Assembly: GCF_023015865.1 (NCBI RefSeq)
Contig: NZ_JALKBC010000003.1
Coordinates: 248,001 to 312,000 of the forward strand
Reading direction: 5' to 3'
Length of the DNA stretch: 64,000 nt
DNA from: Arenibacter sp. F26102
GTDB lineage: Bacteria; Bacteroidota; Bacteroidia; Flavobacteriales; Flavobacteriaceae
Shown here: piece after piece, positions 1-64,000 of the stretch
Position numbering within the stretch: position 1 is the first letter of the stretch
Layout of the letters: each line of letters opens with the position of its first letter
Notes under the pieces: model-generated
Seen by the model: the letters and a program-made list of their open reading frames with translations, nothing else
Database searches by the model: none
Told to the model about the DNA's origin: nothing
Program-made: the position numbers and the translations under genes

Positions 1-63
1 GAAGGGGAAAATTACAAAGGAATAGTACATTTACACAATTTAATAAAAGAAGGCATACTATAA
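1..63 (+). CDS. 3' end of a KpsF/GutQ-type sugar-phosphate isomerase (partial)
   Basis: The first 20 codons of the window form an open frame ending in TAA at 61-63; the last residues read YKGIVHLHNLIKEGIL. This resembles the end of the second CBS domain of D-arabinose-5-phosphate isomerases, which make the Kdo precursor for lipopolysaccharide. The stop overlaps the tatC start as TAATG, so the two are probably co-translated. The rest of the gene lies outside the window, so the family call rests on a short tail and on the envelope-gene context. Confidence 0.55.
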   Translation, partial: EGENYKGIVHLHNLIKEGIL

Positions 64-902
64 TGACTAAACAGATTAAGACCCCAAATGAAATGTCGTT
101 CCTCGATCATTTGGAAGAACTTAGATGGCATTTAATACGATCAACTTTAGCCATCGTTATTATTGGCGGGTTAGCCTTTTTAATGAAAGGCTTTATTTTT
201 GATACGGTCATTTTTGGCCCAATGATGCCAGATTTTCCAACCTACCATGTTTTTTGCGACTTTTCCAAATTATTGGGTTTTAGTGAAGCCTTTTGCAATA
301 CAGAACCACAATTTACGGTACAGAGTAGGCAAATGTCCGAACAATTTTCAGCTCACATTTGGACTTCCATTTGGGCAGGATTTATCATTGGATTCCCCTA
401 TGTGCTATATGAATTATGGAAATTTATTGCTCCTGGGCTGTATGACAACGAGCGTCAGAATGCACGCGGATTTATCTTTATCGCCTCTGCTCTTTTCTTT
501 ACGGGAGTATTGTTCGGGTATTATGTGGTAGCCCCTTTATCTATCAATTTCCTAGGTAGTTACTCTATAAGTGATTCCGTAGTGAGGGAAATAGACCTTG
601 TCTCGTACATCTCTACGGTAAGAGCTTCAGTAATTGCTTGTGGGTTGATTTTTGAATTGCCCATCATCATTTTCTTCTTGACAAAAATAGGTCTGGTTAC
701 CCCTGAAATACTGCGCAAATACAGGAAAATTGCTCTTGTAGTAGTACTTATCCTTTCTGCCGTAATTACACCACCTGACGTGGCAAGTCAGATCATTGTG
801 GCCGTTCCCATATTAGTCCTCTACCAAATAAGTATTTACATTTCCAAGGTAGTTTTGAGGAGAGAAGCTAAAAAACAGAAGAAGAATGTCAAATCAAGTT
901 AA
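63..902 (+). CDS. tatC: Sec-independent protein translocase subunit TatC
   Basis: A 279-residue polytopic membrane protein with the TatC N-terminal signature MSFLDHLEELRWHLIRS (residues 11-27), a Glu/Arg-containing region that recognises twin-arginine signal peptides. About six hydrophobic segments follow, and the tail is lysine-rich and cytoplasmic. TatC is the receptor of the Tat pathway, which exports folded, often cofactor-bearing proteins across the inner membrane. The length is slightly above that of the E. coli protein because of an extra periplasmic loop near residues 45-90, common in Bacteroidota. The gene starts on the stop of the preceding isomerase and overlaps the next gene by 17 bases. 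No tatA or tatB lies in the window. Confidence 0.95.
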   Translation: MTKQIKTPNEMSFLDHLEELRWHLIRSTLAIVIIGGLAFLMKGFIFDTVIFGPMMPDFPTYHVFCDFSKLLGFSEAFCNTEPQFTVQSRQMSEQFSAHIWTSIWAGFIIGFPYVLYELWKFIAPGLYDNERQNARGFIFIASALFFTGVLFGYYVVAPLSINFLGSYSISDSVVREIDLVSYISTVRASVIACGLIFELPIIIFFLTKIGLVTPEILRKYRKIALVVVLILSAVITPPDVASQIIVAVPILVLYQISIYISKVVLRREAKKQKKNVKSS

Positions 903-1236
903 GGAGTTCAATGACTATCGTTCCAAAATGAACGAAAAGCTACTGGCCGACAACAATAAGATTATTAAAAGAATCTTTAACCTAGACACTAATGCCTATG
1001 CCGCTGGCGCTCTGGATGTAAAAACCAAGGAACTTTTGGGACTGGTCGCCTCTGCAGTACTTCGTTGCGATGATTGTGTAAAATATCATTTGGAAAGCTC
1101 ATTTAATGAGGGTGTAAGTAAAGAAGAAGTTATGGAAACTTTGGGCATAGCCACCCTTGTTGGCGGTACTATAGTAGTACCCCATTTAAGAAGGGCCTAT
1201 GAATATTGGGAAGAATTGGAAAAACAAGAAGGTTAA
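886..1236 (+). CDS. AhpD-like / carboxymuconolactone decarboxylase family protein
   Basis: A 116-residue protein of the CMD/AhpD fold. The redox motif C61-D-D-C64 followed by H68 matches the CxxCxxxH of AhpD-like thiol peroxidase partners, so a thiol-disulfide or peroxide-related role is more likely than aromatic decarboxylation. It overlaps the end of tatC by 17 bases and precedes lptB, an arrangement implying co-transcription with envelope genes. The substrate cannot be read from the sequence. Confidence 0.85.
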   Translation: MSNQVKEFNDYRSKMNEKLLADNNKIIKRIFNLDTNAYAAGALDVKTKELLGLVASAVLRCDDCVKYHLESSFNEGVSKEEVMETLGIATLVGGTIVVPHLRRAYEYWEELEKQEG

Positions 1237-1300
1237 AAAAACTACAATATCTTTTCCCAAACTAATATAAGGCTTAGTTTTGGGGAATAGCAAAGGTACT

Positions 1301-2041
1301 ATGAAGCTAAGAGCAGATAACATAATGAAGTCCTACCGAGGGCGACAAGTAGTTAAAGGAATTTCATTGGAAGTAAACCAAGGTGAAATTGTTGGTTTAT
1401 TAGGCCCCAATGGTGCCGGAAAAACTACGTCGTTCTATATGATCGTAGGCCTGATCAAGCCCAATGGTGGTAACATTTATCTGGACAAAATGGAAATAAC
1501 ACGATTTCCTATGTACAAAAGGGCGCAAAATGGTATTGGATATTTGGCACAGGAAGCCTCTGTATTTAGGAAATTGAGCATCGAAAAAAATATTCTGAGC
1601 GTACTTCAATTAACCAAGTTGAGCAAGAAAGAGCAATTAATGAAGATGGAATCGCTCATAGAGGAATTTGGACTGGGCCATATTCGCAAAAACCGTGGCG
1701 ATCTTTTATCCGGTGGCGAAAGAAGGAGGACCGAAATTGCAAGGGCCCTGGCCACAGACCCCAAATTTATATTATTGGATGAACCCTTTGCCGGAGTAGA
1801 CCCTGTTGCCGTTGAGGACATACAAAGAATTGTAGCCCAGCTTAAAAATAAAAATATTGGCATATTAATTACCGATCACAACGTACAGGAAACTTTGGCA
1901 ATTACAGAGCGCTCGTATTTAATGTTCGAAGGTGGAATACTTAAATCTGGGATTCCTGAAGATTTGGCGGCCGATGAAATGGTGCGCAAAGTGTATTTGG
2001 GACAGAATTTTGAACTTCGAAAAAAGAAATTGGATTTTTAG
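1301..2041 (+). CDS. lptB: LPS export ABC transporter ATP-binding protein LptB
   Basis: A 246-residue ABC ATPase that powers extraction of lipopolysaccharide from the inner membrane with LptF, LptG and LptC. It has Walker A GPNGAGKT (35-42), signature LSGGE (136-140) and Walker B FILLDEP (156-162); the GGERRR and EPFAGVDP stretches are typical of LptB. I chose the ATG at 1301; an in-frame TTG at 1280 would add seven residues that do not resemble the family. The gene follows a likely Kdo-precursor isomerase and tatC on the same strand and converges on pssA. Confidence 0.93.
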
Positions 2042-2174
2042 TTTTTCCGGAACAATTACCCAATCGCAAATTATATTCTACCCCTAAGTTTCCCCCTACC
2101 ACAACACTTTTTTTCTCCTCTTTTCCTTTATAAAAATTACTATATCAAAGGGCTGCCAAGAAAATATACAACCC

Positions 2175-2936
2175 CTAAACAGTTTTTGGGGTATTTAAGT
2201 GATTCACCAAGGAACTTATTACATAGAAGGCTATTATAGCCGGAATAGCCATAAATTTCATGGTAAGTATCAGCACAAAACTTACTACAATGAATATATA
2301 ACGCAGGGCGTTATCCCTAAAACCCCAATTCTTAAACTTCAAAGCAAAAAGACCAATACGGGCATTCAGCAAATATGAACTTAGTAGGGTGGTCCCAATC
2401 AAGAACCATTTATTCAGGATAATAGCGTTTAAAAAATCGTTGTTGTGATATAGCAATATTAATGGAAAAGAAAGTATCAGTAAGGCGTTGGCCGGAGTAG
2501 GAAGTCCCACAAATGAGGAGACCTGATTTTCATCGAGGTTAAATTTCGCCAAACGATAGGCCGACGCCAGGGTAATTAGAAAACCAAAGAAAGGAAGCAA
2601 CGGAATGTCAAAAGCCGCCCACCTCATCGTCTCTGCCGAATCTAGTTGCAGGCCTATATTCCATCCACCACTGTAAGACATACTCAATAGCTGAAACATA
2701 ACGATACCCGGCACCAATCCACTAGTAATCATATCTGCCAAGGAATCCAATTGCAGTCCCAATTCACTTCTTACATTCAAAAGACGAGCTGCCAATCCAT
2801 CAAAAAAGTCAAAAAAGATGCCTAAAAAAACAAAGGCCGCGGCCAATTCCAACTTGTTCAAAACTGCAAACACAGTGGCAACACAACCGCAAAAAACATT
2901 TAACAAGGTTATTATATTGGGAATATGGCGTTTCAT
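2175..2936 (-). CDS. pssA: CDP-diacylglycerol-serine O-phosphatidyltransferase
   Basis: A 253-residue integral membrane enzyme of the CDP-alcohol phosphatidyltransferase family. The diagnostic motif DG-x2-AR-x8-G-x3-D-x3-D is complete near residues 46-68, starting at FFDGLAARLL and ending with the aspartates of LDSLAD. It would join CDP-diacylglycerol and serine to give phosphatidylserine, the precursor of phosphatidylethanolamine. Several hydrophobic segments follow. It is divergent from the Lnb-like gene and convergent with lptB. Other enzymes of this family make different headgroups, but the length and N-terminus (MKRHIPNIITLLNVFCG) fit bacterial PssA. Confidence 0.9.
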   Translation of the reverse strand: MKRHIPNIITLLNVFCGCVATVFAVLNKLELAAAFVFLGIFFDFFDGLAARLLNVRSELGLQLDSLADMITSGLVPGIVMFQLLSMSYSGGWNIGLQLDSAETMRWAAFDIPLLPFFGFLITLASAYRLAKFNLDENQVSSFVGLPTPANALLILSFPLILLYHNNDFLNAIILNKWFLIGTTLLSSYLLNARIGLFALKFKNWGFRDNALRYIFIVVSFVLILTMKFMAIPAIIAFYVISSLVNHLNTPKTV

Positions 2937-3136
2937 AAGTCTGGTTTTAAATAGGTTAATACAAAAATCTGCTTATTACAGTTAGAGTACCATCATGTAA
3001 AAATACCATTTATTAAAAAATGCTGTTAAATTATATCTTGTTTTTTATAATACACCGTACTATGCTGCGCAAATCCTATAATTTGTTCGATATTTGCGTT
3101 GATATTTTCAAAAAAAATAGTGGCTTCCAACAGTAT

Positions 3137-4321
3137 ATGCGGATAAGGATTCTTTTTATTACATTTTTTACAGGCCTCATATGCTTCAGCACTGCACAGG
3201 TCCGGGAATTGACCCCTGAAGCTCAAATAAGTGTTTTAACCTGTGGTTCTGGCAGTGACCTATACACGACTTTCGGCCATAGTGCCTTTAGAATACAGGA
3301 TTCCGCCCAGGGTGTGGACTGGGTATATAACTACGGGACTTTTAATTTCGACCCGCCCATGTTTTATGTGGAATTCGCTATGGGGAAACTCTTCTACTCC
3401 CTGAGCAAGCAGAACATGCCCAATTTTTTATACGCCTACGAATTGGAGAATAGATGGGTAAAAGAACAACTTTTAAAGCTCACGCCCATTCAAAAAAATG
3501 AATTGTTCCATTTTTTGGAAAACAATTATCGCCCTGAAAATAGGGATTATAAATACGATTTCTTTTTCAACAATTGCGCCACTAAAATACCCGATGTACT
3601 TCAAGAAGCCCTAGGTGAAAAATTACTGTTCAATGAAGGTCATTTAGAGAAAAAATACACCTTCAGACAACTGATTCACCAAAACCTAACCACCAATTCC
3701 TGGTCTAGTTTTGGAATTGATCTGGCGTTAGGGGCGGTAATCGACAGAACGGCCACCGTAAAAGAGCATATGTTCTTACCCATTTATGTAATGCAACAAT
3801 TGGGCAATTCCACCTTGGCGGACCATGATCTTGTACTAAGGGAAAGAACCATATTAAAGTCCGTAAAAATGGAGGGAAAAGGGTACTTTTTAGCTTCACC
3901 CCTATTTTGGATCTTGGCACTGCTTGTTTTTGTGCTTATCATAACTTATATTGACTACAAAAATCATATTAGAAGCAGGATCTTGGATTTCCTCCTATTT
4001 TTTGTGACCGGTTCGGCCGGTGTTCTATTGGTTTTCCTTTGGTTTTTTACGGACCATACGGCCACAGCCAACAACTTTAATATCTTATGGGTATTTCCAT
4101 TAAATTTAATTGTTGGTTTTACAATTCTTAGAAAAAAGAATACCCCGATCTGGTTGCCCAAATACCTTTTATTTCTATTGGGGTCATTGGGTTTGACCCT
4201 AATATTGGGAATATTTAAAATACAGGTATTCTCTCCTCTAGCCATACCCCTTTTGATTATGCTGGGCGTGAGATATCTTTTTTTATGGAAGTATTTCCAA
4301 CAACAAAACAGTTTAAAATAA
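3137..4321 (+). CDS. DUF4105 / Lnb-type exported membrane protein (candidate lipoprotein N-acyltransferase)
   Basis: The first ~21 residues (MRIRILFITFFTGLICFSTA) are a signal peptide. A periplasmic domain follows, with GHSAFRI (His48) and FFNNCATKIPD (Cys147), the His and Cys expected for this papain-like DUF4105 fold. About five membrane helices occupy residues 255-385. The family was recently linked to lipoprotein N-acylation in Bacteroides (Lnb); that function is family knowledge, not visible here. I chose the ATG at 3137; an upstream ATG at 3062 in the same frame would bury the signal peptide. It lies nine bases before the ABC-F gene. Confidence 0.8.
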   Translation: MRIRILFITFFTGLICFSTAQVRELTPEAQISVLTCGSGSDLYTTFGHSAFRIQDSAQGVDWVYNYGTFNFDPPMFYVEFAMGKLFYSLSKQNMPNFLYAYELENRWVKEQLLKLTPIQKNELFHFLENNYRPENRDYKYDFFFNNCATKIPDVLQEALGEKLLFNEGHLEKKYTFRQLIHQNLTTNSWSSFGIDLALGAVIDRTATVKEHMFLPIYVMQQLGNSTLADHDLVLRERTILKSVKMEGKGYFLASPLFWILALLVFVLIITYIDYKNHIRSRILDFLLFFVTGSAGVLLVFLWFFTDHTATANNFNILWVFPLNLIVGFTILRKKNTPIWLPKYLLFLLGSLGLTLILGIFKIQVFSPLAIPLLIMLGVRYLFLWKYFQQQNSLK

Positions 4322-4329
4322 TACCTTAG

Positions 4330-6207
4330 ATGAACCTACTTACTGTAGAAAACATATCCAAGTCCTTTGGCGAGTTATCACTCTTTTCAAATATTTCCTT
4401 TGGCATTAATAAGGATCAAAAAATTGCACTTATTGCCAAAAATGGTAGTGGTAAAACTTCCATCCTAAATATACTATCGGGCAAAGATGCTTCTGATACT
4501 GGTCAAATAAATAGCCGAAAAGGCATTCGAATTTCATTTTTGGAACAAGAACCTGATTTAGACCCCCTATTGACGGTTGAGGAAACCATCTTTGCGTCGG
4601 ACAACGAGGTTTTGAAAGTTCTTAGAAACTACGAACATGCACTACTGAACCCGGAAGATGAAAACGCCTATCAAAAGGCTTTTGAAGCCATGGAACGTTA
4701 TGATGCCTGGGATTTTGAAACCCAATACAAGCAGATTCTGTTCAAATTAAAACTGGAGGATCTAGATGTAAAGGTGGGGTTACTTTCTGGAGGACAAAAG
4801 AAGCGATTGGCCTTGGCCAATGCCCTAATCAACAAACCGGAATTGTTAATACTGGATGAACCTACCAACCATTTGGATCTGGAAATGATCGAATGGCTGG
4901 AACAGTATTTCGCCAAGGAAAATATGACCCTATTTATGGTCACCCATGATCGTTATTTCCTGGAACGTGTCTGCAATGAAATTATTGAGCTGGACAATGG
5001 ACAGTTGTACTCCTATAAGGGCAATTATTCCTACTATTTGGAGAAGAGGGAAGCGCGTATAGAACAGGAGGTAGTGGAACAGCACAAATCCAAGATATTA
5101 TTTAAGAAAGAACTGGATTGGATGAGAAGGCAGCCCAAAGCGCGAACCACAAAATCCAAGTCAAGAATTGACGATTTCCACACCATAAAGGAAAAGGCTA
5201 GCCAACGTAGAAAAGAACACGAGGTTCAGCTGGAAATTAATATGGAACGTATGGGGAGCAAAATTGTAGAGCTCCATAAAATATCCAAATCCTTCCCCAA
5301 TAAACCCATTCTGGATAAATTTGAATATAATTTCCTCAAAGGCGAGCGTATCGGGATTATTGGAAAAAATGGTACCGGAAAATCTACATTTCTAAATATA
5401 TTGAGTGGTGCCGAACAGCCAGACAGCGGGAAGGTAATTACAGGAGAAACCATTAAGTTCGGTTATTATACCCAAAACGGCATTAACATAAAAGAAGGCC
5501 AAAAGGTTATTGATGTTATTCGCGAATTCGGCGATTACATTCCTCTAATGAAAGGAAAGCAAATTTCCGCCCAGCAATTATTGGAACGTTTTTTATTCGA
5601 TCGCAAAAAGCAATACGATTTTGTGGAGAAACTGAGTGGTGGGGAGCGCAAGCGGCTATACCTTTGTACCATATTGATTCAAAATCCGAACTTTCTCATT
5701 TTGGATGAACCAACCAACGATTTGGATATAGTTACTTTAAACGTACTGGAAAGTTTTCTACTCGATTTCCCAGGCTGTCTTCTCGTGGTTTCCCATGACC
5801 GTTATTTTATGGATAAGATCGTAGATCACCTTTTTGTTTTTAGGGGGAATGCCGAAATCGAGGACTTTCCTGGCAACTATTCTGATTTCAGATCTTATGA
5901 AGACAGTAATGTTCAGGAAAACAAGGCTGCCAAAGAAAAAGCTGTCGAAGAAAAAAATTCCAAAAATACCTGGAAAGCCGAAGAAACAGAAAAAAAACCT
6001 TCCTTTTTGGAACAGAAGGAATACAAACAATTGGAAAAGGAAATACAAAAACTGGAATCCCAAAAAATGGATATCCAGAATAAATTTACGGACAGCACCC
6101 TGTCCGGTGATGATATTTCCAAATTATCCATTCAGCTAAAAGAAATTACAGATGCCATAGAAGGAAAAACGGAACGGTGGTTCGAACTTTCAATGTCCAT
6201 GGGCTAA
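4330..6207 (+). CDS. ABC-F family ATPase, Uup-like
   Basis: A 625-residue soluble protein with two ABC ATPase domains and no membrane segment, the hallmark of ribosome-acting ABC-F proteins. The first P-loop is AKNGSGKT (36-43), with Ala in place of the usual first Gly; the second is the standard GKNGTGKS. Both halves have LSGGE/LSGGQ signatures and LDEPTN Walker B motifs. The linker is basic and helical, and the C-terminal ~100 residues are a Lys/Glu-rich coiled coil, as in Uup. Such proteins act on stalled or assembling ribosomes. There is no sign that this is an antibiotic-resistance member. Confidence 0.9.
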   Translation: MNLLTVENISKSFGELSLFSNISFGINKDQKIALIAKNGSGKTSILNILSGKDASDTGQINSRKGIRISFLEQEPDLDPLLTVEETIFASDNEVLKVLRNYEHALLNPEDENAYQKAFEAMERYDAWDFETQYKQILFKLKLEDLDVKVGLLSGGQKKRLALANALINKPELLILDEPTNHLDLEMIEWLEQYFAKENMTLFMVTHDRYFLERVCNEIIELDNGQLYSYKGNYSYYLEKREARIEQEVVEQHKSKILFKKELDWMRRQPKARTTKSKSRIDDFHTIKEKASQRRKEHEVQLEINMERMGSKIVELHKISKSFPNKPILDKFEYNFLKGERIGIIGKNGTGKSTFLNILSGAEQPDSGKVITGETIKFGYYTQNGINIKEGQKVIDVIREFGDYIPLMKGKQISAQQLLERFLFDRKKQYDFVEKLSGGERKRLYLCTILIQNPNFLILDEPTNDLDIVTLNVLESFLLDFPGCLLVVSHDRYFMDKIVDHLFVFRGNAEIEDFPGNYSDFRSYEDSNVQENKAAKEKAVEEKNSKNTWKAEETEKKPSFLEQKEYKQLEKEIQKLESQKMDIQNKFTDSTLSGDDISKLSIQLKEITDAIEGKTERWFELSMSMG

Positions 6208-6232
6208 AAGTTTCAAAAAATTAGCGCGCAGA

Positions 6233-6739
6233 ATGTTTTATCGCCTTTTCTCATTTTTAAAATTTTGGATTTCATCTAGCAACCAACATGGAGTACACTC
6301 CCCTTTTGTGTACCAATATGTTACAAAATGCCTTTATGCTGCCCCGAACTTTAAAAGTAGTATGTCCTATAACATTCTGCTTAAAACAATAGCCTATTTC
6401 AAAATAGCCCAAGTGCAATTGACACCCAGTAATAAGGAATTGGAAAAAGAAATAACCAAAACCTTAAGAAAAGTATCCATCACCAACCCCTCCAGCGAAT
6501 TAATATTTATTGGCACCTTGAACCATGAAACCATGGATGAATATATTGTTCAAAATGTCAACATTACCAACGACACCATTGTTTATGTGGATACAATACA
6601 CAAAACAAAGGATACATATAAATTGTGGGAAAGTATAAAGGAATTGGAACAGGTAAGGGTAAGCATTGACCTATTTTATGGCGGGTTGCTGTTTTTCCGA
6701 AGAGAACAGGTTAAGGAGCATTTTAAGATTCGGATTTAA
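6233..6739 (+). CDS. Shortened, probably inactive O-methyltransferase-like protein
   Basis: A 168-residue protein whose two ends match a Bacteroidota class I SAM-methyltransferase family: NQHGVHSPFVYQYVTKCLY near residue 18 and LLFFRREQVKEHFKIRI at the C-terminus. Family members as I recall them run about 240-260 residues and carry a glycine-rich SAM-binding loop (ILELGTSLG type) in the middle. Here that loop is absent and the central region is reduced, although the frame is intact. I infer a degenerate or repurposed family member rather than a working methyltransferase. It follows the ABC-F gene by 25 bases. Confidence 0.65.
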   Translation: MFYRLFSFLKFWISSSNQHGVHSPFVYQYVTKCLYAAPNFKSSMSYNILLKTIAYFKIAQVQLTPSNKELEKEITKTLRKVSITNPSSELIFIGTLNHETMDEYIVQNVNITNDTIVYVDTIHKTKDTYKLWESIKELEQVRVSIDLFYGGLLFFRREQVKEHFKIRI

Positions 6740-6785
6740 ACCCGTATTTTTAATGGTCGTTAAAGGAAATCCAAAAATCTGATCA

Positions 6786-6935
6786 ATGGACTACATCATT
6801 TACATAGTGCTTGCCGTTCTTGGAGTAATTTTCTTGGTGACCCAAGGATTTATAAAGCGAAAATCCCGAGATAGGAAATCAAGGAAATTCATGGAAGACT
6901 ACAAGAGAAAGAATAAAAGGAAACCAAAGGACTAA
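6786..6935 (+). CDS. Small single-pass membrane protein, 49 residues
   Basis: This short gene encodes an N-terminal hydrophobic helix (DYIIYIVLAVLGVIFLV) followed by a strongly basic tail (KRKSRDRKSRKFMEDYKRKN). The reading frame is clean from ATG to TAA, and the composition (one helix, then a positive cytoplasmic tail) looks like a real membrane miniprotein. It lies 46 bases after the degenerate methyltransferase gene on the same strand. I believe similar proteins occur next to that family in other flavobacteria, but I cannot test it here. Function unknown. Confidence 0.6.
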   Translation: MDYIIYIVLAVLGVIFLVTQGFIKRKSRDRKSRKFMEDYKRKNKRKPKD

Positions 6936-7061
6936 ACGTATTACCGGAAAATTATTGCCATATTCTCCTGAAGTTCAACAGCTATTATTCTTGACCAAAC
7001 GAACTAAGACCCAAAAGGATCGAAAATTAAAACTCCCTAAAATTAATATACATCAACCCAC

Positions 7062-7637
7062 ATGAAAATATATACCAAAACAGGTGATGACGGTACAACA
7101 GGTCTGTTTGGGGGTACCAGGGTACCCAAGCATCATATCCGAATAGAAAGTTATGGCACTTTGGACGAGCTCAATTCCTGGATAGGATTGATCAGGGACC
7201 AAGATATATCGGATTCCTCCAAGAAGATATTGATAAAAATACAGGAGAAGTTGTTTACGGTAGGAGCTTTATTGGCCATTGACCCCAAGAAGGAAAAACT
7301 TAAAAATGGCAAAGACCGATTGAATATTGCAAAAATTGGCGACGAGGATATAAATTTGTTGGAACAGGAAATAGACAAAATGGAATTGAACCTGCCCCCT
7401 ATGACCCATTTTATATTGCCAGGAGGACATACAACAGTGTCATATTGTCACATTACACGGACCATTTGCCGCAGGGCCGAGCGTTTAGTCTCCCAATTGA
7501 ACGATTATGAACCAGTGGATCCTACTTTATTGTCCTATTTAAACAGACTTTCCGATTTCCTCTTTGTATTGGCACGAAAATTGTCGCATGATATACAAGC
7601 CAATGAAATAAAGTGGATTCCGGAGAAACAGGACTAA
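7062..7637 (+). CDS. Cob(I)alamin adenosyltransferase, PduO/MMAB type
   Basis: A 191-residue ATP:corrinoid adenosyltransferase that would make adenosylcobalamin. The N-terminal ATP-binding motif KIYTKTGDDGTTGLFGG is complete. The second signature is CRRAERLVSQL near residue 136, with the conserved Arg and Glu, followed by NRLSDFLFVLAR. The length is normal for PduO-type enzymes. It stands alone, so it probably serves a cobalamin-dependent enzyme encoded elsewhere, such as methylmalonyl-CoA mutase. Confidence 0.93.
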   Translation: MKIYTKTGDDGTTGLFGGTRVPKHHIRIESYGTLDELNSWIGLIRDQDISDSSKKILIKIQEKLFTVGALLAIDPKKEKLKNGKDRLNIAKIGDEDINLLEQEIDKMELNLPPMTHFILPGGHTTVSYCHITRTICRRAERLVSQLNDYEPVDPTLLSYLNRLSDFLFVLARKLSHDIQANEIKWIPEKQD

Positions 7638-7717
7638 TAAATCCGTTAATTCTTCGTTATCAAATTATTAAAGCGATAAAATTCAATATTAAATAGATGA
7701 ATTTTATGCAAAAAAAC

Positions 7718-7747
7718 TTGGCAGTCTCAGTTTAAAAATTACATTTG
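7718..7747 (+). promoter_or_regulatory. Consensus Bacteroidota sigma-A promoter
   Basis: TTG at 7718-7720 is followed by exactly 19 bases and then TACATTTG at 7740-7747, a perfect match to TTG-N19-TAnnTTTG. The downstream DUF2795 gene starts at 7774, giving a leader of about 20 bases. Confidence 0.8.
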
Positions 7748-7773
7748 CAAAATATTAAAAATAAATTATTACG

Positions 7774-7998
7774 ATGTATTGGACATTAGAATTAGCATCC
7801 TACTTAAGTGATGCGCCCTGGCCCGCAACAAAAGACGAATTGATAGATTACTCAATTAGAACCGGTGCACCTTTGGAGGTTGTAGAAAATCTACAATCCA
7901 TGGAGGAAGAAGGAGGGGAGATTTATGAATCAATCGAAGAGATTTGGCCAGACTATCCTACAGAAGAAGACTATCTTTGGAACGAGGACGAGTATTAA
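7774..7998 (+). CDS. DUF2795 small acidic protein
   Basis: A 74-residue soluble, very acidic protein with the DUF2795-like core YLSDAPWPATKDELIDYS, then a Glu/Asp-rich C-terminus (PTEEDYLWNEDEY). It has its own perfect promoter and its own terminator, so it forms a monocistronic unit just before secA. I recall it as a widely conserved neighbour of secA in Bacteroidota. Its biochemical role is not known to me; a nucleic-acid or protein-partner role would be a guess. Confidence 0.8.
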   Translation: MYWTLELASYLSDAPWPATKDELIDYSIRTGAPLEVVENLQSMEEEGGEIYESIEEIWPDYPTEEDYLWNEDEY

Positions 7999-8020
7999 AA
8001 TATTAACGGAATTACAACAA

Positions 8021-8047
8021 AAAAGTCTCATATGAGGCTTTTTTTTT
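8021..8047 (+). terminator. Rho-independent terminator after the DUF2795 gene
   Basis: The arms AAAAGTCTC (8021-8029) and GAGGCTTTT (8034-8042) pair with one G-U, around the loop ATAT, and run into a T tract ending at 8047. It separates the DUF2795 unit from secA. Confidence 0.8.
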
Positions 8048-8172
8048 ACGTAATTTTGATGTTGGAATATCTTATATCCAAAAGATAGCATTGCACGTGC
8101 CAACTAAAGAAAATTGTGTATACACAAAGGAAAGGGCTTTAACGAAGCCTTTCATTAATAACAGAAAACATT

Positions 8173-11100
8173 ATGAGTTTTTTAAATTCAGTATTAAAGG
8201 TATTTGTAGGGGATAAATCAAAGAAAGATGTCAAGGACCTACAACCTTTAGTCGACCAAATAAAATCTTTCGAAGCTGCCTTGGAAAAATTAAGCCACGA
8301 TGAACTTCGAGATAAAACAACTTTTTTTAAAAATAAGATAAAAGAAGACTGTAAAGCACTTAATGAGGAGATAGATAAATTACTAAATGAGGTAAAGGAA
8401 TCTTCCGATATAGACAAAAACGAGGATATTTACGCGAACATAGACAAACTAAAGGAGGAAATTTATACCATTTCCGAAAAGGCCTTAACGGAAATGTTGC
8501 CCGAAGCCTTCGCCGTAGTAAAGGAAACTGCAAAACGTTTCACCAATAATGAAACCCTAACGGTAAAAGCCACTGAGCACGATAGATTGCTGTCCGGCTC
8601 TAAAGATTATGTTACCCTTAATGGCGAACAGGCTATTTGGAAAAACTCCTGGGATGCTGCAGGTAAGCAAGTTACCTGGGACATGGTTCATTACGATGTA
8701 CAATTAATTGGCGGTATAGCCCTGCACCAAGGTAAGATTGCTGAAATGCATACAGGGGAAGGTAAAACCTTGGTAGCTACCCTCCCTTTGTATTTAAATG
8801 CACTAACCGGAAATGGAGCGCATTTGGTAACGGTAAACGACTACCTGGCAAAAAGGGATAGTGCCTGGATGGCTCCTATTTTTGAGTTCCACGGACTTTC
8901 GGTAGACTGTATCGACAAACATCAACCTAATTCTGACGGACGTAGGGCGGCCTATAACTCAGATATTACCTACGGCACCAATAATGAATTTGGCTTTGAT
9001 TATCTCAGGGATAACATGGCACATACGCCCAGCGATCTGGTTCAACGACCACATAATTACGCCATAGTGGATGAGGTAGATTCGGTACTTGTAGATGATG
9101 CCCGTACCCCTTTGATTATCTCTGGTCCAGTACCTGAAGGAGATCGTCACGAATTTAATGAACTAAAACCAAAAGTAGGTGATATCGTCAACAAGCAACG
9201 CGCCTATTTAACAGGAGTTTTGGCGGAAGCCAAAAAATTAATTACCGAGGGCGACACCAAAGAAGGTGGTTTCCTGTTGCTTAGAGTACATAGAGGTCTT
9301 CCGAAGAACAAGGCTTTGATCAAGTTTTTGAGTGAAGAAGGGGTAAAACAACTACTTCAAAAGACCGAGAATTTTTACATGCAGGATAACAACCGTGAAA
9401 TGCCAAAGGTAGATGAAGAACTTTGGTTTGTTATTGATGAAAAGAACAATCAGATAGAACTTACCGAAAAGGGAGTGGAATATTTATCCGGGGATGGCGA
9501 CAAGGACTTTTTTGTAATGCCGGATATTGGTAGTGAAATAGCCAAAATTGAAAATCAAGAGCTTGAAATAAACAAGGAAGCAGAATTAAAGGAAGAATTG
9601 TTCAAGGATTTTGCCATTAAAAGCGAACGCATCCATACCATGAACCAACTTTTAAAAGCTTACACCCTTTTTGAAAAAGATGTGGAGTATGTGGTTATGG
9701 AGAATAAGGTAATGATCGTGGATGAACAAACGGGCCGTATTATGGATGGCCGTCGTTATTCGGACGGATTGCACCAAGCCATAGAGGCCAAGGAAAATGT
9801 AAAGATCGAAGCCATGACCCAGACCTTTGCCACGGTAACCCTTCAGAATTACTTTAGGATGTACAGCAAACTGGCAGGGATGACAGGTACAGCAATAACG
9901 GAAGCGGGAGAGTTTTGGGAGATATACAAGTTGGATGTTATGGAGATTCCTACCAACAGACCCATTGCACGTGATGACAGACAGGACTTGATCTATAAAA
10001 CCAAACGTGAAAAGTACAATGCCATAATAGATGAGGTAACCAAAATTTCACAGTCCGGTAGACCGGTACTTATTGGTACTACCTCTGTAGAAATCTCTGA
10101 ATTACTTTCCCGTATGTTGACCATTAGGAAAGTACCACACAACGTACTTAACGCCAAATTGCACAAAAAGGAAGCAGACATAGTTGCGGAAGCAGGTAAT
10201 GCAGGCATAGTTACCATAGCCACTAACATGGCCGGTCGTGGTACCGATATAAAACTAAGCCCGGAAGTAAAAAAAGCAGGAGGTTTGGCTATCGTAGGTA
10301 CCGAACGTCACGATTCCAGAAGGGTAGACAGGCAGCTTAGAGGGCGGTCAGGACGTCAGGGAGATCCGGGAAGCTCGCAATTCTACGTTTCCTTGGAAGA
10401 TAACCTTATGAGATTATTTGGATCGGACAGGGTAGCCAAAATGATGGATAAAATGGGCTTGGAAGAAGGCGAGGTAATACAGCATTCCATGATGACCAAA
10501 TCTATTGAGCGGGCGCAGAAAAAAGTAGAGGAAAACAATTTTGGTGTGCGTAAAAGATTGTTGGAATATGATGATGTAATGAACGCCCAAAGGGAAGTAG
10601 TCTACAAAAGAAGACGCCATGCCTTACAAGGAGAGCGTTTAAAAGTAGATATTGCCAACATGATCTATGACACCTGTGAGGTAATTGCGGACACCAATAA
10701 GGCAGCCAGCGACTATAAAAACTTTGAGTTCGAACTTATAAAATATTTCTCCATAACCTCTCCCATCAGCGAAAACGAATTTGCAAAAATGGGTGTTCAG
10801 GAAATGGCGAATGTCATTTATAAGACAGCCTTTACACATTACAAGGACAAAATGGAGCGCAACGCTGCCACGGCGTTCCCAGTAATAAAAAATGTGTATG
10901 AGGACAATGCCAATAAGTTTGAAAGGATTGTAGTACCATTTACAGATGGCATTAAATCCTTGAACGTGGTTACCAATCTTCAGGAAGCTTATGAAAGTAA
11001 CGGCAAACAATTGATAACAGATTTCGAAAAGAATATTTCCCTTGCCATTATCGACGATTCATGGAAAACACATTTGCGAAAAATGGACGAGTTAAAACAA

Positions 11101-11532
11101 TCCGTTCAATTGGCTGTGCATGAACAAAAAGATCCTTTGTTGATTTACAAATTTGAGGCCTTTGAACTCTTCAAAGGAATGATCGAAAAGGTGAACAAGG
11201 AAATTGTTTCATTTTTATTCAAAGGGGAGTTACCTAATCAAAGTCCAGAAATTCAAGAGGCCAGAAATATTCGTAGGCCCAAGGAAAACTTGAAGACCTC
11301 GAAGGAAGAAATTCCAAACAGTGATGAAATGTCCGCCCAAAGCAGGGCCGTAGGCCAGAACCAAGGTGGACGGCCACAGGTAACGGAAACCATTGTAAGG
11401 GAAAAAGCCAAAATAGGTAGAAACGAAAGAGTAACCATTAAGAATGTAATATCTGGCGAAAGCAAGACGGTAAAATATAAGCAAGCAGAGCCATTATTGG
11501 AAAAAGGAGAGTGGGTAATAATAGAAGAATAA
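8173..11532 (+). CDS. secA: Preprotein translocase ATPase SecA
   Basis: A 1119-residue SecA, the motor that drives preproteins through SecYEG. Walker A is MHTGEGKT (192-199); the DEVDSVLVDDARTPL stretch, GRGTDIKL and the QLRGRSGRQGDPG helicase motif are present. It is longer than the ~900-residue E. coli protein because of an insertion around residues 355-490, usual for Bacteroidota. The C-terminus lacks the zinc-binding CxC-x8-CH tail and ends instead in KYKQAEPLLEKGEWVIIEE. A TAnnTTTG -7 element (TAATTTTG, 8051-8058) lies upstream without a clear -33 box. A strong terminator follows. Confidence 0.97.
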   Translation: MSFLNSVLKVFVGDKSKKDVKDLQPLVDQIKSFEAALEKLSHDELRDKTTFFKNKIKEDCKALNEEIDKLLNEVKESSDIDKNEDIYANIDKLKEEIYTISEKALTEMLPEAFAVVKETAKRFTNNETLTVKATEHDRLLSGSKDYVTLNGEQAIWKNSWDAAGKQVTWDMVHYDVQLIGGIALHQGKIAEMHTGEGKTLVATLPLYLNALTGNGAHLVTVNDYLAKRDSAWMAPIFEFHGLSVDCIDKHQPNSDGRRAAYNSDITYGTNNEFGFDYLRDNMAHTPSDLVQRPHNYAIVDEVDSVLVDDARTPLIISGPVPEGDRHEFNELKPKVGDIVNKQRAYLTGVLAEAKKLITEGDTKEGGFLLLRVHRGLPKNKALIKFLSEEGVKQLLQKTENFYMQDNNREMPKVDEELWFVIDEKNNQIELTEKGVEYLSGDGDKDFFVMPDIGSEIAKIENQELEINKEAELKEELFKDFAIKSERIHTMNQLLKAYTLFEKDVEYVVMENKVMIVDEQTGRIMDGRRYSDGLHQAIEAKENVKIEAMTQTFATVTLQNYFRMYSKLAGMTGTAITEAGEFWEIYKLDVMEIPTNRPIARDDRQDLIYKTKREKYNAIIDEVTKISQSGRPVLIGTTSVEISELLSRMLTIRKVPHNVLNAKLHKKEADIVAEAGNAGIVTIATNMAGRGTDIKLSPEVKKAGGLAIVGTERHDSRRVDRQLRGRSGRQGDPGSSQFYVSLEDNLMRLFGSDRVAKMMDKMGLEEGEVIQHSMMTKSIERAQKKVEENNFGVRKRLLEYDDVMNAQREVVYKRRRHALQGERLKVDIANMIYDTCEVIADTNKAASDYKNFEFELIKYFSITSPISENEFAKMGVQEMANVIYKTAFTHYKDKMERNAATAFPVIKNVYEDNANKFERIVVPFTDGIKSLNVVTNLQEAYESNGKQLITDFEKNISLAIIDDSWKTHLRKMDELKQSVQLAVHEQKDPLLIYKFEAFELFKGMIEKVNKEIVSFLFKGELPNQSPEIQEARNIRRPKENLKTSKEEIPNSDEMSAQSRAVGQNQGGRPQVTETIVREKAKIGRNERVTIKNVISGESKTVKYKQAEPLLEKGEWVIIEE

Positions 11533-11572
11533 GAAAACCCCTACTCTTCACAAAAGTTGCTCAATATCCAAT

Positions 11573-11607
11573 AAAAAAGCGACGACCCCATAGGTCGTCG
11601 CTTTTTT
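11573..11607 (+). terminator. Strong Rho-independent terminator after secA
   Basis: A perfect 15-base-pair stem: AAAAAAGCGACGACC (11573-11587) and GGTCGTCGCTTTTTT (11593-11607), around a five-base loop. The A and T runs at the two ends allow it to act in both directions. Confidence 0.95.
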
Positions 11608-11842
11608 ATTGTCCGAATTTTAATATAATTATGATACAACTAAAGCATTTTCCTACGGGAAAGGAAATATTGGGAATGCAGAACGAATATGAAAAATCTT
11701 GGACGAAAGTTCACCAATAAAAAATTCAGGTAACTTTTCGGTGGCAAATAACATAAAAATATTGTTTTAACCTTAAAATTCATCACGCTTTAATTCAAAC
11801 TATTATCTTTACCTTCAGAATACAACCATTAACCGCTTTTTA

Positions 11843-13051
11843 ATGCAAATACCCATTCAGGATCAGTACCGACTAAAGGACAAAGTCCGTTTAACGTTAA
11901 GGGTTAACTATATCTCCTCTGTCCTCTCAATTGTTTTCGGTATTGTCTGCATATATTTTCTTAAAATCACCCAAATTATCCCAGCTACTTTTATTGTTTT
12001 CGGTATACTAAATTTAGTTAACACCCTTTTGTTCCACAAACATAATACACTTGGGATTACCTATAATTTTACTTCAATAATGGCCTTGGCGGCCTCAGTT
12101 GTAATTACCTTATACAGCGGCGGAATTAACAGTCCCTTTATTTTTGTACTGGCATTGGTGGTCTTTGCCGGATACATCAGCACAAAGGTATATGGAAGGG
12201 TTTACCTCAACTTAAACCTGCTCATTATTATTCTTATATATTCCCAGAGCATGGCGGAATTTAATTTTACAGAAAACGTTGTCCCTGTTGAAAGTAAAAA
12301 CATGTTTGCACTTTTTAGCATTCTGTTCTCCGTTTATCTCTTAGGGGGAGTTATTGGAAAAAATCTCCTTAAAGCACATAACGAACTTCACAAGATCCGA
12401 AATGAAAATGAGGCCCGTATCAAGGAAAAGGACACTCTTTTAAAGGAAATACACCACAGGGTAAAAAACAATCTGCAGACGGTATCTAGCTTACTCAGTC
12501 TTCAATCCAGAAGTATTGAGGAGCCTAGAATTAAAACCTTGATAAAAAGTAGTCAAAATAGGGTGATTTCAATGGCTATGGTGCATGAAATGTTGTATAT
12601 GCGACATGATCTGTCCAAAATTGAATATAAGTCCTATGTAGAGGAACTAAGTGATTATTTGTTAAGATCCTTCAAAGGCACTGACAACAATATAACCTTG
12701 AACATTATTATCCCAGATGTTAAATTGGGGATCGACACGGCCATACCGTTAGGTCTTTTGATCAATGAAGTAATTACCAATGCCCTAAAATATGGTATAA
12801 AGGACAACGACGAGGGTGAAATACATATAGAACTTCTAAAGTCCAATAGTAAGGATTATGTTCTTTACATTGGTGACAATGGCGAAGGCTTTCCTGAGAA
12901 TATAAGCCATAAGAATACAAAATCCTTGGGACTAAAACTTATCCATAATCTGGCCCGACAATTAAAAGGGACCATAAATAGGGATTTGTCAAAAAAAGGC
13001 ACAAACTACATTGTGAAATTTTCCGATATACAACATAAATTCAAGACTTAA
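11843..13051 (+). CDS. Membrane sensor histidine kinase, HisKA_2 type
   Basis: A 402-residue protein. Residues 20-175 hold about six hydrophobic helices with no obvious periplasmic sensor. A short coiled linker leads to the HisKA_2 dimerisation motif KEIHHRVKNNLQTVSSLLSL, whose phospho-acceptor is His204 or His205. The ATPase domain follows with LLINEVITNALKYG (N box), GDNGEGFPE (G1) and GLKLIHNLARQLKG (G2). HisKA_2 kinases usually lack an attached receiver and signal to LytTR or output-only regulators; no response regulator lies next to it. It stands alone after the secA terminator. Confidence 0.9.
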   Translation: MQIPIQDQYRLKDKVRLTLRVNYISSVLSIVFGIVCIYFLKITQIIPATFIVFGILNLVNTLLFHKHNTLGITYNFTSIMALAASVVITLYSGGINSPFIFVLALVVFAGYISTKVYGRVYLNLNLLIIILIYSQSMAEFNFTENVVPVESKNMFALFSILFSVYLLGGVIGKNLLKAHNELHKIRNENEARIKEKDTLLKEIHHRVKNNLQTVSSLLSLQSRSIEEPRIKTLIKSSQNRVISMAMVHEMLYMRHDLSKIEYKSYVEELSDYLLRSFKGTDNNITLNIIIPDVKLGIDTAIPLGLLINEVITNALKYGIKDNDEGEIHIELLKSNSKDYVLYIGDNGEGFPENISHKNTKSLGLKLIHNLARQLKGTINRDLSKKGTNYIVKFSDIQHKFKT

Positions 13052-13162
13052 GCCTTCCACTCCAACCCATCCAAATTCTTAATGGAATCCTTTTTTTGGT
13101 TTTCCAAATATTTTAAGATCGATCTTATTTCGACAAAAAAATGGCCATGTCGTTATGCCCAA

Positions 13163-13279
13163 TTACTTTTCCTGTTTCACAGGCACTTTTAAAGGACGGA
13201 GAATACCCTTTGTTTTGGGAAACGTAATTATATAACTAAGACAAAGGCAGATAAGAACTAAAATTGCAAATAACATCAT
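13163..13279 (-). CDS. 38-residue membrane peptide, copy A
   Basis: A short frame on the minus strand, ATG at 13277-13279 and stop at 13163-13165, encodes a hydrophobic helix (MMLFAILVLICLCLSYIITF) followed by PKTKGILRPLKVPVKQEK. It aligns without gaps to a second peptide at 18951-19067; I count 17 identical positions of 38, including Cys11, Cys13, the FPK triplet and the basic tail. That conservation, and the same position just downstream of a paralogous small secreted protein (52 bases away here), argues that it is translated. Function unknown; it resembles small membrane peptides that accompany a secreted partner. Confidence 0.6.
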   Translation of the reverse strand: MMLFAILVLICLCLSYIITFPKTKGILRPLKVPVKQEK

Positions 13280-13331
13280 AGTGGTCCAATTTGATACTAC
13301 CTATTTAGCGTAGTAGGTTAATTATTGAGTA

Positions 13332-13556
13332 TTAAGCCAATTTAGCTTTGTTTAATTTGGTTGTAAAAGACAATTCCTTTGTTACCCTAGAATTCTTGAA
13401 CATATACAATCGGGCAACACTATTTTCATTATTCACGGCAACTACTGTAACGATATTCATGGCAACGGGCTCAACTTTTACCTGGCTATTATCGTTTTGT
13501 GCCTGAGCGGCCAAACCCATAAAAAGAATGAAGATTAAAGTTAAAATGGTTTTCAT
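13332..13556 (-). CDS. Small secreted protein, paralogue 1 of 3
   Basis: A 74-residue protein with a clear signal peptide ending AQAQ (MKTILTLIFILFMGLAAQAQ). The mature part is about 54 residues and ends with the shared block VARLYMFKNSRVTKELSF, then TKLNKAKLA. Two paralogues lie at 19089 and 22993. Compared with them it has a five-residue deletion in the centre, where they read KQEVAVKNEN. I chose the internal ATG at 13554-13556, because the longer upstream frame has no family match and all three copies share this start and leader. Function unknown; no cysteine or catalytic motif is visible. Confidence 0.8.
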   Translation of the reverse strand: MKTILTLIFILFMGLAAQAQNDNSQVKVEPVAMNIVTVVAVNNENSVARLYMFKNSRVTKELSFTTKLNKAKLA

Positions 13557-13557
13557 G

Positions 13558-13592
13558 ACTTGCGTTTTGTTATATATATAACTTGGGCAAGT
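13558..13592 (-). promoter_or_regulatory. Nested inverted-repeat leader of paralogue 1
   Basis: Immediately before the start codon, read in the gene direction, the arms ACTTGC and GCAAGT enclose the perfect palindrome GTTATATATATAAC (13569-13582). The same 35-base arrangement precedes paralogues 2 and 3 although the bases between the elements vary. The rest of this 387-base intergenic region holds a diverged version of the more distant repeat block (roughly 13700-13730) and, at its other end, the TetR operator. Confidence 0.65.
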
Positions 13593-13905
13593 GTGTTTTT
13601 CTAGGTTCCAATTCGTTGAAAAACAGGGTTTTTCGTTGAGTTGAAAAATGTCTGTTGAAGTGTTAATAAATGCCGCTAAACGCAGGGAGGGCCAAAATCC
13701 ATTTAGCGGTAAAACATGAATTTCAGCGTTAGTCAAAGGTTGGTGAGCCAAATAATTAAAATGTTCCTGGGCCAATAGGAAAAACTTAGTAGTTGGAAAA
13801 AATATAATCCGTGACCTTCCTTCCACGGGCCAACAATAAGTATTGCGCTACTATTGCCAATTCACCCCACTCAAATTAAATAAATGTTAAAACACCCTAT
13901 TATTT

Positions 13906-13921
13906 CTAAACGATTGTTTAG
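13906..13921. promoter_or_regulatory. TetR-family operator, autoregulatory copy
   Basis: CTAAACGATTGTTTAG is an inverted repeat with arms CTAAAC and GTTTAG, 22 bases before the TetR gene. It overlaps a TAGTTTTG -7 element (13919-13926), so binding would block transcription. The exact reverse complement lies before the AhpD-like gene at 14582. Confidence 0.8.
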
Positions 13922-13943
13922 TTTTGTCCCGTAGTTAGAGATT

Positions 13944-14507
13944 ATGGCAAGAAAGAAGGCATATATAGAAGAAGAGGTTATTGAAAAGGCAATGCGCTTA
14001 TTTTGGCGCAACGGTTACGAATCCACCTCCATGCAAATGCTTGAAAAAGAAATGGGCATTAACAAGTTTTCTATCTATTCTAGTTTTGGAAGTAAGCATG
14101 GTGTTTTTTTGGAAAGTCTAAAAAGCTACAAAAAAAAGGTTAATAGCATCTTTGAAAAATTTAAAAACTCAACCAATGGTGTTGAGGGCATTAAAGAATT
14201 TTTTTATGACTCCGTAAATCTATGTTATCAGGAAGGAAATCAAAAAGGCTGTTTAATAAGCAATACTTACAATGAGTTTTCAGAAACCGAAGATGATTTG
14301 GTAAAAGGGGAAATGACTTCTTTCATGGATAATCTTAAAACGCTATTGATTGCCAAATTGAGAATGGATGGAACCAAAGATGAAAAGACTATAACTAAAC
14401 AAGCTAATTTTTTATTATTGGCCAAACACGGTTTAGCTGCCGCTTCCAGAGTAAATAGTAGGCAAGAAATTGAAGACTATATTGAAATGACATTTAAAAA
14501 CCTTTAA
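13944..14507 (+). CDS. TetR/AcrR family transcriptional regulator
   Basis: A 187-residue repressor with an N-terminal TetR helix-turn-helix (residues 8-55): AMRLFWRNGYESTSMQML followed by MGINKFSIYSSFGSK. The C-terminal ligand-binding domain (GVEGIKEFFYDSV, KGCLISNTYNE) resembles the TetR_C_6 group of regulators that often sense electrophiles or xenobiotics. Matching operators lie before itself and before the next gene, so it very probably represses both. Ligand unknown. Confidence 0.9.
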   Translation: MARKKAYIEEEVIEKAMRLFWRNGYESTSMQMLEKEMGINKFSIYSSFGSKHGVFLESLKSYKKKVNSIFEKFKNSTNGVEGIKEFFYDSVNLCYQEGNQKGCLISNTYNEFSETEDDLVKGEMTSFMDNLKTLLIAKLRMDGTKDEKTITKQANFLLLAKHGLAAASRVNSRQEIEDYIEMTFKNL

Positions 14508-14527
14508 ACATTTTTTTTAACCGATAA

Positions 14528-14543
14528 CTAAACAATCGTTTAG
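14528..14543. promoter_or_regulatory. TetR-family operator, target copy
   Basis: CTAAACAATCGTTTAG is the exact reverse complement of the site at 13906-13921 and lies 38 bases before the AhpD-like gene. Flanking AA/TT extends the symmetry to AACTAAACAATCGTTTAGTT. Confidence 0.8.
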
Positions 14544-14581
14544 TTATTTTATATCAAGTACAACAATTAAAATTTGAAATT

Positions 14582-15139
14582 ATGACAACATTAAAAGTGC
14601 ACAACATTGAAACTGCTCCTGAAGCAAGTAAACCATTATTGGAAAAATCGCAAAAAGCTTATGGCATGATCCCCGGCCTGCATGGTGTCTTAGCTGGAGC
14701 TCCAGAAGTCCTGGATGCCTACCAAAAGCTCCATGAACTATTTGTAAACACATCTTTTAACGAAGAGGAATTAACCGTAGTATGGCAATCCATCAACGTT
14801 GAACACGCATGCCATTATTGTGTACCTGCACATACAGGAATAGCAAAAATGATGAAGGTAGACAATAGTATTACCGAAGCATTACGTACCGAAACAGCCC
14901 TTGAAAATCCAAAATTAGAGGCCTTACGAACCATGACATTGACCATAGTTCGCAATCGAGGAAACGTAACCCAAGAAAATCTGGAAACATTCTTTGCTGT
15001 AGGATACGAACAAAGGCACGTTTTGGAAATCATATTAGGTTTATCACAGAAAGTGATCAGTAACTATACAAATCATATTGCAAATACACCAATAGATGCA
15101 GCTTTCAAAAGTTTTGCATGGAAGAAGGAAACAGTATAA
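14582..15139 (+). CDS. AhpD-like alkylhydroperoxidase / CMD family protein
   Basis: A 185-residue protein of the carboxymuconolactone decarboxylase superfamily. The redox motif HACHYCVPAHTGIAKM gives CxxCxxxH as in AhpD-like peroxidases (cysteines near residues 78 and 81). It lies directly after a TetR gene with a shared operator, a common arrangement for inducible detoxification genes. A terminator follows 26 bases after the stop. It is unrelated in sequence detail to the shorter CMD protein at 886. Confidence 0.88.
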   Translation: MTTLKVHNIETAPEASKPLLEKSQKAYGMIPGLHGVLAGAPEVLDAYQKLHELFVNTSFNEEELTVVWQSINVEHACHYCVPAHTGIAKMMKVDNSITEALRTETALENPKLEALRTMTLTIVRNRGNVTQENLETFFAVGYEQRHVLEIILGLSQKVISNYTNHIANTPIDAAFKSFAWKKETV

Positions 15140-15165
15140 TTATAAAACCACAGGTCAACAGCTTT

Positions 15166-15194
15166 AAACCTTCCGTCTATTCGGAAGGTTTATT
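15166..15194 (+). terminator. Rho-independent terminator after the AhpD-like gene
   Basis: A ten-base-pair stem, AAACCTTCCG (15166-15175) and CGGAAGGTTT (15182-15191), with loop TCTATT and a short AT-rich run after it. Confidence 0.8.
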
Positions 15195-15265
15195 TATAAG
15201 ACAGGAAATAATATATAAAAAAATTGATTTAATAAATTCAATTAATATTTAAACAGCAAAAGGAC

Positions 15266-15574
15266 ATGATTAAATTAACAGTAATGTATCCGAATACGGA
15301 AGATTTAAAATTCAATAAAAAATATTACACCACTGAACATAGTCAATTACTTTCAGAGCTTTTGGGCGATGCAGTAAAGTCATCAGATATAAACGTAGGA
15401 CTTACGGGAGCAACTCCAGACCAGCCCGCACCATATTTAATAATTGCCAACCTTACTTTCGAATCCTTGGCATCGTTTCAACAGTCCTTTGGAGCAAATG
15501 CCGAAAAGATCCTGGCCGATCTACCAAATTTCACAAATGTTAATCCAGTAGTTCAAATTAGTGAGGTTTTATAA
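15266..15574 (+). CDS. EthD family protein
   Basis: A 102-residue dimeric alpha/beta-barrel-type protein. The N-terminal MIKLTVMYPN, the KKYYTTEHSQLLSEL segment with a conserved His, and the C-terminal FTNVNPVVQISEV are typical of EthD. Members are small accessory proteins in oxidation pathways, often of unknown catalytic role. It sits in a string of small stress or detoxification genes, with no operon partner closer than 85 bases. Confidence 0.8.
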   Translation: MIKLTVMYPNTEDLKFNKKYYTTEHSQLLSELLGDAVKSSDINVGLTGATPDQPAPYLIIANLTFESLASFQQSFGANAEKILADLPNFTNVNPVVQISEVL

Positions 15575-15659
15575 ATCTGAACTATTATTGCATTGGAAAA
15601 GGAGATAAAATTTGGTTTTCTCCCAATATAAAATAGATTATACATTAAAGAATAGAATT

Positions 15660-16307
15660 ATGGCCGAAAAAATTAAACTGGATATTGTTTCCGATGTGGT
15701 CTGCCCATGGTGTACCATAGGCTATAAACGTCTGGAAAAGGCAATTGCTGAATTAGGAATAGAAGATAAAATAGAGCTGGAATGGCAGCCTTTTGAACTA
15801 AATCCAAATATGCCAAAAGAGGGTCAGAACGTTCAAGAGCATCTTACCGAAAAATATGGTTCTAGTTTGGAAGACCAAAAACGCTCACAGGAATATATGG
15901 CCGAGGCAGGGGCAGAACTGGGATTTACCTTCGATTATTTTGATAAGATGAAGATTGTAAACACCAGGGACGCACATATTTTATTGGATTACGCAAAGGA
16001 AAATGGCAAACAGACCGAACTAAAAATGCGACTTATGGCTGCTTTTTTTAGCGAACGAAAAGATGTTTCCAAAAGGGAAGTACTTCTTCAGGAACTAGAG
16101 GTAGTGGGCCTAAATGCAGACGTGGCCATAGCCAGATTGGATAGTGACGATGCCCGTTATCAAGTACAGTCAAAAGAAACCTACTGGCAAAGTCTTGGGG
16201 TTTCCTCGGTCCCTACTATGGTATTCAATATGAAAAGTGCACTTACCGGAGCTCAACCCGTTGATGTCTACAAACAAGTTTTGACAGAGTTGCTTGAAGA
16301 AAAGTAA
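15660..16307 (+). CDS. DsbA-family oxidoreductase, FrnE-like
   Basis: A 215-residue thioredoxin-fold protein without a signal peptide, so cytoplasmic. The active site is VVCPWCTIGYKRLE, with CPWC near residues 15-18. The inserted helical domain and the late cis-Pro motif GVSSVPTMVFN match the FrnE/2-hydroxychromene-isomerase-like group. The ATG at 15660 was preferred; an in-frame TTG at 15612 would add 16 residues without family support. It may act in thiol redox stress; the substrate is unknown. Confidence 0.88.
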   Translation: MAEKIKLDIVSDVVCPWCTIGYKRLEKAIAELGIEDKIELEWQPFELNPNMPKEGQNVQEHLTEKYGSSLEDQKRSQEYMAEAGAELGFTFDYFDKMKIVNTRDAHILLDYAKENGKQTELKMRLMAAFFSERKDVSKREVLLQELEVVGLNADVAIARLDSDDARYQVQSKETYWQSLGVSSVPTMVFNMKSALTGAQPVDVYKQVLTELLEEK

Positions 16308-16344
16308 ATAATTAGCTATTGGGTATTAACCACAAAAAAACCAT

Positions 16345-17586
16345 ATGAAAAGAGTAGTGATTACAGGATTGGGAGCCTTGACTCCAATTGGAAATTCGGT
16401 TGATGAATTTTGGGAAAGTGCTATAAAAGGCAAAAATGGATTCTCAAAAATCACCAAGTTCGACCCTTCTTTGTTTAAAACAACCTTCGCTGGTGAATTA
16501 AAGGATTTCTCACCCGAAAAATATCTTGATCGCAACGAAATAAAAAGGAGTGATCCCTTTACCCAGTATGCTCTCTGTTCCGTAACAGAGGCATTTGGTG
16601 ATAGCGGATTAAACTTGGACACAATTTCTCCTTTTGATATTGGGGTAATTTGGGGAACTGGTCAGGGCGGTATGAAAACCTTTGAGGATGAAGTAAAGAA
16701 TTATTCCCAGGGCGGGATGAATCCCCGCTTCAATCCCTTTTTTATACCTAAACTTCTGGCGAATATGGCATCGGGAATGATTGCCATGAAATTCGGATTA
16801 ATGGGAATTAATTACACAGCGGTTTCGGCCTGTGCATCCTCAAGCTCTGCCATTATGGATGCCTTTAACTATATTCGATTAAACAAGGCCAAAGTAATGG
16901 TAACCGGGGGGTCGGAAGCTCCAATAACCGAGGCCTCTATTGGTGGTTTCAGCGCAATGAAAGCTTTATCTACCAGAAATGATGATCCACAAGGGGCGTC
17001 AAGGCCCTTCGACGAAAATCGGGACGGATTTGTTATGGGCGAAGGAGCCGGTGCCTTAATTCTTGAAGAATATGAACATGCCAAAAAACGGGGCGCAAAA
17101 ATCTATGCCGAAATAGTAGGAGCTGCCATGACCGATGATGCCTATCACATTTCAGCTACACATCCAGAGGGTATCGGCGCTATAAAAGCAATGCAATTGG
17201 CCATGGAGGAAGCAAAACTGAATCCGGGAGAGATCAATTATTTAAACACCCACAGTACCTCTACCCCCGTTGGTGACTTAAGTGAGATAAAGGCTGTAGC
17301 AAAAACCTTCAACAACGAGTTTAGCAATCTAAAAATAAGCGCTACAAAATCCATGACCGGGCATCTATTGGGAGCAGCAGGTGCAGTAGAAGCGATTTTA
17401 TCCATAAAGGCCATTCAAAACAATAAAATACCTCCAACCATTAACACTACAAAGATAGATTCCAATATTCCCGCATCCATGCCTATAGTACTTAAGGAGG
17501 CCATAGACCATAATGTAAATGTAGCCATGAGCAATACCTTTGGATTTGGGGGGCACAACGCTACGACAATTTTTAAAAAAATATAA
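16345..17586 (+). CDS. fabF: 3-oxoacyl-ACP synthase II (FabF-type)
   Basis: A 413-residue condensing enzyme with a complete Cys-His-His triad at C163 (VSACASSSS), H303 (THSTSTPVGD) and H340 (KSMTGHLLGAAGA), the same numbering as E. coli FabF, with K335. It would extend acyl-ACPs with malonyl-ACP. Unlike the usual arrangement, no acpP or rnc gene is adjacent; it follows a FrnE-like gene and precedes a haloacid dehalogenase. It is therefore probably a second, accessory FabF, and may serve special fatty acids or the pigment pathway 10 kb downstream. Confidence 0.93.
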   Translation: MKRVVITGLGALTPIGNSVDEFWESAIKGKNGFSKITKFDPSLFKTTFAGELKDFSPEKYLDRNEIKRSDPFTQYALCSVTEAFGDSGLNLDTISPFDIGVIWGTGQGGMKTFEDEVKNYSQGGMNPRFNPFFIPKLLANMASGMIAMKFGLMGINYTAVSACASSSSAIMDAFNYIRLNKAKVMVTGGSEAPITEASIGGFSAMKALSTRNDDPQGASRPFDENRDGFVMGEGAGALILEEYEHAKKRGAKIYAEIVGAAMTDDAYHISATHPEGIGAIKAMQLAMEEAKLNPGEINYLNTHSTSTPVGDLSEIKAVAKTFNNEFSNLKISATKSMTGHLLGAAGAVEAILSIKAIQNNKIPPTINTTKIDSNIPASMPIVLKEAIDHNVNVAMSNTFGFGGHNATTIFKKI

Positions 17587-17653
17587 AATCTGGTGTTGCA
17601 CAATAATCCTGAGGCAACCAAAGACCCATTAATGCTAAGAAATACAAACCCAT

Positions 17654-18340
17654 ATGAAACCACCAAAGGTTTTATTTTTTGACGTAAATGAATCCCTATT
17701 GGACTTAGGGAATATGAAAAATAGCATAGGGAAGGCCTTAGGTGGCCGGGAAGATCTCTTGCCGCTTTGGTTCACTACCATGTTGCAATACTCCCTAGTA
17801 TCGACAGCTAGTAGGCAATATGCAGATTTTGGCACCATAGGAGCCGCCACCTTGAGAATGGTCGCCGCTAATAATGGTATTCCATTATCGGAGCAGGATG
17901 CCAAGGAGGCACTAGCCCCATTGCACTCCTTACCCACTCACCCAGAGGTAAAGGCTGCCTTGGAGAATATTAGAAATGCCGGTTATAAAATGGTATCCTT
18001 GACCAATTCCTCAAAAAAAGGAGTCGAGATGCAATTTAAGAATGCCGCTCTTACCGACTATTTCGATGAACGATTAAGTATAGAGGATCTTGGCAAGTAC
18101 AAGCCCGATAGCGATGTCTATAATTGGGCAGCCAGGAAAATGGGAGTACAACCACATGAATGTATAATGATTGCTGCCCATGGGTGGGATATTGCCGGTG
18201 CAATGTGGGCCGGATGGAGAGGTGCTTTCATTGCCCGTCCCGGACAACAGCTGTATCCCTTGGCCCCACGGCCCGAGATAATTGAACCAGATCTACTCAA
18301 AATTTCCGAAAAACTCATCGCACTAAAAACCAATATATAG
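17654..18340 (+). CDS. Haloacid dehalogenase type II family hydrolase
   Basis: A 228-residue HAD enzyme. Motif I is VLFFDVNESLLDL with Asp10 as nucleophile, motif II is MVSLTNSSKKGV, and the C-terminal motif MIAAHGWDIAGAMWAGW is characteristic of L-2-haloacid dehalogenases. The cap region (LWFTTMLQYSLV) also fits. It would hydrolyse 2-haloalkanoic acids, though many relatives act on other substrates. It lies 67 bases after fabF. Confidence 0.88.
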   Translation: MKPPKVLFFDVNESLLDLGNMKNSIGKALGGREDLLPLWFTTMLQYSLVSTASRQYADFGTIGAATLRMVAANNGIPLSEQDAKEALAPLHSLPTHPEVKAALENIRNAGYKMVSLTNSSKKGVEMQFKNAALTDYFDERLSIEDLGKYKPDSDVYNWAARKMGVQPHECIMIAAHGWDIAGAMWAGWRGAFIARPGQQLYPLAPRPEIIEPDLLKISEKLIALKTNI

Positions 18341-18670
18341 GACAAGCCCTCATCATCGTCACTATGCTGGTGGCACTTTATGTACATTTCAGCCCCAACG
18401 GACCTGCAGCGGTATTGCCTTTTGGGAGCAAACCTCATAACTTAAAAATATTCTACCCAATACTGCCTTTTATTAATATACACCTATTTAGAAAATCGCT
18501 CTTAAACAGGAACTTCTTAGATCAAACGGGCTCGATATTCCCAATATTGGTTTCAGCCTTTTTTATTAACTTGTAACCTCAGCCTACAATTTAGTTATAA
18601 CTTAGCGATAACAGTAATCAGTTTAGAGTCAATGGTCTACCGATAAACTTATCTTAAGAAAACAATCTAT
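18341..18670. other. Intergenic region with no supported gene
   Basis: This 330-base stretch holds a 70-codon frame at 18364-18576 with an unconvincing composition (many Pro, Phe and Asn, no signal or domain) and no promoter match that I trust. I see no RNA gene, hairpin terminator or repeat in it. Confidence 0.5.
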
Positions 18671-18913
18671 ATGAAAACTATGACATGTAAACAATTGGGA
18701 GGTGCCTGTGACATGCAATTTCACGCCAATACTTTTGAAGAAATGGCAGAACTTAGCAAAAAGCATGGTATGCAAATGTTTAAGGCGGGTGACAAAGAGC
18801 ACCTGGAGGCCATGAATAAAATGCAGGAACTCATGAAATCACAAGATGCCATGGCCAAATGGTTCGAAAGCAAAAAAAAGGAATTTGAAAAGCTGCCAGA
18901 AAATAATTTATAA
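18671..18913 (+). CDS. DUF1059 small protein
   Basis: An 80-residue soluble protein with the DUF1059 pattern MTCKQLGGACDMQFHANTF followed by a methionine-rich helix (KHGMQMFKAGDKEHLEAMNKM). The two cysteines and a His suggest a metal or redox role, but this is not established. An internal ATG at 18680 is an alternative start that removes only three residues. It faces the minus-strand peptide unit at 18951. Confidence 0.8.
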   Translation: MKTMTCKQLGGACDMQFHANTFEEMAELSKKHGMQMFKAGDKEHLEAMNKMQELMKSQDAMAKWFESKKKEFEKLPENNL

Positions 18914-18950
18914 ATCTTGAAGGATAGAATGCAGCCTAAGCGCGGCGAAA

Positions 18951-19067
18951 TTATTTATCCAGTTTCACCTGCTTGTTCAAAGCTCTTGTATTATCCGTTG
19001 GTTTAGGAAAAACAACCATGTAGTTAAGACAGATGCAAATGGGGACTAAAAGTGCAATTAATATCAC
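18951..19067 (-). CDS. 38-residue membrane peptide, copy B
   Basis: This minus-strand frame starts with GTG at 19065-19067 (an in-frame TAA lies three codons upstream, so no longer version exists) and stops at 18951-18953. It encodes ILIALLVPICICLNYMVVF followed by PKPTDNTRALNKQVKLDK. It is the same length as copy A at 13163-13279 and aligns without gaps with 17 identities, including Cys11 and Cys13. It lies 21 bases after secreted paralogue 2. Function unknown. Confidence 0.6.
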   Translation of the reverse strand: MILIALLVPICICLNYMVVFPKPTDNTRALNKQVKLDK

Positions 19068-19088
19068 AGTGTTTTATTTTTATAAGTA

Positions 19089-19328
19089 TTAAGCCAATTT
19101 AGATTTGTTCAATTTGGTAGAGAAAGACAAAGCTTTAGTTACCTTAGAGTTTTTGAACATATACAAACGGGCAACAGAATTTTCATTTTTAACAGCAACT
19201 TCTTGTTTTGCCGTAGCAGTTACAATACTCATGGTAACGGTTTCAACCTTAACTTCGGCAGCATCGTTTTGAGCTTGTGCAGCTACTCCGATAAAAAGAA
19301 CAAAGATTAAAGTTAAAATGGTTTTCAT
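19089..19328 (-). CDS. Small secreted protein, paralogue 2 of 3
   Basis: A 79-residue protein with signal peptide MKTILTLIFVLFIGVAAQAQ and a mature part that shares most positions with the copy at 22993 and slightly fewer with the copy at 13332. The conserved C-terminal block is VARLYMFKNSKVTKALSF, then STKLNKSKLA. It is followed in the same direction by membrane peptide copy B and is divergent from a methyltransferase gene at 19654. No known domain is recognised. Confidence 0.8.
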   Translation of the reverse strand: MKTILTLIFVLFIGVAAQAQNDAAEVKVETVTMSIVTATAKQEVAVKNENSVARLYMFKNSKVTKALSFSTKLNKSKLA

Positions 19329-19329
19329 G

Positions 19330-19364
19330 ACTTGCGTTTTGTTATATATATAACTGAGGCAAGT
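19330..19364 (-). promoter_or_regulatory. Nested inverted-repeat leader of paralogue 2
   Basis: ACTTGC and GCAAGT arms enclose GTTATATATATAAC (19341-19354), directly before the start codon. The arms and the central palindrome are identical to those of the other copies, while the spacer toward the distal arm differs (CTCA here, CCCA in the others, in the gene direction). Confidence 0.65.
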
Positions 19365-19478
19365 GTACTTTTCCAGGTTCTGATTCGATGAAAAACACTG
19401 TTTCTCGTTAAGAGGTCAAAATCCAGATTAAGTGCAAAAAAATCACGATTAACGCCATGGACTCCAAAATCACTTTAA

Positions 19479-19523
19479 CGATGAAATTTTGTATTTCATC
19501 GATGACCGTAAGTGTTTACTTAC
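19479..19523. repeat. Conserved hairpin and palindrome block upstream of paralogue 2
   Basis: CGATGAAAT (19479-19487) and ATTTCATCG (19493-19501) form a perfect nine-base inverted repeat around TTTGT; GTAAGTGTTTACTTAC (19508-19523) follows. The block recurs at 23383-23428. With the nested leader repeat and the AT-rich sequence between, it fills most of the 325-base gap between divergent genes; the remainder shows nothing I can name. Confidence 0.55.
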
Positions 19524-19653
19524 AATTTTAGCTTCTCCAAATTGTAATTTTAGACACTTAAGGTAAAAAATTTGATAAAATAAAGCCGTCCCGGGATAAA
19601 GATTATTCCCGATATTTATGTCTAAACACAGTAATTCAAAATGAAATACCTCA

Positions 19654-20301
19654 TTGGACCGCTATAAGGAAACATTCGAGACCTGGAACAAAATAGCTTC
19701 CCTGTACCAAGACAAGTTTATGGACCTGGACTTGTACAATAAAACCTATGATCTTATTTGCAATTCGATATCAACAAAAAATGCCCGAATTTTGGAAATA
19801 GGCTGTGGTCCCGGAAACATTACAAGATATCTTTTATCCAAAAGACCCGACTTCGATATACTGGGGATAGATGTTGCGACAAATATGATAAAACTTGCCG
19901 AAAAGAACAATCCAACCGCTACATTCAAGGTTTTGGACGGCCGTCGGATCGGTGACCTAAACATCCAATATGATGGAATAGTTTGTGGTTTTTGCCTACC
20001 CTTTCTTTCACCAGAAGATTGTGTTCAATTAATTGCCGATTCCAACAGACTGTTATTAAACAAAGGGCTGCTCTATTTAAGTTTTGTGGAGGGTGATCCC
20101 AATAAATCGGACTTCAAAGTGGGTAGCAATGGAGACAGGGTCTATTTCCATTTCCATAAATTGGATACACTAAAAACACTTCTGGCTTCAAATTCATTTG
20201 AAGAACCTGAGGTCTACCATATAGATTATGAGAGAAAAGAAACCTCATTGGAAAAACATACGGTCCTGATAAGCAGAAAAAATCTACTCCAAAAGGACTA
20301 A
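19654..20301 (+). CDS. Class I SAM-dependent methyltransferase
   Basis: A 215-residue methyltransferase with motif I ILEIGCGPGNITRYLL near residue 47 and the acidic ribose-binding motif DILGIDVATNMI. The start is a TTG at 19654 (reading MDRYKETFETWNKIAS); the only nearby ATG, at 19641, is out of frame and stops after eight codons. The ETFETWNKIA start fits relatives that I recall. Substrate unknown. It is divergent from the small secreted protein paralogue 2. Confidence 0.82.
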   Translation: MDRYKETFETWNKIASLYQDKFMDLDLYNKTYDLICNSISTKNARILEIGCGPGNITRYLLSKRPDFDILGIDVATNMIKLAEKNNPTATFKVLDGRRIGDLNIQYDGIVCGFCLPFLSPEDCVQLIADSNRLLLNKGLLYLSFVEGDPNKSDFKVGSNGDRVYFHFHKLDTLKTLLASNSFEEPEVYHIDYERKETSLEKHTVLISRKNLLQKD

Positions 20302-20341
20302 TTGGAAAAAAAACAAAAAATATTGGTCATAATAAATATTA

Positions 20342-20357
20342 ATCGTAATATTGCGAT
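20342..20357. promoter_or_regulatory. Likely ArsR operator
   Basis: ATCGTAATATTGCGAT is a 16-base near-palindrome (one mismatched pair) located 17 bases before the arsR start, the expected place for autoregulation. A related half-site, ATCGCAAT, lies just before the second gene of the operon (about 20724). Confidence 0.7.
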
Positions 20358-20374
20358 ATACAAATGAAACAAAA

Positions 20375-20707
20375 ATGGGTTTAGCCAAAACAGAAATTTT
20401 TTCGGACCAACAAAATGAAATTGCCAGTTTTGCAAAGGTGTTTGGACATCCGGCCCGGGTGGCCATCCTGCAGCATCTTTTTAAACTGAATACCTGTGTT
20501 TGTGGTGATCTGGTAAGTGAAATTGGATTGGCACAGCCGACCATATCACAGCACCTAAAAGAATTGAAACTCCTAGGACTCATTAAAGGTAGCGTGGAAG
20601 GCACCAGTGTATGTTATTGTATAAATACTGAAAAATGGTTGGAAATGAAGGAAATCTTAAACCAATTTCTTAATCAGGACATCTCCAAACAAGGGGATTG
20701 CTGCTAA
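20375..20707 (+). CDS. arsR: ArsR-family arsenic-responsive repressor
   Basis: A 110-residue winged-helix regulator. The metalloid-binding CxC occurs in NTCVCGDLVSEIGL at the start of the DNA-recognition region, followed by QPTISQHLKELKLLGLI. It would repress this operon until arsenite or antimonite binds. The protein ends GDCC, an extra cysteine pair beyond the usual fold. I chose the ATG at 20375; an upstream TTG at 20351 lies inside the operator. Confidence 0.92.
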   Translation: MGLAKTEIFSDQQNEIASFAKVFGHPARVAILQHLFKLNTCVCGDLVSEIGLAQPTISQHLKELKLLGLIKGSVEGTSVCYCINTEKWLEMKEILNQFLNQDISKQGDCC

Positions 20708-20746
20708 AAAATTTAAATTCTATAATCGCAATAAACAAATAACAAA

Positions 20747-21220
20747 ATGAAACTATCAGAAGTAAAAACAATTTTAGGAAAATTGGATACTATTGCATTC
20801 CAATTGCCGAACGGTAAACTAGTACCCAATCATTTTCACGTTACTGAAGTCGGTAAAATCACCAAGAACTTTATAGACTGTGGCGGAACAGTTCGTAAAG
20901 AGGAAGTTGTAAATTTTCAACTATGGGATTCCATTGACTATGACCATCGACTCCATCCTGAAAAATTGGTCCACATCATTGAACTATCCGAAAAAGTATT
21001 GGAAATTGGGGATTTGGAAATTGAAGTAGAATACCAAGGAGAGACCATTCAAAAATTTGGATTGGACTATGACGGTACCAACTTTCTTTTGGCCACCAAG
21101 CAAACAGATTGTTTGGCGAAGGATAACTGTGGGATTCCGTCTGAAAAACCGAGAATAAAATTATCCCAATTACAAGAGACTTCCGCAAATTGTTGCACTC
21201 CCAATTCCGGCTGCTGCTAA
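20747..21220 (+). CDS. DUF6428 protein of arsenic operons, Cys-rich tail
   Basis: A 157-residue soluble protein I recognise as DUF6428, found in Bacteroidota arsenic operons. The body is a predicted alpha/beta domain (LPNGKLVPNHFHVTEVG). The C-terminus ends NCCTPNSGCC, with four cysteines in the last nine residues, and further cysteines occur at TDCLAKDNCG. The tail suggests thiolate binding of As(III), perhaps as a chaperone handing it to the exporter; this is inference. Confidence 0.78.
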   Translation: MKLSEVKTILGKLDTIAFQLPNGKLVPNHFHVTEVGKITKNFIDCGGTVRKEEVVNFQLWDSIDYDHRLHPEKLVHIIELSEKVLEIGDLEIEVEYQGETIQKFGLDYDGTNFLLATKQTDCLAKDNCGIPSEKPRIKLSQLQETSANCCTPNSGCC

Positions 21221-21250
21221 ACCATTTAACCACACTATAAACATTATTCA

Positions 21251-21883
21251 ATGATGCCCGTAAAAACGAAGGTCTTTGACCAAATAGATCGGACTATCTC
21301 TACACTTAGTATTGATAATATTACTGAGGAGCGTAAAGAAATTTTACAGCCCCTTGCAGAGTATATACAGTCCAAAACAGATACCCAAGAACCCATTAGA
21401 ATTAATTTTATTTGCACCCACAATTCTAGAAGGAGTCACTTATCCCAAATCTGGGCACAAACAATGGCGTACTATTTTAACGTAAAGAATGTACAGTGCT
21501 ATTCGGGTGGAACAGAATCTACCGCCTTATTTCCAATGGTGGCAGAAACCCTAAAAAATACTGGATTCCAAATAGAAACTATTTCGGATGGGAAAAATCC
21601 AATTTATAGCATCAAATATGCCGAAAACGAACCAGCAGTAATAGGTTTTTCAAAGAAATTGGATGATGACTTTAATCCCAAATCGGAATTCGCCGCAGTC
21701 ATGACCTGTTCACAGGCAGATGGGGGTTGTCCGTTCATCGCTGGCGCCGAAAAGCGCATCCCTATAACCTTTGAGGATCCAAAAGCGTTTGACAATACCC
21801 CGCAGCAGGCTGAAAAGTATCAGGAAAGAAGCTTTCAAATTGCAACCGAATTAATGTTCATATTTGCCCAAATAAAATCATAA
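21251..21883 (+). CDS. Low-molecular-weight phosphatase-like arsenate reductase
   Basis: A 210-residue protein with the PTP-loop CTHNSRRS (C-x5-R), placed after NFI as in this ArsC-related family. It would reduce arsenate to arsenite using thiols. It is longer than thioredoxin-coupled ArsC (~130 residues) because of an N-terminal helical extension (residues 1-50) and inserted segments. The context between DUF6428 and acr3 supports arsenate reduction rather than protein dephosphorylation. Start MMPVKTKVFD; the second Met is also possible. Confidence 0.85.
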   Translation: MMPVKTKVFDQIDRTISTLSIDNITEERKEILQPLAEYIQSKTDTQEPIRINFICTHNSRRSHLSQIWAQTMAYYFNVKNVQCYSGGTESTALFPMVAETLKNTGFQIETISDGKNPIYSIKYAENEPAVIGFSKKLDDDFNPKSEFAAVMTCSQADGGCPFIAGAEKRIPITFEDPKAFDNTPQQAEKYQERSFQIATELMFIFAQIKS

Positions 21884-21886
21884 CTA

Positions 21887-22936
21887 ATGGCCTCGAATAA
21901 AAAATTAAGCTTTCTGGACAGCTATCTTACCTTATGGATTTTTTTGGCAATGGCATTGGGCGTAGGCATAGGCTATTTTGCACCCACTTTTCCCAAAATC
22001 ATAGATAGTTTTAGTAGTGGAGCTACGAATATCCCCATTGCCATAGGACTTATCCTAATGATGTATCCGCCATTGGCGAAGGTAGACTACTCCCTTTTGC
22101 CCAAGGTTTTTAAAAACACCAAGATTTTATCCATTTCCTTGATCCTGAATTGGATCATTGGACCCATTTTGATGTTTGCACTGGCCATTACTTTTCTTAG
22201 GGATTACCCAGAATATATGGTGGGATTGATCCTGATTGGATTGGCACGTTGCATTGCCATGGTACTTGTTTGGAACGATCTGGCCGAAGGAAGTAGCGAA
22301 TACGGTGCTGGATTGGTGGCCCTTAATAGTATATTTCAGGTATTTGCCTACAGTTTTTATGCCTGGATCTTTATAACCGTACTCCCTCCCTACTTCGGAT
22401 TTGAAGGGGCAATTGTAGATATTTCGATTGCTACCGTAGCCGAAAGCGTAGCAATTTATTTAGGAATTCCGTTTGCATTGGGTTTTTTGAGCAGATTGAT
22501 CCTGGTCAAAATGAAAGGCGAGGAATGGTACTCCAACAGATTTATTCCAGCTATATCCCCCATGACCTTGATCGCCCTATTGTTTACCATAGTGGTCATG
22601 TTTTCCTTAAAAGGCGAAATGATTGTTGAGATACCCATGGATGTTCTTATCATAGCGGTACCTTTACTCATCTATTTTACGCTAATGTTTATCATTGGAT
22701 TTTTCTTCACCAAAGCCATGGGTGCAGATTACGATAAAACGGCTTCGGTAGCCTTCACGGCGGCAGGGAACAATTTTGAATTGGCTATAGCCGTAGCCAT
22801 AGCCGTATTTGGATTAAATTCAGGACAGGCATTCGCTGGGGTCATTGGCCCCCTGGTGGAGGTCCCCGCATTAATTTTATTGGTCCGTGTGGCCTTTGGG
22901 TTGCGAAAAAGGTATTACCCCAAAGTTACAACCTAG
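21887..22936 (+). CDS. acr3: Arsenite efflux transporter, ACR3 family
   Basis: A 349-residue transporter with ten hydrophobic segments. The conserved ACR3 motif [16 protein letters not shown] contains the essential Cys, and the later [18 protein letters not shown] motif is also typical. It exports arsenite across the inner membrane using the proton gradient. It lies three bases after the reductase gene, at the end of the four-gene arsenic operon. Confidence 0.95.
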
Positions 22937-22992
22937 GACATAGAAAATTTAGGGCTATTAAGAAGTTTGTATGCCGTAAAAAAAAATAGATC

Positions 22993-23232
22993 TTAAGCCA
23001 ATTTAGCTTTGTTCAATTTAGTAGAGAAAGACAATTCTTTGGTTACCTTGGAATTTTTGAACATATACAAACGGGCAACAGCGTTTACATTTTTTACGGC
23101 TACTTCTTGTTTGACAGTAGCAGCAGCGATACTCATGGTAACAGTTTCAACTTTAACTTCAGCAGTACCGTTCTGAGCTTGTGCAGCCAATCCGATAAAA
23201 AGAACAAAGATTAAAGTTAAAATGGTTTTCAT
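22993..23232 (-). CDS. Small secreted protein, paralogue 3 of 3
   Basis: A 79-residue secreted protein with signal peptide MKTILTLIFVLFIGLAAQAQ and C-terminal block VARLYMFKNSKVTKELSF. It is the closest relative of paralogue 2. No 38-residue membrane peptide follows: only 56 bases separate its stop from the acr3 stop, too few to encode one. It is divergent from a methyltransferase gene at 23544, as paralogue 2 is from another one. Confidence 0.8.
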   Translation of the reverse strand: MKTILTLIFVLFIGLAAQAQNGTAEVKVETVTMSIAAATVKQEVAVKNVNAVARLYMFKNSKVTKELSFSTKLNKAKLA

Positions 23233-23233
23233 G

Positions 23234-23268
23234 ACTTGCGTTTTGTTATATATATAACTTGGGCAAGT
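23234..23268 (-). promoter_or_regulatory. Nested inverted-repeat leader of paralogue 3
   Basis: The arms ACTTGC and GCAAGT flank GTTATATATATAAC directly before the start codon, identical in layout to the leaders at 13558 and 19330. Confidence 0.65.
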
Positions 23269-23382
23269 GTATTTTTCTAGGTTCTGATTCGACGAAAAAC
23301 ACTGTTTCTCGTTAAGAGGACAAAATCCGGATTAAGTGCAAAAAAATCCCGATGAACGTAACGGACCCTAAAATCACTTTAG

Positions 23383-23428
23383 CGATAAAATTTTGCATTT
23401 CATCGATGAGTGTAAGTATTTACTTACA
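23383..23428. repeat. Conserved hairpin and palindrome block upstream of paralogue 3
   Basis: CGATAAAAT (23383-23391) pairs with ATTTCATCG (23397-23405) with one mismatch, and TGTAAGTATTTACTTACA (23411-23428) is a perfect 18-base palindrome. The block matches that at 19479-19523. A -7-like TACTTTTG (23532-23539) stands four bases before the methyltransferase start at the other end of this 311-base gap. Confidence 0.55.
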
Positions 23429-23543
23429 ATTTAAGTCCCTTCGATTTTAAGATTACGTGATCAAAAAGCCAGAAACCGTGGAATTACTTCGATTTAGTAA
23501 TGAATGAATTCCAAAAATATTCCTTGCTTCTTACTTTTGTATT

Positions 23544-24305
23544 ATGAAAAAAGCCTTGGACCGTTTTTCCCAACAATCAAAAAACTATAAAGATTATCGA
23601 CCTACTTACCCAGAGGGGATGTTTAAGTATATATACTCCTTCTGCAATACCCGGAATACATGTTGGGACTGTGGTACCGGTAACGGTCAAGTGGCCGCTG
23701 TGCTATCCAATTCCTTCAAACAGGTTTTTGCCACCGATATAAGCCAGCAACAAATTAATAATGCCATTCTTAAACCAAACATTCATTATAGTGTTCAAAG
23801 AGCCGAAAAGACGATATTTCCAGATCACTATTTTGACTTGATCACAGTAGCCCAAGCTGTACATTGGTTTGACCTCCCCAGCTTTAATAAAGAAGTAAAT
23901 AGAGTTTTAAAGCCTAATGGTATTATTGCTATTTGGGGCTATGGACTTCTAAAAATCAATCCAGAAATAGATGCCATTATAAATCACTTTTATCAACATA
24001 TAATAGGGGCATATTGGGATAAGGAAAGGGATTACATAGATCAAAGCTACAGTTCCATTCCATTTAATTTTAATGAAGTGGTCATAGAAAAGACCTTTAA
24101 AATTGAAACCCAATGGACAATTGATCAGTTACAGGGGTATTTTAATTCCTGGTCCAGTGTACAAAATTATAAAGACAAGAATAAGGGCGACAGTCCCGTA
24201 GAACAACTAATAATGGATATAGCCCCCAAATGGAATACAGGACATCAACAAATAACTTTCCCCATCTTTATACGGATTGGCACTCCAATGAGTAATCAAA
24301 TTTGA
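23544..24305 (+). CDS. Class I SAM-dependent methyltransferase (trans-aconitate methyltransferase-like)
   Basis: A 253-residue methyltransferase of the DUF/Methyltransf_11 type. It opens ALDRFSQQSKNYKDYRPTYP, has SAM motif I CWDCGTGNGQVAAVL near residue 42, and AQAVHWFDL at motif IV, typical of the group around trans-aconitate methyltransferases. It is a different subfamily from the enzyme at 19654. A TAnnTTTG element only four bases upstream of the ATG suggests a leaderless or nearly leaderless transcript. Substrate unknown. Confidence 0.85.
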   Translation: MKKALDRFSQQSKNYKDYRPTYPEGMFKYIYSFCNTRNTCWDCGTGNGQVAAVLSNSFKQVFATDISQQQINNAILKPNIHYSVQRAEKTIFPDHYFDLITVAQAVHWFDLPSFNKEVNRVLKPNGIIAIWGYGLLKINPEIDAIINHFYQHIIGAYWDKERDYIDQSYSSIPFNFNEVVIEKTFKIETQWTIDQLQGYFNSWSSVQNYKDKNKGDSPVEQLIMDIAPKWNTGHQQITFPIFIRIGTPMSNQI

Positions 24306-24372
24306 ATATTGATTTTATATAATTGCCTTTTTAAGTAATCAATCCAACAATATTTAGTTTATTCAACCATAG

Positions 24373-25584
24373 TTACAAAGCAGAAGCCATAACCATCCTT
24401 CTTCTCATCAACATAAAAATGCCAAGTGAAATACATCCACAAACCGAGAACCCAACAAAAAGTGGAAGTGTTGTTCCATGAATGAAGCTCCCCACATATG
24501 TTGCTATGGGTATGGCGATCATTGTAGATACAAAACCTGTAATGGCAGCCCCTATGCCCGCTATGTGGCCAATAGGCTCCATCGCGATGGCTCTTAGGTT
24601 TCCAAATAAGAAGCCTATTGTAAAAAATTGCATGGCCAGAAAAGTAATCAACACTGCCAAACTCGGATTTTGGGCGTTCCAGAACAGGGCTATGTAAACA
24701 ATTGAATTGGTACAAAACAATGTTAGAGCAATCCAAGCCAACCTTCTCATTCCCAATTTTACCACCAAGGTACCATTTAGCAAGGTGGACAATCCAACAG
24801 AAATAGCCAGTCCGGCAAAAACATAGGGGAAATTGTCGGCCAAGCCATACTGAACTTCAAATATTTCTTGGGCAGCGCTCAAATACACCATAAAGGCTCC
24901 AGTAATCAATCCAGACACTATGGTAAAAGCCATGGTCTCACGATGTCGGGTCAATTCCCTAAATCCATTTACGAACACCTGACTGGAAAATTTAATCTTA
25001 TATTCCGGTTTTAAGGTTTCTGGTTGCCTTCTCCAAAACCAGACTCCTACCATTAAAGTAGCAACCAATTGCATGTAAAAAATGGCCTCCCAGCCGTAAT
25101 GATCCAAGAAAAACTTTCCCAAAGCGGGGGCCACTATGGGCACCAAAATAAAAAATGCCGTAACGAAAGACATGATCTTTGCCATATAGTCCCCCTTATA
25201 GGAATCCCTTATCATGGATATACTGATTGTTCTAGGAGCAGAAAGCCCTATACCCTGAAGTATTCTCCCAAATATCATCCATTCCAAAGTAGGAGCAAGA
25301 ACGCATATAAAGCTGGCCACACTAAATACCACAAAGCCAATATAGACTATAGGTTTCCTTCCAAAACTATCGGATAAAGGTCCAAAAACCAATTGACCCA
25401 AGCCCAATCCCAAAAAAATCATTGTTATAAACTTTTGATTTTCAGTAGGGTCCAAGCTGTGGATGTCTGCCCCAATTGTGGACATTGCCGGTAACAGGGC
25501 ATCAATGGCCAAGGCTACAATCGACATTAACGACGCCATTATGGCGACAAATTCGAATTGTGGTCTTTGCTGATTTTTTTGCAT
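24373..25584 (-). CDS. Bcr/CflA-type multidrug efflux MFS transporter
   Basis: A 403-residue protein with 12 hydrophobic segments. The MFS motif A variant GPLSDSFGRKPIVYIG lies after helix 2, and motif C-like sequence (FFILVPIVAPALGKFF) follows helix 5, as in proton-driven drug exporters of the Bcr/CflA family (bicyclomycin, chloramphenicol). Monocistronic; its substrate cannot be deduced. Confidence 0.9.
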   Translation of the reverse strand: MQKNQQRPQFEFVAIMASLMSIVALAIDALLPAMSTIGADIHSLDPTENQKFITMIFLGLGLGQLVFGPLSDSFGRKPIVYIGFVVFSVASFICVLAPTLEWMIFGRILQGIGLSAPRTISISMIRDSYKGDYMAKIMSFVTAFFILVPIVAPALGKFFLDHYGWEAIFYMQLVATLMVGVWFWRRQPETLKPEYKIKFSSQVFVNGFRELTRHRETMAFTIVSGLITGAFMVYLSAAQEIFEVQYGLADNFPYVFAGLAISVGLSTLLNGTLVVKLGMRRLAWIALTLFCTNSIVYIALFWNAQNPSLAVLITFLAMQFFTIGFLFGNLRAIAMEPIGHIAGIGAAITGFVSTMIAIPIATYVGSFIHGTTLPLFVGFSVCGCISLGIFMLMRRRMVMASAL

Positions 25585-25823
25585 TCGGCAAAATTAAACA
25601 TATGGAATAAGATTAGCCCACTTATTACAGGAAATAACAAAACCATAACATATTATAAAATTCCGCAAAGTATTGATCCTTTGTTAATTATAAAAATAAT
25701 GAACCCTGTATCATGAACCTGATTCTTTAATATATTAACTATTTAGGTAAAATTATTTCCAGGGTAGCTTCCCTAAAATATAATTCTTATACTTTTGAAG
25801 GTATAAACACTAATTATTTATTT

Positions 25824-26432
25824 ATGAAAATCTATTTAGTCATTGCTCTAGTATTTTTGTCGACTTTATTTAGTTATGGCCAAAAGTTGAAAGTTAAACA
25901 GGGAGATTTTAATTTCATCAAGGGTCAGAAGGAAATAAACGTAGAATTTGTCTATGACAATATGAAACTTTTGAAAAAAAATCTCTCAAATGATGAATAC
26001 GTAAAAGAGCATTCTTCGGAATTGGAAGAAAAAACACGGGGAAAAGGTACATCTTGGGAAAAAAGTTGGTACGCAAGTAGGGAGCTGATCTATGCCCCTA
26101 AATTTTTGGAATTAATGAATAGATATCTTTATGAGGACCACAATGTTTTCTTTAATGAGAATTTAGCGGACGCCCAATACACCCTTATTGTGGAAACGAT
26201 ATGGGTTTATCCAGGTTGGGATGCCGGTATAATGAAGCAACCTGCGAAGGTTAGCACCTTATTAAAGTTCGTTGAAACCAATAACAGAGATAATATACTA
26301 TTGGAAGTTTCTAGTGAAAATGCCCCAGGAGACCAATGGGGAAGCTCATTTAGCAACGAAGACCGATTGGGCGAAGGATATGCCAAAACTGGAAAATCAT
26401 TTGCCAAGTTAATTTTGAAAAAAGGATTCTAG
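25824..26432 (+). CDS. Secreted protein of unknown function
   Basis: A 202-residue protein with signal peptide MKIYLVIALVFLSTLFSYGQ. The mature part is soluble and mixed alpha/beta, with segments such as YTLIVETIWVYPGWDAGI and MKQPAKVSTLLKFVETNN that I recall in other Flavobacteriaceae hypothetical proteins. A -7 element TACTTTTG (25790-25797) lies 26 bases upstream. A bidirectional terminator follows. No catalytic motif is recognised. Confidence 0.75.
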   Translation: MKIYLVIALVFLSTLFSYGQKLKVKQGDFNFIKGQKEINVEFVYDNMKLLKKNLSNDEYVKEHSSELEEKTRGKGTSWEKSWYASRELIYAPKFLELMNRYLYEDHNVFFNENLADAQYTLIVETIWVYPGWDAGIMKQPAKVSTLLKFVETNNRDNILLEVSSENAPGDQWGSSFSNEDRLGEGYAKTGKSFAKLILKKGF

Positions 26433-26454
26433 GCCAACCCTAAAGGTGCCCTAC

Positions 26455-26487
26455 AAAAAAGTGAATGACAGTGTCATTCACTTTTTT
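26455..26487. terminator. Bidirectional terminator between convergent genes
   Basis: AAAAAAGTGAATGAC (26455-26469) and GTCATTCACTTTTTT (26473-26487) form a perfect 15-base-pair stem with a three-base loop. The right arm contains the last codons and the stop (26474-26476) of the minus-strand flavoenzyme gene. Confidence 0.9.
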
Positions 26488-27718
26488 GCTTTTCAAGCTC
26501 AATAATATGTGCTACCGTTCTTATAAGTCTATTGTGCTTTGTTACAAAGGGATTGGTCTTATCCCAAACATAACCCGCCAAAACAGAACATATTTGTCTT
26601 TTTACCTCAGGATTTTCAGGTTGGTGGAAAAATAAGGTCTGCAGATTTCCACTATACCATTCCTTGACATAGGAAGAAAATACCCTTACCCCTTCTTTTA
26701 TATATTCCGAATATTCCTTCTCCCAATTTACCGGTTGTTTATTAAGCTCCTTTGTTATCAGTTTTGCCCCCAACAAGGCCGATTCCGTAGCAAAAGTGAC
26801 TCCTGACGAAAAAACAGGATCCAAAAATTCGGCACTATTTCCCGTTAAGACAAACCCTTTTCCATAAAGTTGTTTTACCGATTTGGAATAATTCTTTATC
26901 AAAACAGGCTCGAACAAAAATTCGACCCCTTTAAAACGTTCATAATAATAACTGGACAACTGCAATAATTGAGTCAATTTTTCTGTATTATTTCCTTCAA
27001 AGGATTCTAAAAATTCTGTAGGGCCTACATAACCAATACTTGTTCTTCCATTTGAAAATGGAATAACCCATAACCAAACTTCGGTCTCAACAACATCAAA
27101 CGTAATCAAGGTACCTTCCCTACCCTCCGGGCGATTTACATCCACCACATGTGTAAAAACAGAAGAATGACTGGGCAGGGCAGAGGGTTTATCCAGGTCC
27201 AACAATCTAGGCAATACCCTGCCATATCCACTGGAGTCTATAATGTATTTGGCTTCAACTTGGTATGGTATCCCATTTTCATCCTTTATGGTAGTCGTGG
27301 AAATACCCTTTTCGTTAATGGTCACATCTACAACCTCTTGTCCAAAGGAGACCTCCACCCCTTTTTTAATGAGTTCGTCCACCAAGACCTTGTCAAAATC
27401 TGCTCGCGGCACCTGCCAAGTCCAATCCCAACCTTTGGTATGCTTCTTACTAAAGTCAAATTCACAGATTTTATCCCCTTTTATAAAACGGGCTCCAAAC
27501 TTTTTTTCAAAACCAAAGGCATTCAAGCCTTCCAATAGACCCACTTCTTCAAAATGATCCATACATCTTGGCAAGAGACTTTCTCCTATTACAAATCTCG
27601 GGAAAACACTTTTTTCCACCACATGGACCTTAATTCCTTGACTGTGTAAATAAGCTGCTGATACACAACCGGACGGCCCTGCACCAATAACCAAGACTTC
27701 TACAAAACGGTGATTCAT
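26474..27718 (-). CDS. FAD-dependent halogenase-like flavoenzyme of the pigment cluster
   Basis: A 414-residue flavoprotein with the nucleotide-binding motif GAGPSGCVSA (12-21). Two features set it near flavin-dependent halogenases: GESLLPRCMDHFEEVG (45-60) followed by Lys72/Lys73 in FEKKFGARF, the place of the catalytic lysine in phenol-type halogenases, and a full WxWxIP motif, WLWVIP at 215-220. Such enzymes chlorinate activated aromatic rings, and chlorinated flexirubins are known. It is divergent from the tyrosine ammonia-lyase gene and shares its promoter region. It could instead be a plain reductase or hydroxylase of the geranylgeranyl-reductase type; chlorination is inference. Confidence 0.65.
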   Translation of the reverse strand: MNHRFVEVLVIGAGPSGCVSAAYLHSQGIKVHVVEKSVFPRFVIGESLLPRCMDHFEEVGLLEGLNAFGFEKKFGARFIKGDKICEFDFSKKHTKGWDWTWQVPRADFDKVLVDELIKKGVEVSFGQEVVDVTINEKGISTTTIKDENGIPYQVEAKYIIDSSGYGRVLPRLLDLDKPSALPSHSSVFTHVVDVNRPEGREGTLITFDVVETEVWLWVIPFSNGRTSIGYVGPTEFLESFEGNNTEKLTQLLQLSSYYYERFKGVEFLFEPVLIKNYSKSVKQLYGKGFVLTGNSAEFLDPVFSSGVTFATESALLGAKLITKELNKQPVNWEKEYSEYIKEGVRVFSSYVKEWYSGNLQTLFFHQPENPEVKRQICSVLAGYVWDKTNPFVTKHNRLIRTVAHIIELEKQKSE

Positions 27719-27749
27719 TATTTTTAAAATATTGATTGGTTAAATATCA

Positions 27750-27757
27750 TACATTTG
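27750..27757 (+). promoter_or_regulatory. Candidate -7 promoter element of the pigment operon
   Basis: TACATTTG fits TAnnTTTG exactly, 67 bases before the ammonia-lyase start. The best -33-like TTG (27732) is only 15 bases away, shorter than ideal. It lies in the only divergent gap of the cluster. Confidence 0.5.
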
Positions 27758-27823
27758 CATTCCAAAATAACTATTTTTATTAATTGTTATTCAATTTACT
27801 TTTTAAATATTGAATTTATATAC

Positions 27824-29380
27824 ATGTTGGATCTTAAAGGAAAGTTGGGAATAGAAGATTTCTATCAAATAATTTTTAAGGAAGAATCTATTCTAATTGA
27901 TAAAGACGTTTTAGCAACCGTTGAAAACAGTTTTAATTTTTTAAGCCAATTCTCCCAAAACAAAATTATTTACGGTGTAAATACAGGTTTTGGACCAATG
28001 GCGCAGTACAAGATAAAAGATTCCGACCGGATTCAATTACAGTACAATCTAATAAGAAGTCACGCTTCCGGGTCAGGTAATTTAATCCCGACAAAATACG
28101 TTAAGGCTGCCATGTTGGCGAGATTAAACACCTTAAGCCTTGGACATTCAGGAGTACATATTTCGGTAATCGAATTAATGACCTCTCTCATCAATAAGAA
28201 TATTACCCCTGTAATTTTTGAGCACGGCGGTGTTGGAGCCAGTGGGGATTTAGTCCAATTGGCTCATATTGCCCTAGTCCTTATTGGGGAGGGTGAAGTT
28301 TTTTACGAAGGGGAGAGAAGACCAACCGAAGAAGTTTTTAAAATAGAAAACCTAAAGCCGATTACCGTTACCTTAAGAGAGGGCTTGGCACTCATTAATG
28401 GTACATCAGTAATGACCGGAATTGGCTTGATCAACACAATAAATACCAGGAAATTATTGGATTGGATGATATGCTGTTCTTCTGCTATCAACGAAATTGT
28501 TGAGGCCTATGACGATCATTTATCTTTGGAGCTTAATCAATCCAAAAAACATAGAGGTCAACAGCAGATTGCCAAATCCATGAGAAATCATTTAAAGGAT
28601 AGTACTCTTACCCGAAAAAGGGAGCACCATTTGTATAATGGCAACAATGAAGTGTCAATTTTTGAAGAGAAGGTGCAAGAATACTATTCCTTGAGATGCG
28701 TACCACAAATTTTAGGTCCAGTCCTTGACACTTTGAACAACGTGGAAAAAATTCTTATCGAAGAAGTTAATTCCGCAAACGACAATCCCATTGTTGATGT
28801 TGAAAAAGAACATGTTTATCACGGTGGAAATTTTCATGGGGATTACGTTTCCCTTGAAATGGACAAGCTAAAATTAATTGTGACCAAAATGAGCATGCTC
28901 GCTGAAAGACAATTAAATTACCTATTAAATCCTAATCTAAATAATATACTTCCCCCTTTTGTTAACCTCGGTAAACTTGGTTTAAATTTTGGAATGCAGG
29001 GTGTACAGTTTACAGCTACCTCTACCACTGCCGAAAACCAAATGTTGTCCAACCCCATGTACGTACATAGTATCCCGAACAACAATGACAATCAGGATAT
29101 TGTAAGTATGGGTACCAATGCTGCCAACATTACCAAAAAAGTCATAGAAAATACTTTTGAAGTCATTGCCATAGAGACCATAACCATTGTACAGGCAATA
29201 GAGTATCTTAAAGTACAGGACAAAGTATCATCAAGAACAAGAAAAATGTATGATGATATAAGAAATTTAGTTCCCATCATCTCCGACAAGGACGTTCCCA
29301 TGTACCCTTATGTAAATAGTGTTAAAAGCTTTATTCAGAATGTTGAAGTAGAAGCTTACGCTTGTAAGCAACTCAATTAA
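27824..29380 (+). CDS. Tyrosine ammonia-lyase (HAL/PAL/TAL family)
   Basis: A 518-residue MIO-dependent ammonia-lyase. The cofactor-forming ASG triad is A139-S140-G141 in GGVGASGDLVQL. The segment NLIRSHASGSG, the EGERRPTEEVF stretch and HGGNFHGDYVSLEMDKLK closely resemble the Flavobacterium johnsoniae enzyme characterised as tyrosine-specific, which itself comes from a flexirubin cluster. It would convert tyrosine to 4-coumarate, the starter for the aryl polyene. The ATG at 27824 was chosen; the frame extends upstream to a TTG at 27755 that overlaps the promoter element. Histidine ammonia-lyase is a less likely alternative. Confidence 0.88.
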   Translation: MLDLKGKLGIEDFYQIIFKEESILIDKDVLATVENSFNFLSQFSQNKIIYGVNTGFGPMAQYKIKDSDRIQLQYNLIRSHASGSGNLIPTKYVKAAMLARLNTLSLGHSGVHISVIELMTSLINKNITPVIFEHGGVGASGDLVQLAHIALVLIGEGEVFYEGERRPTEEVFKIENLKPITVTLREGLALINGTSVMTGIGLINTINTRKLLDWMICCSSAINEIVEAYDDHLSLELNQSKKHRGQQQIAKSMRNHLKDSTLTRKREHHLYNGNNEVSIFEEKVQEYYSLRCVPQILGPVLDTLNNVEKILIEEVNSANDNPIVDVEKEHVYHGGNFHGDYVSLEMDKLKLIVTKMSMLAERQLNYLLNPNLNNILPPFVNLGKLGLNFGMQGVQFTATSTTAENQMLSNPMYVHSIPNNNDNQDIVSMGTNAANITKKVIENTFEVIAIETITIVQAIEYLKVQDKVSSRTRKMYDDIRNLVPIISDKDVPMYPYVNSVKSFIQNVEVEAYACKQLN

Positions 29381-29510
29381 TATTTTGAGGTAGAGAAGTA
29401 ATATATGTAAAATAATACCTAATTTAATAGTGGTATAGGATTATATACATACACCAAATCCTAGCTTCTCAATTATTGATTTTGATCGTATAATTTTAAA
29501 AAAATCTCAG

Positions 29511-30647
29511 ATGAAAACAAAAATTACTTTTTCAGTTGCACTTTTTTTAATGTTCGGCAATTTTTATGCTCAGGAATACGCCCTAGTAAGGGAAAATGGT
29601 CTGTTTGGCTATATTAACACCTCCGGTGAATATGCGATTAAGCCACAATTCAAGAAAGCGGACAACTTCACTAACGAGCGCGCGGCAGCATCAATGGGCG
29701 ACAAATGGGGATACATAAACACAGCTGGAGAATGGGCAATTCAACCCGAATTTGACCATGTAAAGGAATTTAATTCCGGGCTGGCTTTGGTAAACAATGG
29801 CGATCAATGGAACTATATCAATGTTTCGGGAGAGGTATTGGAAACGCCTGTTTCGGAAAAATATTACGATTTTGACAATGGGGTAGCCTTTTTTAAAAGA
29901 GGCGATAAAATAGGGCTTTTGGGCACCGACGGAAAATTGATCGCGGAACCTGATTTTGATGAAATAAAACCCTTTTTTGATGGATATGCCAAGGCCAGAA
30001 AAGGTGAACTTTGGGGAATGATCAACCAAAAGGGCGAAATTTACATCCCAATTGAGAACCAAGAAATTGGTGATTATAACAGTAAAGGAGTCTGGGTAAA
30101 AAAGCAGGAATCTTTTGGTATTGTTTCCAATGGCAACTTTAAACCGGTCAAAAATGCCGATAAGATTTGGGAATTCACGGACAAATCCAATTTAACATAC
30201 GCCAGGAGCAATAAACTAATGGGATTTATCAACAATCAGGGAGAGTGGGTCATTGTTCCCACTTATGAAAAGGCAAGGGATTTTAGCCAAGGATTGGCAC
30301 CTGTATTTATGGATAAAAAATGGGGGTACATCAACGAAAAAGGAGAAAATGTGATAGATTTCAGTTTTAAGGATGCCGAAGTTTTCTCCGCTAATGGTCT
30401 AGCGCCTGCCAAGGATAAGAAGTGGGGCTTTATAGATAAGAGTGGAAAATGGGTAATACAGCCCGAATACGATATCACGGCCGGATTATCATTTTCTATA
30501 TTTAAAAAGAATTTGGAAAAAGGGTTCATCAACGGACTCGCCCGGGTAAAGTACAACAAGGAATGGGGATTTTTGAATGCTGATGGAGAAGTTTTGGGCA
30601 ATAAATGGTACGAGAATGCGGAGATATTCGATGACGTAAAGAATTAA
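29511..30647 (+). CDS. Secreted WG-repeat protein
   Basis: A 378-residue protein with signal peptide MKTKITFSVALFLMFGNFYAQ, followed by about ten repeats of 35-45 residues of the form KWGYINxxGEWAIQPEFD. Such WG repeats fold into beta-propeller-like structures; function is generally unknown. It lies inside the pigment cluster between the ammonia-lyase and the ketoreductase on the same strand, 18 bases before fabG-like. Two central repeats (residues 95-145 and 190-220) are degenerate. Confidence 0.9.
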   Translation: MKTKITFSVALFLMFGNFYAQEYALVRENGLFGYINTSGEYAIKPQFKKADNFTNERAAASMGDKWGYINTAGEWAIQPEFDHVKEFNSGLALVNNGDQWNYINVSGEVLETPVSEKYYDFDNGVAFFKRGDKIGLLGTDGKLIAEPDFDEIKPFFDGYAKARKGELWGMINQKGEIYIPIENQEIGDYNSKGVWVKKQESFGIVSNGNFKPVKNADKIWEFTDKSNLTYARSNKLMGFINNQGEWVIVPTYEKARDFSQGLAPVFMDKKWGYINEKGENVIDFSFKDAEVFSANGLAPAKDKKWGFIDKSGKWVIQPEYDITAGLSFSIFKKNLEKGFINGLARVKYNKEWGFLNADGEVLGNKWYENAEIFDDVKN

Positions 30648-30665
30648 ATCATACTAATTAGATAA

Positions 30666-31409
30666 ATGAGCGAAAAAAAGAAGTTTGCACTGGTAACCGG
30701 AGGATCAAGAGGAATTGGAAGAGCCATATGCCTGCAGCTCGCAAGAGATACCGAGTATAAGATTCTTATCAATTATCAATCCAATGAATCCGCAGCACAG
30801 GAAACCTTAAATGAAATAGAAAAAATTGGTGGGAGCGCGGAACTAATTCAATTTAATGTTGGCGAAGCGCAAGAAGTACAGCATAAATTGGATAATTGGC
30901 ATGAGGACAACAAGGAAGCTATCATAGAAGTATTGATAAACAATGCCGGAATTACCAAAGACGGTATGTTCATGTGGATGAAACCTGAAGATTGGAACAG
31001 TGTAATTAACACAAGTCTAAATGGTTTTTTTAATGTTACCAATCATCTAATCCAAAAACTATTGGTGCATAAATACGGGAGAATCATTAATATGGTTTCC
31101 GTATCAGGCCTAAAAGGGACACCAGGGCAAACCAATTATTCCGCTGCAAAAGGTGGAATAATAGCGGCCACAAAGGCCTTGGCCCAGGAAATAGCCAAAA
31201 GGAACATCACAGTCAACGCCGTGGCACCAGGTTTTATAAGAACGGATATGACGGGTGAATTAAATGAAAAGGAACTTAAGAAAATGATTCCTCTGAACCG
31301 CTTCGGGGAGGCAGAGGAAGTGGCCCATTTAGTTTCCTTTTTGGCATCCAAAAAGGCATCGTATATTACGGGCGAGGTAATAAATATTAACGGAGGAATT
31401 TATTCTTAA
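30666..31409 (+). CDS. 3-oxoacyl-ACP reductase (FabG-type ketoreductase)
   Basis: A 247-residue short-chain dehydrogenase with TGGSRGIGRAICLQL (NADP binding), NNAGIT, the catalytic Ser in MVSVSGLKG and the Tyr-x3-Lys of NYSAAKGG. It would reduce the 3-oxo group after each round of polyene elongation. It precedes a ketosynthase by 16 bases, so it very probably serves the pigment cluster, not general fatty acid synthesis. Confidence 0.93.
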   Translation: MSEKKKFALVTGGSRGIGRAICLQLARDTEYKILINYQSNESAAQETLNEIEKIGGSAELIQFNVGEAQEVQHKLDNWHEDNKEAIIEVLINNAGITKDGMFMWMKPEDWNSVINTSLNGFFNVTNHLIQKLLVHKYGRIINMVSVSGLKGTPGQTNYSAAKGGIIAATKALAQEIAKRNITVNAVAPGFIRTDMTGELNEKELKKMIPLNRFGEAEEVAHLVSFLASKKASYITGEVININGGIYS

Positions 31410-31425
31410 AACAGCAGAAGGAAAG

Positions 31426-32649
31426 ATGAGCAGGGTGGTTATTACAGGTATGGGAATATATTCTTGTTTGGGCAAAAACTTGGACGAAGTCAAAAAATCT
31501 CTTTACAACGGAACTTCAGGAATTGTTTTCGATGAAAAGAGGAAGGAATTTGGATATCGTTCCTGTTTAACGGGAATGGTGGAAGAACCAGACCTTAAGG
31601 AGTTATTATCTAGAAGACAAAGGTTAAGTTTGGGAGAAGAAGGAGCCTATGCATATGTTGCTACATTGGAGGCTCTAAAAAATGCAGGATTAACTCAGGA
31701 ATATATAGACCAAAATGAAGTAGGTGTACTATACGGAAACGATAGTACGGCCAAATCCGTGATAGAGTCCATAGATAAATTAAGAGAAAAAAAAGATACA
31801 ACTTTGGTTGGTTCCGGCGCTATTTTTAAGGCCATGAACTCGTCAGTAACCATGAACCTTTCCACCATCTTCAAATTAAGAGGTATCAATTTTACCGTTA
31901 GCGCAGCTTGTGCAAGCGGATCGCACGCAATAGGTATAGCCTACCAATTGATTAAAAGTGGACTTCAAGATTGTATTATATGTGGCGGTACCCAAGAAAT
32001 CAATGAATTGGCAATGGGTAGTTTTGATGGCCTAGGCGTATTTTCTGTTAACGATATTAAACCAGAGACCGCTTCACGCCCATTTGACAAAAGTAGGGAC
32101 GGCCTTGTCCCAAGTGGTGGTGCGGCATCACTTATTGTTGAAAGCTATGAATCCGCCATAAAAAGAAATGCTCCCATTTTAGGTGAAATTATAGGGTACG
32201 GGTTTTCGTCAAATGGAGACCATATCTCTACCCCCAATGTAGATGGCCCAACAATAGCCATGAAAAAAGCCATAGACCAAGCGCATATTAAACCCAGTGA
32301 AATAGATTATGTAAATGCCCATGCAACCTCCACGCCAGTGGGGGATTCCAATGAAGCTAAGGCCATATTTGCCGTTTTTGGAAAAGATGGTCCCTGTGTT
32401 AGTTCTACAAAATCCATGACAGGACACGAATGTTGGATGGCAGGTGCCAGCGAGATCGTCTACTCCATGCTAATGATGGAGCATTCGTTTGTGGCTCCCA
32501 ATATAAATCTTGTAAACCCTGACGAGGATGCCGCCAAATTAAATCTGGTAAGAAAAACACTGGATAAAAAAATTGATGTATTTTTGTCGAATTCTTTTGG
32601 ATTTGGAGGTACAAATTCAGCATTGCTAATAAAAAAAGTGAAAGATTAA
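31426..32649 (+). CDS. Beta-ketoacyl-ACP synthase, catalytically complete
   Basis: A 407-residue FabF-like ketosynthase with C162 (SAACASGSHAIG), H299 (NAHATSTPVGD) and H334 (KSMTGHECWMAGASE), with K329. The triad is intact, so it can decarboxylate malonyl-ACP and condense. It lies between the ketoreductase and an acyl carrier protein two bases downstream. It may start or extend the polyene chain, or make the acyl precursors of DarA/DarB. Confidence 0.92.
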   Translation: MSRVVITGMGIYSCLGKNLDEVKKSLYNGTSGIVFDEKRKEFGYRSCLTGMVEEPDLKELLSRRQRLSLGEEGAYAYVATLEALKNAGLTQEYIDQNEVGVLYGNDSTAKSVIESIDKLREKKDTTLVGSGAIFKAMNSSVTMNLSTIFKLRGINFTVSAACASGSHAIGIAYQLIKSGLQDCIICGGTQEINELAMGSFDGLGVFSVNDIKPETASRPFDKSRDGLVPSGGAASLIVESYESAIKRNAPILGEIIGYGFSSNGDHISTPNVDGPTIAMKKAIDQAHIKPSEIDYVNAHATSTPVGDSNEAKAIFAVFGKDGPCVSSTKSMTGHECWMAGASEIVYSMLMMEHSFVAPNINLVNPDEDAAKLNLVRKTLDKKIDVFLSNSFGFGGTNSALLIKKVKD

Positions 32650-32650
32650 A

Positions 32651-32893
32651 ATGAATAAAGAAGTAATTATTGATAAAATAAACAACTTTCTTATAGATGA
32701 ATTTGAAGTTGATGCAGATGATATTTCCCCAATGGCCAATTTAAAGAAAACACTTGAATTGGACAGCTTGGATTTTGTTGATTTAGTAGTGGCCATCGAA
32801 TCTAACTTTAGTGTAAAATTGATGGGAGAAGATTTCATAAATGTAATAACATTACAAGATTTTTACGACCTTATTGAGCAAAAATTAAACTAA
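32651..32893 (+). CDS. Acyl carrier protein 1 of the pigment cluster
   Basis: An 80-residue ACP with the phosphopantetheine site LDSLDFVDLV, Ser39. It is acidic with four predicted helices. It begins two bases after the ketosynthase stop. A second, different ACP is at 42640. Confidence 0.92.
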   Translation: MNKEVIIDKINNFLIDEFEVDADDISPMANLKKTLELDSLDFVDLVVAIESNFSVKLMGEDFINVITLQDFYDLIEQKLN

Positions 32894-32939
32894 AATTTTT
32901 TAGTCGCAAAACTGGCATATTCCTTTAAAACCTTGCGTA

Positions 32940-33842
32940 TTGGATAAGCAAATATCAAATCAATGGAAAGGAAAGTCCAGAGGTTCTGTTTTAGGATATA
33001 AAATTTTTGTTTTTTGTATTAAAAGGCTGGGATTGAGATCTGCCTATTTTATACTGTATTTTGTTGCTTTCTATTTTTGCTTTTTCGCGGCCTCAAGCAC
33101 TAGGGCGAGTTATTATTACTTCAATAAAAGACTTAAATACAATACTCTAAAAAGTATTTTAGCCATATATAAAAGCTACTATGTATTTGGGCAGACCATA
33201 TTGGACAAAGTGGCTATTTCGTCGGGACTTAGAAATAAATTTACCTATCATTTTGATGGAATAGAACATTTAAACCAAACTTTGGCAAATAAACAGGGTG
33301 GGATATTGATCAGTGCCCATTTGGGAAACTTTGAAATAGCTGAATTTTTTCTGGACGAATTGGAAGGGAATGCCACTATTAATTTGTTGACCACAGATGT
33401 GGAGCACAGAGCTATAAAGGAATACCTTGATCAGTATATTAAAAAATCCAAAACAAAATTCATTATCCTTAAGGAAGATCTTTCCCATATCTTTGAAATG
33501 AATGCCGCCTTGGCTAAAAATGAAATTATTTGCATGACCGGGGATAGATATGCTGCATCGGCCAAGTTAATGACGGCACCTATTTTAGGCAAAAAGGCTC
33601 AATTTCCATCTGGTCCTTTTTTATTGGGATCTAGATTAAATGTGCCGGTCCTTTTTGTTTATGTAATGAAGGAGACCAATAAGCACTATCATCTTTACGC
33701 CAGAAAGGCAGATTTTAAGAAAAGGGATGCCGAAGGATTATTAGCTAATTATATTAAAAGCATGGAATGGATAATAGAACAATATCCATTACAGTGGTTT
33801 AACTATTTTGATTTTTGGGATTCGAAAAACCATGGTAGGTGA
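32940..33842 (+). CDS. LpxL/HtrB-like acyltransferase
   Basis: A 300-residue membrane-anchored acyltransferase. The HX4E site of the LpxL family is SAHLGNFEIAEF, with H127 and E132. A hydrophobic segment lies at 33-52 and a conserved GDRYAAS stretch near residue 200. It starts with TTG; no ATG occurs before the family homology begins. In the pigment cluster it could transfer the polyene acyl chain from ACP to an acceptor such as the dialkylresorcinol, or acylate a lipid anchor; the acceptor is unknown. Confidence 0.85.
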   Translation: MDKQISNQWKGKSRGSVLGYKIFVFCIKRLGLRSAYFILYFVAFYFCFFAASSTRASYYYFNKRLKYNTLKSILAIYKSYYVFGQTILDKVAISSGLRNKFTYHFDGIEHLNQTLANKQGGILISAHLGNFEIAEFFLDELEGNATINLLTTDVEHRAIKEYLDQYIKKSKTKFIILKEDLSHIFEMNAALAKNEIICMTGDRYAASAKLMTAPILGKKAQFPSGPFLLGSRLNVPVLFVYVMKETNKHYHLYARKADFKKRDAEGLLANYIKSMEWIIEQYPLQWFNYFDFWDSKNHGR

Positions 33843-33999
33843 CCATAAATGTTAAACCTTGTTTTTAGATATAAATTAGGCTCGGGCCCAAAGAATTAAA
33901 AAACAAAATTTAGATTATATTCAAAGCCCTAGAACAAGTCTTTTTCCTATTGGTCAAATGACAATCTTGGCGGCATTAACAAAGAGTAATAGATTACCC

Positions 34000-34926
34000 A
34001 TGAAAGAAGTTCTTATAATTTATTATTCCCAATCCGGGCAGTTATTGGACATTGTTCAAAATATAGCCTCTTCCCTAGACAGTGAAAAGATAAATATCAC
34101 CTATTACAGGATACAACCTGAAAGCGATTATGAATTTCCGTGGAAACAGGAGGAGTTCTATGATGCGTTTCCAGAATCCTTTTTGCAGATACCCTGTAAA
34201 CTACATCCCCCAAAGGCTGATATTCTTGAAAAAAAATATGACCTAGTAATACTCGGCTACCAAGTATGGTATTTAACTCCGTCCATACCAATAAACTCCT
34301 TTCTTAAATCCGATTTTGCAAAAAAAATCCTTCACAAAACACCTGTGGTTACGGTAATAGCATGCAGAAATATGTGGTTAATGGCACAGGAAAAAATGAA
34401 ACGCCTACTAATTTCCTGTAACGCGCAACTGGTGGGCAATATAGCTTTAGTGGATCGACATATAAATCATATCAGCGTAATAACCATAGTGCATTGGATG
34501 TTAGGAGGAAAAAAAACCAAGTATTTGGGCATTTTTCCAAAACCAGGGGTGTCCGACGAGGATATTAATACCTCAGAAAAATTTGGAATTCCAATCAACA
34601 AATCATTATTAATTAATGACTATTCCAACTTACAGAACGATTTATTAAAATTGGATGCAGTTAAGGTAAAGCCCTTGTTGATCCAGACCGATATACGGGG
34701 AAATGTATTATTTACCAAATGGGCCAACCTCATAATTAAGAAAGGACCTTCAGCTAATCCGAAACGGAAAAAATTGCTGGTATTGTTCAAATATTATTTG
34801 TTATTTGCAATCTGGGCTATAGCTCCAATAGTTTTTATTGTATTTTTGGCGACTTACATTCCCCGGTACAGTAAAATTAAAAGGGACAAAGCATACTATT
34901 CATCCGTGAGTTTAAAGAACAATTAA
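34000..34926 (+). CDS. darA: Dialkylresorcinol condensing enzyme DarA
   Basis: A 308-residue protein recognised as DarA, which condenses two acyl units to the ring precursor of 2,5-dialkylresorcinols with DarB. The N-terminus (EVLIIYYSQSGQLLDIV) has a flavodoxin-like fold, and a hydrophobic helix near the C-terminus (YYLLFAIWAIAPIVFIVFLATYI) suggests membrane attachment. I preferred the ATG at 34000; an in-frame ATG at 33958 adds 14 residues without similarity. The stop overlaps the darB start by one base (TAATG). Confidence 0.88.
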   Translation: MKEVLIIYYSQSGQLLDIVQNIASSLDSEKINITYYRIQPESDYEFPWKQEEFYDAFPESFLQIPCKLHPPKADILEKKYDLVILGYQVWYLTPSIPINSFLKSDFAKKILHKTPVVTVIACRNMWLMAQEKMKRLLISCNAQLVGNIALVDRHINHISVITIVHWMLGGKKTKYLGIFPKPGVSDEDINTSEKFGIPINKSLLINDYSNLQNDLLKLDAVKVKPLLIQTDIRGNVLFTKWANLIIKKGPSANPKRKKLLVLFKYYLLFAIWAIAPIVFIVFLATYIPRYSKIKRDKAYYSSVSLKNN

Positions 34927-36056
34927 TGAAAGACGTTTATATTACCCGAATAGCCAAGTTCTTACCAAATAATCCAGTTGACAATGAGCAAATGGAGGAA
35001 AAATTGGGCATTATTAATGGTAAGAACTCTAAAGCTAGACGCATCGTCTTACGCAACAATCAAATTAAGACCAGATATTACGCCATAGACGATAAAGGAA
35101 ACATTACCCACAATAATGCCCAATTAACCCAGGAGGCCATTGAGCTTTTATGTGATGACACTTTTACCACCAAGGACATTGAACTTCTTTCCTGTGGCAC
35201 GAGTAGTCCTGACCAAATATTACCCTCCCACGCCTCTATGGTGCACGGCTTTTTAAAAAATGTGAATTTAGAGGTAAATTCCCCCTCAGGGGCCTGTTGT
35301 TCGGGAATGAATGCCTTAAAATATGGCTTCTTGGCCATCAAGGCCGGACAAGTATCCAATGCAGTATGCACCGGATCGGAAAGAACCTCAACCTGGATGA
35401 AATCCGAAATTTTTGAAAATGAGGTGGAACACTTGAAAGGGCTGGAGGACAACCCCATATTGGCTTTTAACAAGGAGTTTTTGCGATGGATGCTTTCCGA
35501 TGGGTCTGGAGCTGTATTGCTGGAAAGCGAACCAAAGGGCGCGGCACTTAAAATAGAATGGATGGAAGGATATTCCTATGCACATGAAATGGAAACATGT
35601 ATGTATGCCGGTGCCGATAAATTGGAAAATGGCCATTTAAAACCTTGGAGCGAATATCCTGCTTCAGAATGGGCGAAAACATCCCTTTTCGCCATGAAAC
35701 AGGACGTTAAATTATTAGGTGAAAACATATTGGGAAAAGGTGTAGACAGTCTAAAAATTGCCATGGAAAAACACAGTATTTCTACGGCCGATTTTGACTA
35801 TTATTTACCACATATCTCTTCTTATTATTTTAAGGAAAATTTATACGAGGAATTAAAACGACAAGGCGTAGAAGTTCCTTGGGAGAAATGGTTTATGAAT
35901 TTGAGCAAGGTAGGCAATGTTGGTGCAGCCTCAATTTTTGTAATGCTTGAGGAATTGGTAGGTTCCGGAAAACTAAAAAAAGGCGATAAAATATTATTGC
36001 ACGTACCGGAAAGTGCTAGGTTTTCCTATGCATATGCATACCTAACGGTCTGTTAA
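34926..36056 (+). CDS. darB: Ketosynthase III-like enzyme DarB
   Basis: A 376-residue FabH-like ketosynthase with the nucleophile in SGACCSGMNALKYG (Cys124 or Cys125), a later His in YYLPHISSYYF and Asn in SKVGNVGAASIF. With DarA it makes the cyclohexanedione precursor of the dialkylresorcinol half of flexirubin. It is translationally coupled to darA by a one-base overlap, and the next gene follows directly. Confidence 0.92.
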   Translation: MKDVYITRIAKFLPNNPVDNEQMEEKLGIINGKNSKARRIVLRNNQIKTRYYAIDDKGNITHNNAQLTQEAIELLCDDTFTTKDIELLSCGTSSPDQILPSHASMVHGFLKNVNLEVNSPSGACCSGMNALKYGFLAIKAGQVSNAVCTGSERTSTWMKSEIFENEVEHLKGLEDNPILAFNKEFLRWMLSDGSGAVLLESEPKGAALKIEWMEGYSYAHEMETCMYAGADKLENGHLKPWSEYPASEWAKTSLFAMKQDVKLLGENILGKGVDSLKIAMEKHSISTADFDYYLPHISSYYFKENLYEELKRQGVEVPWEKWFMNLSKVGNVGAASIFVMLEELVGSGKLKKGDKILLHVPESARFSYAYAYLTVC

Positions 36057-36494
36057 ATGAATTTATTAAAACGAACAATAAACGATAAAGGGTTAATTGA
36101 AAATCTAATTCCCCAAAAGGCTCCCTTTATTATGGTAGATAAGCTATTACACTTTTCCGAGGAGAAAGTGATTACTGGCTTTACGCCAACCAGCACAAAT
36201 TTATTTGTGGACAACAATAAATTTATGGCTGCCGGACTTATTGAACACATGGCACAGTCTGTTGCCCTTCATACGGGATACCAATATTTTCTAAAAAATG
36301 AGCAGGCCCCAACGGGCTATATAGGAGCCATTAAATTGGCTGAAATACTGGAATTGCCTAACCGGGACCAGGAACTTATTACAACAGTCACAATTCTACA
36401 TGAAATTATGGGTGTTACCCTGGTACGGATCCAAGTAACCTGCAATGACAAAATTATAGCGAACAGTGAAATGAAAACCGTATTGGCAAACTAA
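36057..36494 (+). CDS. Hotdog-fold dehydratase-like protein, lacks catalytic His
   Basis: A 145-residue FabZ-like hotdog protein (PQKAPFIMVDKLLHFSEE at the N-terminus). The catalytic Glu is kept (E63 in LIEHMAQ), but the HFPGxPxxPG segment that should carry His 14 residues earlier reads NLFVDNNKFMAAG with no histidine. It is a tandem paralogue of the next gene and starts at the base after the darB stop. Alone it is unlikely to dehydrate; it may pair with a His-bearing partner such as the protein at 47925. Confidence 0.75.
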   Translation: MNLLKRTINDKGLIENLIPQKAPFIMVDKLLHFSEEKVITGFTPTSTNLFVDNNKFMAAGLIEHMAQSVALHTGYQYFLKNEQAPTGYIGAIKLAEILELPNRDQELITTVTILHEIMGVTLVRIQVTCNDKIIANSEMKTVLAN

Positions 36495-36950
36495 TTGAAT
36501 ACAACACCTTCACATATAGATATACATAAGTTTTTGCCCCATAGAGCACCAATGCTCTTGGTCACCAAAATAATTAACCTTGATAAGGAAACGGTGACTA
36601 CCGAATTTAAAGTAACTGAAGATTGTATTTTTGTAAAAAACAATAGGTTTACAGAATCGGGAATTATTGAAAATGCGGCCCAATCATGTTCGGCCATAGT
36701 TGGCCAAGATTTTTTTGCCGCAGATGATCTTGAAGGTGAAGGCAATAGTGTTATTGGTTTTATCAGCGGTATAAAGAAGGCAAACATTCTTTTATTGCCC
36801 AAGATGGGAGACACCCTAACAACTGAAGCTAAACTCGTATCCAATTACAGTTCGGGAAATTTTAGCATATGCACCATGGATTGTAAAATTTATACAGGCG
36901 AAGTATTGGTGGCAGATTGTATATTAAATTTTCTAATACAGGAAGTTTAA
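36495..36950 (+). CDS. Hotdog-fold dehydratase-like protein 2, lacks catalytic His
   Basis: A 151-residue paralogue of the previous protein, starting with TTG immediately after its stop. It keeps LPHRAPMLLVTKI and the Glu of GIIENAAQ (E59), but again the His-bearing loop is replaced (CIFVKNNRFTESG). Members of this type in aryl polyene clusters are annotated as 3-hydroxyacyl-ACP dehydratases. A partner role is inferred, not shown. Confidence 0.72.
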   Translation: MNTTPSHIDIHKFLPHRAPMLLVTKIINLDKETVTTEFKVTEDCIFVKNNRFTESGIIENAAQSCSAIVGQDFFAADDLEGEGNSVIGFISGIKKANILLLPKMGDTLTTEAKLVSNYSSGNFSICTMDCKIYTGEVLVADCILNFLIQEV

Positions 36951-37035
36951 GTTGATATAGCGATCGAATAGTAAATTGTAAGAATTACTTTATAAGCCCG
37001 ATATTTGAGGCCTATAATTTATAAAGACCTAGGGG

Positions 37036-37437
37036 ATGAAAAAAAATGAGGTACCACAGGACAAAAGCAATCTAGAGTCGGCCAATTTCAAGGAACTGTG
37101 TTACGCCATTGATGAAAATGGGGAATACACTACCGAATTAAGTTCCGGGTGGGACCCAAAGACCATTGCGCTGAACAATGCTGTCGAAGTTATAAATGAG
37201 CGCATTTCCGATTCAAAACAACGGGTAAAAGATCATAAAGTAAGCCCCTTGGAATACTATATGGAACTCCACAAAATGGATCTCCCAATCCTAGCTAGTT
37301 ATGTTGGGATCTGGAAGTGGAGGGTTAAAAGACATTTTCGACCTGCCATATTTAAAAAGCTAAATAATAAGACATTACAAAAATATGCCGATGTCTTCGA
37401 TATTACTATCGAAGAGCTACAACGTACCGACCTCTAA
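37036..37437 (+). CDS. Helix-turn-helix-like small protein
   Basis: A 133-residue soluble protein. Residues 75-130 (SPLEYYMELHKMDLPILASYVG, then WRVKRHFRPAIFKKLNNKTL) look like a helix-turn-helix of the XRE kind, ending in a short LQKYADVFDITIEEL helix as in many phage-type repressors. The N-terminal half is unfamiliar. It precedes the BtrH-like gene by three bases and so is co-transcribed with the pigment genes; a regulatory role is possible but not shown. Confidence 0.6.
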   Translation: MKKNEVPQDKSNLESANFKELCYAIDENGEYTTELSSGWDPKTIALNNAVEVINERISDSKQRVKDHKVSPLEYYMELHKMDLPILASYVGIWKWRVKRHFRPAIFKKLNNKTLQKYADVFDITIEELQRTDL

Positions 37438-37440
37438 ACA

Positions 37441-38442
37441 ATGGAAATAGATTTTAAACACAAACAAGCCGCACATTGCGAAAATGGTGTAGTAGCCAAC
37501 TTAATGACATATAATGGGTTTACCGTAAGTGAGCCCATGGTATTCGGAATAGGATCTGGGCTCTTGTTCAGCTATATCCCTTTTTTAAAAGTTAATCATG
37601 CACCAGTAGTATCGTACAGGGCCATGCCCGGAATTATCTTTACGAGATTTGCCAAACGTGTAGGAATTAAAATTAAGCGAGAAAAATTTAGCAATGCGCA
37701 AAAAGCTAAGACCAGATTGGATGAAAACTTGGAAAGAAACAATCCGGTAGGACTGCAGGTAGGAGTTTTTAACCTACCCTACTTTCCTGATGAATATCGC
37801 TTCCATTTCAACGCCCACAACATGGTCGTCTATGGCAAGAAGGATGGTAGTTATTTAATAAGTGACCCTGTAATGGAAACCGTTACCTCACTTACCGAAA
37901 AAGAACTGGAAAAAGTAAGATTTGCCAAGGGAGCCTTTGCCCCTAAGGGACACATCTACTATCCTACCGGCTTCCCTAAAGAGCTGCAGCTTGAAAATGC
38001 AATTATAAAAGGAATAAAGCACACATGTAGAGATATGTTGGCCCCAGTTCCGATAGTTGGAGTAAAAGGAATACGGAAAATTGCAAAACTTATTCGTAAA
38101 TGGCCAAAGTCCAAAGGAATTAAAATTGCCAATCATTACCTGGGGCAAATTGTACGTATGCAGGAAGAAATAGGCACCGGAGGTGGTGGGTTTCGATATA
38201 TCTATGCTGCATTTTTGCAAGAAGCTGGGAAATTACTGGAAAACAATAGACTTTTGGAACTTTCCAAAGAAATGACCTTGATCGGTGACGAATGGCGCGA
38301 TTTTGCGGTAGAGGCATCACGTATATACAAAAACAGGAGCAATTCCGGAGCTGTTGACCAATATGATCATGTGGCCACACTTCTGGAAGAAATTGCCAAC
38401 AAAGAGGAAGTTTTTTTTAAAAAACTAAAAAAGGCAATATAA
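37441..38442 (+). CDS. BtrH-like acyltransferase (cysteine-type)
   Basis: A 333-residue protein with the BtrH N-terminal domain: AAHCENGVVANLM with Cys13 as likely nucleophile, and the NAHNMVVYGKKDGSYLISDP motif with a His and Asp. The C-terminal half (residues 190-333) resembles DUF4872. BtrH transfers an acyl chain from an acyl carrier protein to the amine of a butirosin precursor. In this cluster an analogous enzyme could join the polyene acid, carried on ACP, to the dialkylresorcinol. That is inference from family chemistry. Confidence 0.8.
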   Translation: MEIDFKHKQAAHCENGVVANLMTYNGFTVSEPMVFGIGSGLLFSYIPFLKVNHAPVVSYRAMPGIIFTRFAKRVGIKIKREKFSNAQKAKTRLDENLERNNPVGLQVGVFNLPYFPDEYRFHFNAHNMVVYGKKDGSYLISDPVMETVTSLTEKELEKVRFAKGAFAPKGHIYYPTGFPKELQLENAIIKGIKHTCRDMLAPVPIVGVKGIRKIAKLIRKWPKSKGIKIANHYLGQIVRMQEEIGTGGGGFRYIYAAFLQEAGKLLENNRLLELSKEMTLIGDEWRDFAVEASRIYKNRSNSGAVDQYDHVATLLEEIANKEEVFFKKLKKAI

Positions 38443-38450
38443 GGCAACAG

Positions 38451-39194
38451 ATGATCCAAATTTCCCAACTCTCCAAAAAATATAAAAATGCCGAAGAATA
38501 TTCGGTATTGAAGCTAGACCTTAAAATTAGCGAGGGTGAAATTTTTGGGCTTTTAGGACCAAACGGAGCAGGAAAAACAACTCTAATTTCCATGCTGAGC
38601 TCTTTAATAAAACCCACTTCGGGCAATTTCTCCATTAATGGGTTAACTTTTCAAAAGAACGGAAATCAACTTAGACAACTAATTGGCATTGTACCACAGG
38701 AATACGCGCTCTACCCTACCCTAACCGCATATGAGAATTTGTATTACCTAGGTAGCATGTATGGTCTAAAGGGGAGGCGGTTAAAGGAAAAAATAAATTT
38801 TCATTTGGAAGTTTTAGGCTTGGAAAAATTTTCCCGTAAAAAATTGGATACCTTTTCTGGTGGCATGAAACGCCGTGTCAACTTAATTGCCAGTATCCTA
38901 CACGACCCCAAGGTGTTATTCTTGGACGAACCTACTGTTGGTGTGGACGTACAGTCCAAAAATGTAATTATAGATCATTTAAAAAAATTAAATACGCTAG
39001 GCACCACTATAGTCTATACATCCCATCATTTGAACGAAGCGGAACAATTTTGCACCAGAGTGGCCATTATAGATCACGGAAAGATTATTGTAGAAGGCGC
39101 GCCTAAAAATCTAATTTCCCAGTACCCGGAAGCACATAATCTTGAAGATGTCTTTCTAACCTTAACCGGAAAAGCCTTAAGAGACCATGCATAA
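38451..39194 (+). CDS. ABC transporter ATP-binding protein
   Basis: A 247-residue ABC ATPase with Walker A GPNGAGKT, the signature [11 protein letters not shown] and Walker [13 protein letters not shown]. The type is that of DrrA/ABC-2 exporters. It overlaps the permease gene by eight bases. It would energise export of a pigment or lipid product. Confidence 0.93.
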
Positions 39195-40455
39195 ACTATG
39201 GGCCTCCACATATAAGGAATTACTACTCCTATCTAGAGATCTTGGAGGGTTGGCCATCCTATTTGTAATGCCATTGGTATTGGTGGTCACCATTACCTTA
39301 ATTCAGGACAGCACCTTTAGATCCATCAATGACAATAAAATACCCATCCTTTGGGTGGATTACGACAAAGGTGAGGTTTCCAAAAATATACGCGATGGTC
39401 TGGCAGAGTCCAATTCCTTTAATATCATTGAGAAAGAATCGGACAAAGAAGCCAAAGAACTTGTGTTTAAAGGGAAGTATCAATTGGCTATTGTAATCCC
39501 AACCAACCTTAGTTCTGAGCTGGAAAAAAAAGTAAATCTAAATGTTGAGGGGTTGTTATCCAAATTTGGTTTGGACCAAGAAATACCTGAGTCACAGAAA
39601 GTAGATTTAGATAAAAAGGAGGTGATACTTTATTTTGACCCTGCTACCCAAATGGCCTTTAAAAATTCCATAAAAAATGGAATAGACAAGATGATCTTTA
39701 AAATTGAGACCCAGACTATTTATAAGGCATTCCAATCCCAAATAACAGATGATGAAAGCGAAGCCATATTTGACACCGGTAGTTTTATCACCTTTAAAGA
39801 AATAACCCCTACCATTGGCGAAAATGAAATAATACCGAATTCCGTGCAACACAATGTTCCCGCTTGGACATTATTCGCCATATTTTTTATAATTGTCCCC
39901 TTATCCATCAATATGGTCAAAGAAAAGAGCCAGGGTACCTTTGTTCGCCTCAGGACCAATCCTGTTTCTTATTTAACCGTATTGGGAGGAAAAACTTTGG
40001 TTTACTTGTCCGTTTGCCTTATTCAGTTTGGACTTATGTTGGCGATAGGTGTTTATCTTTTACCTACCTTAGGGCTTGCAAGCCTTGATGTTTCAGGAAA
40101 AATTCCACAATTGTTCCTAGTTGCCATTTTTGCAGGACTAGCGGCCATTGGCCTAGGTTTACTTTTGGGAACGGTAGCAAAGACCCAGGAGCAATCCGCT
40201 CCCTTCGGAGCCACTTTTGTAGTTATATTGGCAGCTTTGGGAGGTGTGTGGGTTCCGGTCTTTATTATGCCTCAGTTCATGCAGACACTATCAAATTTAT
40301 CTCCCATGAACTGGGGCCTTAATGCCTTTTATGATGTCTTTCTAAGAGACGTTGGTATTATTGATCTTGTACCTGAACTAACCTTATTATTTGTATTCTT
40401 TGTCATAACCACCGCAATTTCTATTTTGTATAATGAAAGAAAAAATGCCGTCTAA
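39187..40455 (+). CDS. ABC-2 type transporter permease
   Basis: A 422-residue permease with one N-terminal helix, a long periplasmic domain (residues ~40-220) and about five C-terminal helices, the YhhJ/YbhR-like layout. The ending WGLNAFYDVFLRD is typical. It is coupled to the ATPase upstream, and its last 23 bases overlap the thioesterase gene. Confidence 0.9.
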   Translation: MHKLWASTYKELLLLSRDLGGLAILFVMPLVLVVTITLIQDSTFRSINDNKIPILWVDYDKGEVSKNIRDGLAESNSFNIIEKESDKEAKELVFKGKYQLAIVIPTNLSSELEKKVNLNVEGLLSKFGLDQEIPESQKVDLDKKEVILYFDPATQMAFKNSIKNGIDKMIFKIETQTIYKAFQSQITDDESEAIFDTGSFITFKEITPTIGENEIIPNSVQHNVPAWTLFAIFFIIVPLSINMVKEKSQGTFVRLRTNPVSYLTVLGGKTLVYLSVCLIQFGLMLAIGVYLLPTLGLASLDVSGKIPQLFLVAIFAGLAAIGLGLLLGTVAKTQEQSAPFGATFVVILAALGGVWVPVFIMPQFMQTLSNLSPMNWGLNAFYDVFLRDVGIIDLVPELTLLFVFFVITTAISILYNERKNAV

Positions 40456-40882
40456 TAACAAATCAGAGATTAGCTTTACTAGTGAAATTAGGGTTCGCTT
40501 TGCGGAAACAGACCCTTTGGGAATTGTATGGCATGGAAATTATATCCAATATTTTGAAGATGGCAGAGAAGCCTTTGGGCGCCATCATGGTATTTCCTAT
40601 CTAGATCAAAAAGCAGCTGGCTTTACTACTCCGATCGTTAAATCCAGTTGTGAGCATAAACTTCCTTTGCGCTATGGCGATGTGGCCACTATCAAAACAA
40701 TTTTTGTAGATTCACCAGCGGCAAAAATGATATTTAAATACGAAATTTATAATCCCCAAAATAAATTGGTATGCACTGGGGAAACTGTTCAGGTTTTTGT
40801 GGAAGACGAAGGGAGTTTATACTTGACCATGCCTACATTTTTTTTGGAATGGAAACTTAAAGTTGGATTATTGAATGAATAA
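40433..40882 (+). CDS. 4-hydroxybenzoyl-CoA thioesterase-family hotdog protein
   Basis: A 149-residue hotdog thioesterase with the active-site signature FAETDPLGIVWHGNYIQYFEDG, whose Asp and HGNY are diagnostic of the 4HBT/YbgC group. Clusters for aryl polyenes carry such a thioesterase for chain release or clearing of misloaded ACPs. The start at 40433 overlaps the permease; an in-frame ATG at 40445 is equally plausible. It overlaps the next ketosynthase by eight bases. Confidence 0.88.
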   Translation: MKEKMPSNNKSEISFTSEIRVRFAETDPLGIVWHGNYIQYFEDGREAFGRHHGISYLDQKAAGFTTPIVKSSCEHKLPLRYGDVATIKTIFVDSPAAKMIFKYEIYNPQNKLVCTGETVQVFVEDEGSLYLTMPTFFLEWKLKVGLLNE

Positions 40883-42023
40883 GACCTTTCTCTCATATAA
40901 CAATATTGTTTCATCAATAGGCTTTGATAGTCCTACGGTGGTCCAAAATATCCGTAAGGGAGTATCGGGGATTACCTTAATTAAGGATGAAAACTTATTC
41001 CCTACACCTTTTTACGCCTCGGTTATCAATTCCAGTTTACTATCAGCGGCCTTTCAACCGTTGGGATCCAATGATGAATATACGCGTTTGGAGCAAATGA
41101 TGATTATTTCCTTGGACAAAACACTTAAAGAATCCGGGGTAAAATTATCGGGTAGGGTGGGCTTAATACTATCCACTACCAAAGGAAATATAGACACCTT
41201 GGACCCAAAGCACCCAATGCCCCCAGAAAGGGCGTATTTGGGAACTTTAGGACATATAATCAAAAACCATTTTGGTTTTACCACAGAGCCCATTGTGCTT
41301 TCCAATGCCTGTGTTTCTGGAGTATTGGCCATTTCAATAGCCAAGAGATTTATTGCGCAGGGAACGTTTGATCAAGTTTTTATTGTTGGCAGTGATATTG
41401 TTTCCAATTTTATTCTTTCCGGTTTTAACTCCTTCCAAGCTATGAGTTCCTTGCCCTGCAAACCCTATTGCAAGCAAAGGTCAGGAATTAACATTGGGGA
41501 AGTGGCCGCCAGTGTATTAGTGAGCACAGACCAGGACAATTTAGTACCTGAGGCCGTAGAGGTTTTGGGTGAAGCCTCCTGCAATGATGCCAATCACATT
41601 TCCGGACCATCTAGAACTGGGGAAGGCCTATATCGCAGCATTCAATCAGCATTTAATGAAGCCAAGGTAGGCCCTCAACATATAGATTATATATCTGCCC
41701 ATGGCACTGCTACCTCCTTCAATGATGAGATGGAGGCAATTGCCCTGAACAGATTGGATTTGGGCAGGGTTCCATTAAATAGCCTAAAAGGATATTTTGG
41801 GCATACACTGGGAGGGTCCGGTCTTTTGGAAACAATTATTGGCATGCATTCCCTTTACCACAATACCTTATATTCCTCCATGGGGTTTACTGAGCTGGGA
41901 GTATCACAACCTATCAACGTAATTAAGGAAACTACCGCCAAGAATTTAGATTACTTTTTAAAGACTGCCTCCGGTTTTGGGGGCTGCAATACTGCGGCCG
42001 TATTTAAAAAAGTTCAATCATGA
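40875..42023 (+). CDS. Beta-ketoacyl synthase of the pigment cluster
   Basis: A 382-residue ketosynthase of the aryl polyene type. C146 (SNACVSGVLA), H276 (SAHGTATSFND) and H310 (YFGHTLGGSG) are present, so it is catalytically complete. It is followed, with a four-base overlap, by a half-length ketosynthase-like protein and then an ACP, suggesting a physical complex. Confidence 0.9.
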   Translation: MNKTFLSYNNIVSSIGFDSPTVVQNIRKGVSGITLIKDENLFPTPFYASVINSSLLSAAFQPLGSNDEYTRLEQMMIISLDKTLKESGVKLSGRVGLILSTTKGNIDTLDPKHPMPPERAYLGTLGHIIKNHFGFTTEPIVLSNACVSGVLAISIAKRFIAQGTFDQVFIVGSDIVSNFILSGFNSFQAMSSLPCKPYCKQRSGINIGEVAASVLVSTDQDNLVPEAVEVLGEASCNDANHISGPSRTGEGLYRSIQSAFNEAKVGPQHIDYISAHGTATSFNDEMEAIALNRLDLGRVPLNSLKGYFGHTLGGSGLLETIIGMHSLYHNTLYSSMGFTELGVSQPINVIKETTAKNLDYFLKTASGFGGCNTAAVFKKVQS

Positions 42024-42643
42024 AGGTCGAAAAACTAAAAATAAAGTCATACTGCAGCATTCTCAACAACAAGGTTATGTTGAACGACCAGTTGCTCTTT
42101 GAAAACCGGGAGACCGATTTTAGCTCGTTTATAAAACTGGCCTATAAAAAGATGGATACCAACTATCCCAAGTTTTTTAAAATGGACGACCTGAGTAAAC
42201 TAGGCTTTTTGGCCGCTGATATTTTACTCAAACCACTAACCACAGATTCAGAAAAAATAAATAATATTGCCTTGGTATTTTCAAATAGTGCATCCAGTCT
42301 GGAAACAGACAGGAAGCATCAAGATTCCATTGTAGACAAAGAAAACTATTTTCCGAGTCCCGCTATTTTCGTCTATACCTTGCCCAATATATGCCTTGGA
42401 GAGATTAGTATTAAACATAAGCTATATTCTGAAAATAGTTTTTTTATCTTTAACCACTTTAATGCGGGGTATCTATACGACTATGCAACGAGTTTAATTA
42501 ATACTGGAAAAGCGGACGAAGTGTTGTGCGGATGGATAAACAGTGACAAAGAAGACTACGAAGCATTTCTATACTTAGTATCTACAGAAGGAAGCATTAC
42601 ACATAATAAAGAAGAAATAATAAAATTGTACACAACCAAATGA
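42020..42643 (+). CDS. Half-length ketosynthase-like protein, no active-site Cys
   Basis: A 207-residue protein that aligns with the N-terminal half of ketosynthases (LSKLGFLAADILLK; IALVFSNSASSLETD). At the nucleophile elbow it reads FNHFNAGYLYDYATSLI, with no cysteine, and the C-terminal half is missing. It is flanked closely by an intact ketosynthase and an ACP. It may act as a scaffold or chain-length partner; this is inference. It is frame-intact, not a pseudogene fragment by appearance. Confidence 0.65.
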   Translation: MKVEKLKIKSYCSILNNKVMLNDQLLFENRETDFSSFIKLAYKKMDTNYPKFFKMDDLSKLGFLAADILLKPLTTDSEKINNIALVFSNSASSLETDRKHQDSIVDKENYFPSPAIFVYTLPNICLGEISIKHKLYSENSFFIFNHFNAGYLYDYATSLINTGKADEVLCGWINSDKEDYEAFLYLVSTEGSITHNKEEIIKLYTTK

Positions 42644-42897
42644 GCGATTTAAAACAAGAACTAAAGGAAAAAATAATAACTCAGTTAAACTTGGAGGATA
42701 TTGCAATTGATGAAATTGCAGATAACGATTCTTTGTTCGGTGACGGTCTTGGACTGGACTCCATTGATGCCTTGGAACTTATAGTAATGTTGGACAAGGA
42801 TTATGGAATTAAACTAACCGACCCCAAAGAGGGCAAAAAAATATTTGAGTCCATAGAAGTAATGTCAAATTATATTACGACGCATCGAACAAAATAA
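42640..42897 (+). CDS. Acyl carrier protein 2 of the pigment cluster
   Basis: An 85-residue ACP with phosphopantetheine site GLDSIDALELI, Ser41, and an acidic helix 2 typical of polyketide-like carrier proteins. It overlaps the preceding gene by four bases. Confidence 0.92.
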   Translation: MSDLKQELKEKIITQLNLEDIAIDEIADNDSLFGDGLGLDSIDALELIVMLDKDYGIKLTDPKEGKKIFESIEVMSNYITTHRTK

Positions 42898-42996
42898 TCC
42901 TATTACTTATAGCATACAGGAACCTAAGTGTTCATTCACCTATTAAAGAAATTGGTTACATCCAAGGAAATCTAGACCTTAAAAAACAAAAAATAC

Positions 42997-44199
42997 ATGT
43001 CCAAAGGAGTGGCTATAACGGGAATGGGTATAATATCCGCTATTGGAAACAATGTGGCCGAGAATTACCGATCACTTATAGCGGGCAGAACTGGAATTTC
43101 ACAAATTTCAAAAATAGACACCCTACATAAAGACAGTATTATGGTAGGTGAAATTGAATTCACCAACAGGGAATTAGAGGGGAAATTGGGCTTAAGCCCT
43201 AATAACAATTACTCTAGAACTGCTTTATTGGGGGCAATAGCGGCTAAGGAAGCTATTGCGGATGCCAAAATACTCGACATAAAAGCATACAGGACAGGTA
43301 TTATTTCATCCACCAGTGTTGGAGGCATGGATATGACCGAAAAGTATTATTACGATTACTTGGAAAGTGGGGACAATAGGAGATATATAGAAGGCCACCA
43401 TGCCGGGGACTCTACAGAAAAGATTGCAGAACAATTGGGCATAGATCAAAGTTTGGTCACGACCATTAGTACAGCTTGCTCTTCTGCTGCGAATGCTATA
43501 ATGTTCGGGGCCAGGTTGATTAAAACGGGGCAATTGGATAGGGTTATTGTGGGTGGAGCAGATTGTTTGTCAAAATTCACTATTAATGGCTTTAAAACGC
43601 TAATGATCTTGTCCGATACACACAGTACACCTTTTGATGAAAATAGAAAAGGACTAAATTTAGGGGAAGCAGCCGCCTATTTGGTATTGGAATCGGAAAT
43701 GCTGGTAAAAAAAGAAAACAAAAAAGTATTGGGATATGTAGCCGGCTATGGTAATGCCAATGATGCGTTTCACCAAACTGCGTCTTCAGAAAATGGTGAT
43801 GGTGCCACCCTATCTATGGAGAAAGCCCTTACCGTGGCAGGACTGAAACCTAAGGACATTGATTACATAAACGCCCATGGGACCGCAACTGGAAACAACG
43901 ACTTGTCCGAAGGGCGGGCCATTATCCGAGTTTTTGGGAAAGAAGTTCCCGAATTCAGTTCTACCAAAGCCTTTACCGGACATACCTTGGCCGCAGCTGG
44001 GGCAATAGAAGCGGTTTATGCTATACTCTCACTTCAAAACAACATTATTTATCCCAATTTAAACTTTAAAACTCCTATGAAGGAGTTTACCCTAATCCCT
44101 GAGACCACCTTAAAAGAAAAAGTATTAAACACAGTTCTTTCGAACTCCCTTGGGTTTGGCGGAAATTGTTCCACACTTATTTTTTCAAAAAACCCCTAA
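42997..44199 (+). CDS. Beta-ketoacyl synthase, partner of the following CLF-like protein
   Basis: A 400-residue ketosynthase with intact C161 (STACSSAANAIM), H294 (NAHGTATGNND), K324 and H329 (FTGHTLAAAGA). It is followed after 78 bases by a non-catalytic ketosynthase-like protein, the arrangement of KS-CLF pairs that set chain length in type II polyketide and aryl polyene synthesis. It is the most likely polyene elongating enzyme. Confidence 0.9.
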   Translation: MSKGVAITGMGIISAIGNNVAENYRSLIAGRTGISQISKIDTLHKDSIMVGEIEFTNRELEGKLGLSPNNNYSRTALLGAIAAKEAIADAKILDIKAYRTGIISSTSVGGMDMTEKYYYDYLESGDNRRYIEGHHAGDSTEKIAEQLGIDQSLVTTISTACSSAANAIMFGARLIKTGQLDRVIVGGADCLSKFTINGFKTLMILSDTHSTPFDENRKGLNLGEAAAYLVLESEMLVKKENKKVLGYVAGYGNANDAFHQTASSENGDGATLSMEKALTVAGLKPKDIDYINAHGTATGNNDLSEGRAIIRVFGKEVPEFSSTKAFTGHTLAAAGAIEAVYAILSLQNNIIYPNLNFKTPMKEFTLIPETTLKEKVLNTVLSNSLGFGGNCSTLIFSKNP

Positions 44200-44277
44200 G
44201 ACGGAATTGTTATATTTACAATTGGGTCACTTGATCTTTTTAGATATTATATTATAAATCGGCATTCTCAAAAAGTA

Positions 44278-45342
44278 ATGGAAAAAGTTTTTATCAACAG
44301 TATCGGTTCCATATCTGCCCAAAAAACATTTGATAACAATGATTTTTTGGAGGAAATTACTACCTATGAAGACAACGTTATTTCTGCAATAGAACCCAAC
44401 TATAAGGATTTTATTCCGCCGGCGGCGGCCAGAAGAATGGCAAAGGGAATAAAAATGGGAGTAGTTGCTGCCAAAATAGCTATTGAGGAAGCCAATTTAA
44501 CGAATGTAGATGCCATTATTACCGGAACAGGAATGGGATGTGTTCGGGATTCCGAAAAATTTGTCACCGCCATTTTGGACAACCAAGAACAGTTTCTTAC
44601 CCCTACCTCCTTTATACAGTCTACCCACAATACGGTTGCGGGTCAGATAGCGCTGGGTATCGGGTGTAAAGGATATAATTTTACCTATGTCCATAGTAGT
44701 GTTTCTTTTGAATCCGCTCTTTTAGATGCATTAATGCAATTACAGACCAAAGAAGCAGAAAACATTCTTATCGGTGGGGTTGATGAATCGGGCGAACATA
44801 CCAATGCCATTCACAAACTAATTCATCATATAAAACCGGAAAAAATAAATTCCAACAAGTTGTTGCAGTCCAACACGGAAGGCGCTGTTTTTGGGGAAGG
44901 GGCCAATTTTTTTGTATTGTCCAACAACAAACAAAATTCCAGCTATGCACAAATATTGGGTGTAAAGACCTTTAATACCCTACCCCAATCAGAGCTAGCA
45001 ACCAATCTAGAGGAATTTTTAAAAAACAATAATCTTTCCGTAGACGATATAGACGTATTGATCAGTGGAAATAATGGAGACCTAAACTTCGACAATTACT
45101 ATTTGGAACTCAGCAAGGGGCTTTTTAAAAACACCCAACAAGTTTATTACAAACATCTTAGCGGTGAGTTTAACACAGCATCCTCATTCGGATTTTGGGT
45201 GGGTGCCAAAATTCTGAAGTCCCAACATATTCCTAGTGAGATCACCCTAAACACCATTAAATCAAAAGGGTTTGGAACTGTTTTACTGTACAATCAATAC
45301 AGAGGTAAAAACCATAGTTTCACCCTTCTTCGCCAATGTTGA
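44278..45342 (+). CDS. Chain-length-factor-like ketosynthase, non-catalytic
   Basis: A 354-residue ketosynthase-fold protein. At the cysteine position it reads TYVHSSVSFESALLDA, with His139 in place of Cys. The two catalytic histidines are also gone: the NAHGTAT position reads ISGNNGD, and the GH of the TGH motif reads GE in HLSGEFNTASSFG. It cannot condense and so resembles a chain length factor that pairs with the ketosynthase at 42997. The stop overlaps the next gene. Confidence 0.78.
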   Translation: MEKVFINSIGSISAQKTFDNNDFLEEITTYEDNVISAIEPNYKDFIPPAAARRMAKGIKMGVVAAKIAIEEANLTNVDAIITGTGMGCVRDSEKFVTAILDNQEQFLTPTSFIQSTHNTVAGQIALGIGCKGYNFTYVHSSVSFESALLDALMQLQTKEAENILIGGVDESGEHTNAIHKLIHHIKPEKINSNKLLQSNTEGAVFGEGANFFVLSNNKQNSSYAQILGVKTFNTLPQSELATNLEEFLKNNNLSVDDIDVLISGNNGDLNFDNYYLELSKGLFKNTQQVYYKHLSGEFNTASSFGFWVGAKILKSQHIPSEITLNTIKSKGFGTVLLYNQYRGKNHSFTLLRQC

Positions 45343-46112
45343 AGTTTCCTGTAATAAATCGACTTTTTGCAATTGCATTTATCGCTCTAATTATTTTGGA
45401 TACTATTTGGGACATAAGTTGGTGGATATATTTACTAACGGTTGCGATTTGGGCAACTTTTACCATTATAGGATCCTTCCATATTCGTTGGAATTATCAT
45501 CTTCCAGCCCTTCATTTGAATAAAGAAAGCCAAAAGAATTGGGTTGCCATTACCTTTGATGACGGTCCACATCCCGATTTTACTCCAAAAATTTTGAAAC
45601 TGTTGGAAAAATATAATGCCAAGGCATCCTTTTTTTGTGTGGGACAGCGAGTAGGGCTATATGGTGGTATTGCAAAAGATATCATTGAAAGCGGACATAC
45701 CATAGGAAACCACACTTATACACATTCCAACAAATTTGGATTCTTTGGAACACAAAAAGTAATATTGGAACTCCAAAAAACAAATACTACCATAAAAGAA
45801 GTAACAGGTCTTGACCCTAAATTATTTAGACCCGCCTTTGGGGTAACAAACCCCAATATAAATAGAGCTATAAAAAAAACGGAACTTCAAACAATTGGCT
45901 GGAGCATTCGATCCTTGGACACCACCAAAAGATCAAAAAAGGCCATTTTGGAACGTATTACCAGTAACTTAAAGAAAGGCGACATCATCCTCCTCCATGA
46001 TAGTAGTGAAAAAACAGTTGAAGTATTGGAACAGTTATTGCTATTTTTACAGCACAACAAAATGCAATCGGTTTCTGTAGACCAATTGCTAGATATTGAA
46101 GCCTATGCGTAA
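45336..46112 (+). CDS. Polysaccharide deacetylase (NodB-type), membrane-anchored
   Basis: A 258-residue protein. Two hydrophobic segments at the N-terminus (9-27 and 30-46) anchor it, and the NodB domain faces outward. Motif 1 is TFDDGPHPD (D75, D76), and the metal-binding motif is GNHTYTH (H126, H130); ILLHDS is the terminal motif. It would remove acetyl or similar groups from a carbohydrate. Its place in a pigment cluster is unexplained. Confidence 0.88.
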   Translation: MLKFPVINRLFAIAFIALIILDTIWDISWWIYLLTVAIWATFTIIGSFHIRWNYHLPALHLNKESQKNWVAITFDDGPHPDFTPKILKLLEKYNAKASFFCVGQRVGLYGGIAKDIIESGHTIGNHTYTHSNKFGFFGTQKVILELQKTNTTIKEVTGLDPKLFRPAFGVTNPNINRAIKKTELQTIGWSIRSLDTTKRSKKAILERITSNLKKGDIILLHDSSEKTVEVLEQLLLFLQHNKMQSVSVDQLLDIEAYA

Positions 46113-46734
46113 CGTACTATTTCTAATTGTCCTATTTGGTCAAGTTTCCCTTTTAATAGCCCAGGAAAGCAACATGGACAATGCAGAAATTGTAAGGTTC
46201 AAGTCCATGATCAATGAAACTTCAAAGGCAACGGTTACTATCCAAAGCAATTTTACACAATATAAGCACCTGGATTTTCTATCAAATGATATTATAACAC
46301 AAGGGAAAATGGCGTTTAAGGCTCCCAACATGGTAAAATGGGAGTATATAAAACCCTTCGAATACAGTGTTATTTTTAAGGACGATAAATTATTAATTAA
46401 CGATTCCGGAAGCAAAAGCAATGTGGACCTGGGAAATAGTGCCCTTTTCAAAAAACTAAATGAACTAATTATTAATAGTGTAAAAGGTAACTTGTTTCAG
46501 GATTCTGACTTTAGTATGGATTACTACAAAAGCACAAATTATTATAAGGTCATCTTTACCCCTAAGGACGAGAAAATAAAAAGTTATATCGCCTCTTTTA
46601 TATTATTCTTCGATAAGGAAAATGCCAACGTTCTAGAGGTTAAAATGGTAGAACCCTCAAAGGATTTTACTAGAATTGTATTTACGGACAGACTTATCAA
46701 CAAACCATTGGACAATGAAGTATTTACTAACTAG
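46105..46734 (+). CDS. LolA-like outer-membrane lipoprotein carrier
   Basis: A 209-residue periplasmic protein with signal peptide MRNVLFLIVLFGQVSLLIAQ and the LolA fold (IQSNFTQYKHLDFL; KMAFKAPNMVKWEYIKP; SVIFKDDKLLINDSG). In aryl polyene clusters a LolA-like protein is assumed to help move the product or a lipoprotein to the outer membrane. An upstream in-frame TTG at 46096 exists. It overlaps the following lipoprotein gene by 20 bases. Confidence 0.85.
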   Translation: MRNVLFLIVLFGQVSLLIAQESNMDNAEIVRFKSMINETSKATVTIQSNFTQYKHLDFLSNDIITQGKMAFKAPNMVKWEYIKPFEYSVIFKDDKLLINDSGSKSNVDLGNSALFKKLNELIINSVKGNLFQDSDFSMDYYKSTNYYKVIFTPKDEKIKSYIASFILFFDKENANVLEVKMVEPSKDFTRIVFTDRLINKPLDNEVFTN

Positions 46735-47323
46735 CTTAATAGCATTGTTATTGGCTTGTTCTTCCTATCCAAAAAAGAGTAATTTAGAAAGGAAAATTGG
46801 GACTACCTCAACCATATCCAATCCTTACTTTTCCGATATGGCCAAGGATTATGTCTATAAGGCCAAAATAAATTTCGGCACGAAATCCTTTGGCGGAATA
46901 TTCGCAGTAAAAAAACTTGGTGAAGGGCACCATAGGGTAGTCTTTACAACAGAAATGGGAAATAAGTTATTTGATTTTTCGTTTATTAAAAACGAATTCA
47001 AAATTAATTTCATTTTAGACGAAATGAATAAAAAGATTCTCATTAACCTTCTGAAGCGGGACTTTCATGTTTTAACCAATGAAAATCCCGAAATTTTGAA
47101 CCATTACGATAAACCTGGGGATACCATATTCCTGGAGACTCGGAAAGAGAATAAAACTTACTTTTACCTTATGGCAGACCAGCAACTCCATCGAATATTG
47201 GAAACACGAGGAGGCGAAGAAAAATCGGACTATATCTTTACACAGATAGAAGACAACCATGCCAGGGAAATCAACATAAGACATAATAACATTAAGCTAA
47301 CTATTGATTTAAAAGCGATTTAA
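46715..47323 (+). CDS. Lipoprotein of the pigment cluster
   Basis: A 202-residue lipoprotein with signal peptide MKYLLTSLIALLLACSS and lipobox LLAC (Cys14). The mature part is a soluble beta-rich domain with no domain I can name. It starts inside the end of the LolA-like gene, and the outer-membrane barrel follows two bases after its stop. The ATG at 46715 was preferred to the longer frame because it restores the lipobox. Confidence 0.75.
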   Translation: MKYLLTSLIALLLACSSYPKKSNLERKIGTTSTISNPYFSDMAKDYVYKAKINFGTKSFGGIFAVKKLGEGHHRVVFTTEMGNKLFDFSFIKNEFKINFILDEMNKKILINLLKRDFHVLTNENPEILNHYDKPGDTIFLETRKENKTYFYLMADQQLHRILETRGGEEKSDYIFTQIEDNHAREINIRHNNIKLTIDLKAI

Positions 47324-47325
47324 AG

Positions 47326-47919
47326 ATGAAAAAACTACTGTTATTAGGCCTTTTCTTCATTATTTCTTCCAATGTATTCGCCCAAAGCAAATCACAATTA
47401 GGCATAAGATTGGGTGCAAACAGTGCTAGGGTACTGAATTCGGAACTGGACACCAAAACTGGAATATATGCCGGATTATTTTTAGCAGTCCGTTTTACGG
47501 ATAGCTATACAATGCAACCGGAAATCGCATATTCCAATCAGGGAGGCAATGCCAGCTTCAGAAATGGGGAGGACATAAATATAAATTATGTATCCATTGG
47601 TCTGGGCAATAAGTTTTTTGTAAGTAGAAATCAGGGTTTCCACTTTACATTGGGTCCAAGTCTAGACATTAATTTTGATGAAAATTTTATCAATCTAATT
47701 AACGACAATGGCGATAATCTAGAAATTACTCCCATAGACATAGCTGTGTTTGGAGGAATTGGATATGAGTTTGATTTTGGATTGGCAATGGAATTGAGAT
47801 TTAAGCAAGGATTGATCGATCTGGATTTTAATGACTCCGGTGAGTATGGAGGCAATTCTGAGGAAAATCAATTAAACAGGGTTATCCAAATTGGACTGGC
47901 CTATAAATTTAATATGTAA
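47326..47919 (+). CDS. Outer-membrane beta-barrel protein (PorT/OmpW-like size)
   Basis: A 197-residue protein with signal peptide ending FAQ and alternating hydrophobic strands typical of an eight-stranded barrel (QLGIRLGANSARVL; YTMQPEIAYSNQGG; VIQIGLAYKFNM). It would sit in the outer membrane, possibly anchoring or passing the pigment. It starts two bases after the lipoprotein gene. Confidence 0.8.
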   Translation: MKKLLLLGLFFIISSNVFAQSKSQLGIRLGANSARVLNSELDTKTGIYAGLFLAVRFTDSYTMQPEIAYSNQGGNASFRNGEDININYVSIGLGNKFFVSRNQGFHFTLGPSLDINFDENFINLINDNGDNLEITPIDIAVFGGIGYEFDFGLAMELRFKQGLIDLDFNDSGEYGGNSEENQLNRVIQIGLAYKFNM

Positions 47920-47924
47920 CACAA

Positions 47925-48293
47925 ATGTTAATACTAGGACTTTATACCACCGAAACTTTTAACAAAAACGAAGAAGGCATATCCGCCCAAATCAAGTTAA
48001 ATCCCAAGCATGAAATATTCAAAGGCCATTTCCCTGGAAAGCCTATTATGCCCGGTGTTTGTATGATTCAAATTATAAAAGAACTTACAGAAAGGAGTCT
48101 TGGGAAGGATTTGTTTCTATCCATTGCCTCCAATGTAAAATTTATGGCAATAATAAATCCTGAAACCGACCCAACACTTCTTATAGACATCAACCTTAGT
48201 GAAATGGACGGTTTGGTCAAAATAAAAAGTACTACCACCTTTGGGGAAACAATTGCCCTTAAACTTAGTGCAACCTTTAAAAGTATGGCCTAG
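47925..48293 (+). CDS. FabA/FabZ-like hotdog dehydratase, Glu replaced by Gln
   Basis: A 122-residue hotdog protein with the complete His loop GHFPGKPIMPGVCMIQ, His35. The residue that should be the catalytic Glu, 14 positions later, is Gln49. Thus it has the His but lacks the Glu, the mirror image of the two proteins at 36057 and 36495. It starts five bases after the barrel gene. Confidence 0.78.
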   Translation: MLILGLYTTETFNKNEEGISAQIKLNPKHEIFKGHFPGKPIMPGVCMIQIIKELTERSLGKDLFLSIASNVKFMAIINPETDPTLLIDINLSEMDGLVKIKSTTTFGETIALKLSATFKSMA

Positions 48294-48782
48294 ATGAAAT
48301 TCTTCTGTTTTCTCTTATTACTGATTTCCCCCTCGCTTTTCACTCCAGACCTTGCGCAGATTCGCAAGGATTTTATATTGGCCACCAATAACCGTGAATC
48401 AGCCTTGGATTTAATGGATAAGTTAGAGCCTTTAACCAAGGATGACAACAAAATACTGGTAGCCTACAAAGGTGCGGTTATGGCATTGTCGGCAAAATAT
48501 TCCAAGGAAAATGAAGAACGAAAAAACCTTTTTAAAAACGGGATATCATTTTTGGAGTACGCGGTATCGCAAAAACCTGAAAATATAGAAATAAGGTGTC
48601 TTAGATTGAGTATTCAGGAAAATTCTCCCAAGTTTTTAAAATATAAATCCAACATTCAAGAGGACAAGACATTCATTTTAAACCACTATAAAAAGACCAA
48701 TTCCCAATTGGTCAAGGATTTTGTGAAATCATTTATATTACAATCAACAGAATTTAATACTGAAGAAAAGCAAGGGTTTTAA
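48294..48782 (+). CDS. Exported helical protein of unknown function
   Basis: A 162-residue protein with a signal peptide (MKFFCFLLLLISPSLFTPDLA) and an all-helical mature part with TPR-like pairs (ESALDLMDKLEPLTKDD; ISFLEYAVSQKPENIEIRCL). It starts immediately after the previous stop and lies within the export part of the cluster. Confidence 0.65.
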   Translation: MKFFCFLLLLISPSLFTPDLAQIRKDFILATNNRESALDLMDKLEPLTKDDNKILVAYKGAVMALSAKYSKENEERKNLFKNGISFLEYAVSQKPENIEIRCLRLSIQENSPKFLKYKSNIQEDKTFILNHYKKTNSQLVKDFVKSFILQSTEFNTEEKQGF

Positions 48783-48890
48783 CTTTAGTAATTCCTATTT
48801 TTGCGAACCATATCTTGTTTTTTCCTACAAGAAAGAACAACCAAATTGCAAAAAACCGTGTCACAACAAACCACATCCACAACTGAAGCT

Positions 48891-50060
48891 ATGGATCAGC
48901 TTAAATGCTGTGTGGTCATACCTACATACAATAATCATAAAACCCTAAAAAAAGTCATTCAAGGGGTGTTGCAATACACCAATGATATTATAGTCGTAAA
49001 TGATGGGTCAACGGATACCACTTCCAACATTTTAACCGAATTCTCCCATATACACATTATTTCCCTCCCACATAACAAAGGCAAAGGATATGCCTTGAGA
49101 CAAGGTTTTGAATTGGCCTTGCACCTAGGTTTCCACTTTGCAATCACCATTGATTCTGATGGCCAACACTTTCCGGATGACATCCCTATACTTATTGACA
49201 GCTTAAATAAAGAAACATCCAAAAATGTACTTTATATAGGGGCAAGAAATATGGGACAAAAAGACGTTCCCAAAAAAAGCAGTTTTGGCAACAAATTTTC
49301 CAATTTTTGGTTTTGGGTAGAAACTGGGATAAGACTACAGGACACCCAATCTGGTTATAGACTATATCCCATAAAGGCATTAAAGGATATCACGTTCTTT
49401 ACCAGAAAATTTGAGTTTGAAATTGAAGCGATCGTAAAGGCTGCATGGAACGGAATACAAGTGAAAAATATCCCGGTCAAAGTAACCTATGATGTCACGG
49501 AAAGGGTATCCCATTTTAGACCCTTTGTAGATTTTTCACGTATTAGCCTTTTAAACACCTATTTGGTAATACTCACATTTCTTTATATTTTCCCCCGTGA
49601 TTTAATCCAAAAAATAAAAAAAAAAGGAATTAAAAGATTCTTCTATGAAGACTTTCTAGGCAGCAATGATTCCCATGAAAAAAAAGCACTTTCCATAGCT
49701 TTGGGAGTCTTTATTGGTTTATCCCCCCTTTGGGGATTCCACACCTTGATAGTTATTTTCTTGGCCGTACTCTTTAAACTGAACAAAACCATTGCCTTTG
49801 CCTTTTCCAACGTAAGCTTCCCTCCTTTTATCCCATTTGTGTTATTTATTAGCCTAAAAATAGGACACTGGGCCTTGGGTACCGATTTTGACTTTACCTT
49901 TGAGGAAGCTGGAGAAAATTTCGAAGTGATAAAACATTTAAAATCCTATATAATTGGTAGCATTACCCTTTCCTTTTTTGGAGCTTTATCCTCGGGATTC
50001 TGTGGCTATATTATATTGAATATTTTTGACAGAAAAAAAATTGCACTTAAAAATGGGTAG
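48891..50060 (+). CDS. Glycosyltransferase family 2 fused to DUF2062
   Basis: A 389-residue protein. Residues 1-220 are a GT-A domain of the dolichyl-phosphate-mannose synthase type (CCVVIPTYNNHKTLKKV; DSDGQHFPDD). Residues 270-389 are a DUF2062 membrane domain with FIGLSPLWGFHTLIVIFLAV. The enzyme would glycosylate a lipid-like acceptor on the inner membrane. I preferred the ATG at 48891; upstream TTG (48801) and GTG (48858) in frame are alternatives. It overlaps the MMPL-fusion gene by eight bases. Confidence 0.85.
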   Translation: MDQLKCCVVIPTYNNHKTLKKVIQGVLQYTNDIIVVNDGSTDTTSNILTEFSHIHIISLPHNKGKGYALRQGFELALHLGFHFAITIDSDGQHFPDDIPILIDSLNKETSKNVLYIGARNMGQKDVPKKSSFGNKFSNFWFWVETGIRLQDTQSGYRLYPIKALKDITFFTRKFEFEIEAIVKAAWNGIQVKNIPVKVTYDVTERVSHFRPFVDFSRISLLNTYLVILTFLYIFPRDLIQKIKKKGIKRFFYEDFLGSNDSHEKKALSIALGVFIGLSPLWGFHTLIVIFLAVLFKLNKTIAFAFSNVSFPPFIPFVLFISLKIGHWALGTDFDFTFEEAGENFEVIKHLKSYIIGSITLSFFGALSSGFCGYIILNIFDRKKIALKNG

Positions 50061-53000
50061 TTTTTTATATCGATTTTATCATTTTGTTGCCAATAGAAGG
50101 CTGACTAGCGTCTTTGGTCTGATTGCCGTTTTTTCGATCCTTTTATTTATGGCCTCCAAAATTGAATTCGAAGAGGACATAACCAAGCTCATACCAAATA
50201 ATAGCAGAACCGCAGAACTTCAAAAAGTTCTAAAATCAGTAAATTTCGCAGATAAGATTGTCGTTAACATTATTCGTCAACCAGGGGCAAACATTGAAGA
50301 ACTAACTAGGTATGCAACTGTTTTCCTGGATAGCATTTCCAAAAAATCTTCCACACATATAAAGAAAATTCAAGGCAAGATAGATGATGGAGACCTAGGT
50401 AAGACTATGAGTTTTGTCTATGAAAATGCTCCCTTGTTCTTGGACAGGGAAGATTACAATATTATTTCAAAAAGACTCGACAAGGACAGTATTACCCAAA
50501 TCACAGAAAAAAATTACAGAACATTAATTTCACCATCTGGAATTGTTGCCAAGGAAATGATTCTGAAAGACCCTCTAGGAATATCCTTTATTGCCCTAAA
50601 AAAATTAAGGCAATTGGGCATCGGAGAGCAATTTACCCTTAAAGATGGCTTTCTCCTGAGTAAGGACCTACAGAATATATTACTCTTCATTACTCCCGTC
50701 CACCCTTCTAGTGAAACCGTGGAAAACACAAAATTTGTAGCCGATTTATATGAAACCCAGGAACAGCTGGACCATTTGTTTAAAGACAAAGTCAAAAGTG
50801 AATATTTTGGTGCCACTTTAATAGCGGTCGCCAACGCAAAACAGATAAAAAACGATATTCAACTAACGGTCAGTATTGCGCTATCCATCTTAATTGGTAT
50901 CCTGATTCTATTTTATAGAAAAATAACCATTCCCATTATTCTCTTTGCCCCTACCCTTTTCGGAGCAACACTATCCGTTGCTGTACTTTATTTGACCAGG
51001 GGGAAAATTTCTGCCATTTCCCTGGGAATAGGCTCCGTACTTCTAGGGGTTACCTTGGACTATTCCTTGCATATCCTAACCCAAATAAGAAATAACCCGT
51101 CTATAAAGACACTTTACACGGATGTGGCCAAACCCGTTATTATGAGCAGCATTACCACTGCCCTAGCCTTTTTATGTCTGCTTTTTCTGGATTCGCAAGC
51201 ACTACAGGACCTTGGTATCTTTGCCGCCGTTAGCGTAATTGGCTCCTGTATTTTCGCCCTCGTTTTTATACCCCACGTTTATCGGAATAATGATAAAATT
51301 AAAATTAGGAACACCCTTTTAGATAAAATAGCTTCTTACAATTTTCATAAAAACAAATGGTGTATTGTTGTTCTTTTAGGCTTGTTGACAGCCAGTGTTT
51401 TTTTTCACGATAAAGTAATTTTCAATAAAGATATTTCCAAACTCAACTATGAACCAACCGCCCTGTTGCAAGCTAGGGAAAGACTGGATGCACTTACCAA
51501 TATAGCCTCCAAATCCATTTATCTGGCCATCTATGGGGAAGAAAGCGAAGTGGCGCTTCAAACCAACGATACCATTTACCAAGAACTGATCCGTTTAAAG
51601 AACAACGGAGAAATTCTTAGTTTTGGATCTATTGGCACCTTAGTCCTTTCCCAACAAAAACAGCAAGAAAGAATTGCCCTTTGGAAGGATTTTTGGGACG
51701 ATAAAACTATTGCATATACAAAAGAAAATCTTGTAGAAAGCGGTGCGCAGTTAGGATTTAAGCCAGACTCCTTCGAAAAATTCTATTCCTTTCTCGACAA
51801 AGATTTCAACTTGCTGAACATTTTGGATTACAACGGCGCAGCTTCCCTACCTATTGACGACTACGTTACTACTGATAATGATTTTACCACCATTACATCA
51901 CTGATCAAATTAAAGGAGGGAAATGGCGAAAAGGTAAAGCAAATTTTTAAAGAATACCCCAAAACCCTTGTAATAGATAGGCAAGAAATGAATGAGATGT
52001 TTTTAGGCAATCTCAAAAATGATTTCAATAAGTTAATTGGTTACTCCCTTGGAATTGTACTATTGATCCTTTTCCTTTTCTTTAGGAGCTTCTCCCTCGT
52101 TTTGGTAACCAGCATTCCTATTTTATTGACTTGGTGGTTGACCATTGGCATTATGGGCATGTTTAATATAGAATTCAACATCTTTAACATCATAATCTCC
52201 ACCTTCATCTTTGGATTGGGAATAGATTACAGTATATTCATAACCACAGGATTGCTCAAGGAATATGGTAAAGGAGAAAAATTGCTGACTACACACAGAA
52301 CCTCTATCCTACTTTCGGCCATAACGACAATCTTGGGTATTGGGGTGCTAATTTTTGCAAAACACCCAGCGTTAAACTCCATTAGTCTGGTTTCGTTAAT
52401 AGGCATCCTATCGGCTGTTTTTGTCGCTTTTACCATACAACCGTTATTATTCCTGCTCTTTATTGGAAGTAATGAAAAACGCCCCATTAGCCTTCGATTA
52501 TTGGTACATTCCGTCCTTTCATTTGGTTATTACGGTTCCGGTGGACTATTGTTGTCCATATGGAGCGTTACCTTTATGAAAATCCTGCCCGTTAACAAAA
52601 AAATTAAAATGAAATGGTTTCATAGAACGATTTCAAAATTCATGAAATCGGTTCTGTACACCAATCCCTTTGTACGTAAAAAAGTAATTAATCTATCAGG
52701 GGAAGACTTTAGCAAACCTGCCATAATTATTGCAAATCACACCTCATTTTTAGATATTTTGGCTGTTGGCATGTTACATCCAAAGATTATTTATTTGGTA
52801 AACGACTGGGTATACAAATCTCCAATTTTTGGAAAAGCCGTTCAATTGGCAGGCTTTTATCCTGTATCCCAAGGAATTGACAACGGCTTGGAACATTTAA
52901 AAATCAAGGTAGCTCAAGGATACTCCTTAATGGCATTCCCAGAAGGCACAAGATCCAGAACCAATAAAATAAGACGATTCCATAAAGGAGCCTTTTATTT

Positions 53001-53754
53001 GGCGGAGCAGTTCAATATGGATATTGTTCCGGTGCTAATACATGGAAATTCAGAAGTTCTTCCTAAAGGAAGTTTTGTGATAAAAAACGGCAGTATAACC
53101 GTCAAGATTTTGGATAGAATTTCACCGGAAAACATTGACTACGGCAAAACTTACCGAGAGCGGAATAAAAGCATCGCAGCTCATTTCAGATCTGAATTTC
53201 AAAAATTAAGAAATGAAGTGGAAGGGGATACTTATTTTTCAAGAACCATTCTTGAAGATTATCGCTACAAAGGAGATTCCATCTATCGTGAGGTAAAGAA
53301 GGATTTAGAAAATAACTCGAAAATATATTCCAAAATCTCAGAACACATTGGAACTTCAGATTCCATAATTCATCTTTCAAAAGAATACGGGCAACTGGAT
53401 TTTCTATTATCTTTAAATGCTGTTGATCGCAAAATCTTCACCTATCTTAATGATGTGGAGGTAAGACCTATTGTAAAAAACAGTTTTATTGCTCAGCAAA
53501 TAGCCAAATTAACCTTGGTAGAATCAATTAATGGGGCCATTGAACATCCGGCAGACATAATGATCATTGATTTTGAAATTAAAGATTTAAAAGTGCTGGA
53601 ACATATAATACTAAGCAATATTCGCTTACTGATATTGGTAAACGAAGGAGCAAAATTGCCTTCAAAAATTATAAAGGCAAATGGTTTTAAAAGTATTTTG
53701 AAAAATGAAAACCTTGTTATACATGAAAAAATAATGGCCCAGCATACCTCTTAG
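50053..53754 (+). CDS. MMPL/RND-type exporter fused to a PlsC acyltransferase and a methyltransferase-like domain
   Basis: A 1233-residue protein with three parts. Residues 1-~850 are an MMPL/RND-type transporter with two six-helix repeats and large periplasmic loops. Residues ~880-1060 are a PlsC-like acyltransferase with NHTSFLD (H896, D901) and FPEGTRSR. Residues ~1060-1233 resemble a class I methyltransferase fold (EYGQLDFLLSLNAVDRKIF), but the glycine loop is worn to HLSKEYGQ. MMPL-type exporters occur in aryl polyene and xanthomonadin clusters. The fusion suggests that acylation and transport are coupled; this is inference. Confidence 0.85.
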   Translation: MGSFLYRFYHFVANRRLTSVFGLIAVFSILLFMASKIEFEEDITKLIPNNSRTAELQKVLKSVNFADKIVVNIIRQPGANIEELTRYATVFLDSISKKSSTHIKKIQGKIDDGDLGKTMSFVYENAPLFLDREDYNIISKRLDKDSITQITEKNYRTLISPSGIVAKEMILKDPLGISFIALKKLRQLGIGEQFTLKDGFLLSKDLQNILLFITPVHPSSETVENTKFVADLYETQEQLDHLFKDKVKSEYFGATLIAVANAKQIKNDIQLTVSIALSILIGILILFYRKITIPIILFAPTLFGATLSVAVLYLTRGKISAISLGIGSVLLGVTLDYSLHILTQIRNNPSIKTLYTDVAKPVIMSSITTALAFLCLLFLDSQALQDLGIFAAVSVIGSCIFALVFIPHVYRNNDKIKIRNTLLDKIASYNFHKNKWCIVVLLGLLTASVFFHDKVIFNKDISKLNYEPTALLQARERLDALTNIASKSIYLAIYGEESEVALQTNDTIYQELIRLKNNGEILSFGSIGTLVLSQQKQQERIALWKDFWDDKTIAYTKENLVESGAQLGFKPDSFEKFYSFLDKDFNLLNILDYNGAASLPIDDYVTTDNDFTTITSLIKLKEGNGEKVKQIFKEYPKTLVIDRQEMNEMFLGNLKNDFNKLIGYSLGIVLLILFLFFRSFSLVLVTSIPILLTWWLTIGIMGMFNIEFNIFNIIISTFIFGLGIDYSIFITTGLLKEYGKGEKLLTTHRTSILLSAITTILGIGVLIFAKHPALNSISLVSLIGILSAVFVAFTIQPLLFLLFIGSNEKRPISLRLLVHSVLSFGYYGSGGLLLSIWSVTFMKILPVNKKIKMKWFHRTISKFMKSVLYTNPFVRKKVINLSGEDFSKPAIIIANHTSFLDILAVGMLHPKIIYLVNDWVYKSPIFGKAVQLAGFYPVSQGIDNGLEHLKIKVAQGYSLMAFPEGTRSRTNKIRRFHKGAFYLAEQFNMDIVPVLIHGNSEVLPKGSFVIKNGSITVKILDRISPENIDYGKTYRERNKSIAAHFRSEFQKLRNEVEGDTYFSRTILEDYRYKGDSIYREVKKDLENNSKIYSKISEHIGTSDSIIHLSKEYGQLDFLLSLNAVDRKIFTYLNDVEVRPIVKNSFIAQQIAKLTLVESINGAIEHPADIMIIDFEIKDLKVLEHIILSNIRLLILVNEGAKLPSKIIKANGFKSILKNENLVIHEKIMAQHTS

Positions 53755-53879
53755 TGATAGGAGTCCAAAAGTACCCCTGCATTTCAACAGCTAGGGATAA
53801 TAAATTTAATACAGTCAAAGAGTACCTACCAAAACACTTTATTGAGAATTGGTTTTGGGAATTGTAAAGAACTCAGCAT

Positions 53880-55415
53880 ATGAAAGAACATTACGACATT
53901 GTAATTGTTGGAAGCGGATTAGGGGGATTGGTTTCTGCCTTGATAATGGCCAAGGAAGGTTATAGTGTCTGTGTATTGGAAAAAAATAATCAATTTGGAG
54001 GCAACTTACAAACCTTTGTCCGGGATAAAACCATTTTTGATACTGGTGTACATTATATTGGCGGACTTTCAGATGGCCAAAACCTGAACCAATATTTTAC
54101 ATATTTGGGTATAATGGACCAATTAAAACTCAAAAAACTGGATGAAGACGGCTTTGATATTATAACGTTCGACGACGATCCAATAGAGTACAAACATGCA
54201 CAAGGGTATGTTCGGTTTGAAAACAGTTTGATAGCCCAATTTCCAGAAGAGGAAAAGGCCATAAAAATTTATAGTGAAAAGTTAAGGGATACCTGTTCCA
54301 AATTTCCATTGTACAATTTAAACAAAGGCAAGCCTTCCTATGGGAGTGATGAAGTGTTTAACTTAAATGCCAAAACTTATATCGATTCCCTTACAGATAA
54401 TAAAAAGCTACAGGCGGTTTTTGCGGGTACCAATTTTCTGTATGCCGGAGATGGGGAACGTTCTCCTTTCTATGTACATGCTCTTTCCGTTAATTCCTAT
54501 ATAGAAAGTGCTTACCGATGCGTAAACGGGGGCAGTCAGATTACCAAAGTACTTATCCGACAAATAAAAAAATATGGAGGCGATACTTACAAACATCATG
54601 AAGTGTCCAAATTCAATGTTCAAAATGGGGAAATTACTTCTGTTGATACAAAAAATGGAAAGCAAATAAATGGCGATATCTTCATATCCAATGTAGAACC
54701 TAAGCTCACTCTAAAAATGGTTGGTGAGGAAAACTTTAGAAAATCCTATACCAATAGAATCAACAAGATTGAAAGTATTATTTCTGCCTTTAGTCTATAC
54801 ATTGTTTTAAAACCCAATTCCTTCAAATATCATAATAAGAATTTTTATCATTTTAAATATGGAGATCGGGTTTGGGATGCCCAAAATTACACTCAGGAAA
54901 GTTGGCCTGAAGGATATATGGTCTCCATGGGCGTTAATAAAAAAGATGATGGTTGGGGAGATAGTTTAATAGCTATGACCTATATGAATTTTAATGAGGT
55001 TAAACACTGGCAAAATACATTTAACACAGTTGCCTCTAAAAATGATAGGGGACAGACTTATGAGGAGTTTAAGAATTATAAAACAGAAATTTTTATTACG
55101 GAATTGGAGAAAAAGTTCCCAAATCTCCGAGATTGCATTCAAACCGTTTATGCTTCCACCCCACTATCCTATAGGGATTATATAGGGTCACATAATGGAT
55201 CCATGTATGGCTATGTCAAAGACGTAAACAATCCTCTGCATTCATTTGTCTCTCCTAAAACAAAAATCAAAAACCTTTTATTTACCGGTCAGAGTTTAAA
55301 TATGCACGGAATCTTAGGAGTAACAATAGGAGCAATCATTACTTGTTCCGAGTTGGTTGGAAAAGACTATTTACTGGAAAAAATTTTGGAAGTCAATAAA
55401 ACTCAAGAGGTGTAA
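53880..55415 (+). CDS. FAD-dependent oxidoreductase, CrtI/RetSat-like
   Basis: A 511-residue flavoprotein with GSGLGGLVSALIMAKEG (residues 11-27), the CrtI-type start VCVLEKNNQFGGNLQTF and the C-terminal FAD motif LHSFVSPKTKIKNLLFTGQSLNMHG. It resembles phytoene desaturases and retinol saturases. In pigment clusters such enzymes may oxidise or reduce the polyene or ring. The gap before it (125 bases) shows no terminator. Confidence 0.85.
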   Translation: MKEHYDIVIVGSGLGGLVSALIMAKEGYSVCVLEKNNQFGGNLQTFVRDKTIFDTGVHYIGGLSDGQNLNQYFTYLGIMDQLKLKKLDEDGFDIITFDDDPIEYKHAQGYVRFENSLIAQFPEEEKAIKIYSEKLRDTCSKFPLYNLNKGKPSYGSDEVFNLNAKTYIDSLTDNKKLQAVFAGTNFLYAGDGERSPFYVHALSVNSYIESAYRCVNGGSQITKVLIRQIKKYGGDTYKHHEVSKFNVQNGEITSVDTKNGKQINGDIFISNVEPKLTLKMVGEENFRKSYTNRINKIESIISAFSLYIVLKPNSFKYHNKNFYHFKYGDRVWDAQNYTQESWPEGYMVSMGVNKKDDGWGDSLIAMTYMNFNEVKHWQNTFNTVASKNDRGQTYEEFKNYKTEIFITELEKKFPNLRDCIQTVYASTPLSYRDYIGSHNGSMYGYVKDVNNPLHSFVSPKTKIKNLLFTGQSLNMHGILGVTIGAIITCSELVGKDYLLEKILEVNKTQEV

Positions 55416-55425
55416 AAATTTTTAT

Positions 55426-56298
55426 ATGGGACAGATCAAAACGATACCGATTACCAGGGTAAGCAATATTAGTAAGGAGGATTTTATTAATAAATTTTAT
55501 AAAACCCAACGTCCCGTTTTAATTGAAAACCTCACTAATGATTGGCCAGCCCGTAAATTTTGGAATATAGAATATATACAAAAACTGGCGGGAGACCAGA
55601 TGGTCCCGCTGTACAATAATGAACCTACCAAAGGGAGACAAAACTCTGCCGCCCCGGCGATGGAAATGAAACTGTACGACTACCTTGAAATCCTTAAAAA
55701 CCAACCTACGGACCTTCGTATATTTTTTTATAATATTCTGGATAAAATGCCGGAATTAATTAAAGATATAAGGTACCCTGATATTGGATTAAAATTTTTC
55801 AAACGCTTACCGGTCATGTTTTTTGGCGGTAAAGGCTCGGTAGTGCTGCCCCACTACGACATGGATTTGTCCGACCTACTTCACTTTCATTTTCACGGTC
55901 ACAAAAGTGTTCTATTGTTTCCACCAGAACAGACAAAATACTTATACAAGGTGCCTTTTTCAGTGCACAATTTGGAATCCATAAACATGGACGAACCAGA
56001 TTTTGAAACCTATCCCGCCTTAAAAAAGGTTGAAGGACTGTATATTGAAATGAAGCACGGAGATGCCTTGTATATGCCAAGCGGATACTGGCACTATATT
56101 AAATATATGGATGGTGGATTCTCCATTACCCTCAGGGCATTGCCCAAACGTCCCATATTGTTGTCCAAAATGTTTGGGAATCTGTTTTTAATGAGACCAT
56201 TTGAAAATACCATGCGAAAATTATGGGGGCAAAAATGGGTAGACTTTAAGGAGAAAAGGATGCTGATAAAAACCAACAATAGAATAGGCAAACAATAA
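55426..56298 (+). CDS. Cupin_8 / JmjC-like Fe(II) dioxygenase-family protein
   Basis: A 290-residue protein with the cupin-like HxD...H metal triad H143, D145 and H223 (LPHYDMDLSD; SGYWHYIKY), and the RPVLIENLTNDWPARKFW start typical of the family. Fe(II)/2-oxoglutarate hydroxylation is the usual chemistry. I chose the ATG at 55426; the longer frame begins inside the preceding gene. Its substrate in the pigment route is unknown. Confidence 0.8.
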   Translation: MGQIKTIPITRVSNISKEDFINKFYKTQRPVLIENLTNDWPARKFWNIEYIQKLAGDQMVPLYNNEPTKGRQNSAAPAMEMKLYDYLEILKNQPTDLRIFFYNILDKMPELIKDIRYPDIGLKFFKRLPVMFFGGKGSVVLPHYDMDLSDLLHFHFHGHKSVLLFPPEQTKYLYKVPFSVHNLESINMDEPDFETYPALKKVEGLYIEMKHGDALYMPSGYWHYIKYMDGGFSITLRALPKRPILLSKMFGNLFLMRPFENTMRKLWGQKWVDFKEKRMLIKTNNRIGKQ

Positions 56299-56312
56299 AT
56301 TAGGTATTTAGT

Positions 56313-57983
56313 ATGCACCGCATAAAATTGATTATATATCTGACTGCCCTGCTTAGCCTTTTGGGTTCGTGTGGAATTTCGAAATCCCTCAAGGATAGGC
56401 CCAATATAAGTACCTACAACCCCCAAATTCCAGATATAACAAAAACATCGGATACTTCCTTCGTTTATTCCAATAACCACTTGACTAAAAATAAACAAGG
56501 CCTTTGGGAACTCTATGTTTCTGGAGACCCCTTGCAAAGGGGGTTAATTACTGGAGCTCTTACGGAAGAACTATTTCAGCACCAGGAAGAGATATTTTTA
56601 TCCAAGGTAAGACAACTGGTGCCATCTAAGACAAAAAGATACTTTCTAAAAAAATTCTTGGCCTGGTACAATAGAAAAATGTATAAAAACATCCCTGAGG
56701 AAATCAAGGTAGAAATTTTGGGACTATCCAAATACGCTTCTGAGGACTTTGACTACATAGCGGAACCATATTCGAGGGTACTTTACCTGCATGGTGCCCA
56801 TGATATTGGACATGCCCTACAAGATTTGGCCCTAGTAGGATGTTCTTCCTTTGCAGCCTGGGGCGATAAATCTGAAGATGGGAGTTTGATCATTGGTCGG
56901 AATTTTGACTTTTATGCAGGGGACGATTTTGCCGAAAACAAAATAATTTCCTTTGTAGACCCTACCGAAGGCCATAAATTTATGTCCGTGACATGGGGCG
57001 GAATGCTAGGCGTTGTCTCCGGAATGAACGAGCATGGGTTGACTGTTACCATCAACGCAGGAAAATCTAAAATTCCATTGGTGGCCAAAACACCCATCAG
57101 TATCGTTACTAGGGAAATTTTACAATATGCAGCTACCCTGAAAGAGGCCGTAGCCATTGCCAAAAAACGCCAAGTATTTGTTTCGGAATCCATTTTAGTA
57201 GGTAGTGCCAGGGACAAAAAAGCAATAGTAATCGAAGTCTCACCGCATAATTTCGGAGTATATGAGGTCCCCAACACCAATCAATTGATCTGCTCCAACC
57301 ACTTTCAGAGTGATGCCTATGCAGAAGACAAAAACAACCAAAAACATATTTCCGAAAGTCATTCCAACTACCGTTTTGAGCGATTGGAGGAACTCTTGGG
57401 AGACCACAAAAAAATAACTCCTAAAATTGCTGTGGACATACTTAGAAACAAAGAAGGTCTTAGTGACTTGGATATTGGTTACGGCAATGAAAAGGCATTG
57501 AACCAGTTATTGGCCCATCACGGAATTGTCTTTAAACCGGAGCAAGGTTTGGTATGGGTTTCTTCAAATCCCTACCAATTAGGAGAATTTGTAGCCTATG
57601 ACCTAAACGAAATTTTTAAGGACAGTTTAAATCAGAGGACTAAAACGACCCTTTCCGTCGCTAATGAAAACATTAAAAAAGACAGTTTCCTGTATACCCA
57701 AGCGTATCAAAACTACGAGGAGTATAGGTCAAAACACCACCAAATAATGGAAGCAGTGGCTGACGATAAACACTTAACTCCTAAATTCCTGGAGGAATTT
57801 AAAACATTGAATCCTGAATTTTGGGAAACCCACTTTTGGGTAGGCCGCTATTATTACAATAGAAAATATTACTTAGCTGCCTTGAATGCTTTTAAGGAGG
57901 CAAGTACAAAAGAAATCACTACAGTTCCCGAGGAAGCTTTGGTACATTCGTATATTCGAAGATTAAAACGTAAATTAAAATAA
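56313..57983 (+). CDS. C45 family acyltransferase/hydrolase (Ntn-type) lipoprotein
   Basis: A 556-residue protein with lipoprotein signal (LSLLGSC, Cys20). The catalytic Cys177 begins the processed chain in ALVGCSSFAAWG, as in acyl-CoA:6-aminopenicillanate-type C45 enzymes, which self-cleave before Cys. The NFDFYAGDD and NEHGLTVTINAGKS segments fit the fold. A C-terminal helical region (residues ~480-550) follows. It is exported and attached to a membrane. It could acylate or hydrolyse the pigment outside the cytoplasm. Confidence 0.82.
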   Translation: MHRIKLIIYLTALLSLLGSCGISKSLKDRPNISTYNPQIPDITKTSDTSFVYSNNHLTKNKQGLWELYVSGDPLQRGLITGALTEELFQHQEEIFLSKVRQLVPSKTKRYFLKKFLAWYNRKMYKNIPEEIKVEILGLSKYASEDFDYIAEPYSRVLYLHGAHDIGHALQDLALVGCSSFAAWGDKSEDGSLIIGRNFDFYAGDDFAENKIISFVDPTEGHKFMSVTWGGMLGVVSGMNEHGLTVTINAGKSKIPLVAKTPISIVTREILQYAATLKEAVAIAKKRQVFVSESILVGSARDKKAIVIEVSPHNFGVYEVPNTNQLICSNHFQSDAYAEDKNNQKHISESHSNYRFERLEELLGDHKKITPKIAVDILRNKEGLSDLDIGYGNEKALNQLLAHHGIVFKPEQGLVWVSSNPYQLGEFVAYDLNEIFKDSLNQRTKTTLSVANENIKKDSFLYTQAYQNYEEYRSKHHQIMEAVADDKHLTPKFLEEFKTLNPEFWETHFWVGRYYYNRKYYLAALNAFKEASTKEITTVPEEALVHSYIRRLKRKLK

Positions 57984-59272
57984 TGATCCCTGATATTGAA
58001 AAAGCAACCGAGGAAGAAATACTACTGTTACAAGAACAGCGTTTAAGGGAACTTATTTACTATACTACACAAAAATCGACCTATTATAAAAGAATTTTTA
58101 AAGAAAATAATTTACAGGCCAGCGATATAACTACCTTGGCAGACCTGACCAAACTACCAACAACTTCCAAAGAAGACCTTCAAAGATATAATGATGATTT
58201 TTTGTGCGTAGATAGAAACAAGATTATAGACTATGTAACTACTTCCGGCACATTGGGCGAACCTGTTACCTTTGCCCTAACAGACAATGACCTGAACAGG
58301 TTGGCTTATAACGAGGCCATTTCTTTTGACTGTGCCGGTGTTACGGCAGACGATATTCTGCAATTAACTACCACTATAGATAGACGATTTATGGCCGGTT
58401 TGGCTTATTTCCTGGGCGCCAGGGAGCTGGGAGCGGGAATTATTCGAGTAGGTGCCGGAATTCCTGAGCTTCAATGGGATTCCATCCATAAATTTAAACC
58501 AACCTACCTCATTGTAGTCCCTTCATTTTTATTGAAACTCATAGAATATGCCCATAAACATGGAATAGACCCCAACAAAGCAGGAGTAAAAGGTGCCATT
58601 TGCATTGGAGAATCGCTAAGAAATGATGATTTTTCATTGAACACCCTCGCTGCCAAAATAAAGAAAGATTGGAACATTCCCTTGTATTCCACCTATGCCT
58701 CAACCGAAATGAGCACTGCCTTTACCGAATGCGAGGCTCAACAAGGTGGCCATCACCATCCGGAATTGATCATCGCTGAAATTTTGGACGATGAAGAAAA
58801 ACCAGTTCCAGTTGGTATGCCCGGAGAACTTACCATTACTACCTTAGGTGTCGAAGGCATGCCTTTACTGAGGTTTAAAACCGGTGATATTGTTAAAGCA
58901 CATACTTCAAAATGTTCCTGCGAAAGGAATACCTTACGCTTAGGACCCGTTATTGGGAGAAAAAAACAAATGATAAAGTACAAGGGTACTACACTATATC
59001 CCCCGGCAATGTACAACGTACTCAATCATTTTAATGAAATAGAGGCCTTTGTAATCGAAATTGCCCATAACGATATAGGAACTGATGAAATTTGTATTAA
59101 AATAGCTACTTTGAATCCGACAGATACTCTACTGCAAACGATTAAGGATCACTTTAGGGCCAAGCTAAGGGTACTGCCTAAAATTGAATTCCACGATTTT
59201 AAAACCCTTCAGGAATTGCGATTTCCAAAAATGAGCAGAAAACCTGTTATTGTTATTGACCATCGACTATAA
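57983..59272 (+). CDS. Phenylacetate-CoA ligase (PaaK)-like AMP-forming ligase
   Basis: A 429-residue ANL enzyme. P-loop VTTSGTLGEPVTFALT (~residue 89), the CIGESLRNDD core segment, STYASTEMSTAF and RFKTGDIVKAHT are present. In this cluster it would activate 4-coumarate from the tyrosine ammonia-lyase and load it on CoA or on an ACP. It overlaps the C45 gene by one base. A weak inverted repeat (59277-59282 with 59299-59304) may terminate the operon. Confidence 0.88.
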   Translation: MIPDIEKATEEEILLLQEQRLRELIYYTTQKSTYYKRIFKENNLQASDITTLADLTKLPTTSKEDLQRYNDDFLCVDRNKIIDYVTTSGTLGEPVTFALTDNDLNRLAYNEAISFDCAGVTADDILQLTTTIDRRFMAGLAYFLGARELGAGIIRVGAGIPELQWDSIHKFKPTYLIVVPSFLLKLIEYAHKHGIDPNKAGVKGAICIGESLRNDDFSLNTLAAKIKKDWNIPLYSTYASTEMSTAFTECEAQQGGHHHPELIIAEILDDEEKPVPVGMPGELTITTLGVEGMPLLRFKTGDIVKAHTSKCSCERNTLRLGPVIGRKKQMIKYKGTTLYPPAMYNVLNHFNEIEAFVIEIAHNDIGTDEICIKIATLNPTDTLLQTIKDHFRAKLRVLPKIEFHDFKTLQELRFPKMSRKPVIVIDHRL

Positions 59273-59495
59273 TTTTAGAGTTTATACCCAGAGCCTCCAA
59301 CTCTTTTAATTTGTAACTCTACCGTTAATTTCCTACATTATAAATCCATAGAAGCGGAATTCCGTTCCTTAAACCATTTCCAGTTTTTATGGTTATATTT
59401 TTTTTGCTTAGAGCACGAAACTAATCGCCAAAAATATAATCGCATTAAAATTGGTATTACATTTGATTAATCATTGGCTATACTAGTGTATCACT

Positions 59496-62402
59496 ATGAA
59501 AAAACAAATATTTATCTGCGTTCTACTATTTTATATACCCTTTATGGGCATTGGACAAAAATTGGGCAATCAGGAAATAAAGAATTTAATCGAATCTTAT
59601 AAGAAGGACATCCGAGGACCCTATAAGGAGATTCGTTGGTTTTGCACGGATGGCAGTATACGCCAGCCAAAAGACCCATGTCCAGACAATATTGGACCCG
59701 GAGTTCAGCACGCCACCTATAAAAGCTCGGTAACCGATCTTGTGAAGAACAACCATATTTACTTGGGGCAGATTTTAGCCTATACGACCAAAGAGGAATT
59801 TTGGGATTCAGAACATAATAACTCCCGACTTAAGCAGTATCAGCTGGACAAATATTTAAGAACTGTAGATAATGGCTGGATCTTACAAAAGGGTCAGTTC
59901 TATCGTGGAGCACTACAGGCGGAGGACGAAGAAGCCTGGGGCGTCGATTTTTATAAATGGCTATTATCCAACACTGACAATTTAACCCAAAATTTTTACC
60001 TAATAAGACAGTCCCTAAAGGATATTCCACATAATGGTGATGATAATCTGGCCCAAATTATTAGGAGCGATTCTAAGGTAATATCAGATTTAGTACCGGA
60101 ATTTATGGACTTAAGGGTTAAGATCCATAGTCAACCTGACGCAGGTGATATTAATAAAGTAAAGGATTTTAAAGCTAAAAACAACAACAAACTATCCAAC
60201 GAAAATAAAGCCAAAATTGATGCTTTAGTATCTACCATGACCAATTTCTACAAACCAGTGGATATTGCGCAGATACAAAAAAGCACTCCCCTTGTCAAGG
60301 ATAGCCCCATCGGGGTTTCAATAAAAACCTTTGCTACCAGCTACAATGGAGAGAAAAATGCTGCAGTACTTATCCCCGCCACGGCCGAATTGCTTTTAGA
60401 TATAAGGCAGGCCGTCCTAAAAGAAGAAAATGCGATTGCCCGCCTGCAATTATTGGACGCCTCCTTAAAATTGGAAGAAATAATATTTAAGAATTCTCCC
60501 CAATGGCAGCCAGAAGATCTAGACGGACTTTTGGACAAGTTGTGTTATTTGGGTATGGCGAATGCCGGGGCAGGATATATAGAATTGGGAGAATGGGAGC
60601 AACTTAATTTATCCGTTAAAGGGTCCAATACAAGCTCCATGTCCCTTGGGCAACTAACCACTGTATTGGAAAATGCGCGTAGGGAAGTGGAATGGAGTTC
60701 TTCCATGGTAAAGGCTAATTATCAGGAAATAGTAGATATTTACACCGCTTTTGAACCAAAGGCATATGGATTTATAGACGATAAGATAAGGGGATCCATT
60801 GCGCTGTACTTAGGCCAGACCGTTGGAGAATTGGGCGATATCATTGCACAGGAATCCGCTTTGACCAACAAGGTCATGGACATAGACAACCAAAGTGGAC
60901 TCCGTGGTCTCAATCCAGGGTATGCCTTGGGCGAGTTGGTAGTGGTTAGCGGTTCTCCGGATGAGATCGAGGTGTCCTCCGAAAAAATTTATGTTTTCCA
61001 ACGTCCGCCGTCCGATCTTAAACCAATTGCAGGTATTGCCACGGTTTCAGAGGGCAATATGGTTTCCCACGTACAGTTATTGGCGCGGAATATGGGGATT
61101 CCCAATACCGCCCTTGGAGATGACAATCTAAAAAGCCTTCAAAAATTTAGCGGAGAAAGAGTATTTTATGCGGTGTCCAATAAAGGCAATGTTATTATGA
61201 AGTTGGAAAATGATATGTCCGAAGAGGAACGTAATTTGTTTGTCAAGATAGAACGCAAGGAAGAAAAAATTGAAGTACCCATAGAGAATATAAGGTTGGA
61301 TGAAACCGCAATACTAAACCTAAGATCCGTGGATGCAGAGGATTCGGGTAAACTTTGCGGTCCGAAGGCAGCCAATTTGGGACAGTTAAAAAAGATGTTC
61401 CCGGAAAAGGTGGTTGAAGGCCTGGTAATTCCTTTTGGAATATTTAGGGACCATATGGACCAACCTATGCCCGATCAGCAGGGCAGCTACTGGGATTATC
61501 TAAACTTTACCTTCAAGCAGGCCGAGAGCATGCGTTCTGATGGCATTCCGGAAGGGGAGGTGGAAAACTATCAATTAAGGCAATTGGAAAGCTTAAGGGA
61601 GGCTATAAAGGTAATGCCTATGAAAGACGAATTCATTTCGCAATTGGAACGCGATTTCGAAGAAGTGCTAGGAAAACCTATTGGTGAAATCCCTGTTTTT
61701 CTGAGAAGTGACACCAACATGGAGGATTTGAAGAATTTTACCGGGGCGGGATTAAACCTTACTATTTTCAATGTTGCAGCCAAGGAAAAAATAATCTCGG
61801 GTATTAGGGACGTTTGGGCTTCCCCTTATTCCGAACGTAGTTTTAAATGGCGACAAAAATACCTTCTAAACCCAGAAAACGTATTCCCCTCCATTCTGGT
61901 TATTCCAAGTGTGGATGTAGATTATTCCGGAGTATTGATTACCAAAGGGATAAGTTCTGGCAATCCCGAGGATTTGACCATTGCTTTTAGCAGAGGGGCC
62001 GGTGGTGCAGTAGATGGCCAATCGGCAGAAACTTATTTAATAATGGATACTGGCGCCACTCAACTGCTGGCACCAGCTAGGGAAATGTACCATAATCGAC
62101 TTCCATCAACTGGAGGAACGGAAAAACATATGTCCACTTTTGAAAAATTCATCCTAAGCCAAGAGAATATTAAGGAAATAAGGGAGTTTGCCAAGACTAT
62201 TCGTATCACTATGCCCAAGGAAACAAAATCGGATTATGATGGGGCCTATGATGTGGAATTGGGATTCCAAAACAATAAACTATGGTTATTCCAAATTCGA
62301 CCTTTTGTAGAAAACAAAAAGGCGTTAAGCTCCAACTATTTGGAATCTATCACCCCAAAAATTGATTTGAACAAAAACATACCACTTTCTAAAAAAATAT
62401 AG
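59496..62402 (+). CDS. Exported PEP-synthase/glucan-dikinase-like protein
   Basis: A 968-residue protein with signal peptide MKKQIFICVLLFYIPFMGIG. Residues ~21-470 are an unfamiliar, mostly helical region. A phosphohistidine domain follows, with NMVSHVQLLARNMGIPN (His525). The ATP-grasp domain comes last (618-940): LCGPKAANLG, FLRSDTNMED and YDVELGFQNNKLWLFQIRP. The order His-domain then ATP-grasp matches glucan water dikinases and is reversed from PpsA and PPDK. A -7 element TACATTTG (59458-59465) precedes the gene. A dikinase outside the cytoplasm, where ATP is scarce, is odd. Two bases separate it from the serine hydrolase gene. Confidence 0.82.
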   Translation: MKKQIFICVLLFYIPFMGIGQKLGNQEIKNLIESYKKDIRGPYKEIRWFCTDGSIRQPKDPCPDNIGPGVQHATYKSSVTDLVKNNHIYLGQILAYTTKEEFWDSEHNNSRLKQYQLDKYLRTVDNGWILQKGQFYRGALQAEDEEAWGVDFYKWLLSNTDNLTQNFYLIRQSLKDIPHNGDDNLAQIIRSDSKVISDLVPEFMDLRVKIHSQPDAGDINKVKDFKAKNNNKLSNENKAKIDALVSTMTNFYKPVDIAQIQKSTPLVKDSPIGVSIKTFATSYNGEKNAAVLIPATAELLLDIRQAVLKEENAIARLQLLDASLKLEEIIFKNSPQWQPEDLDGLLDKLCYLGMANAGAGYIELGEWEQLNLSVKGSNTSSMSLGQLTTVLENARREVEWSSSMVKANYQEIVDIYTAFEPKAYGFIDDKIRGSIALYLGQTVGELGDIIAQESALTNKVMDIDNQSGLRGLNPGYALGELVVVSGSPDEIEVSSEKIYVFQRPPSDLKPIAGIATVSEGNMVSHVQLLARNMGIPNTALGDDNLKSLQKFSGERVFYAVSNKGNVIMKLENDMSEEERNLFVKIERKEEKIEVPIENIRLDETAILNLRSVDAEDSGKLCGPKAANLGQLKKMFPEKVVEGLVIPFGIFRDHMDQPMPDQQGSYWDYLNFTFKQAESMRSDGIPEGEVENYQLRQLESLREAIKVMPMKDEFISQLERDFEEVLGKPIGEIPVFLRSDTNMEDLKNFTGAGLNLTIFNVAAKEKIISGIRDVWASPYSERSFKWRQKYLLNPENVFPSILVIPSVDVDYSGVLITKGISSGNPEDLTIAFSRGAGGAVDGQSAETYLIMDTGATQLLAPAREMYHNRLPSTGGTEKHMSTFEKFILSQENIKEIREFAKTIRITMPKETKSDYDGAYDVELGFQNNKLWLFQIRPFVENKKALSSNYLESITPKIDLNKNIPLSKKI

Positions 62403-62403
62403 G

Positions 62404-63663
62404 ATGCGCAAGTATATAAATTATTTTGTTTTATTGCTGATCTGTTCGGCATTTACCACTGCAAGCTATTACCCCATTGACGGTTATTTGCACACAGGAA
62501 TCAAGAGATTGAAGTATTTGGAACTGGTAAAAAGCGGGGAACTCAAATCTACCACTGTAATTCCTCCAGGGGCTCAAAAGTCCTATATGGATATAGAATT
62601 GAATCTCCTTTCCAAAAAGGAAGACAGTGTGGGGGCCTTTCTAAAGGTAGATGAGCAATTCCAAAAAGACATCAATTCATTGTTTAGGGGATTGGATAAA
62701 AGTTATTCCATTGCCGTTTTGGATATTTCCGATATAGACAGTGTTCGATTTGCCAAGCGAAACGAAACTGCAGGCTATCAACCTGGAAGTGTAGGTAAAT
62801 TGGCCGTAATGGTTGCATTGTTTGACCAACTGGAGAAATTATATCCGGATTCTTTTGAAAAACGACTGGAGCTATTGCGTTCAAAATCCGTAAAATCCGG
62901 CGTTTGGGGATTGACCGATGCGCATACTGTACCCATTTTTAATTTGGAAACGAATAAACTTCTAAAAAGACAGGTAATCGCCAGTGATGTTTTTACTTTG
63001 TTCGAATGGGCAGACCACATGCTTTCCGTTAGCAACAACGGGGCAGCCAGTATTGTATGGCGGGAAGCCCTGTTAATGGCCGCATTTGGTGAATCCTATC
63101 CCACCCTTACCCAGGAACAAGCGGATACATACTTTACAACTACCCCAAAAAAGGAATTGACAGATTTGGCCAATGACGTGGTAAATCTACCTTTAAGGGA
63201 ATTAGGAATTACCACGGATGAATGGAGGTTAGGGAGCTTTTTTACTTCAGGCCCCAATAGATATGTGGGAGATAAAGGGGGCAGTATTGGTTCTCCTGTT
63301 GGATTGATGAAGTTTTTAATTAAGCTGGAGCAGGGAAATGTGGTGGATGAAGCATCCAGCCTGGAGATGAAGCGACTTATGTACATGACCGATCGAAGGA
63401 TTAGATATGCCCAGTCCCCGGCCTTAAAGCCAGCTGCCGTTTATTTTAAATCGGGCAGTTTGTATAAATGTGATAGAAGTACGGGCGAAGCATGTGGAAA
63501 ATATATGGGCAATGTAACCAACTATATGAATTCTGTAGCCATTATAGAACATCCTGACAATTGTAAATATATGGTGGTTTTGATGACAAACGTATTGCGA
63601 AAGAATTCCGCTACGGACCATATGACCTTGGCCAGTAGTGTCGACAAAATAATTAAACGATAA
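62404..63663 (+). CDS. Beta-lactamase-fold serine hydrolase, exported
   Basis: A 419-residue protein with a signal peptide (MRKYINYFVLLLICSAFTTA). The SxxK motif is PGSVGKLAVM, followed by SNN in SVSNNGAAS and KSG in FKSGSLY, as in class A beta-lactamases and related hydrolases. The N-terminal ~120 residues are extra compared with true beta-lactamases. It starts two bases after the dikinase-like gene, so the two are surely co-transcribed. The natural substrate is probably not an antibiotic. Confidence 0.85.
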   Translation: MRKYINYFVLLLICSAFTTASYYPIDGYLHTGIKRLKYLELVKSGELKSTTVIPPGAQKSYMDIELNLLSKKEDSVGAFLKVDEQFQKDINSLFRGLDKSYSIAVLDISDIDSVRFAKRNETAGYQPGSVGKLAVMVALFDQLEKLYPDSFEKRLELLRSKSVKSGVWGLTDAHTVPIFNLETNKLLKRQVIASDVFTLFEWADHMLSVSNNGAASIVWREALLMAAFGESYPTLTQEQADTYFTTTPKKELTDLANDVVNLPLRELGITTDEWRLGSFFTSGPNRYVGDKGGSIGSPVGLMKFLIKLEQGNVVDEASSLEMKRLMYMTDRRIRYAQSPALKPAAVYFKSGSLYKCDRSTGEACGKYMGNVTNYMNSVAIIEHPDNCKYMVVLMTNVLRKNSATDHMTLASSVDKIIKR

Positions 63664-64000
63664 TTTTTTTAAAGGCAGTCAGAATCTCGCCTGCCTTTTT
63701 TCTTGCCTTTTCATTGGAATCTTCCAAAACCATTTCCAGTATGGGGTTAAATTTGGGGTCCCGGGTTTTTTCAATCAAATAAAGCACGGCTAATTTTAGC
63801 TTAATATCCTTTCGCTTTAAAAGGGCCAAATAGCTTTCGGATTCGCTCAGGACCTTTACATTTAGATTCTTTAAATTTTCTTCAGAAATAGCACCTGCCT
63901 GTATAATGGATTCCGCCACAGGTATCAATTCCTTTTTAAGCTGAATATCCAGGATATTGTCCAAAAATTCAATGGCATGTATACGCTGTTCCTCTTTTCC
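63653..64000 (-). CDS. C-terminal part of a HEAT-repeat protein (partial)
   Basis: The open frame runs off the window end; the visible part reads (minus strand) GKEEQRIHAIEFLDNILD onward to a stop at 63653-63655. The helical pairs (LKLAVLYLIEKTRDPKFNP; NEKARKKAGEILTAFKKI) look like HEAT repeats, as seen at the end of some Bacteroidota nucleotide-exchange or MFS-like transporters. A TTG at 63964 could begin a shorter protein but the frame continues upstream. Its stop overlaps the convergent serine hydrolase gene by 11 bases. Confidence 0.65.
   Translation of the reverse strand, partial: GKEEQRIHAIEFLDNILDIQLKKELIPVAESIIQAGAISEENLKNLNVKVLSESESYLALLKRKDIKLKLAVLYLIEKTRDPKFNPILEMVLEDSNEKARKKAGEILTAFKKIIV
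63671..63701 (+). terminator. Terminator after the serine hydrolase gene
   Basis: AAAGGCAG (63671-63678) and CTGCCTTT (63691-63698) pair around a 12-base loop and are followed by T residues. It lies inside the coding end of the convergent HEAT gene. Confidence 0.6.

Follow-up and report, generated by a model that had tools for sequence, protein, structure and literature searches.

The 38-codon frame behind a small secreted-protein gene in Arenibacter sp. F26102 is confirmed as a conserved coding gene, one that is easily overlooked. We refer to the secreted protein as SEC and to the 38-residue predicted membrane peptide as PEP. Computation shows that SEC and PEP are both coding frames, that they are neighbours conserved as a pair, and that the SEC–PEP unit has a distinctive promoter.

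PEP is a conserved and constrained short gene

The window (the whole 64,000-nucleotide stretch analysed, positions 248,001 to 312,000 of contig NZ_JALKBC010000003.1) holds three SEC copies and two PEP copies (Table 1). The 38-codon frame of the original prediction is present as described downstream of SEC A (13279-13163, starting with ATG), at a spacing of 52 bp; a longer frame listed for SEC A, reaching to 13826, differs only in starting from an in-frame GTG farther upstream. The likeness claimed with an equally long frame behind a second SEC gene was also borne out, PEP A and PEP B aligning without gaps and with 17 identities as printed, or 18/38 if the GTG start is read as methionine. No 38-codon-type frame was found behind SEC C. 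The genome as a whole contains five SEC genes, the three in the window and a tandem pair on contig C6, and two PEP matches, with none at the tandem genes. A further small element is a hairpin in the SEC A–PEP A gap, whose six predicted pairs show compensatory changes in three of the six among 10 same-genus sequences.

Comparison of synonymous and nonsynonymous changes gave pN/pS below 1 in both copies: pooled values were 0.32 for PEP A, with 0/55 pairs at or above 1 (11 same-genus sequences), and 0.56 for PEP B, with 1/45 such pairs (10 same-genus sequences). The helix of PEP B is kept (CICLNYMVVFP and alike), its tail motif is lost, and 4/10 sequences start with GTG or TTG. Because of its lower pN/pS, and of the lost tail motif and the GTG/TTG starts in B, we regard PEP A as the constrained copy; PEP B is a relaxed duplicate with a diverged tail. 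Of the two duplicated loci originally put forward as evidence of coding, copy B does not amount to a second, equally constrained example.

A PEP profile built from 10 rows and searched over 397 Flavobacteriaceae genomes matched 41 of them at E<=0.01 and 31 at E<=1.5e-4. The ten genomes with weaker matches comprise two with SEC (G102, G026) and eight without it, and these last eight matches look like chance. At genus level, 12/18 genomes matched at E<=0.01 and 11/18 at E<=2.4e-15, 10 having two copies. The expectation that the frame should recur behind other family members held true, the frame being conserved behind SEC homologues in many genera; named contigs with PEP include Arenibacter, Cerina, Maribacter, Zobellia, Eudoraea, Robiginitalea, Poritiphilus, Pareuzebyella, Pseudozobellia and Pricia, a part of these contigs coming from metagenome bins. 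An order-wide sample of 246 genomes returned three Flavobacteriaceae matches, the source genome included, and one marginal match in another family.

Unrelated genes on the opposite strand separate the same-strand SEC copies (window 13557-22992): TetR, EthD, DsbA, ketoacyl synthase and HAD genes and, further on, a methyltransferase, ArsR, DUF6428 and an SBF transporter. A hot spot for insertions may be marked by the repeated SEC copies.

Table 1. Features of the SEC–PEP locus in the window, and of related phage loci (the latter given as locus:positions)
Feature	Position	Strand	Description	Sequence
SEC copy A (small secreted protein)	13332..13556	-	74 aa, ATG at 13556	ARLYMFKNSRVTKELSFTTK
PEP copy A	13163..13279	-	38 aa, ATG start, single-helix membrane peptide, basic C-terminal tail	FPKTKGILRPLKVPVK
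SEC–PEP gap with small hairpin	13280..13331	-	predicted base pairs	
Conserved region upstream of SEC A	13557..13682	-	repeated TTNANC[GC]-like boxes	
SEC copy B	19089..19328	-	79 aa	
PEP copy B	18951..19067	-	38 aa, GTG start, behind SEC B; diverged duplicate, tail unconserved	
SEC copy C	22993..23232	-	79 aa; without PEP behind	
Membrane histidine kinase, convergent to SEC–PEP	11843..13051	+	Pfam HisKA_2 and HATPase_c, several hydrophobic segments	
Phage SEC homologue and single-helix gene	L231:2501-2865 (Molly_1); L230:2122-2486 (Colly_1)			
Matrixin-like metalloprotease near SEC-core gene	L231:3786-4385 (Molly_1)		shares repeat promoter	
Matrixin-like metalloprotease near SEC-core gene	L227:4421-4915		below Pfam cut-off	
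Signal-less SEC-core phage proteins	L227:4953-5090; L229:2888-3010; L236:3977-4090; L237:4947-5099; L238:4941-5093			

PEP accompanies SEC across genera

SEC was detected at E<=0.001 in 71/397 Flavobacteriaceae genomes and is present in every genome with a strong PEP match (31/31). Among 53 PEP rows, 48 lie 2-78 bp behind a same-strand SEC gene and five (L088, L106, L110, L115, L121) have no SEC within 120 bp, most of these loci having been fetched through a PEP match. L121 has a SEC-like stretch, decayed and interrupted by stops, immediately upstream of a weak PEP (between ~4490 and ~4870, minus strand).

We also defined a PEP-like frame by rule, as an ATG within 100 bp behind SEC opening a frame of 30-50 aa with a hydrophobic start and a basic tail. 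Such frames follow 54/170 SEC genes, again mostly at loci fetched through a PEP match, in 50/63 genomes; controls produced them in 7/1700 shuffled downstream regions and in 1/765 regions that follow other ORFs of 200 codons or more. Twelve of the 21 SEC genomes in this set that have no PEP profile match at E<=0.01 contain a qualifying frame, two of these (G182, G307) being doubtful by eye. Where the profile found none, the diverged peptides behind SEC have one helix and often an RPIKVRVKK-like tail. Genomes carry several SEC copies and usually one PEP.

PEP and SEC diverge in parallel: with SecA held constant, the Mantel correlation was r 0.64 (p 0.0005, n=14), calculated on 14/53 rows, one for each locus at which SEC adjoins PEP and the stretch also includes SecA and a full-length kinase, and it could be a product of joint transfer of two adjacent genes. 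Support for PEP as the partner of SEC comes from its position, from co-occurrence, from correlated divergence on these 14 rows and from an analogous phage pair (see below). PEP is not an obligatory neighbour of SEC, most SEC genes being without one.

Predicted form of SEC and PEP

SEC A consists of a signal peptide, recognised by eye, and a conserved basic C-terminal core, in which L62, F64 and T66 are invariant across 67 rows. In its predicted structure a disordered stretch separates the signal helix from a short helix at the C-terminus (mean pLDDT 68, pTM 0.24), with no compact fold in the model. For PEP the prediction is a helix at residues 2-19 and, behind it, a loose tail (mean pLDDT 79). 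The tail is net positive in 48/52 PEPs, and the first 18 positions of all 52 together contain a single charged residue. Positive segments lie on the cytoplasmic side according to the positive-inside rule, so the positive tail and near-uncharged start would place the PEP tail in the cytoplasm.

The libraries searched gave no meaningful match for the bacterial SEC/PEP family. In Pfam and NCBIfam neither protein scored close to a curated cut-off (best NCBIfam score 19.7 bits, against a cut-off of 225), no match of weight was found in PADLOC or PHROGs, an Rfam scan gave nothing over SEC or PEP, and sequences of solved structures gave no meaningful match (best E 0.24, or none). A search of open-access papers found no account of the pair. 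In a class-wide sample of 247 genomes there were 19 SEC matches, including the window's own and three from other Flavobacteriaceae; the remainder were weak (E from 2.8e-5) and began at the end of SEC that bears the signal peptide, and we take them to be chance.

SEC promoters contain direct repeats resembling LytTR operators

Among the matches listed, the regions upstream of SEC are conserved between genera. Those of SEC A and SEC C are 81% identical over 126 bp, and a DNA-similarity search of the genome with a SEC promoter gave strong scores only at the window's three SEC promoters. The regions contain TTNANC[GC] boxes with a period of ~21 bp, a spacing judged by shuffle controls that ignore kinship among promoters. 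A box pair at 20-22 bp is present in 78/167 SEC promoters vs 7/749 others, the strict pair being absent from the remaining 89/167. Of the 195 box pairs, 144 are concentrated, on one strand or the other, in the ~300 bp preceding SEC, which make up ~4% of the bases. Each SEC start also has a further pair 145 bp upstream on the opposite strand (window 13701, 19473 and 23377, plus strand), facing the divergent genes.

PMC6193735 describes LytTR direct repeats of 9 bp each, mostly spaced by 12 bp (9-12-9), and places such repeats at streptococcal bacteriocin promoters. We liken the SEC boxes to LytTR operators because their ~21-bp period corresponds to this 9-12-9 layout. The genome has 22 LytTR domain matches. 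The LytTR 9-mer consensus was matched 48 times in 141 SEC promoters vs 25.65 times in shuffles, an excess of only about twofold. The period of the boxes and the LytTR matches in the genome suggest that the SEC promoters may be controlled by a LytTR regulator.

A membrane histidine kinase is linked to SEC

Close homologues of the convergent kinase (E<=1e-120) are present in 57/397 Flavobacteriaceae genomes, 56 of which have SEC. SEC is convergent to the kinase within 12 kb in 50/57 genomes and within 1 kb in 18/57, these distances being upper bounds because the SEC table is incomplete; of the other seven genomes, four lack a listed SEC on the kinase contig, and in the remaining three it is farther off. 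The kinase is linked to SEC, yet lies outside its operon, and a box pair was found upstream of 1/77 kinase genes. In G225, the SEC–PEP pair and the kinase are on separate contigs, the kinase there being beside another SEC-like frame. With SecA held constant, the divergence of the kinase followed neither that of PEP (r 0.09, p 0.35, n=14) nor that of SEC (partial r 0.02, p 0.44, n=14). Since secA is present in 37/48 mapped loci, the synteny of kinase and SEC may be plain inheritance of the region through shared ancestry. The recurrent position of the kinase suggests that it may be associated with the pair.

Kinase homologues at the equivalent locus in L107, L108, L120 and L121 are shorter (297-301 aa by first start codon). 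Recurring neighbours, each at 19 to 26 of 48 loci, include an M14 carboxypeptidase, an amidohydrolase, a methionine sulfoxide reductase, an M23 peptidase, and a GDSL lipase together with an ABC ATPase and an FtsX/MacB-type permease. This ATPase–permease pair is present in 21/39 relatives' loci and absent from the mapped stretch of the window. Behind secA, a strong inverted repeat with a T-run (window 11569-11613), with only sub-threshold Rfam matches, is probably the secA terminator. A SecM-like arrest peptide acting on the nearby secA, considered because secA is so often present at these loci, was rejected, as SEC–PEP is convergent to secA and outside its transcript.

Phages of these hosts carry SEC homologues

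A SEC homologue occurs in eight records of six lytic Maribacter phages (Molly_1-5 and Colly_1). It encodes 65 aa with a signal peptide recognised by eye, and overlaps by 7 bp a gene for a 57-aa protein that has a single hydrophobic stretch and whose tail is basic. This partner has no detectable similarity to PEP, and the PEP profile has no match in phages. PMC8776804 describes Molly and Colly; its accessible passages do not mention the SEC-homologue gene.

Upstream of the phage SEC homologue is a direct repeat with a 21-bp period. Its motif in Molly_1, CCGTTNAACG, has six occurrences, always paired, and the pairs precede the SEC homologue, a matrixin-like metalloprotease gene (PF00413) and a third small gene; because it also precedes these two other genes, the repeat may be a plain phage promoter. 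A search for a host matrixin protease as a partner gave only sub-threshold matches.

Short proteins with the SEC core and, by eye, no signal peptide were found in Cellulophaga phages phi38:1 and Calle_1 and in three IMG/VR sequences; phi40:1, Calle_2, Calle_3 and contig L228 have a SEC-core match at the same place, judged by the match alone. A profile of the five signal-less proteins matched 47/279 genomes, all 47 being SEC genomes, and the matches fall at SEC genes where compared, which argues that the phage core is homologous to bacterial SEC. One signal-less protein (P0008) matched the uncharacterised cluster phrog_26162 at E 0.0012 and the Molly protein did so at E 0.025, so the phage form may already sit in that cluster. 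Other Cellulophaga phages gave tblastn matches to the Molly protein that were weak (E 0.8) and were set aside. The signal-less cores do not obviously fit an extracellular role.

Discussion

Our preferred reading, which we hold tentatively, is that SEC–PEP is a secreted-peptide system under regulation, with PEP as the inner-membrane partner of SEC, for signalling or self-protection. Its export, membrane position, LytTR control and function, as we infer them from sequence, would be as follows. SEC and PEP would form one transcription unit in the Arenibacter/Maribacter/Zobellia group. SEC would be exported through its signal peptide and act outside the cell by its basic C-terminal core, while PEP, located in the inner membrane and with its basic tail on the cytoplasmic side, would act on SEC there, either protecting the cell itself or serving as a brake or adaptor in SEC sensing. 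Expression would be switched by a regulator binding the ~21-bp-period direct repeats, most like a LytTR response regulator, and the leading candidate for the sensor would be the convergent membrane kinase. SEC would have been acquired by phages of these hosts, in one phage genus together with a membrane partner, possibly to interfere with or exploit the host system. Against this reading weigh the divergence of the kinase, which follows neither PEP nor SEC, the near absence of box pairs upstream of kinase genes, the SEC promoters that lack the strict pair, the modest excess of the LytTR 9-mer, and the dissimilarity of the phage membrane gene to PEP. Signalling and self-protection both fit, and several SEC copies with one PEP are compatible with either; the conserved SEC core may somewhat favour a conserved receptor or target.

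A bacteriocin-like pair, with SEC as a secreted cationic antibacterial peptide acting against close relatives and PEP as the producer's membrane immunity peptide, is possible, though we consider it rather unlikely. The predicted small, cationic, exported-looking peptide beside a single-helix peptide would suit such a pair, as would the ratio of SEC to PEP copies, the divergence of PEP following that of SEC, and the LytTR repeats at streptococcal bacteriocin promoters (PMC6193735). The ABC ATPase–permease pair of the relatives' loci could serve export, but it is missing from the window's mapped stretch. The SEC core, moreover, is strongly conserved between genera and not diversified, a recognisable PEP is missing downstream of most SEC genes, and neither protein matches a described family in Pfam, NCBIfam, PADLOC or PHROGs.

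We give somewhat less credence to a peptide communication system of marine Flavobacteriaceae hijacked by phages, which would combine LytTR-type control, a Sec-exported peptide, PEP, a HisKA_2 receptor, and lytic phages with a peptide–membrane pair of their own or a signal-less decoy of the core. It is unlikely, too, that PEP is no more than a helper of SEC at the membrane, assisting its export, anchoring or folding and taking no part in signalling or immunity: adjacency and correlated divergence speak for such a helper, but the signal peptide of SEC looks ordinary and most SEC copies do without PEP.

PEP as a small regulator of the neighbouring kinase appears more doubtful still. The model for it is MgrB, a small inner-membrane regulator acting on PhoQ, which PEP resembles in having ~40 residues, one helix and a regulated-looking promoter. 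The convergent kinase in 50/57 kinase genomes and a single-helix, basic-tailed peptide that is usually present once per genome agree with this role, but PEP divergence follows the secreted peptide and not the kinase, and in G225 the kinase does not share a contig with the pair. That the PEP frame is not a gene, but a chance frame or DNA kept for another reason, is extremely improbable: the frame is very short, and copy B has its GTG/TTG starts and relaxed tail, but chance is ruled out by pN/pS, above all that of copy A, together with the shuffle and other-ORF controls, and PEP is conserved between genera.

A secreted peptide with a small membrane partner, as in our preferred reading, is a known kind of system. 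Streptococcal bacteriocin and competence peptides have a double-glycine leader, in place of which SEC has a Sec-type signal peptide. The LytTR regulons HdrRM and BrsRM of streptococci (PMC6193735) likewise include small secreted peptides, upstream repeats with a ~21-bp period and small membrane proteins. In contrast to these, the SEC host is Gram-negative, the nearby kinase is of the HisKA_2 type, and PEP adjoins SEC and not a LytTR gene.

Peptide quorum sensing of the Agr and Com types employs an exported peptide and a membrane kinase. The SEC locus is similar in its exported-looking peptide, in the membrane kinase nearby and in its phage-carried homologues, agr genes being reported from the C. 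difficile phage phiCDHM1 (PMC3901668). Unlike those systems, it has no recognised AgrB-like processing gene, its kinase does not share an operon with a LytTR regulator, and SEC does not co-vary with the kinase on the 14 rows compared. The type I toxins Fst and Ldr have one helix, a charged tail and 30-50 aa, as PEP does; PEP differs in being co-linear behind a secreted-protein gene and conserved between genera.

To our knowledge, small membrane peptides and peptide signals have been little studied in Bacteroidota. The present case is a tiny gene backed by selection and by synteny across many genera, located beside a regulated secreted peptide whose core is also found in several phages of these hosts. 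If the signalling or competition reading is true, SEC–PEP would offer a tractable Gram-negative peptide system, and would pose the concrete question of what the phages gain from SEC.
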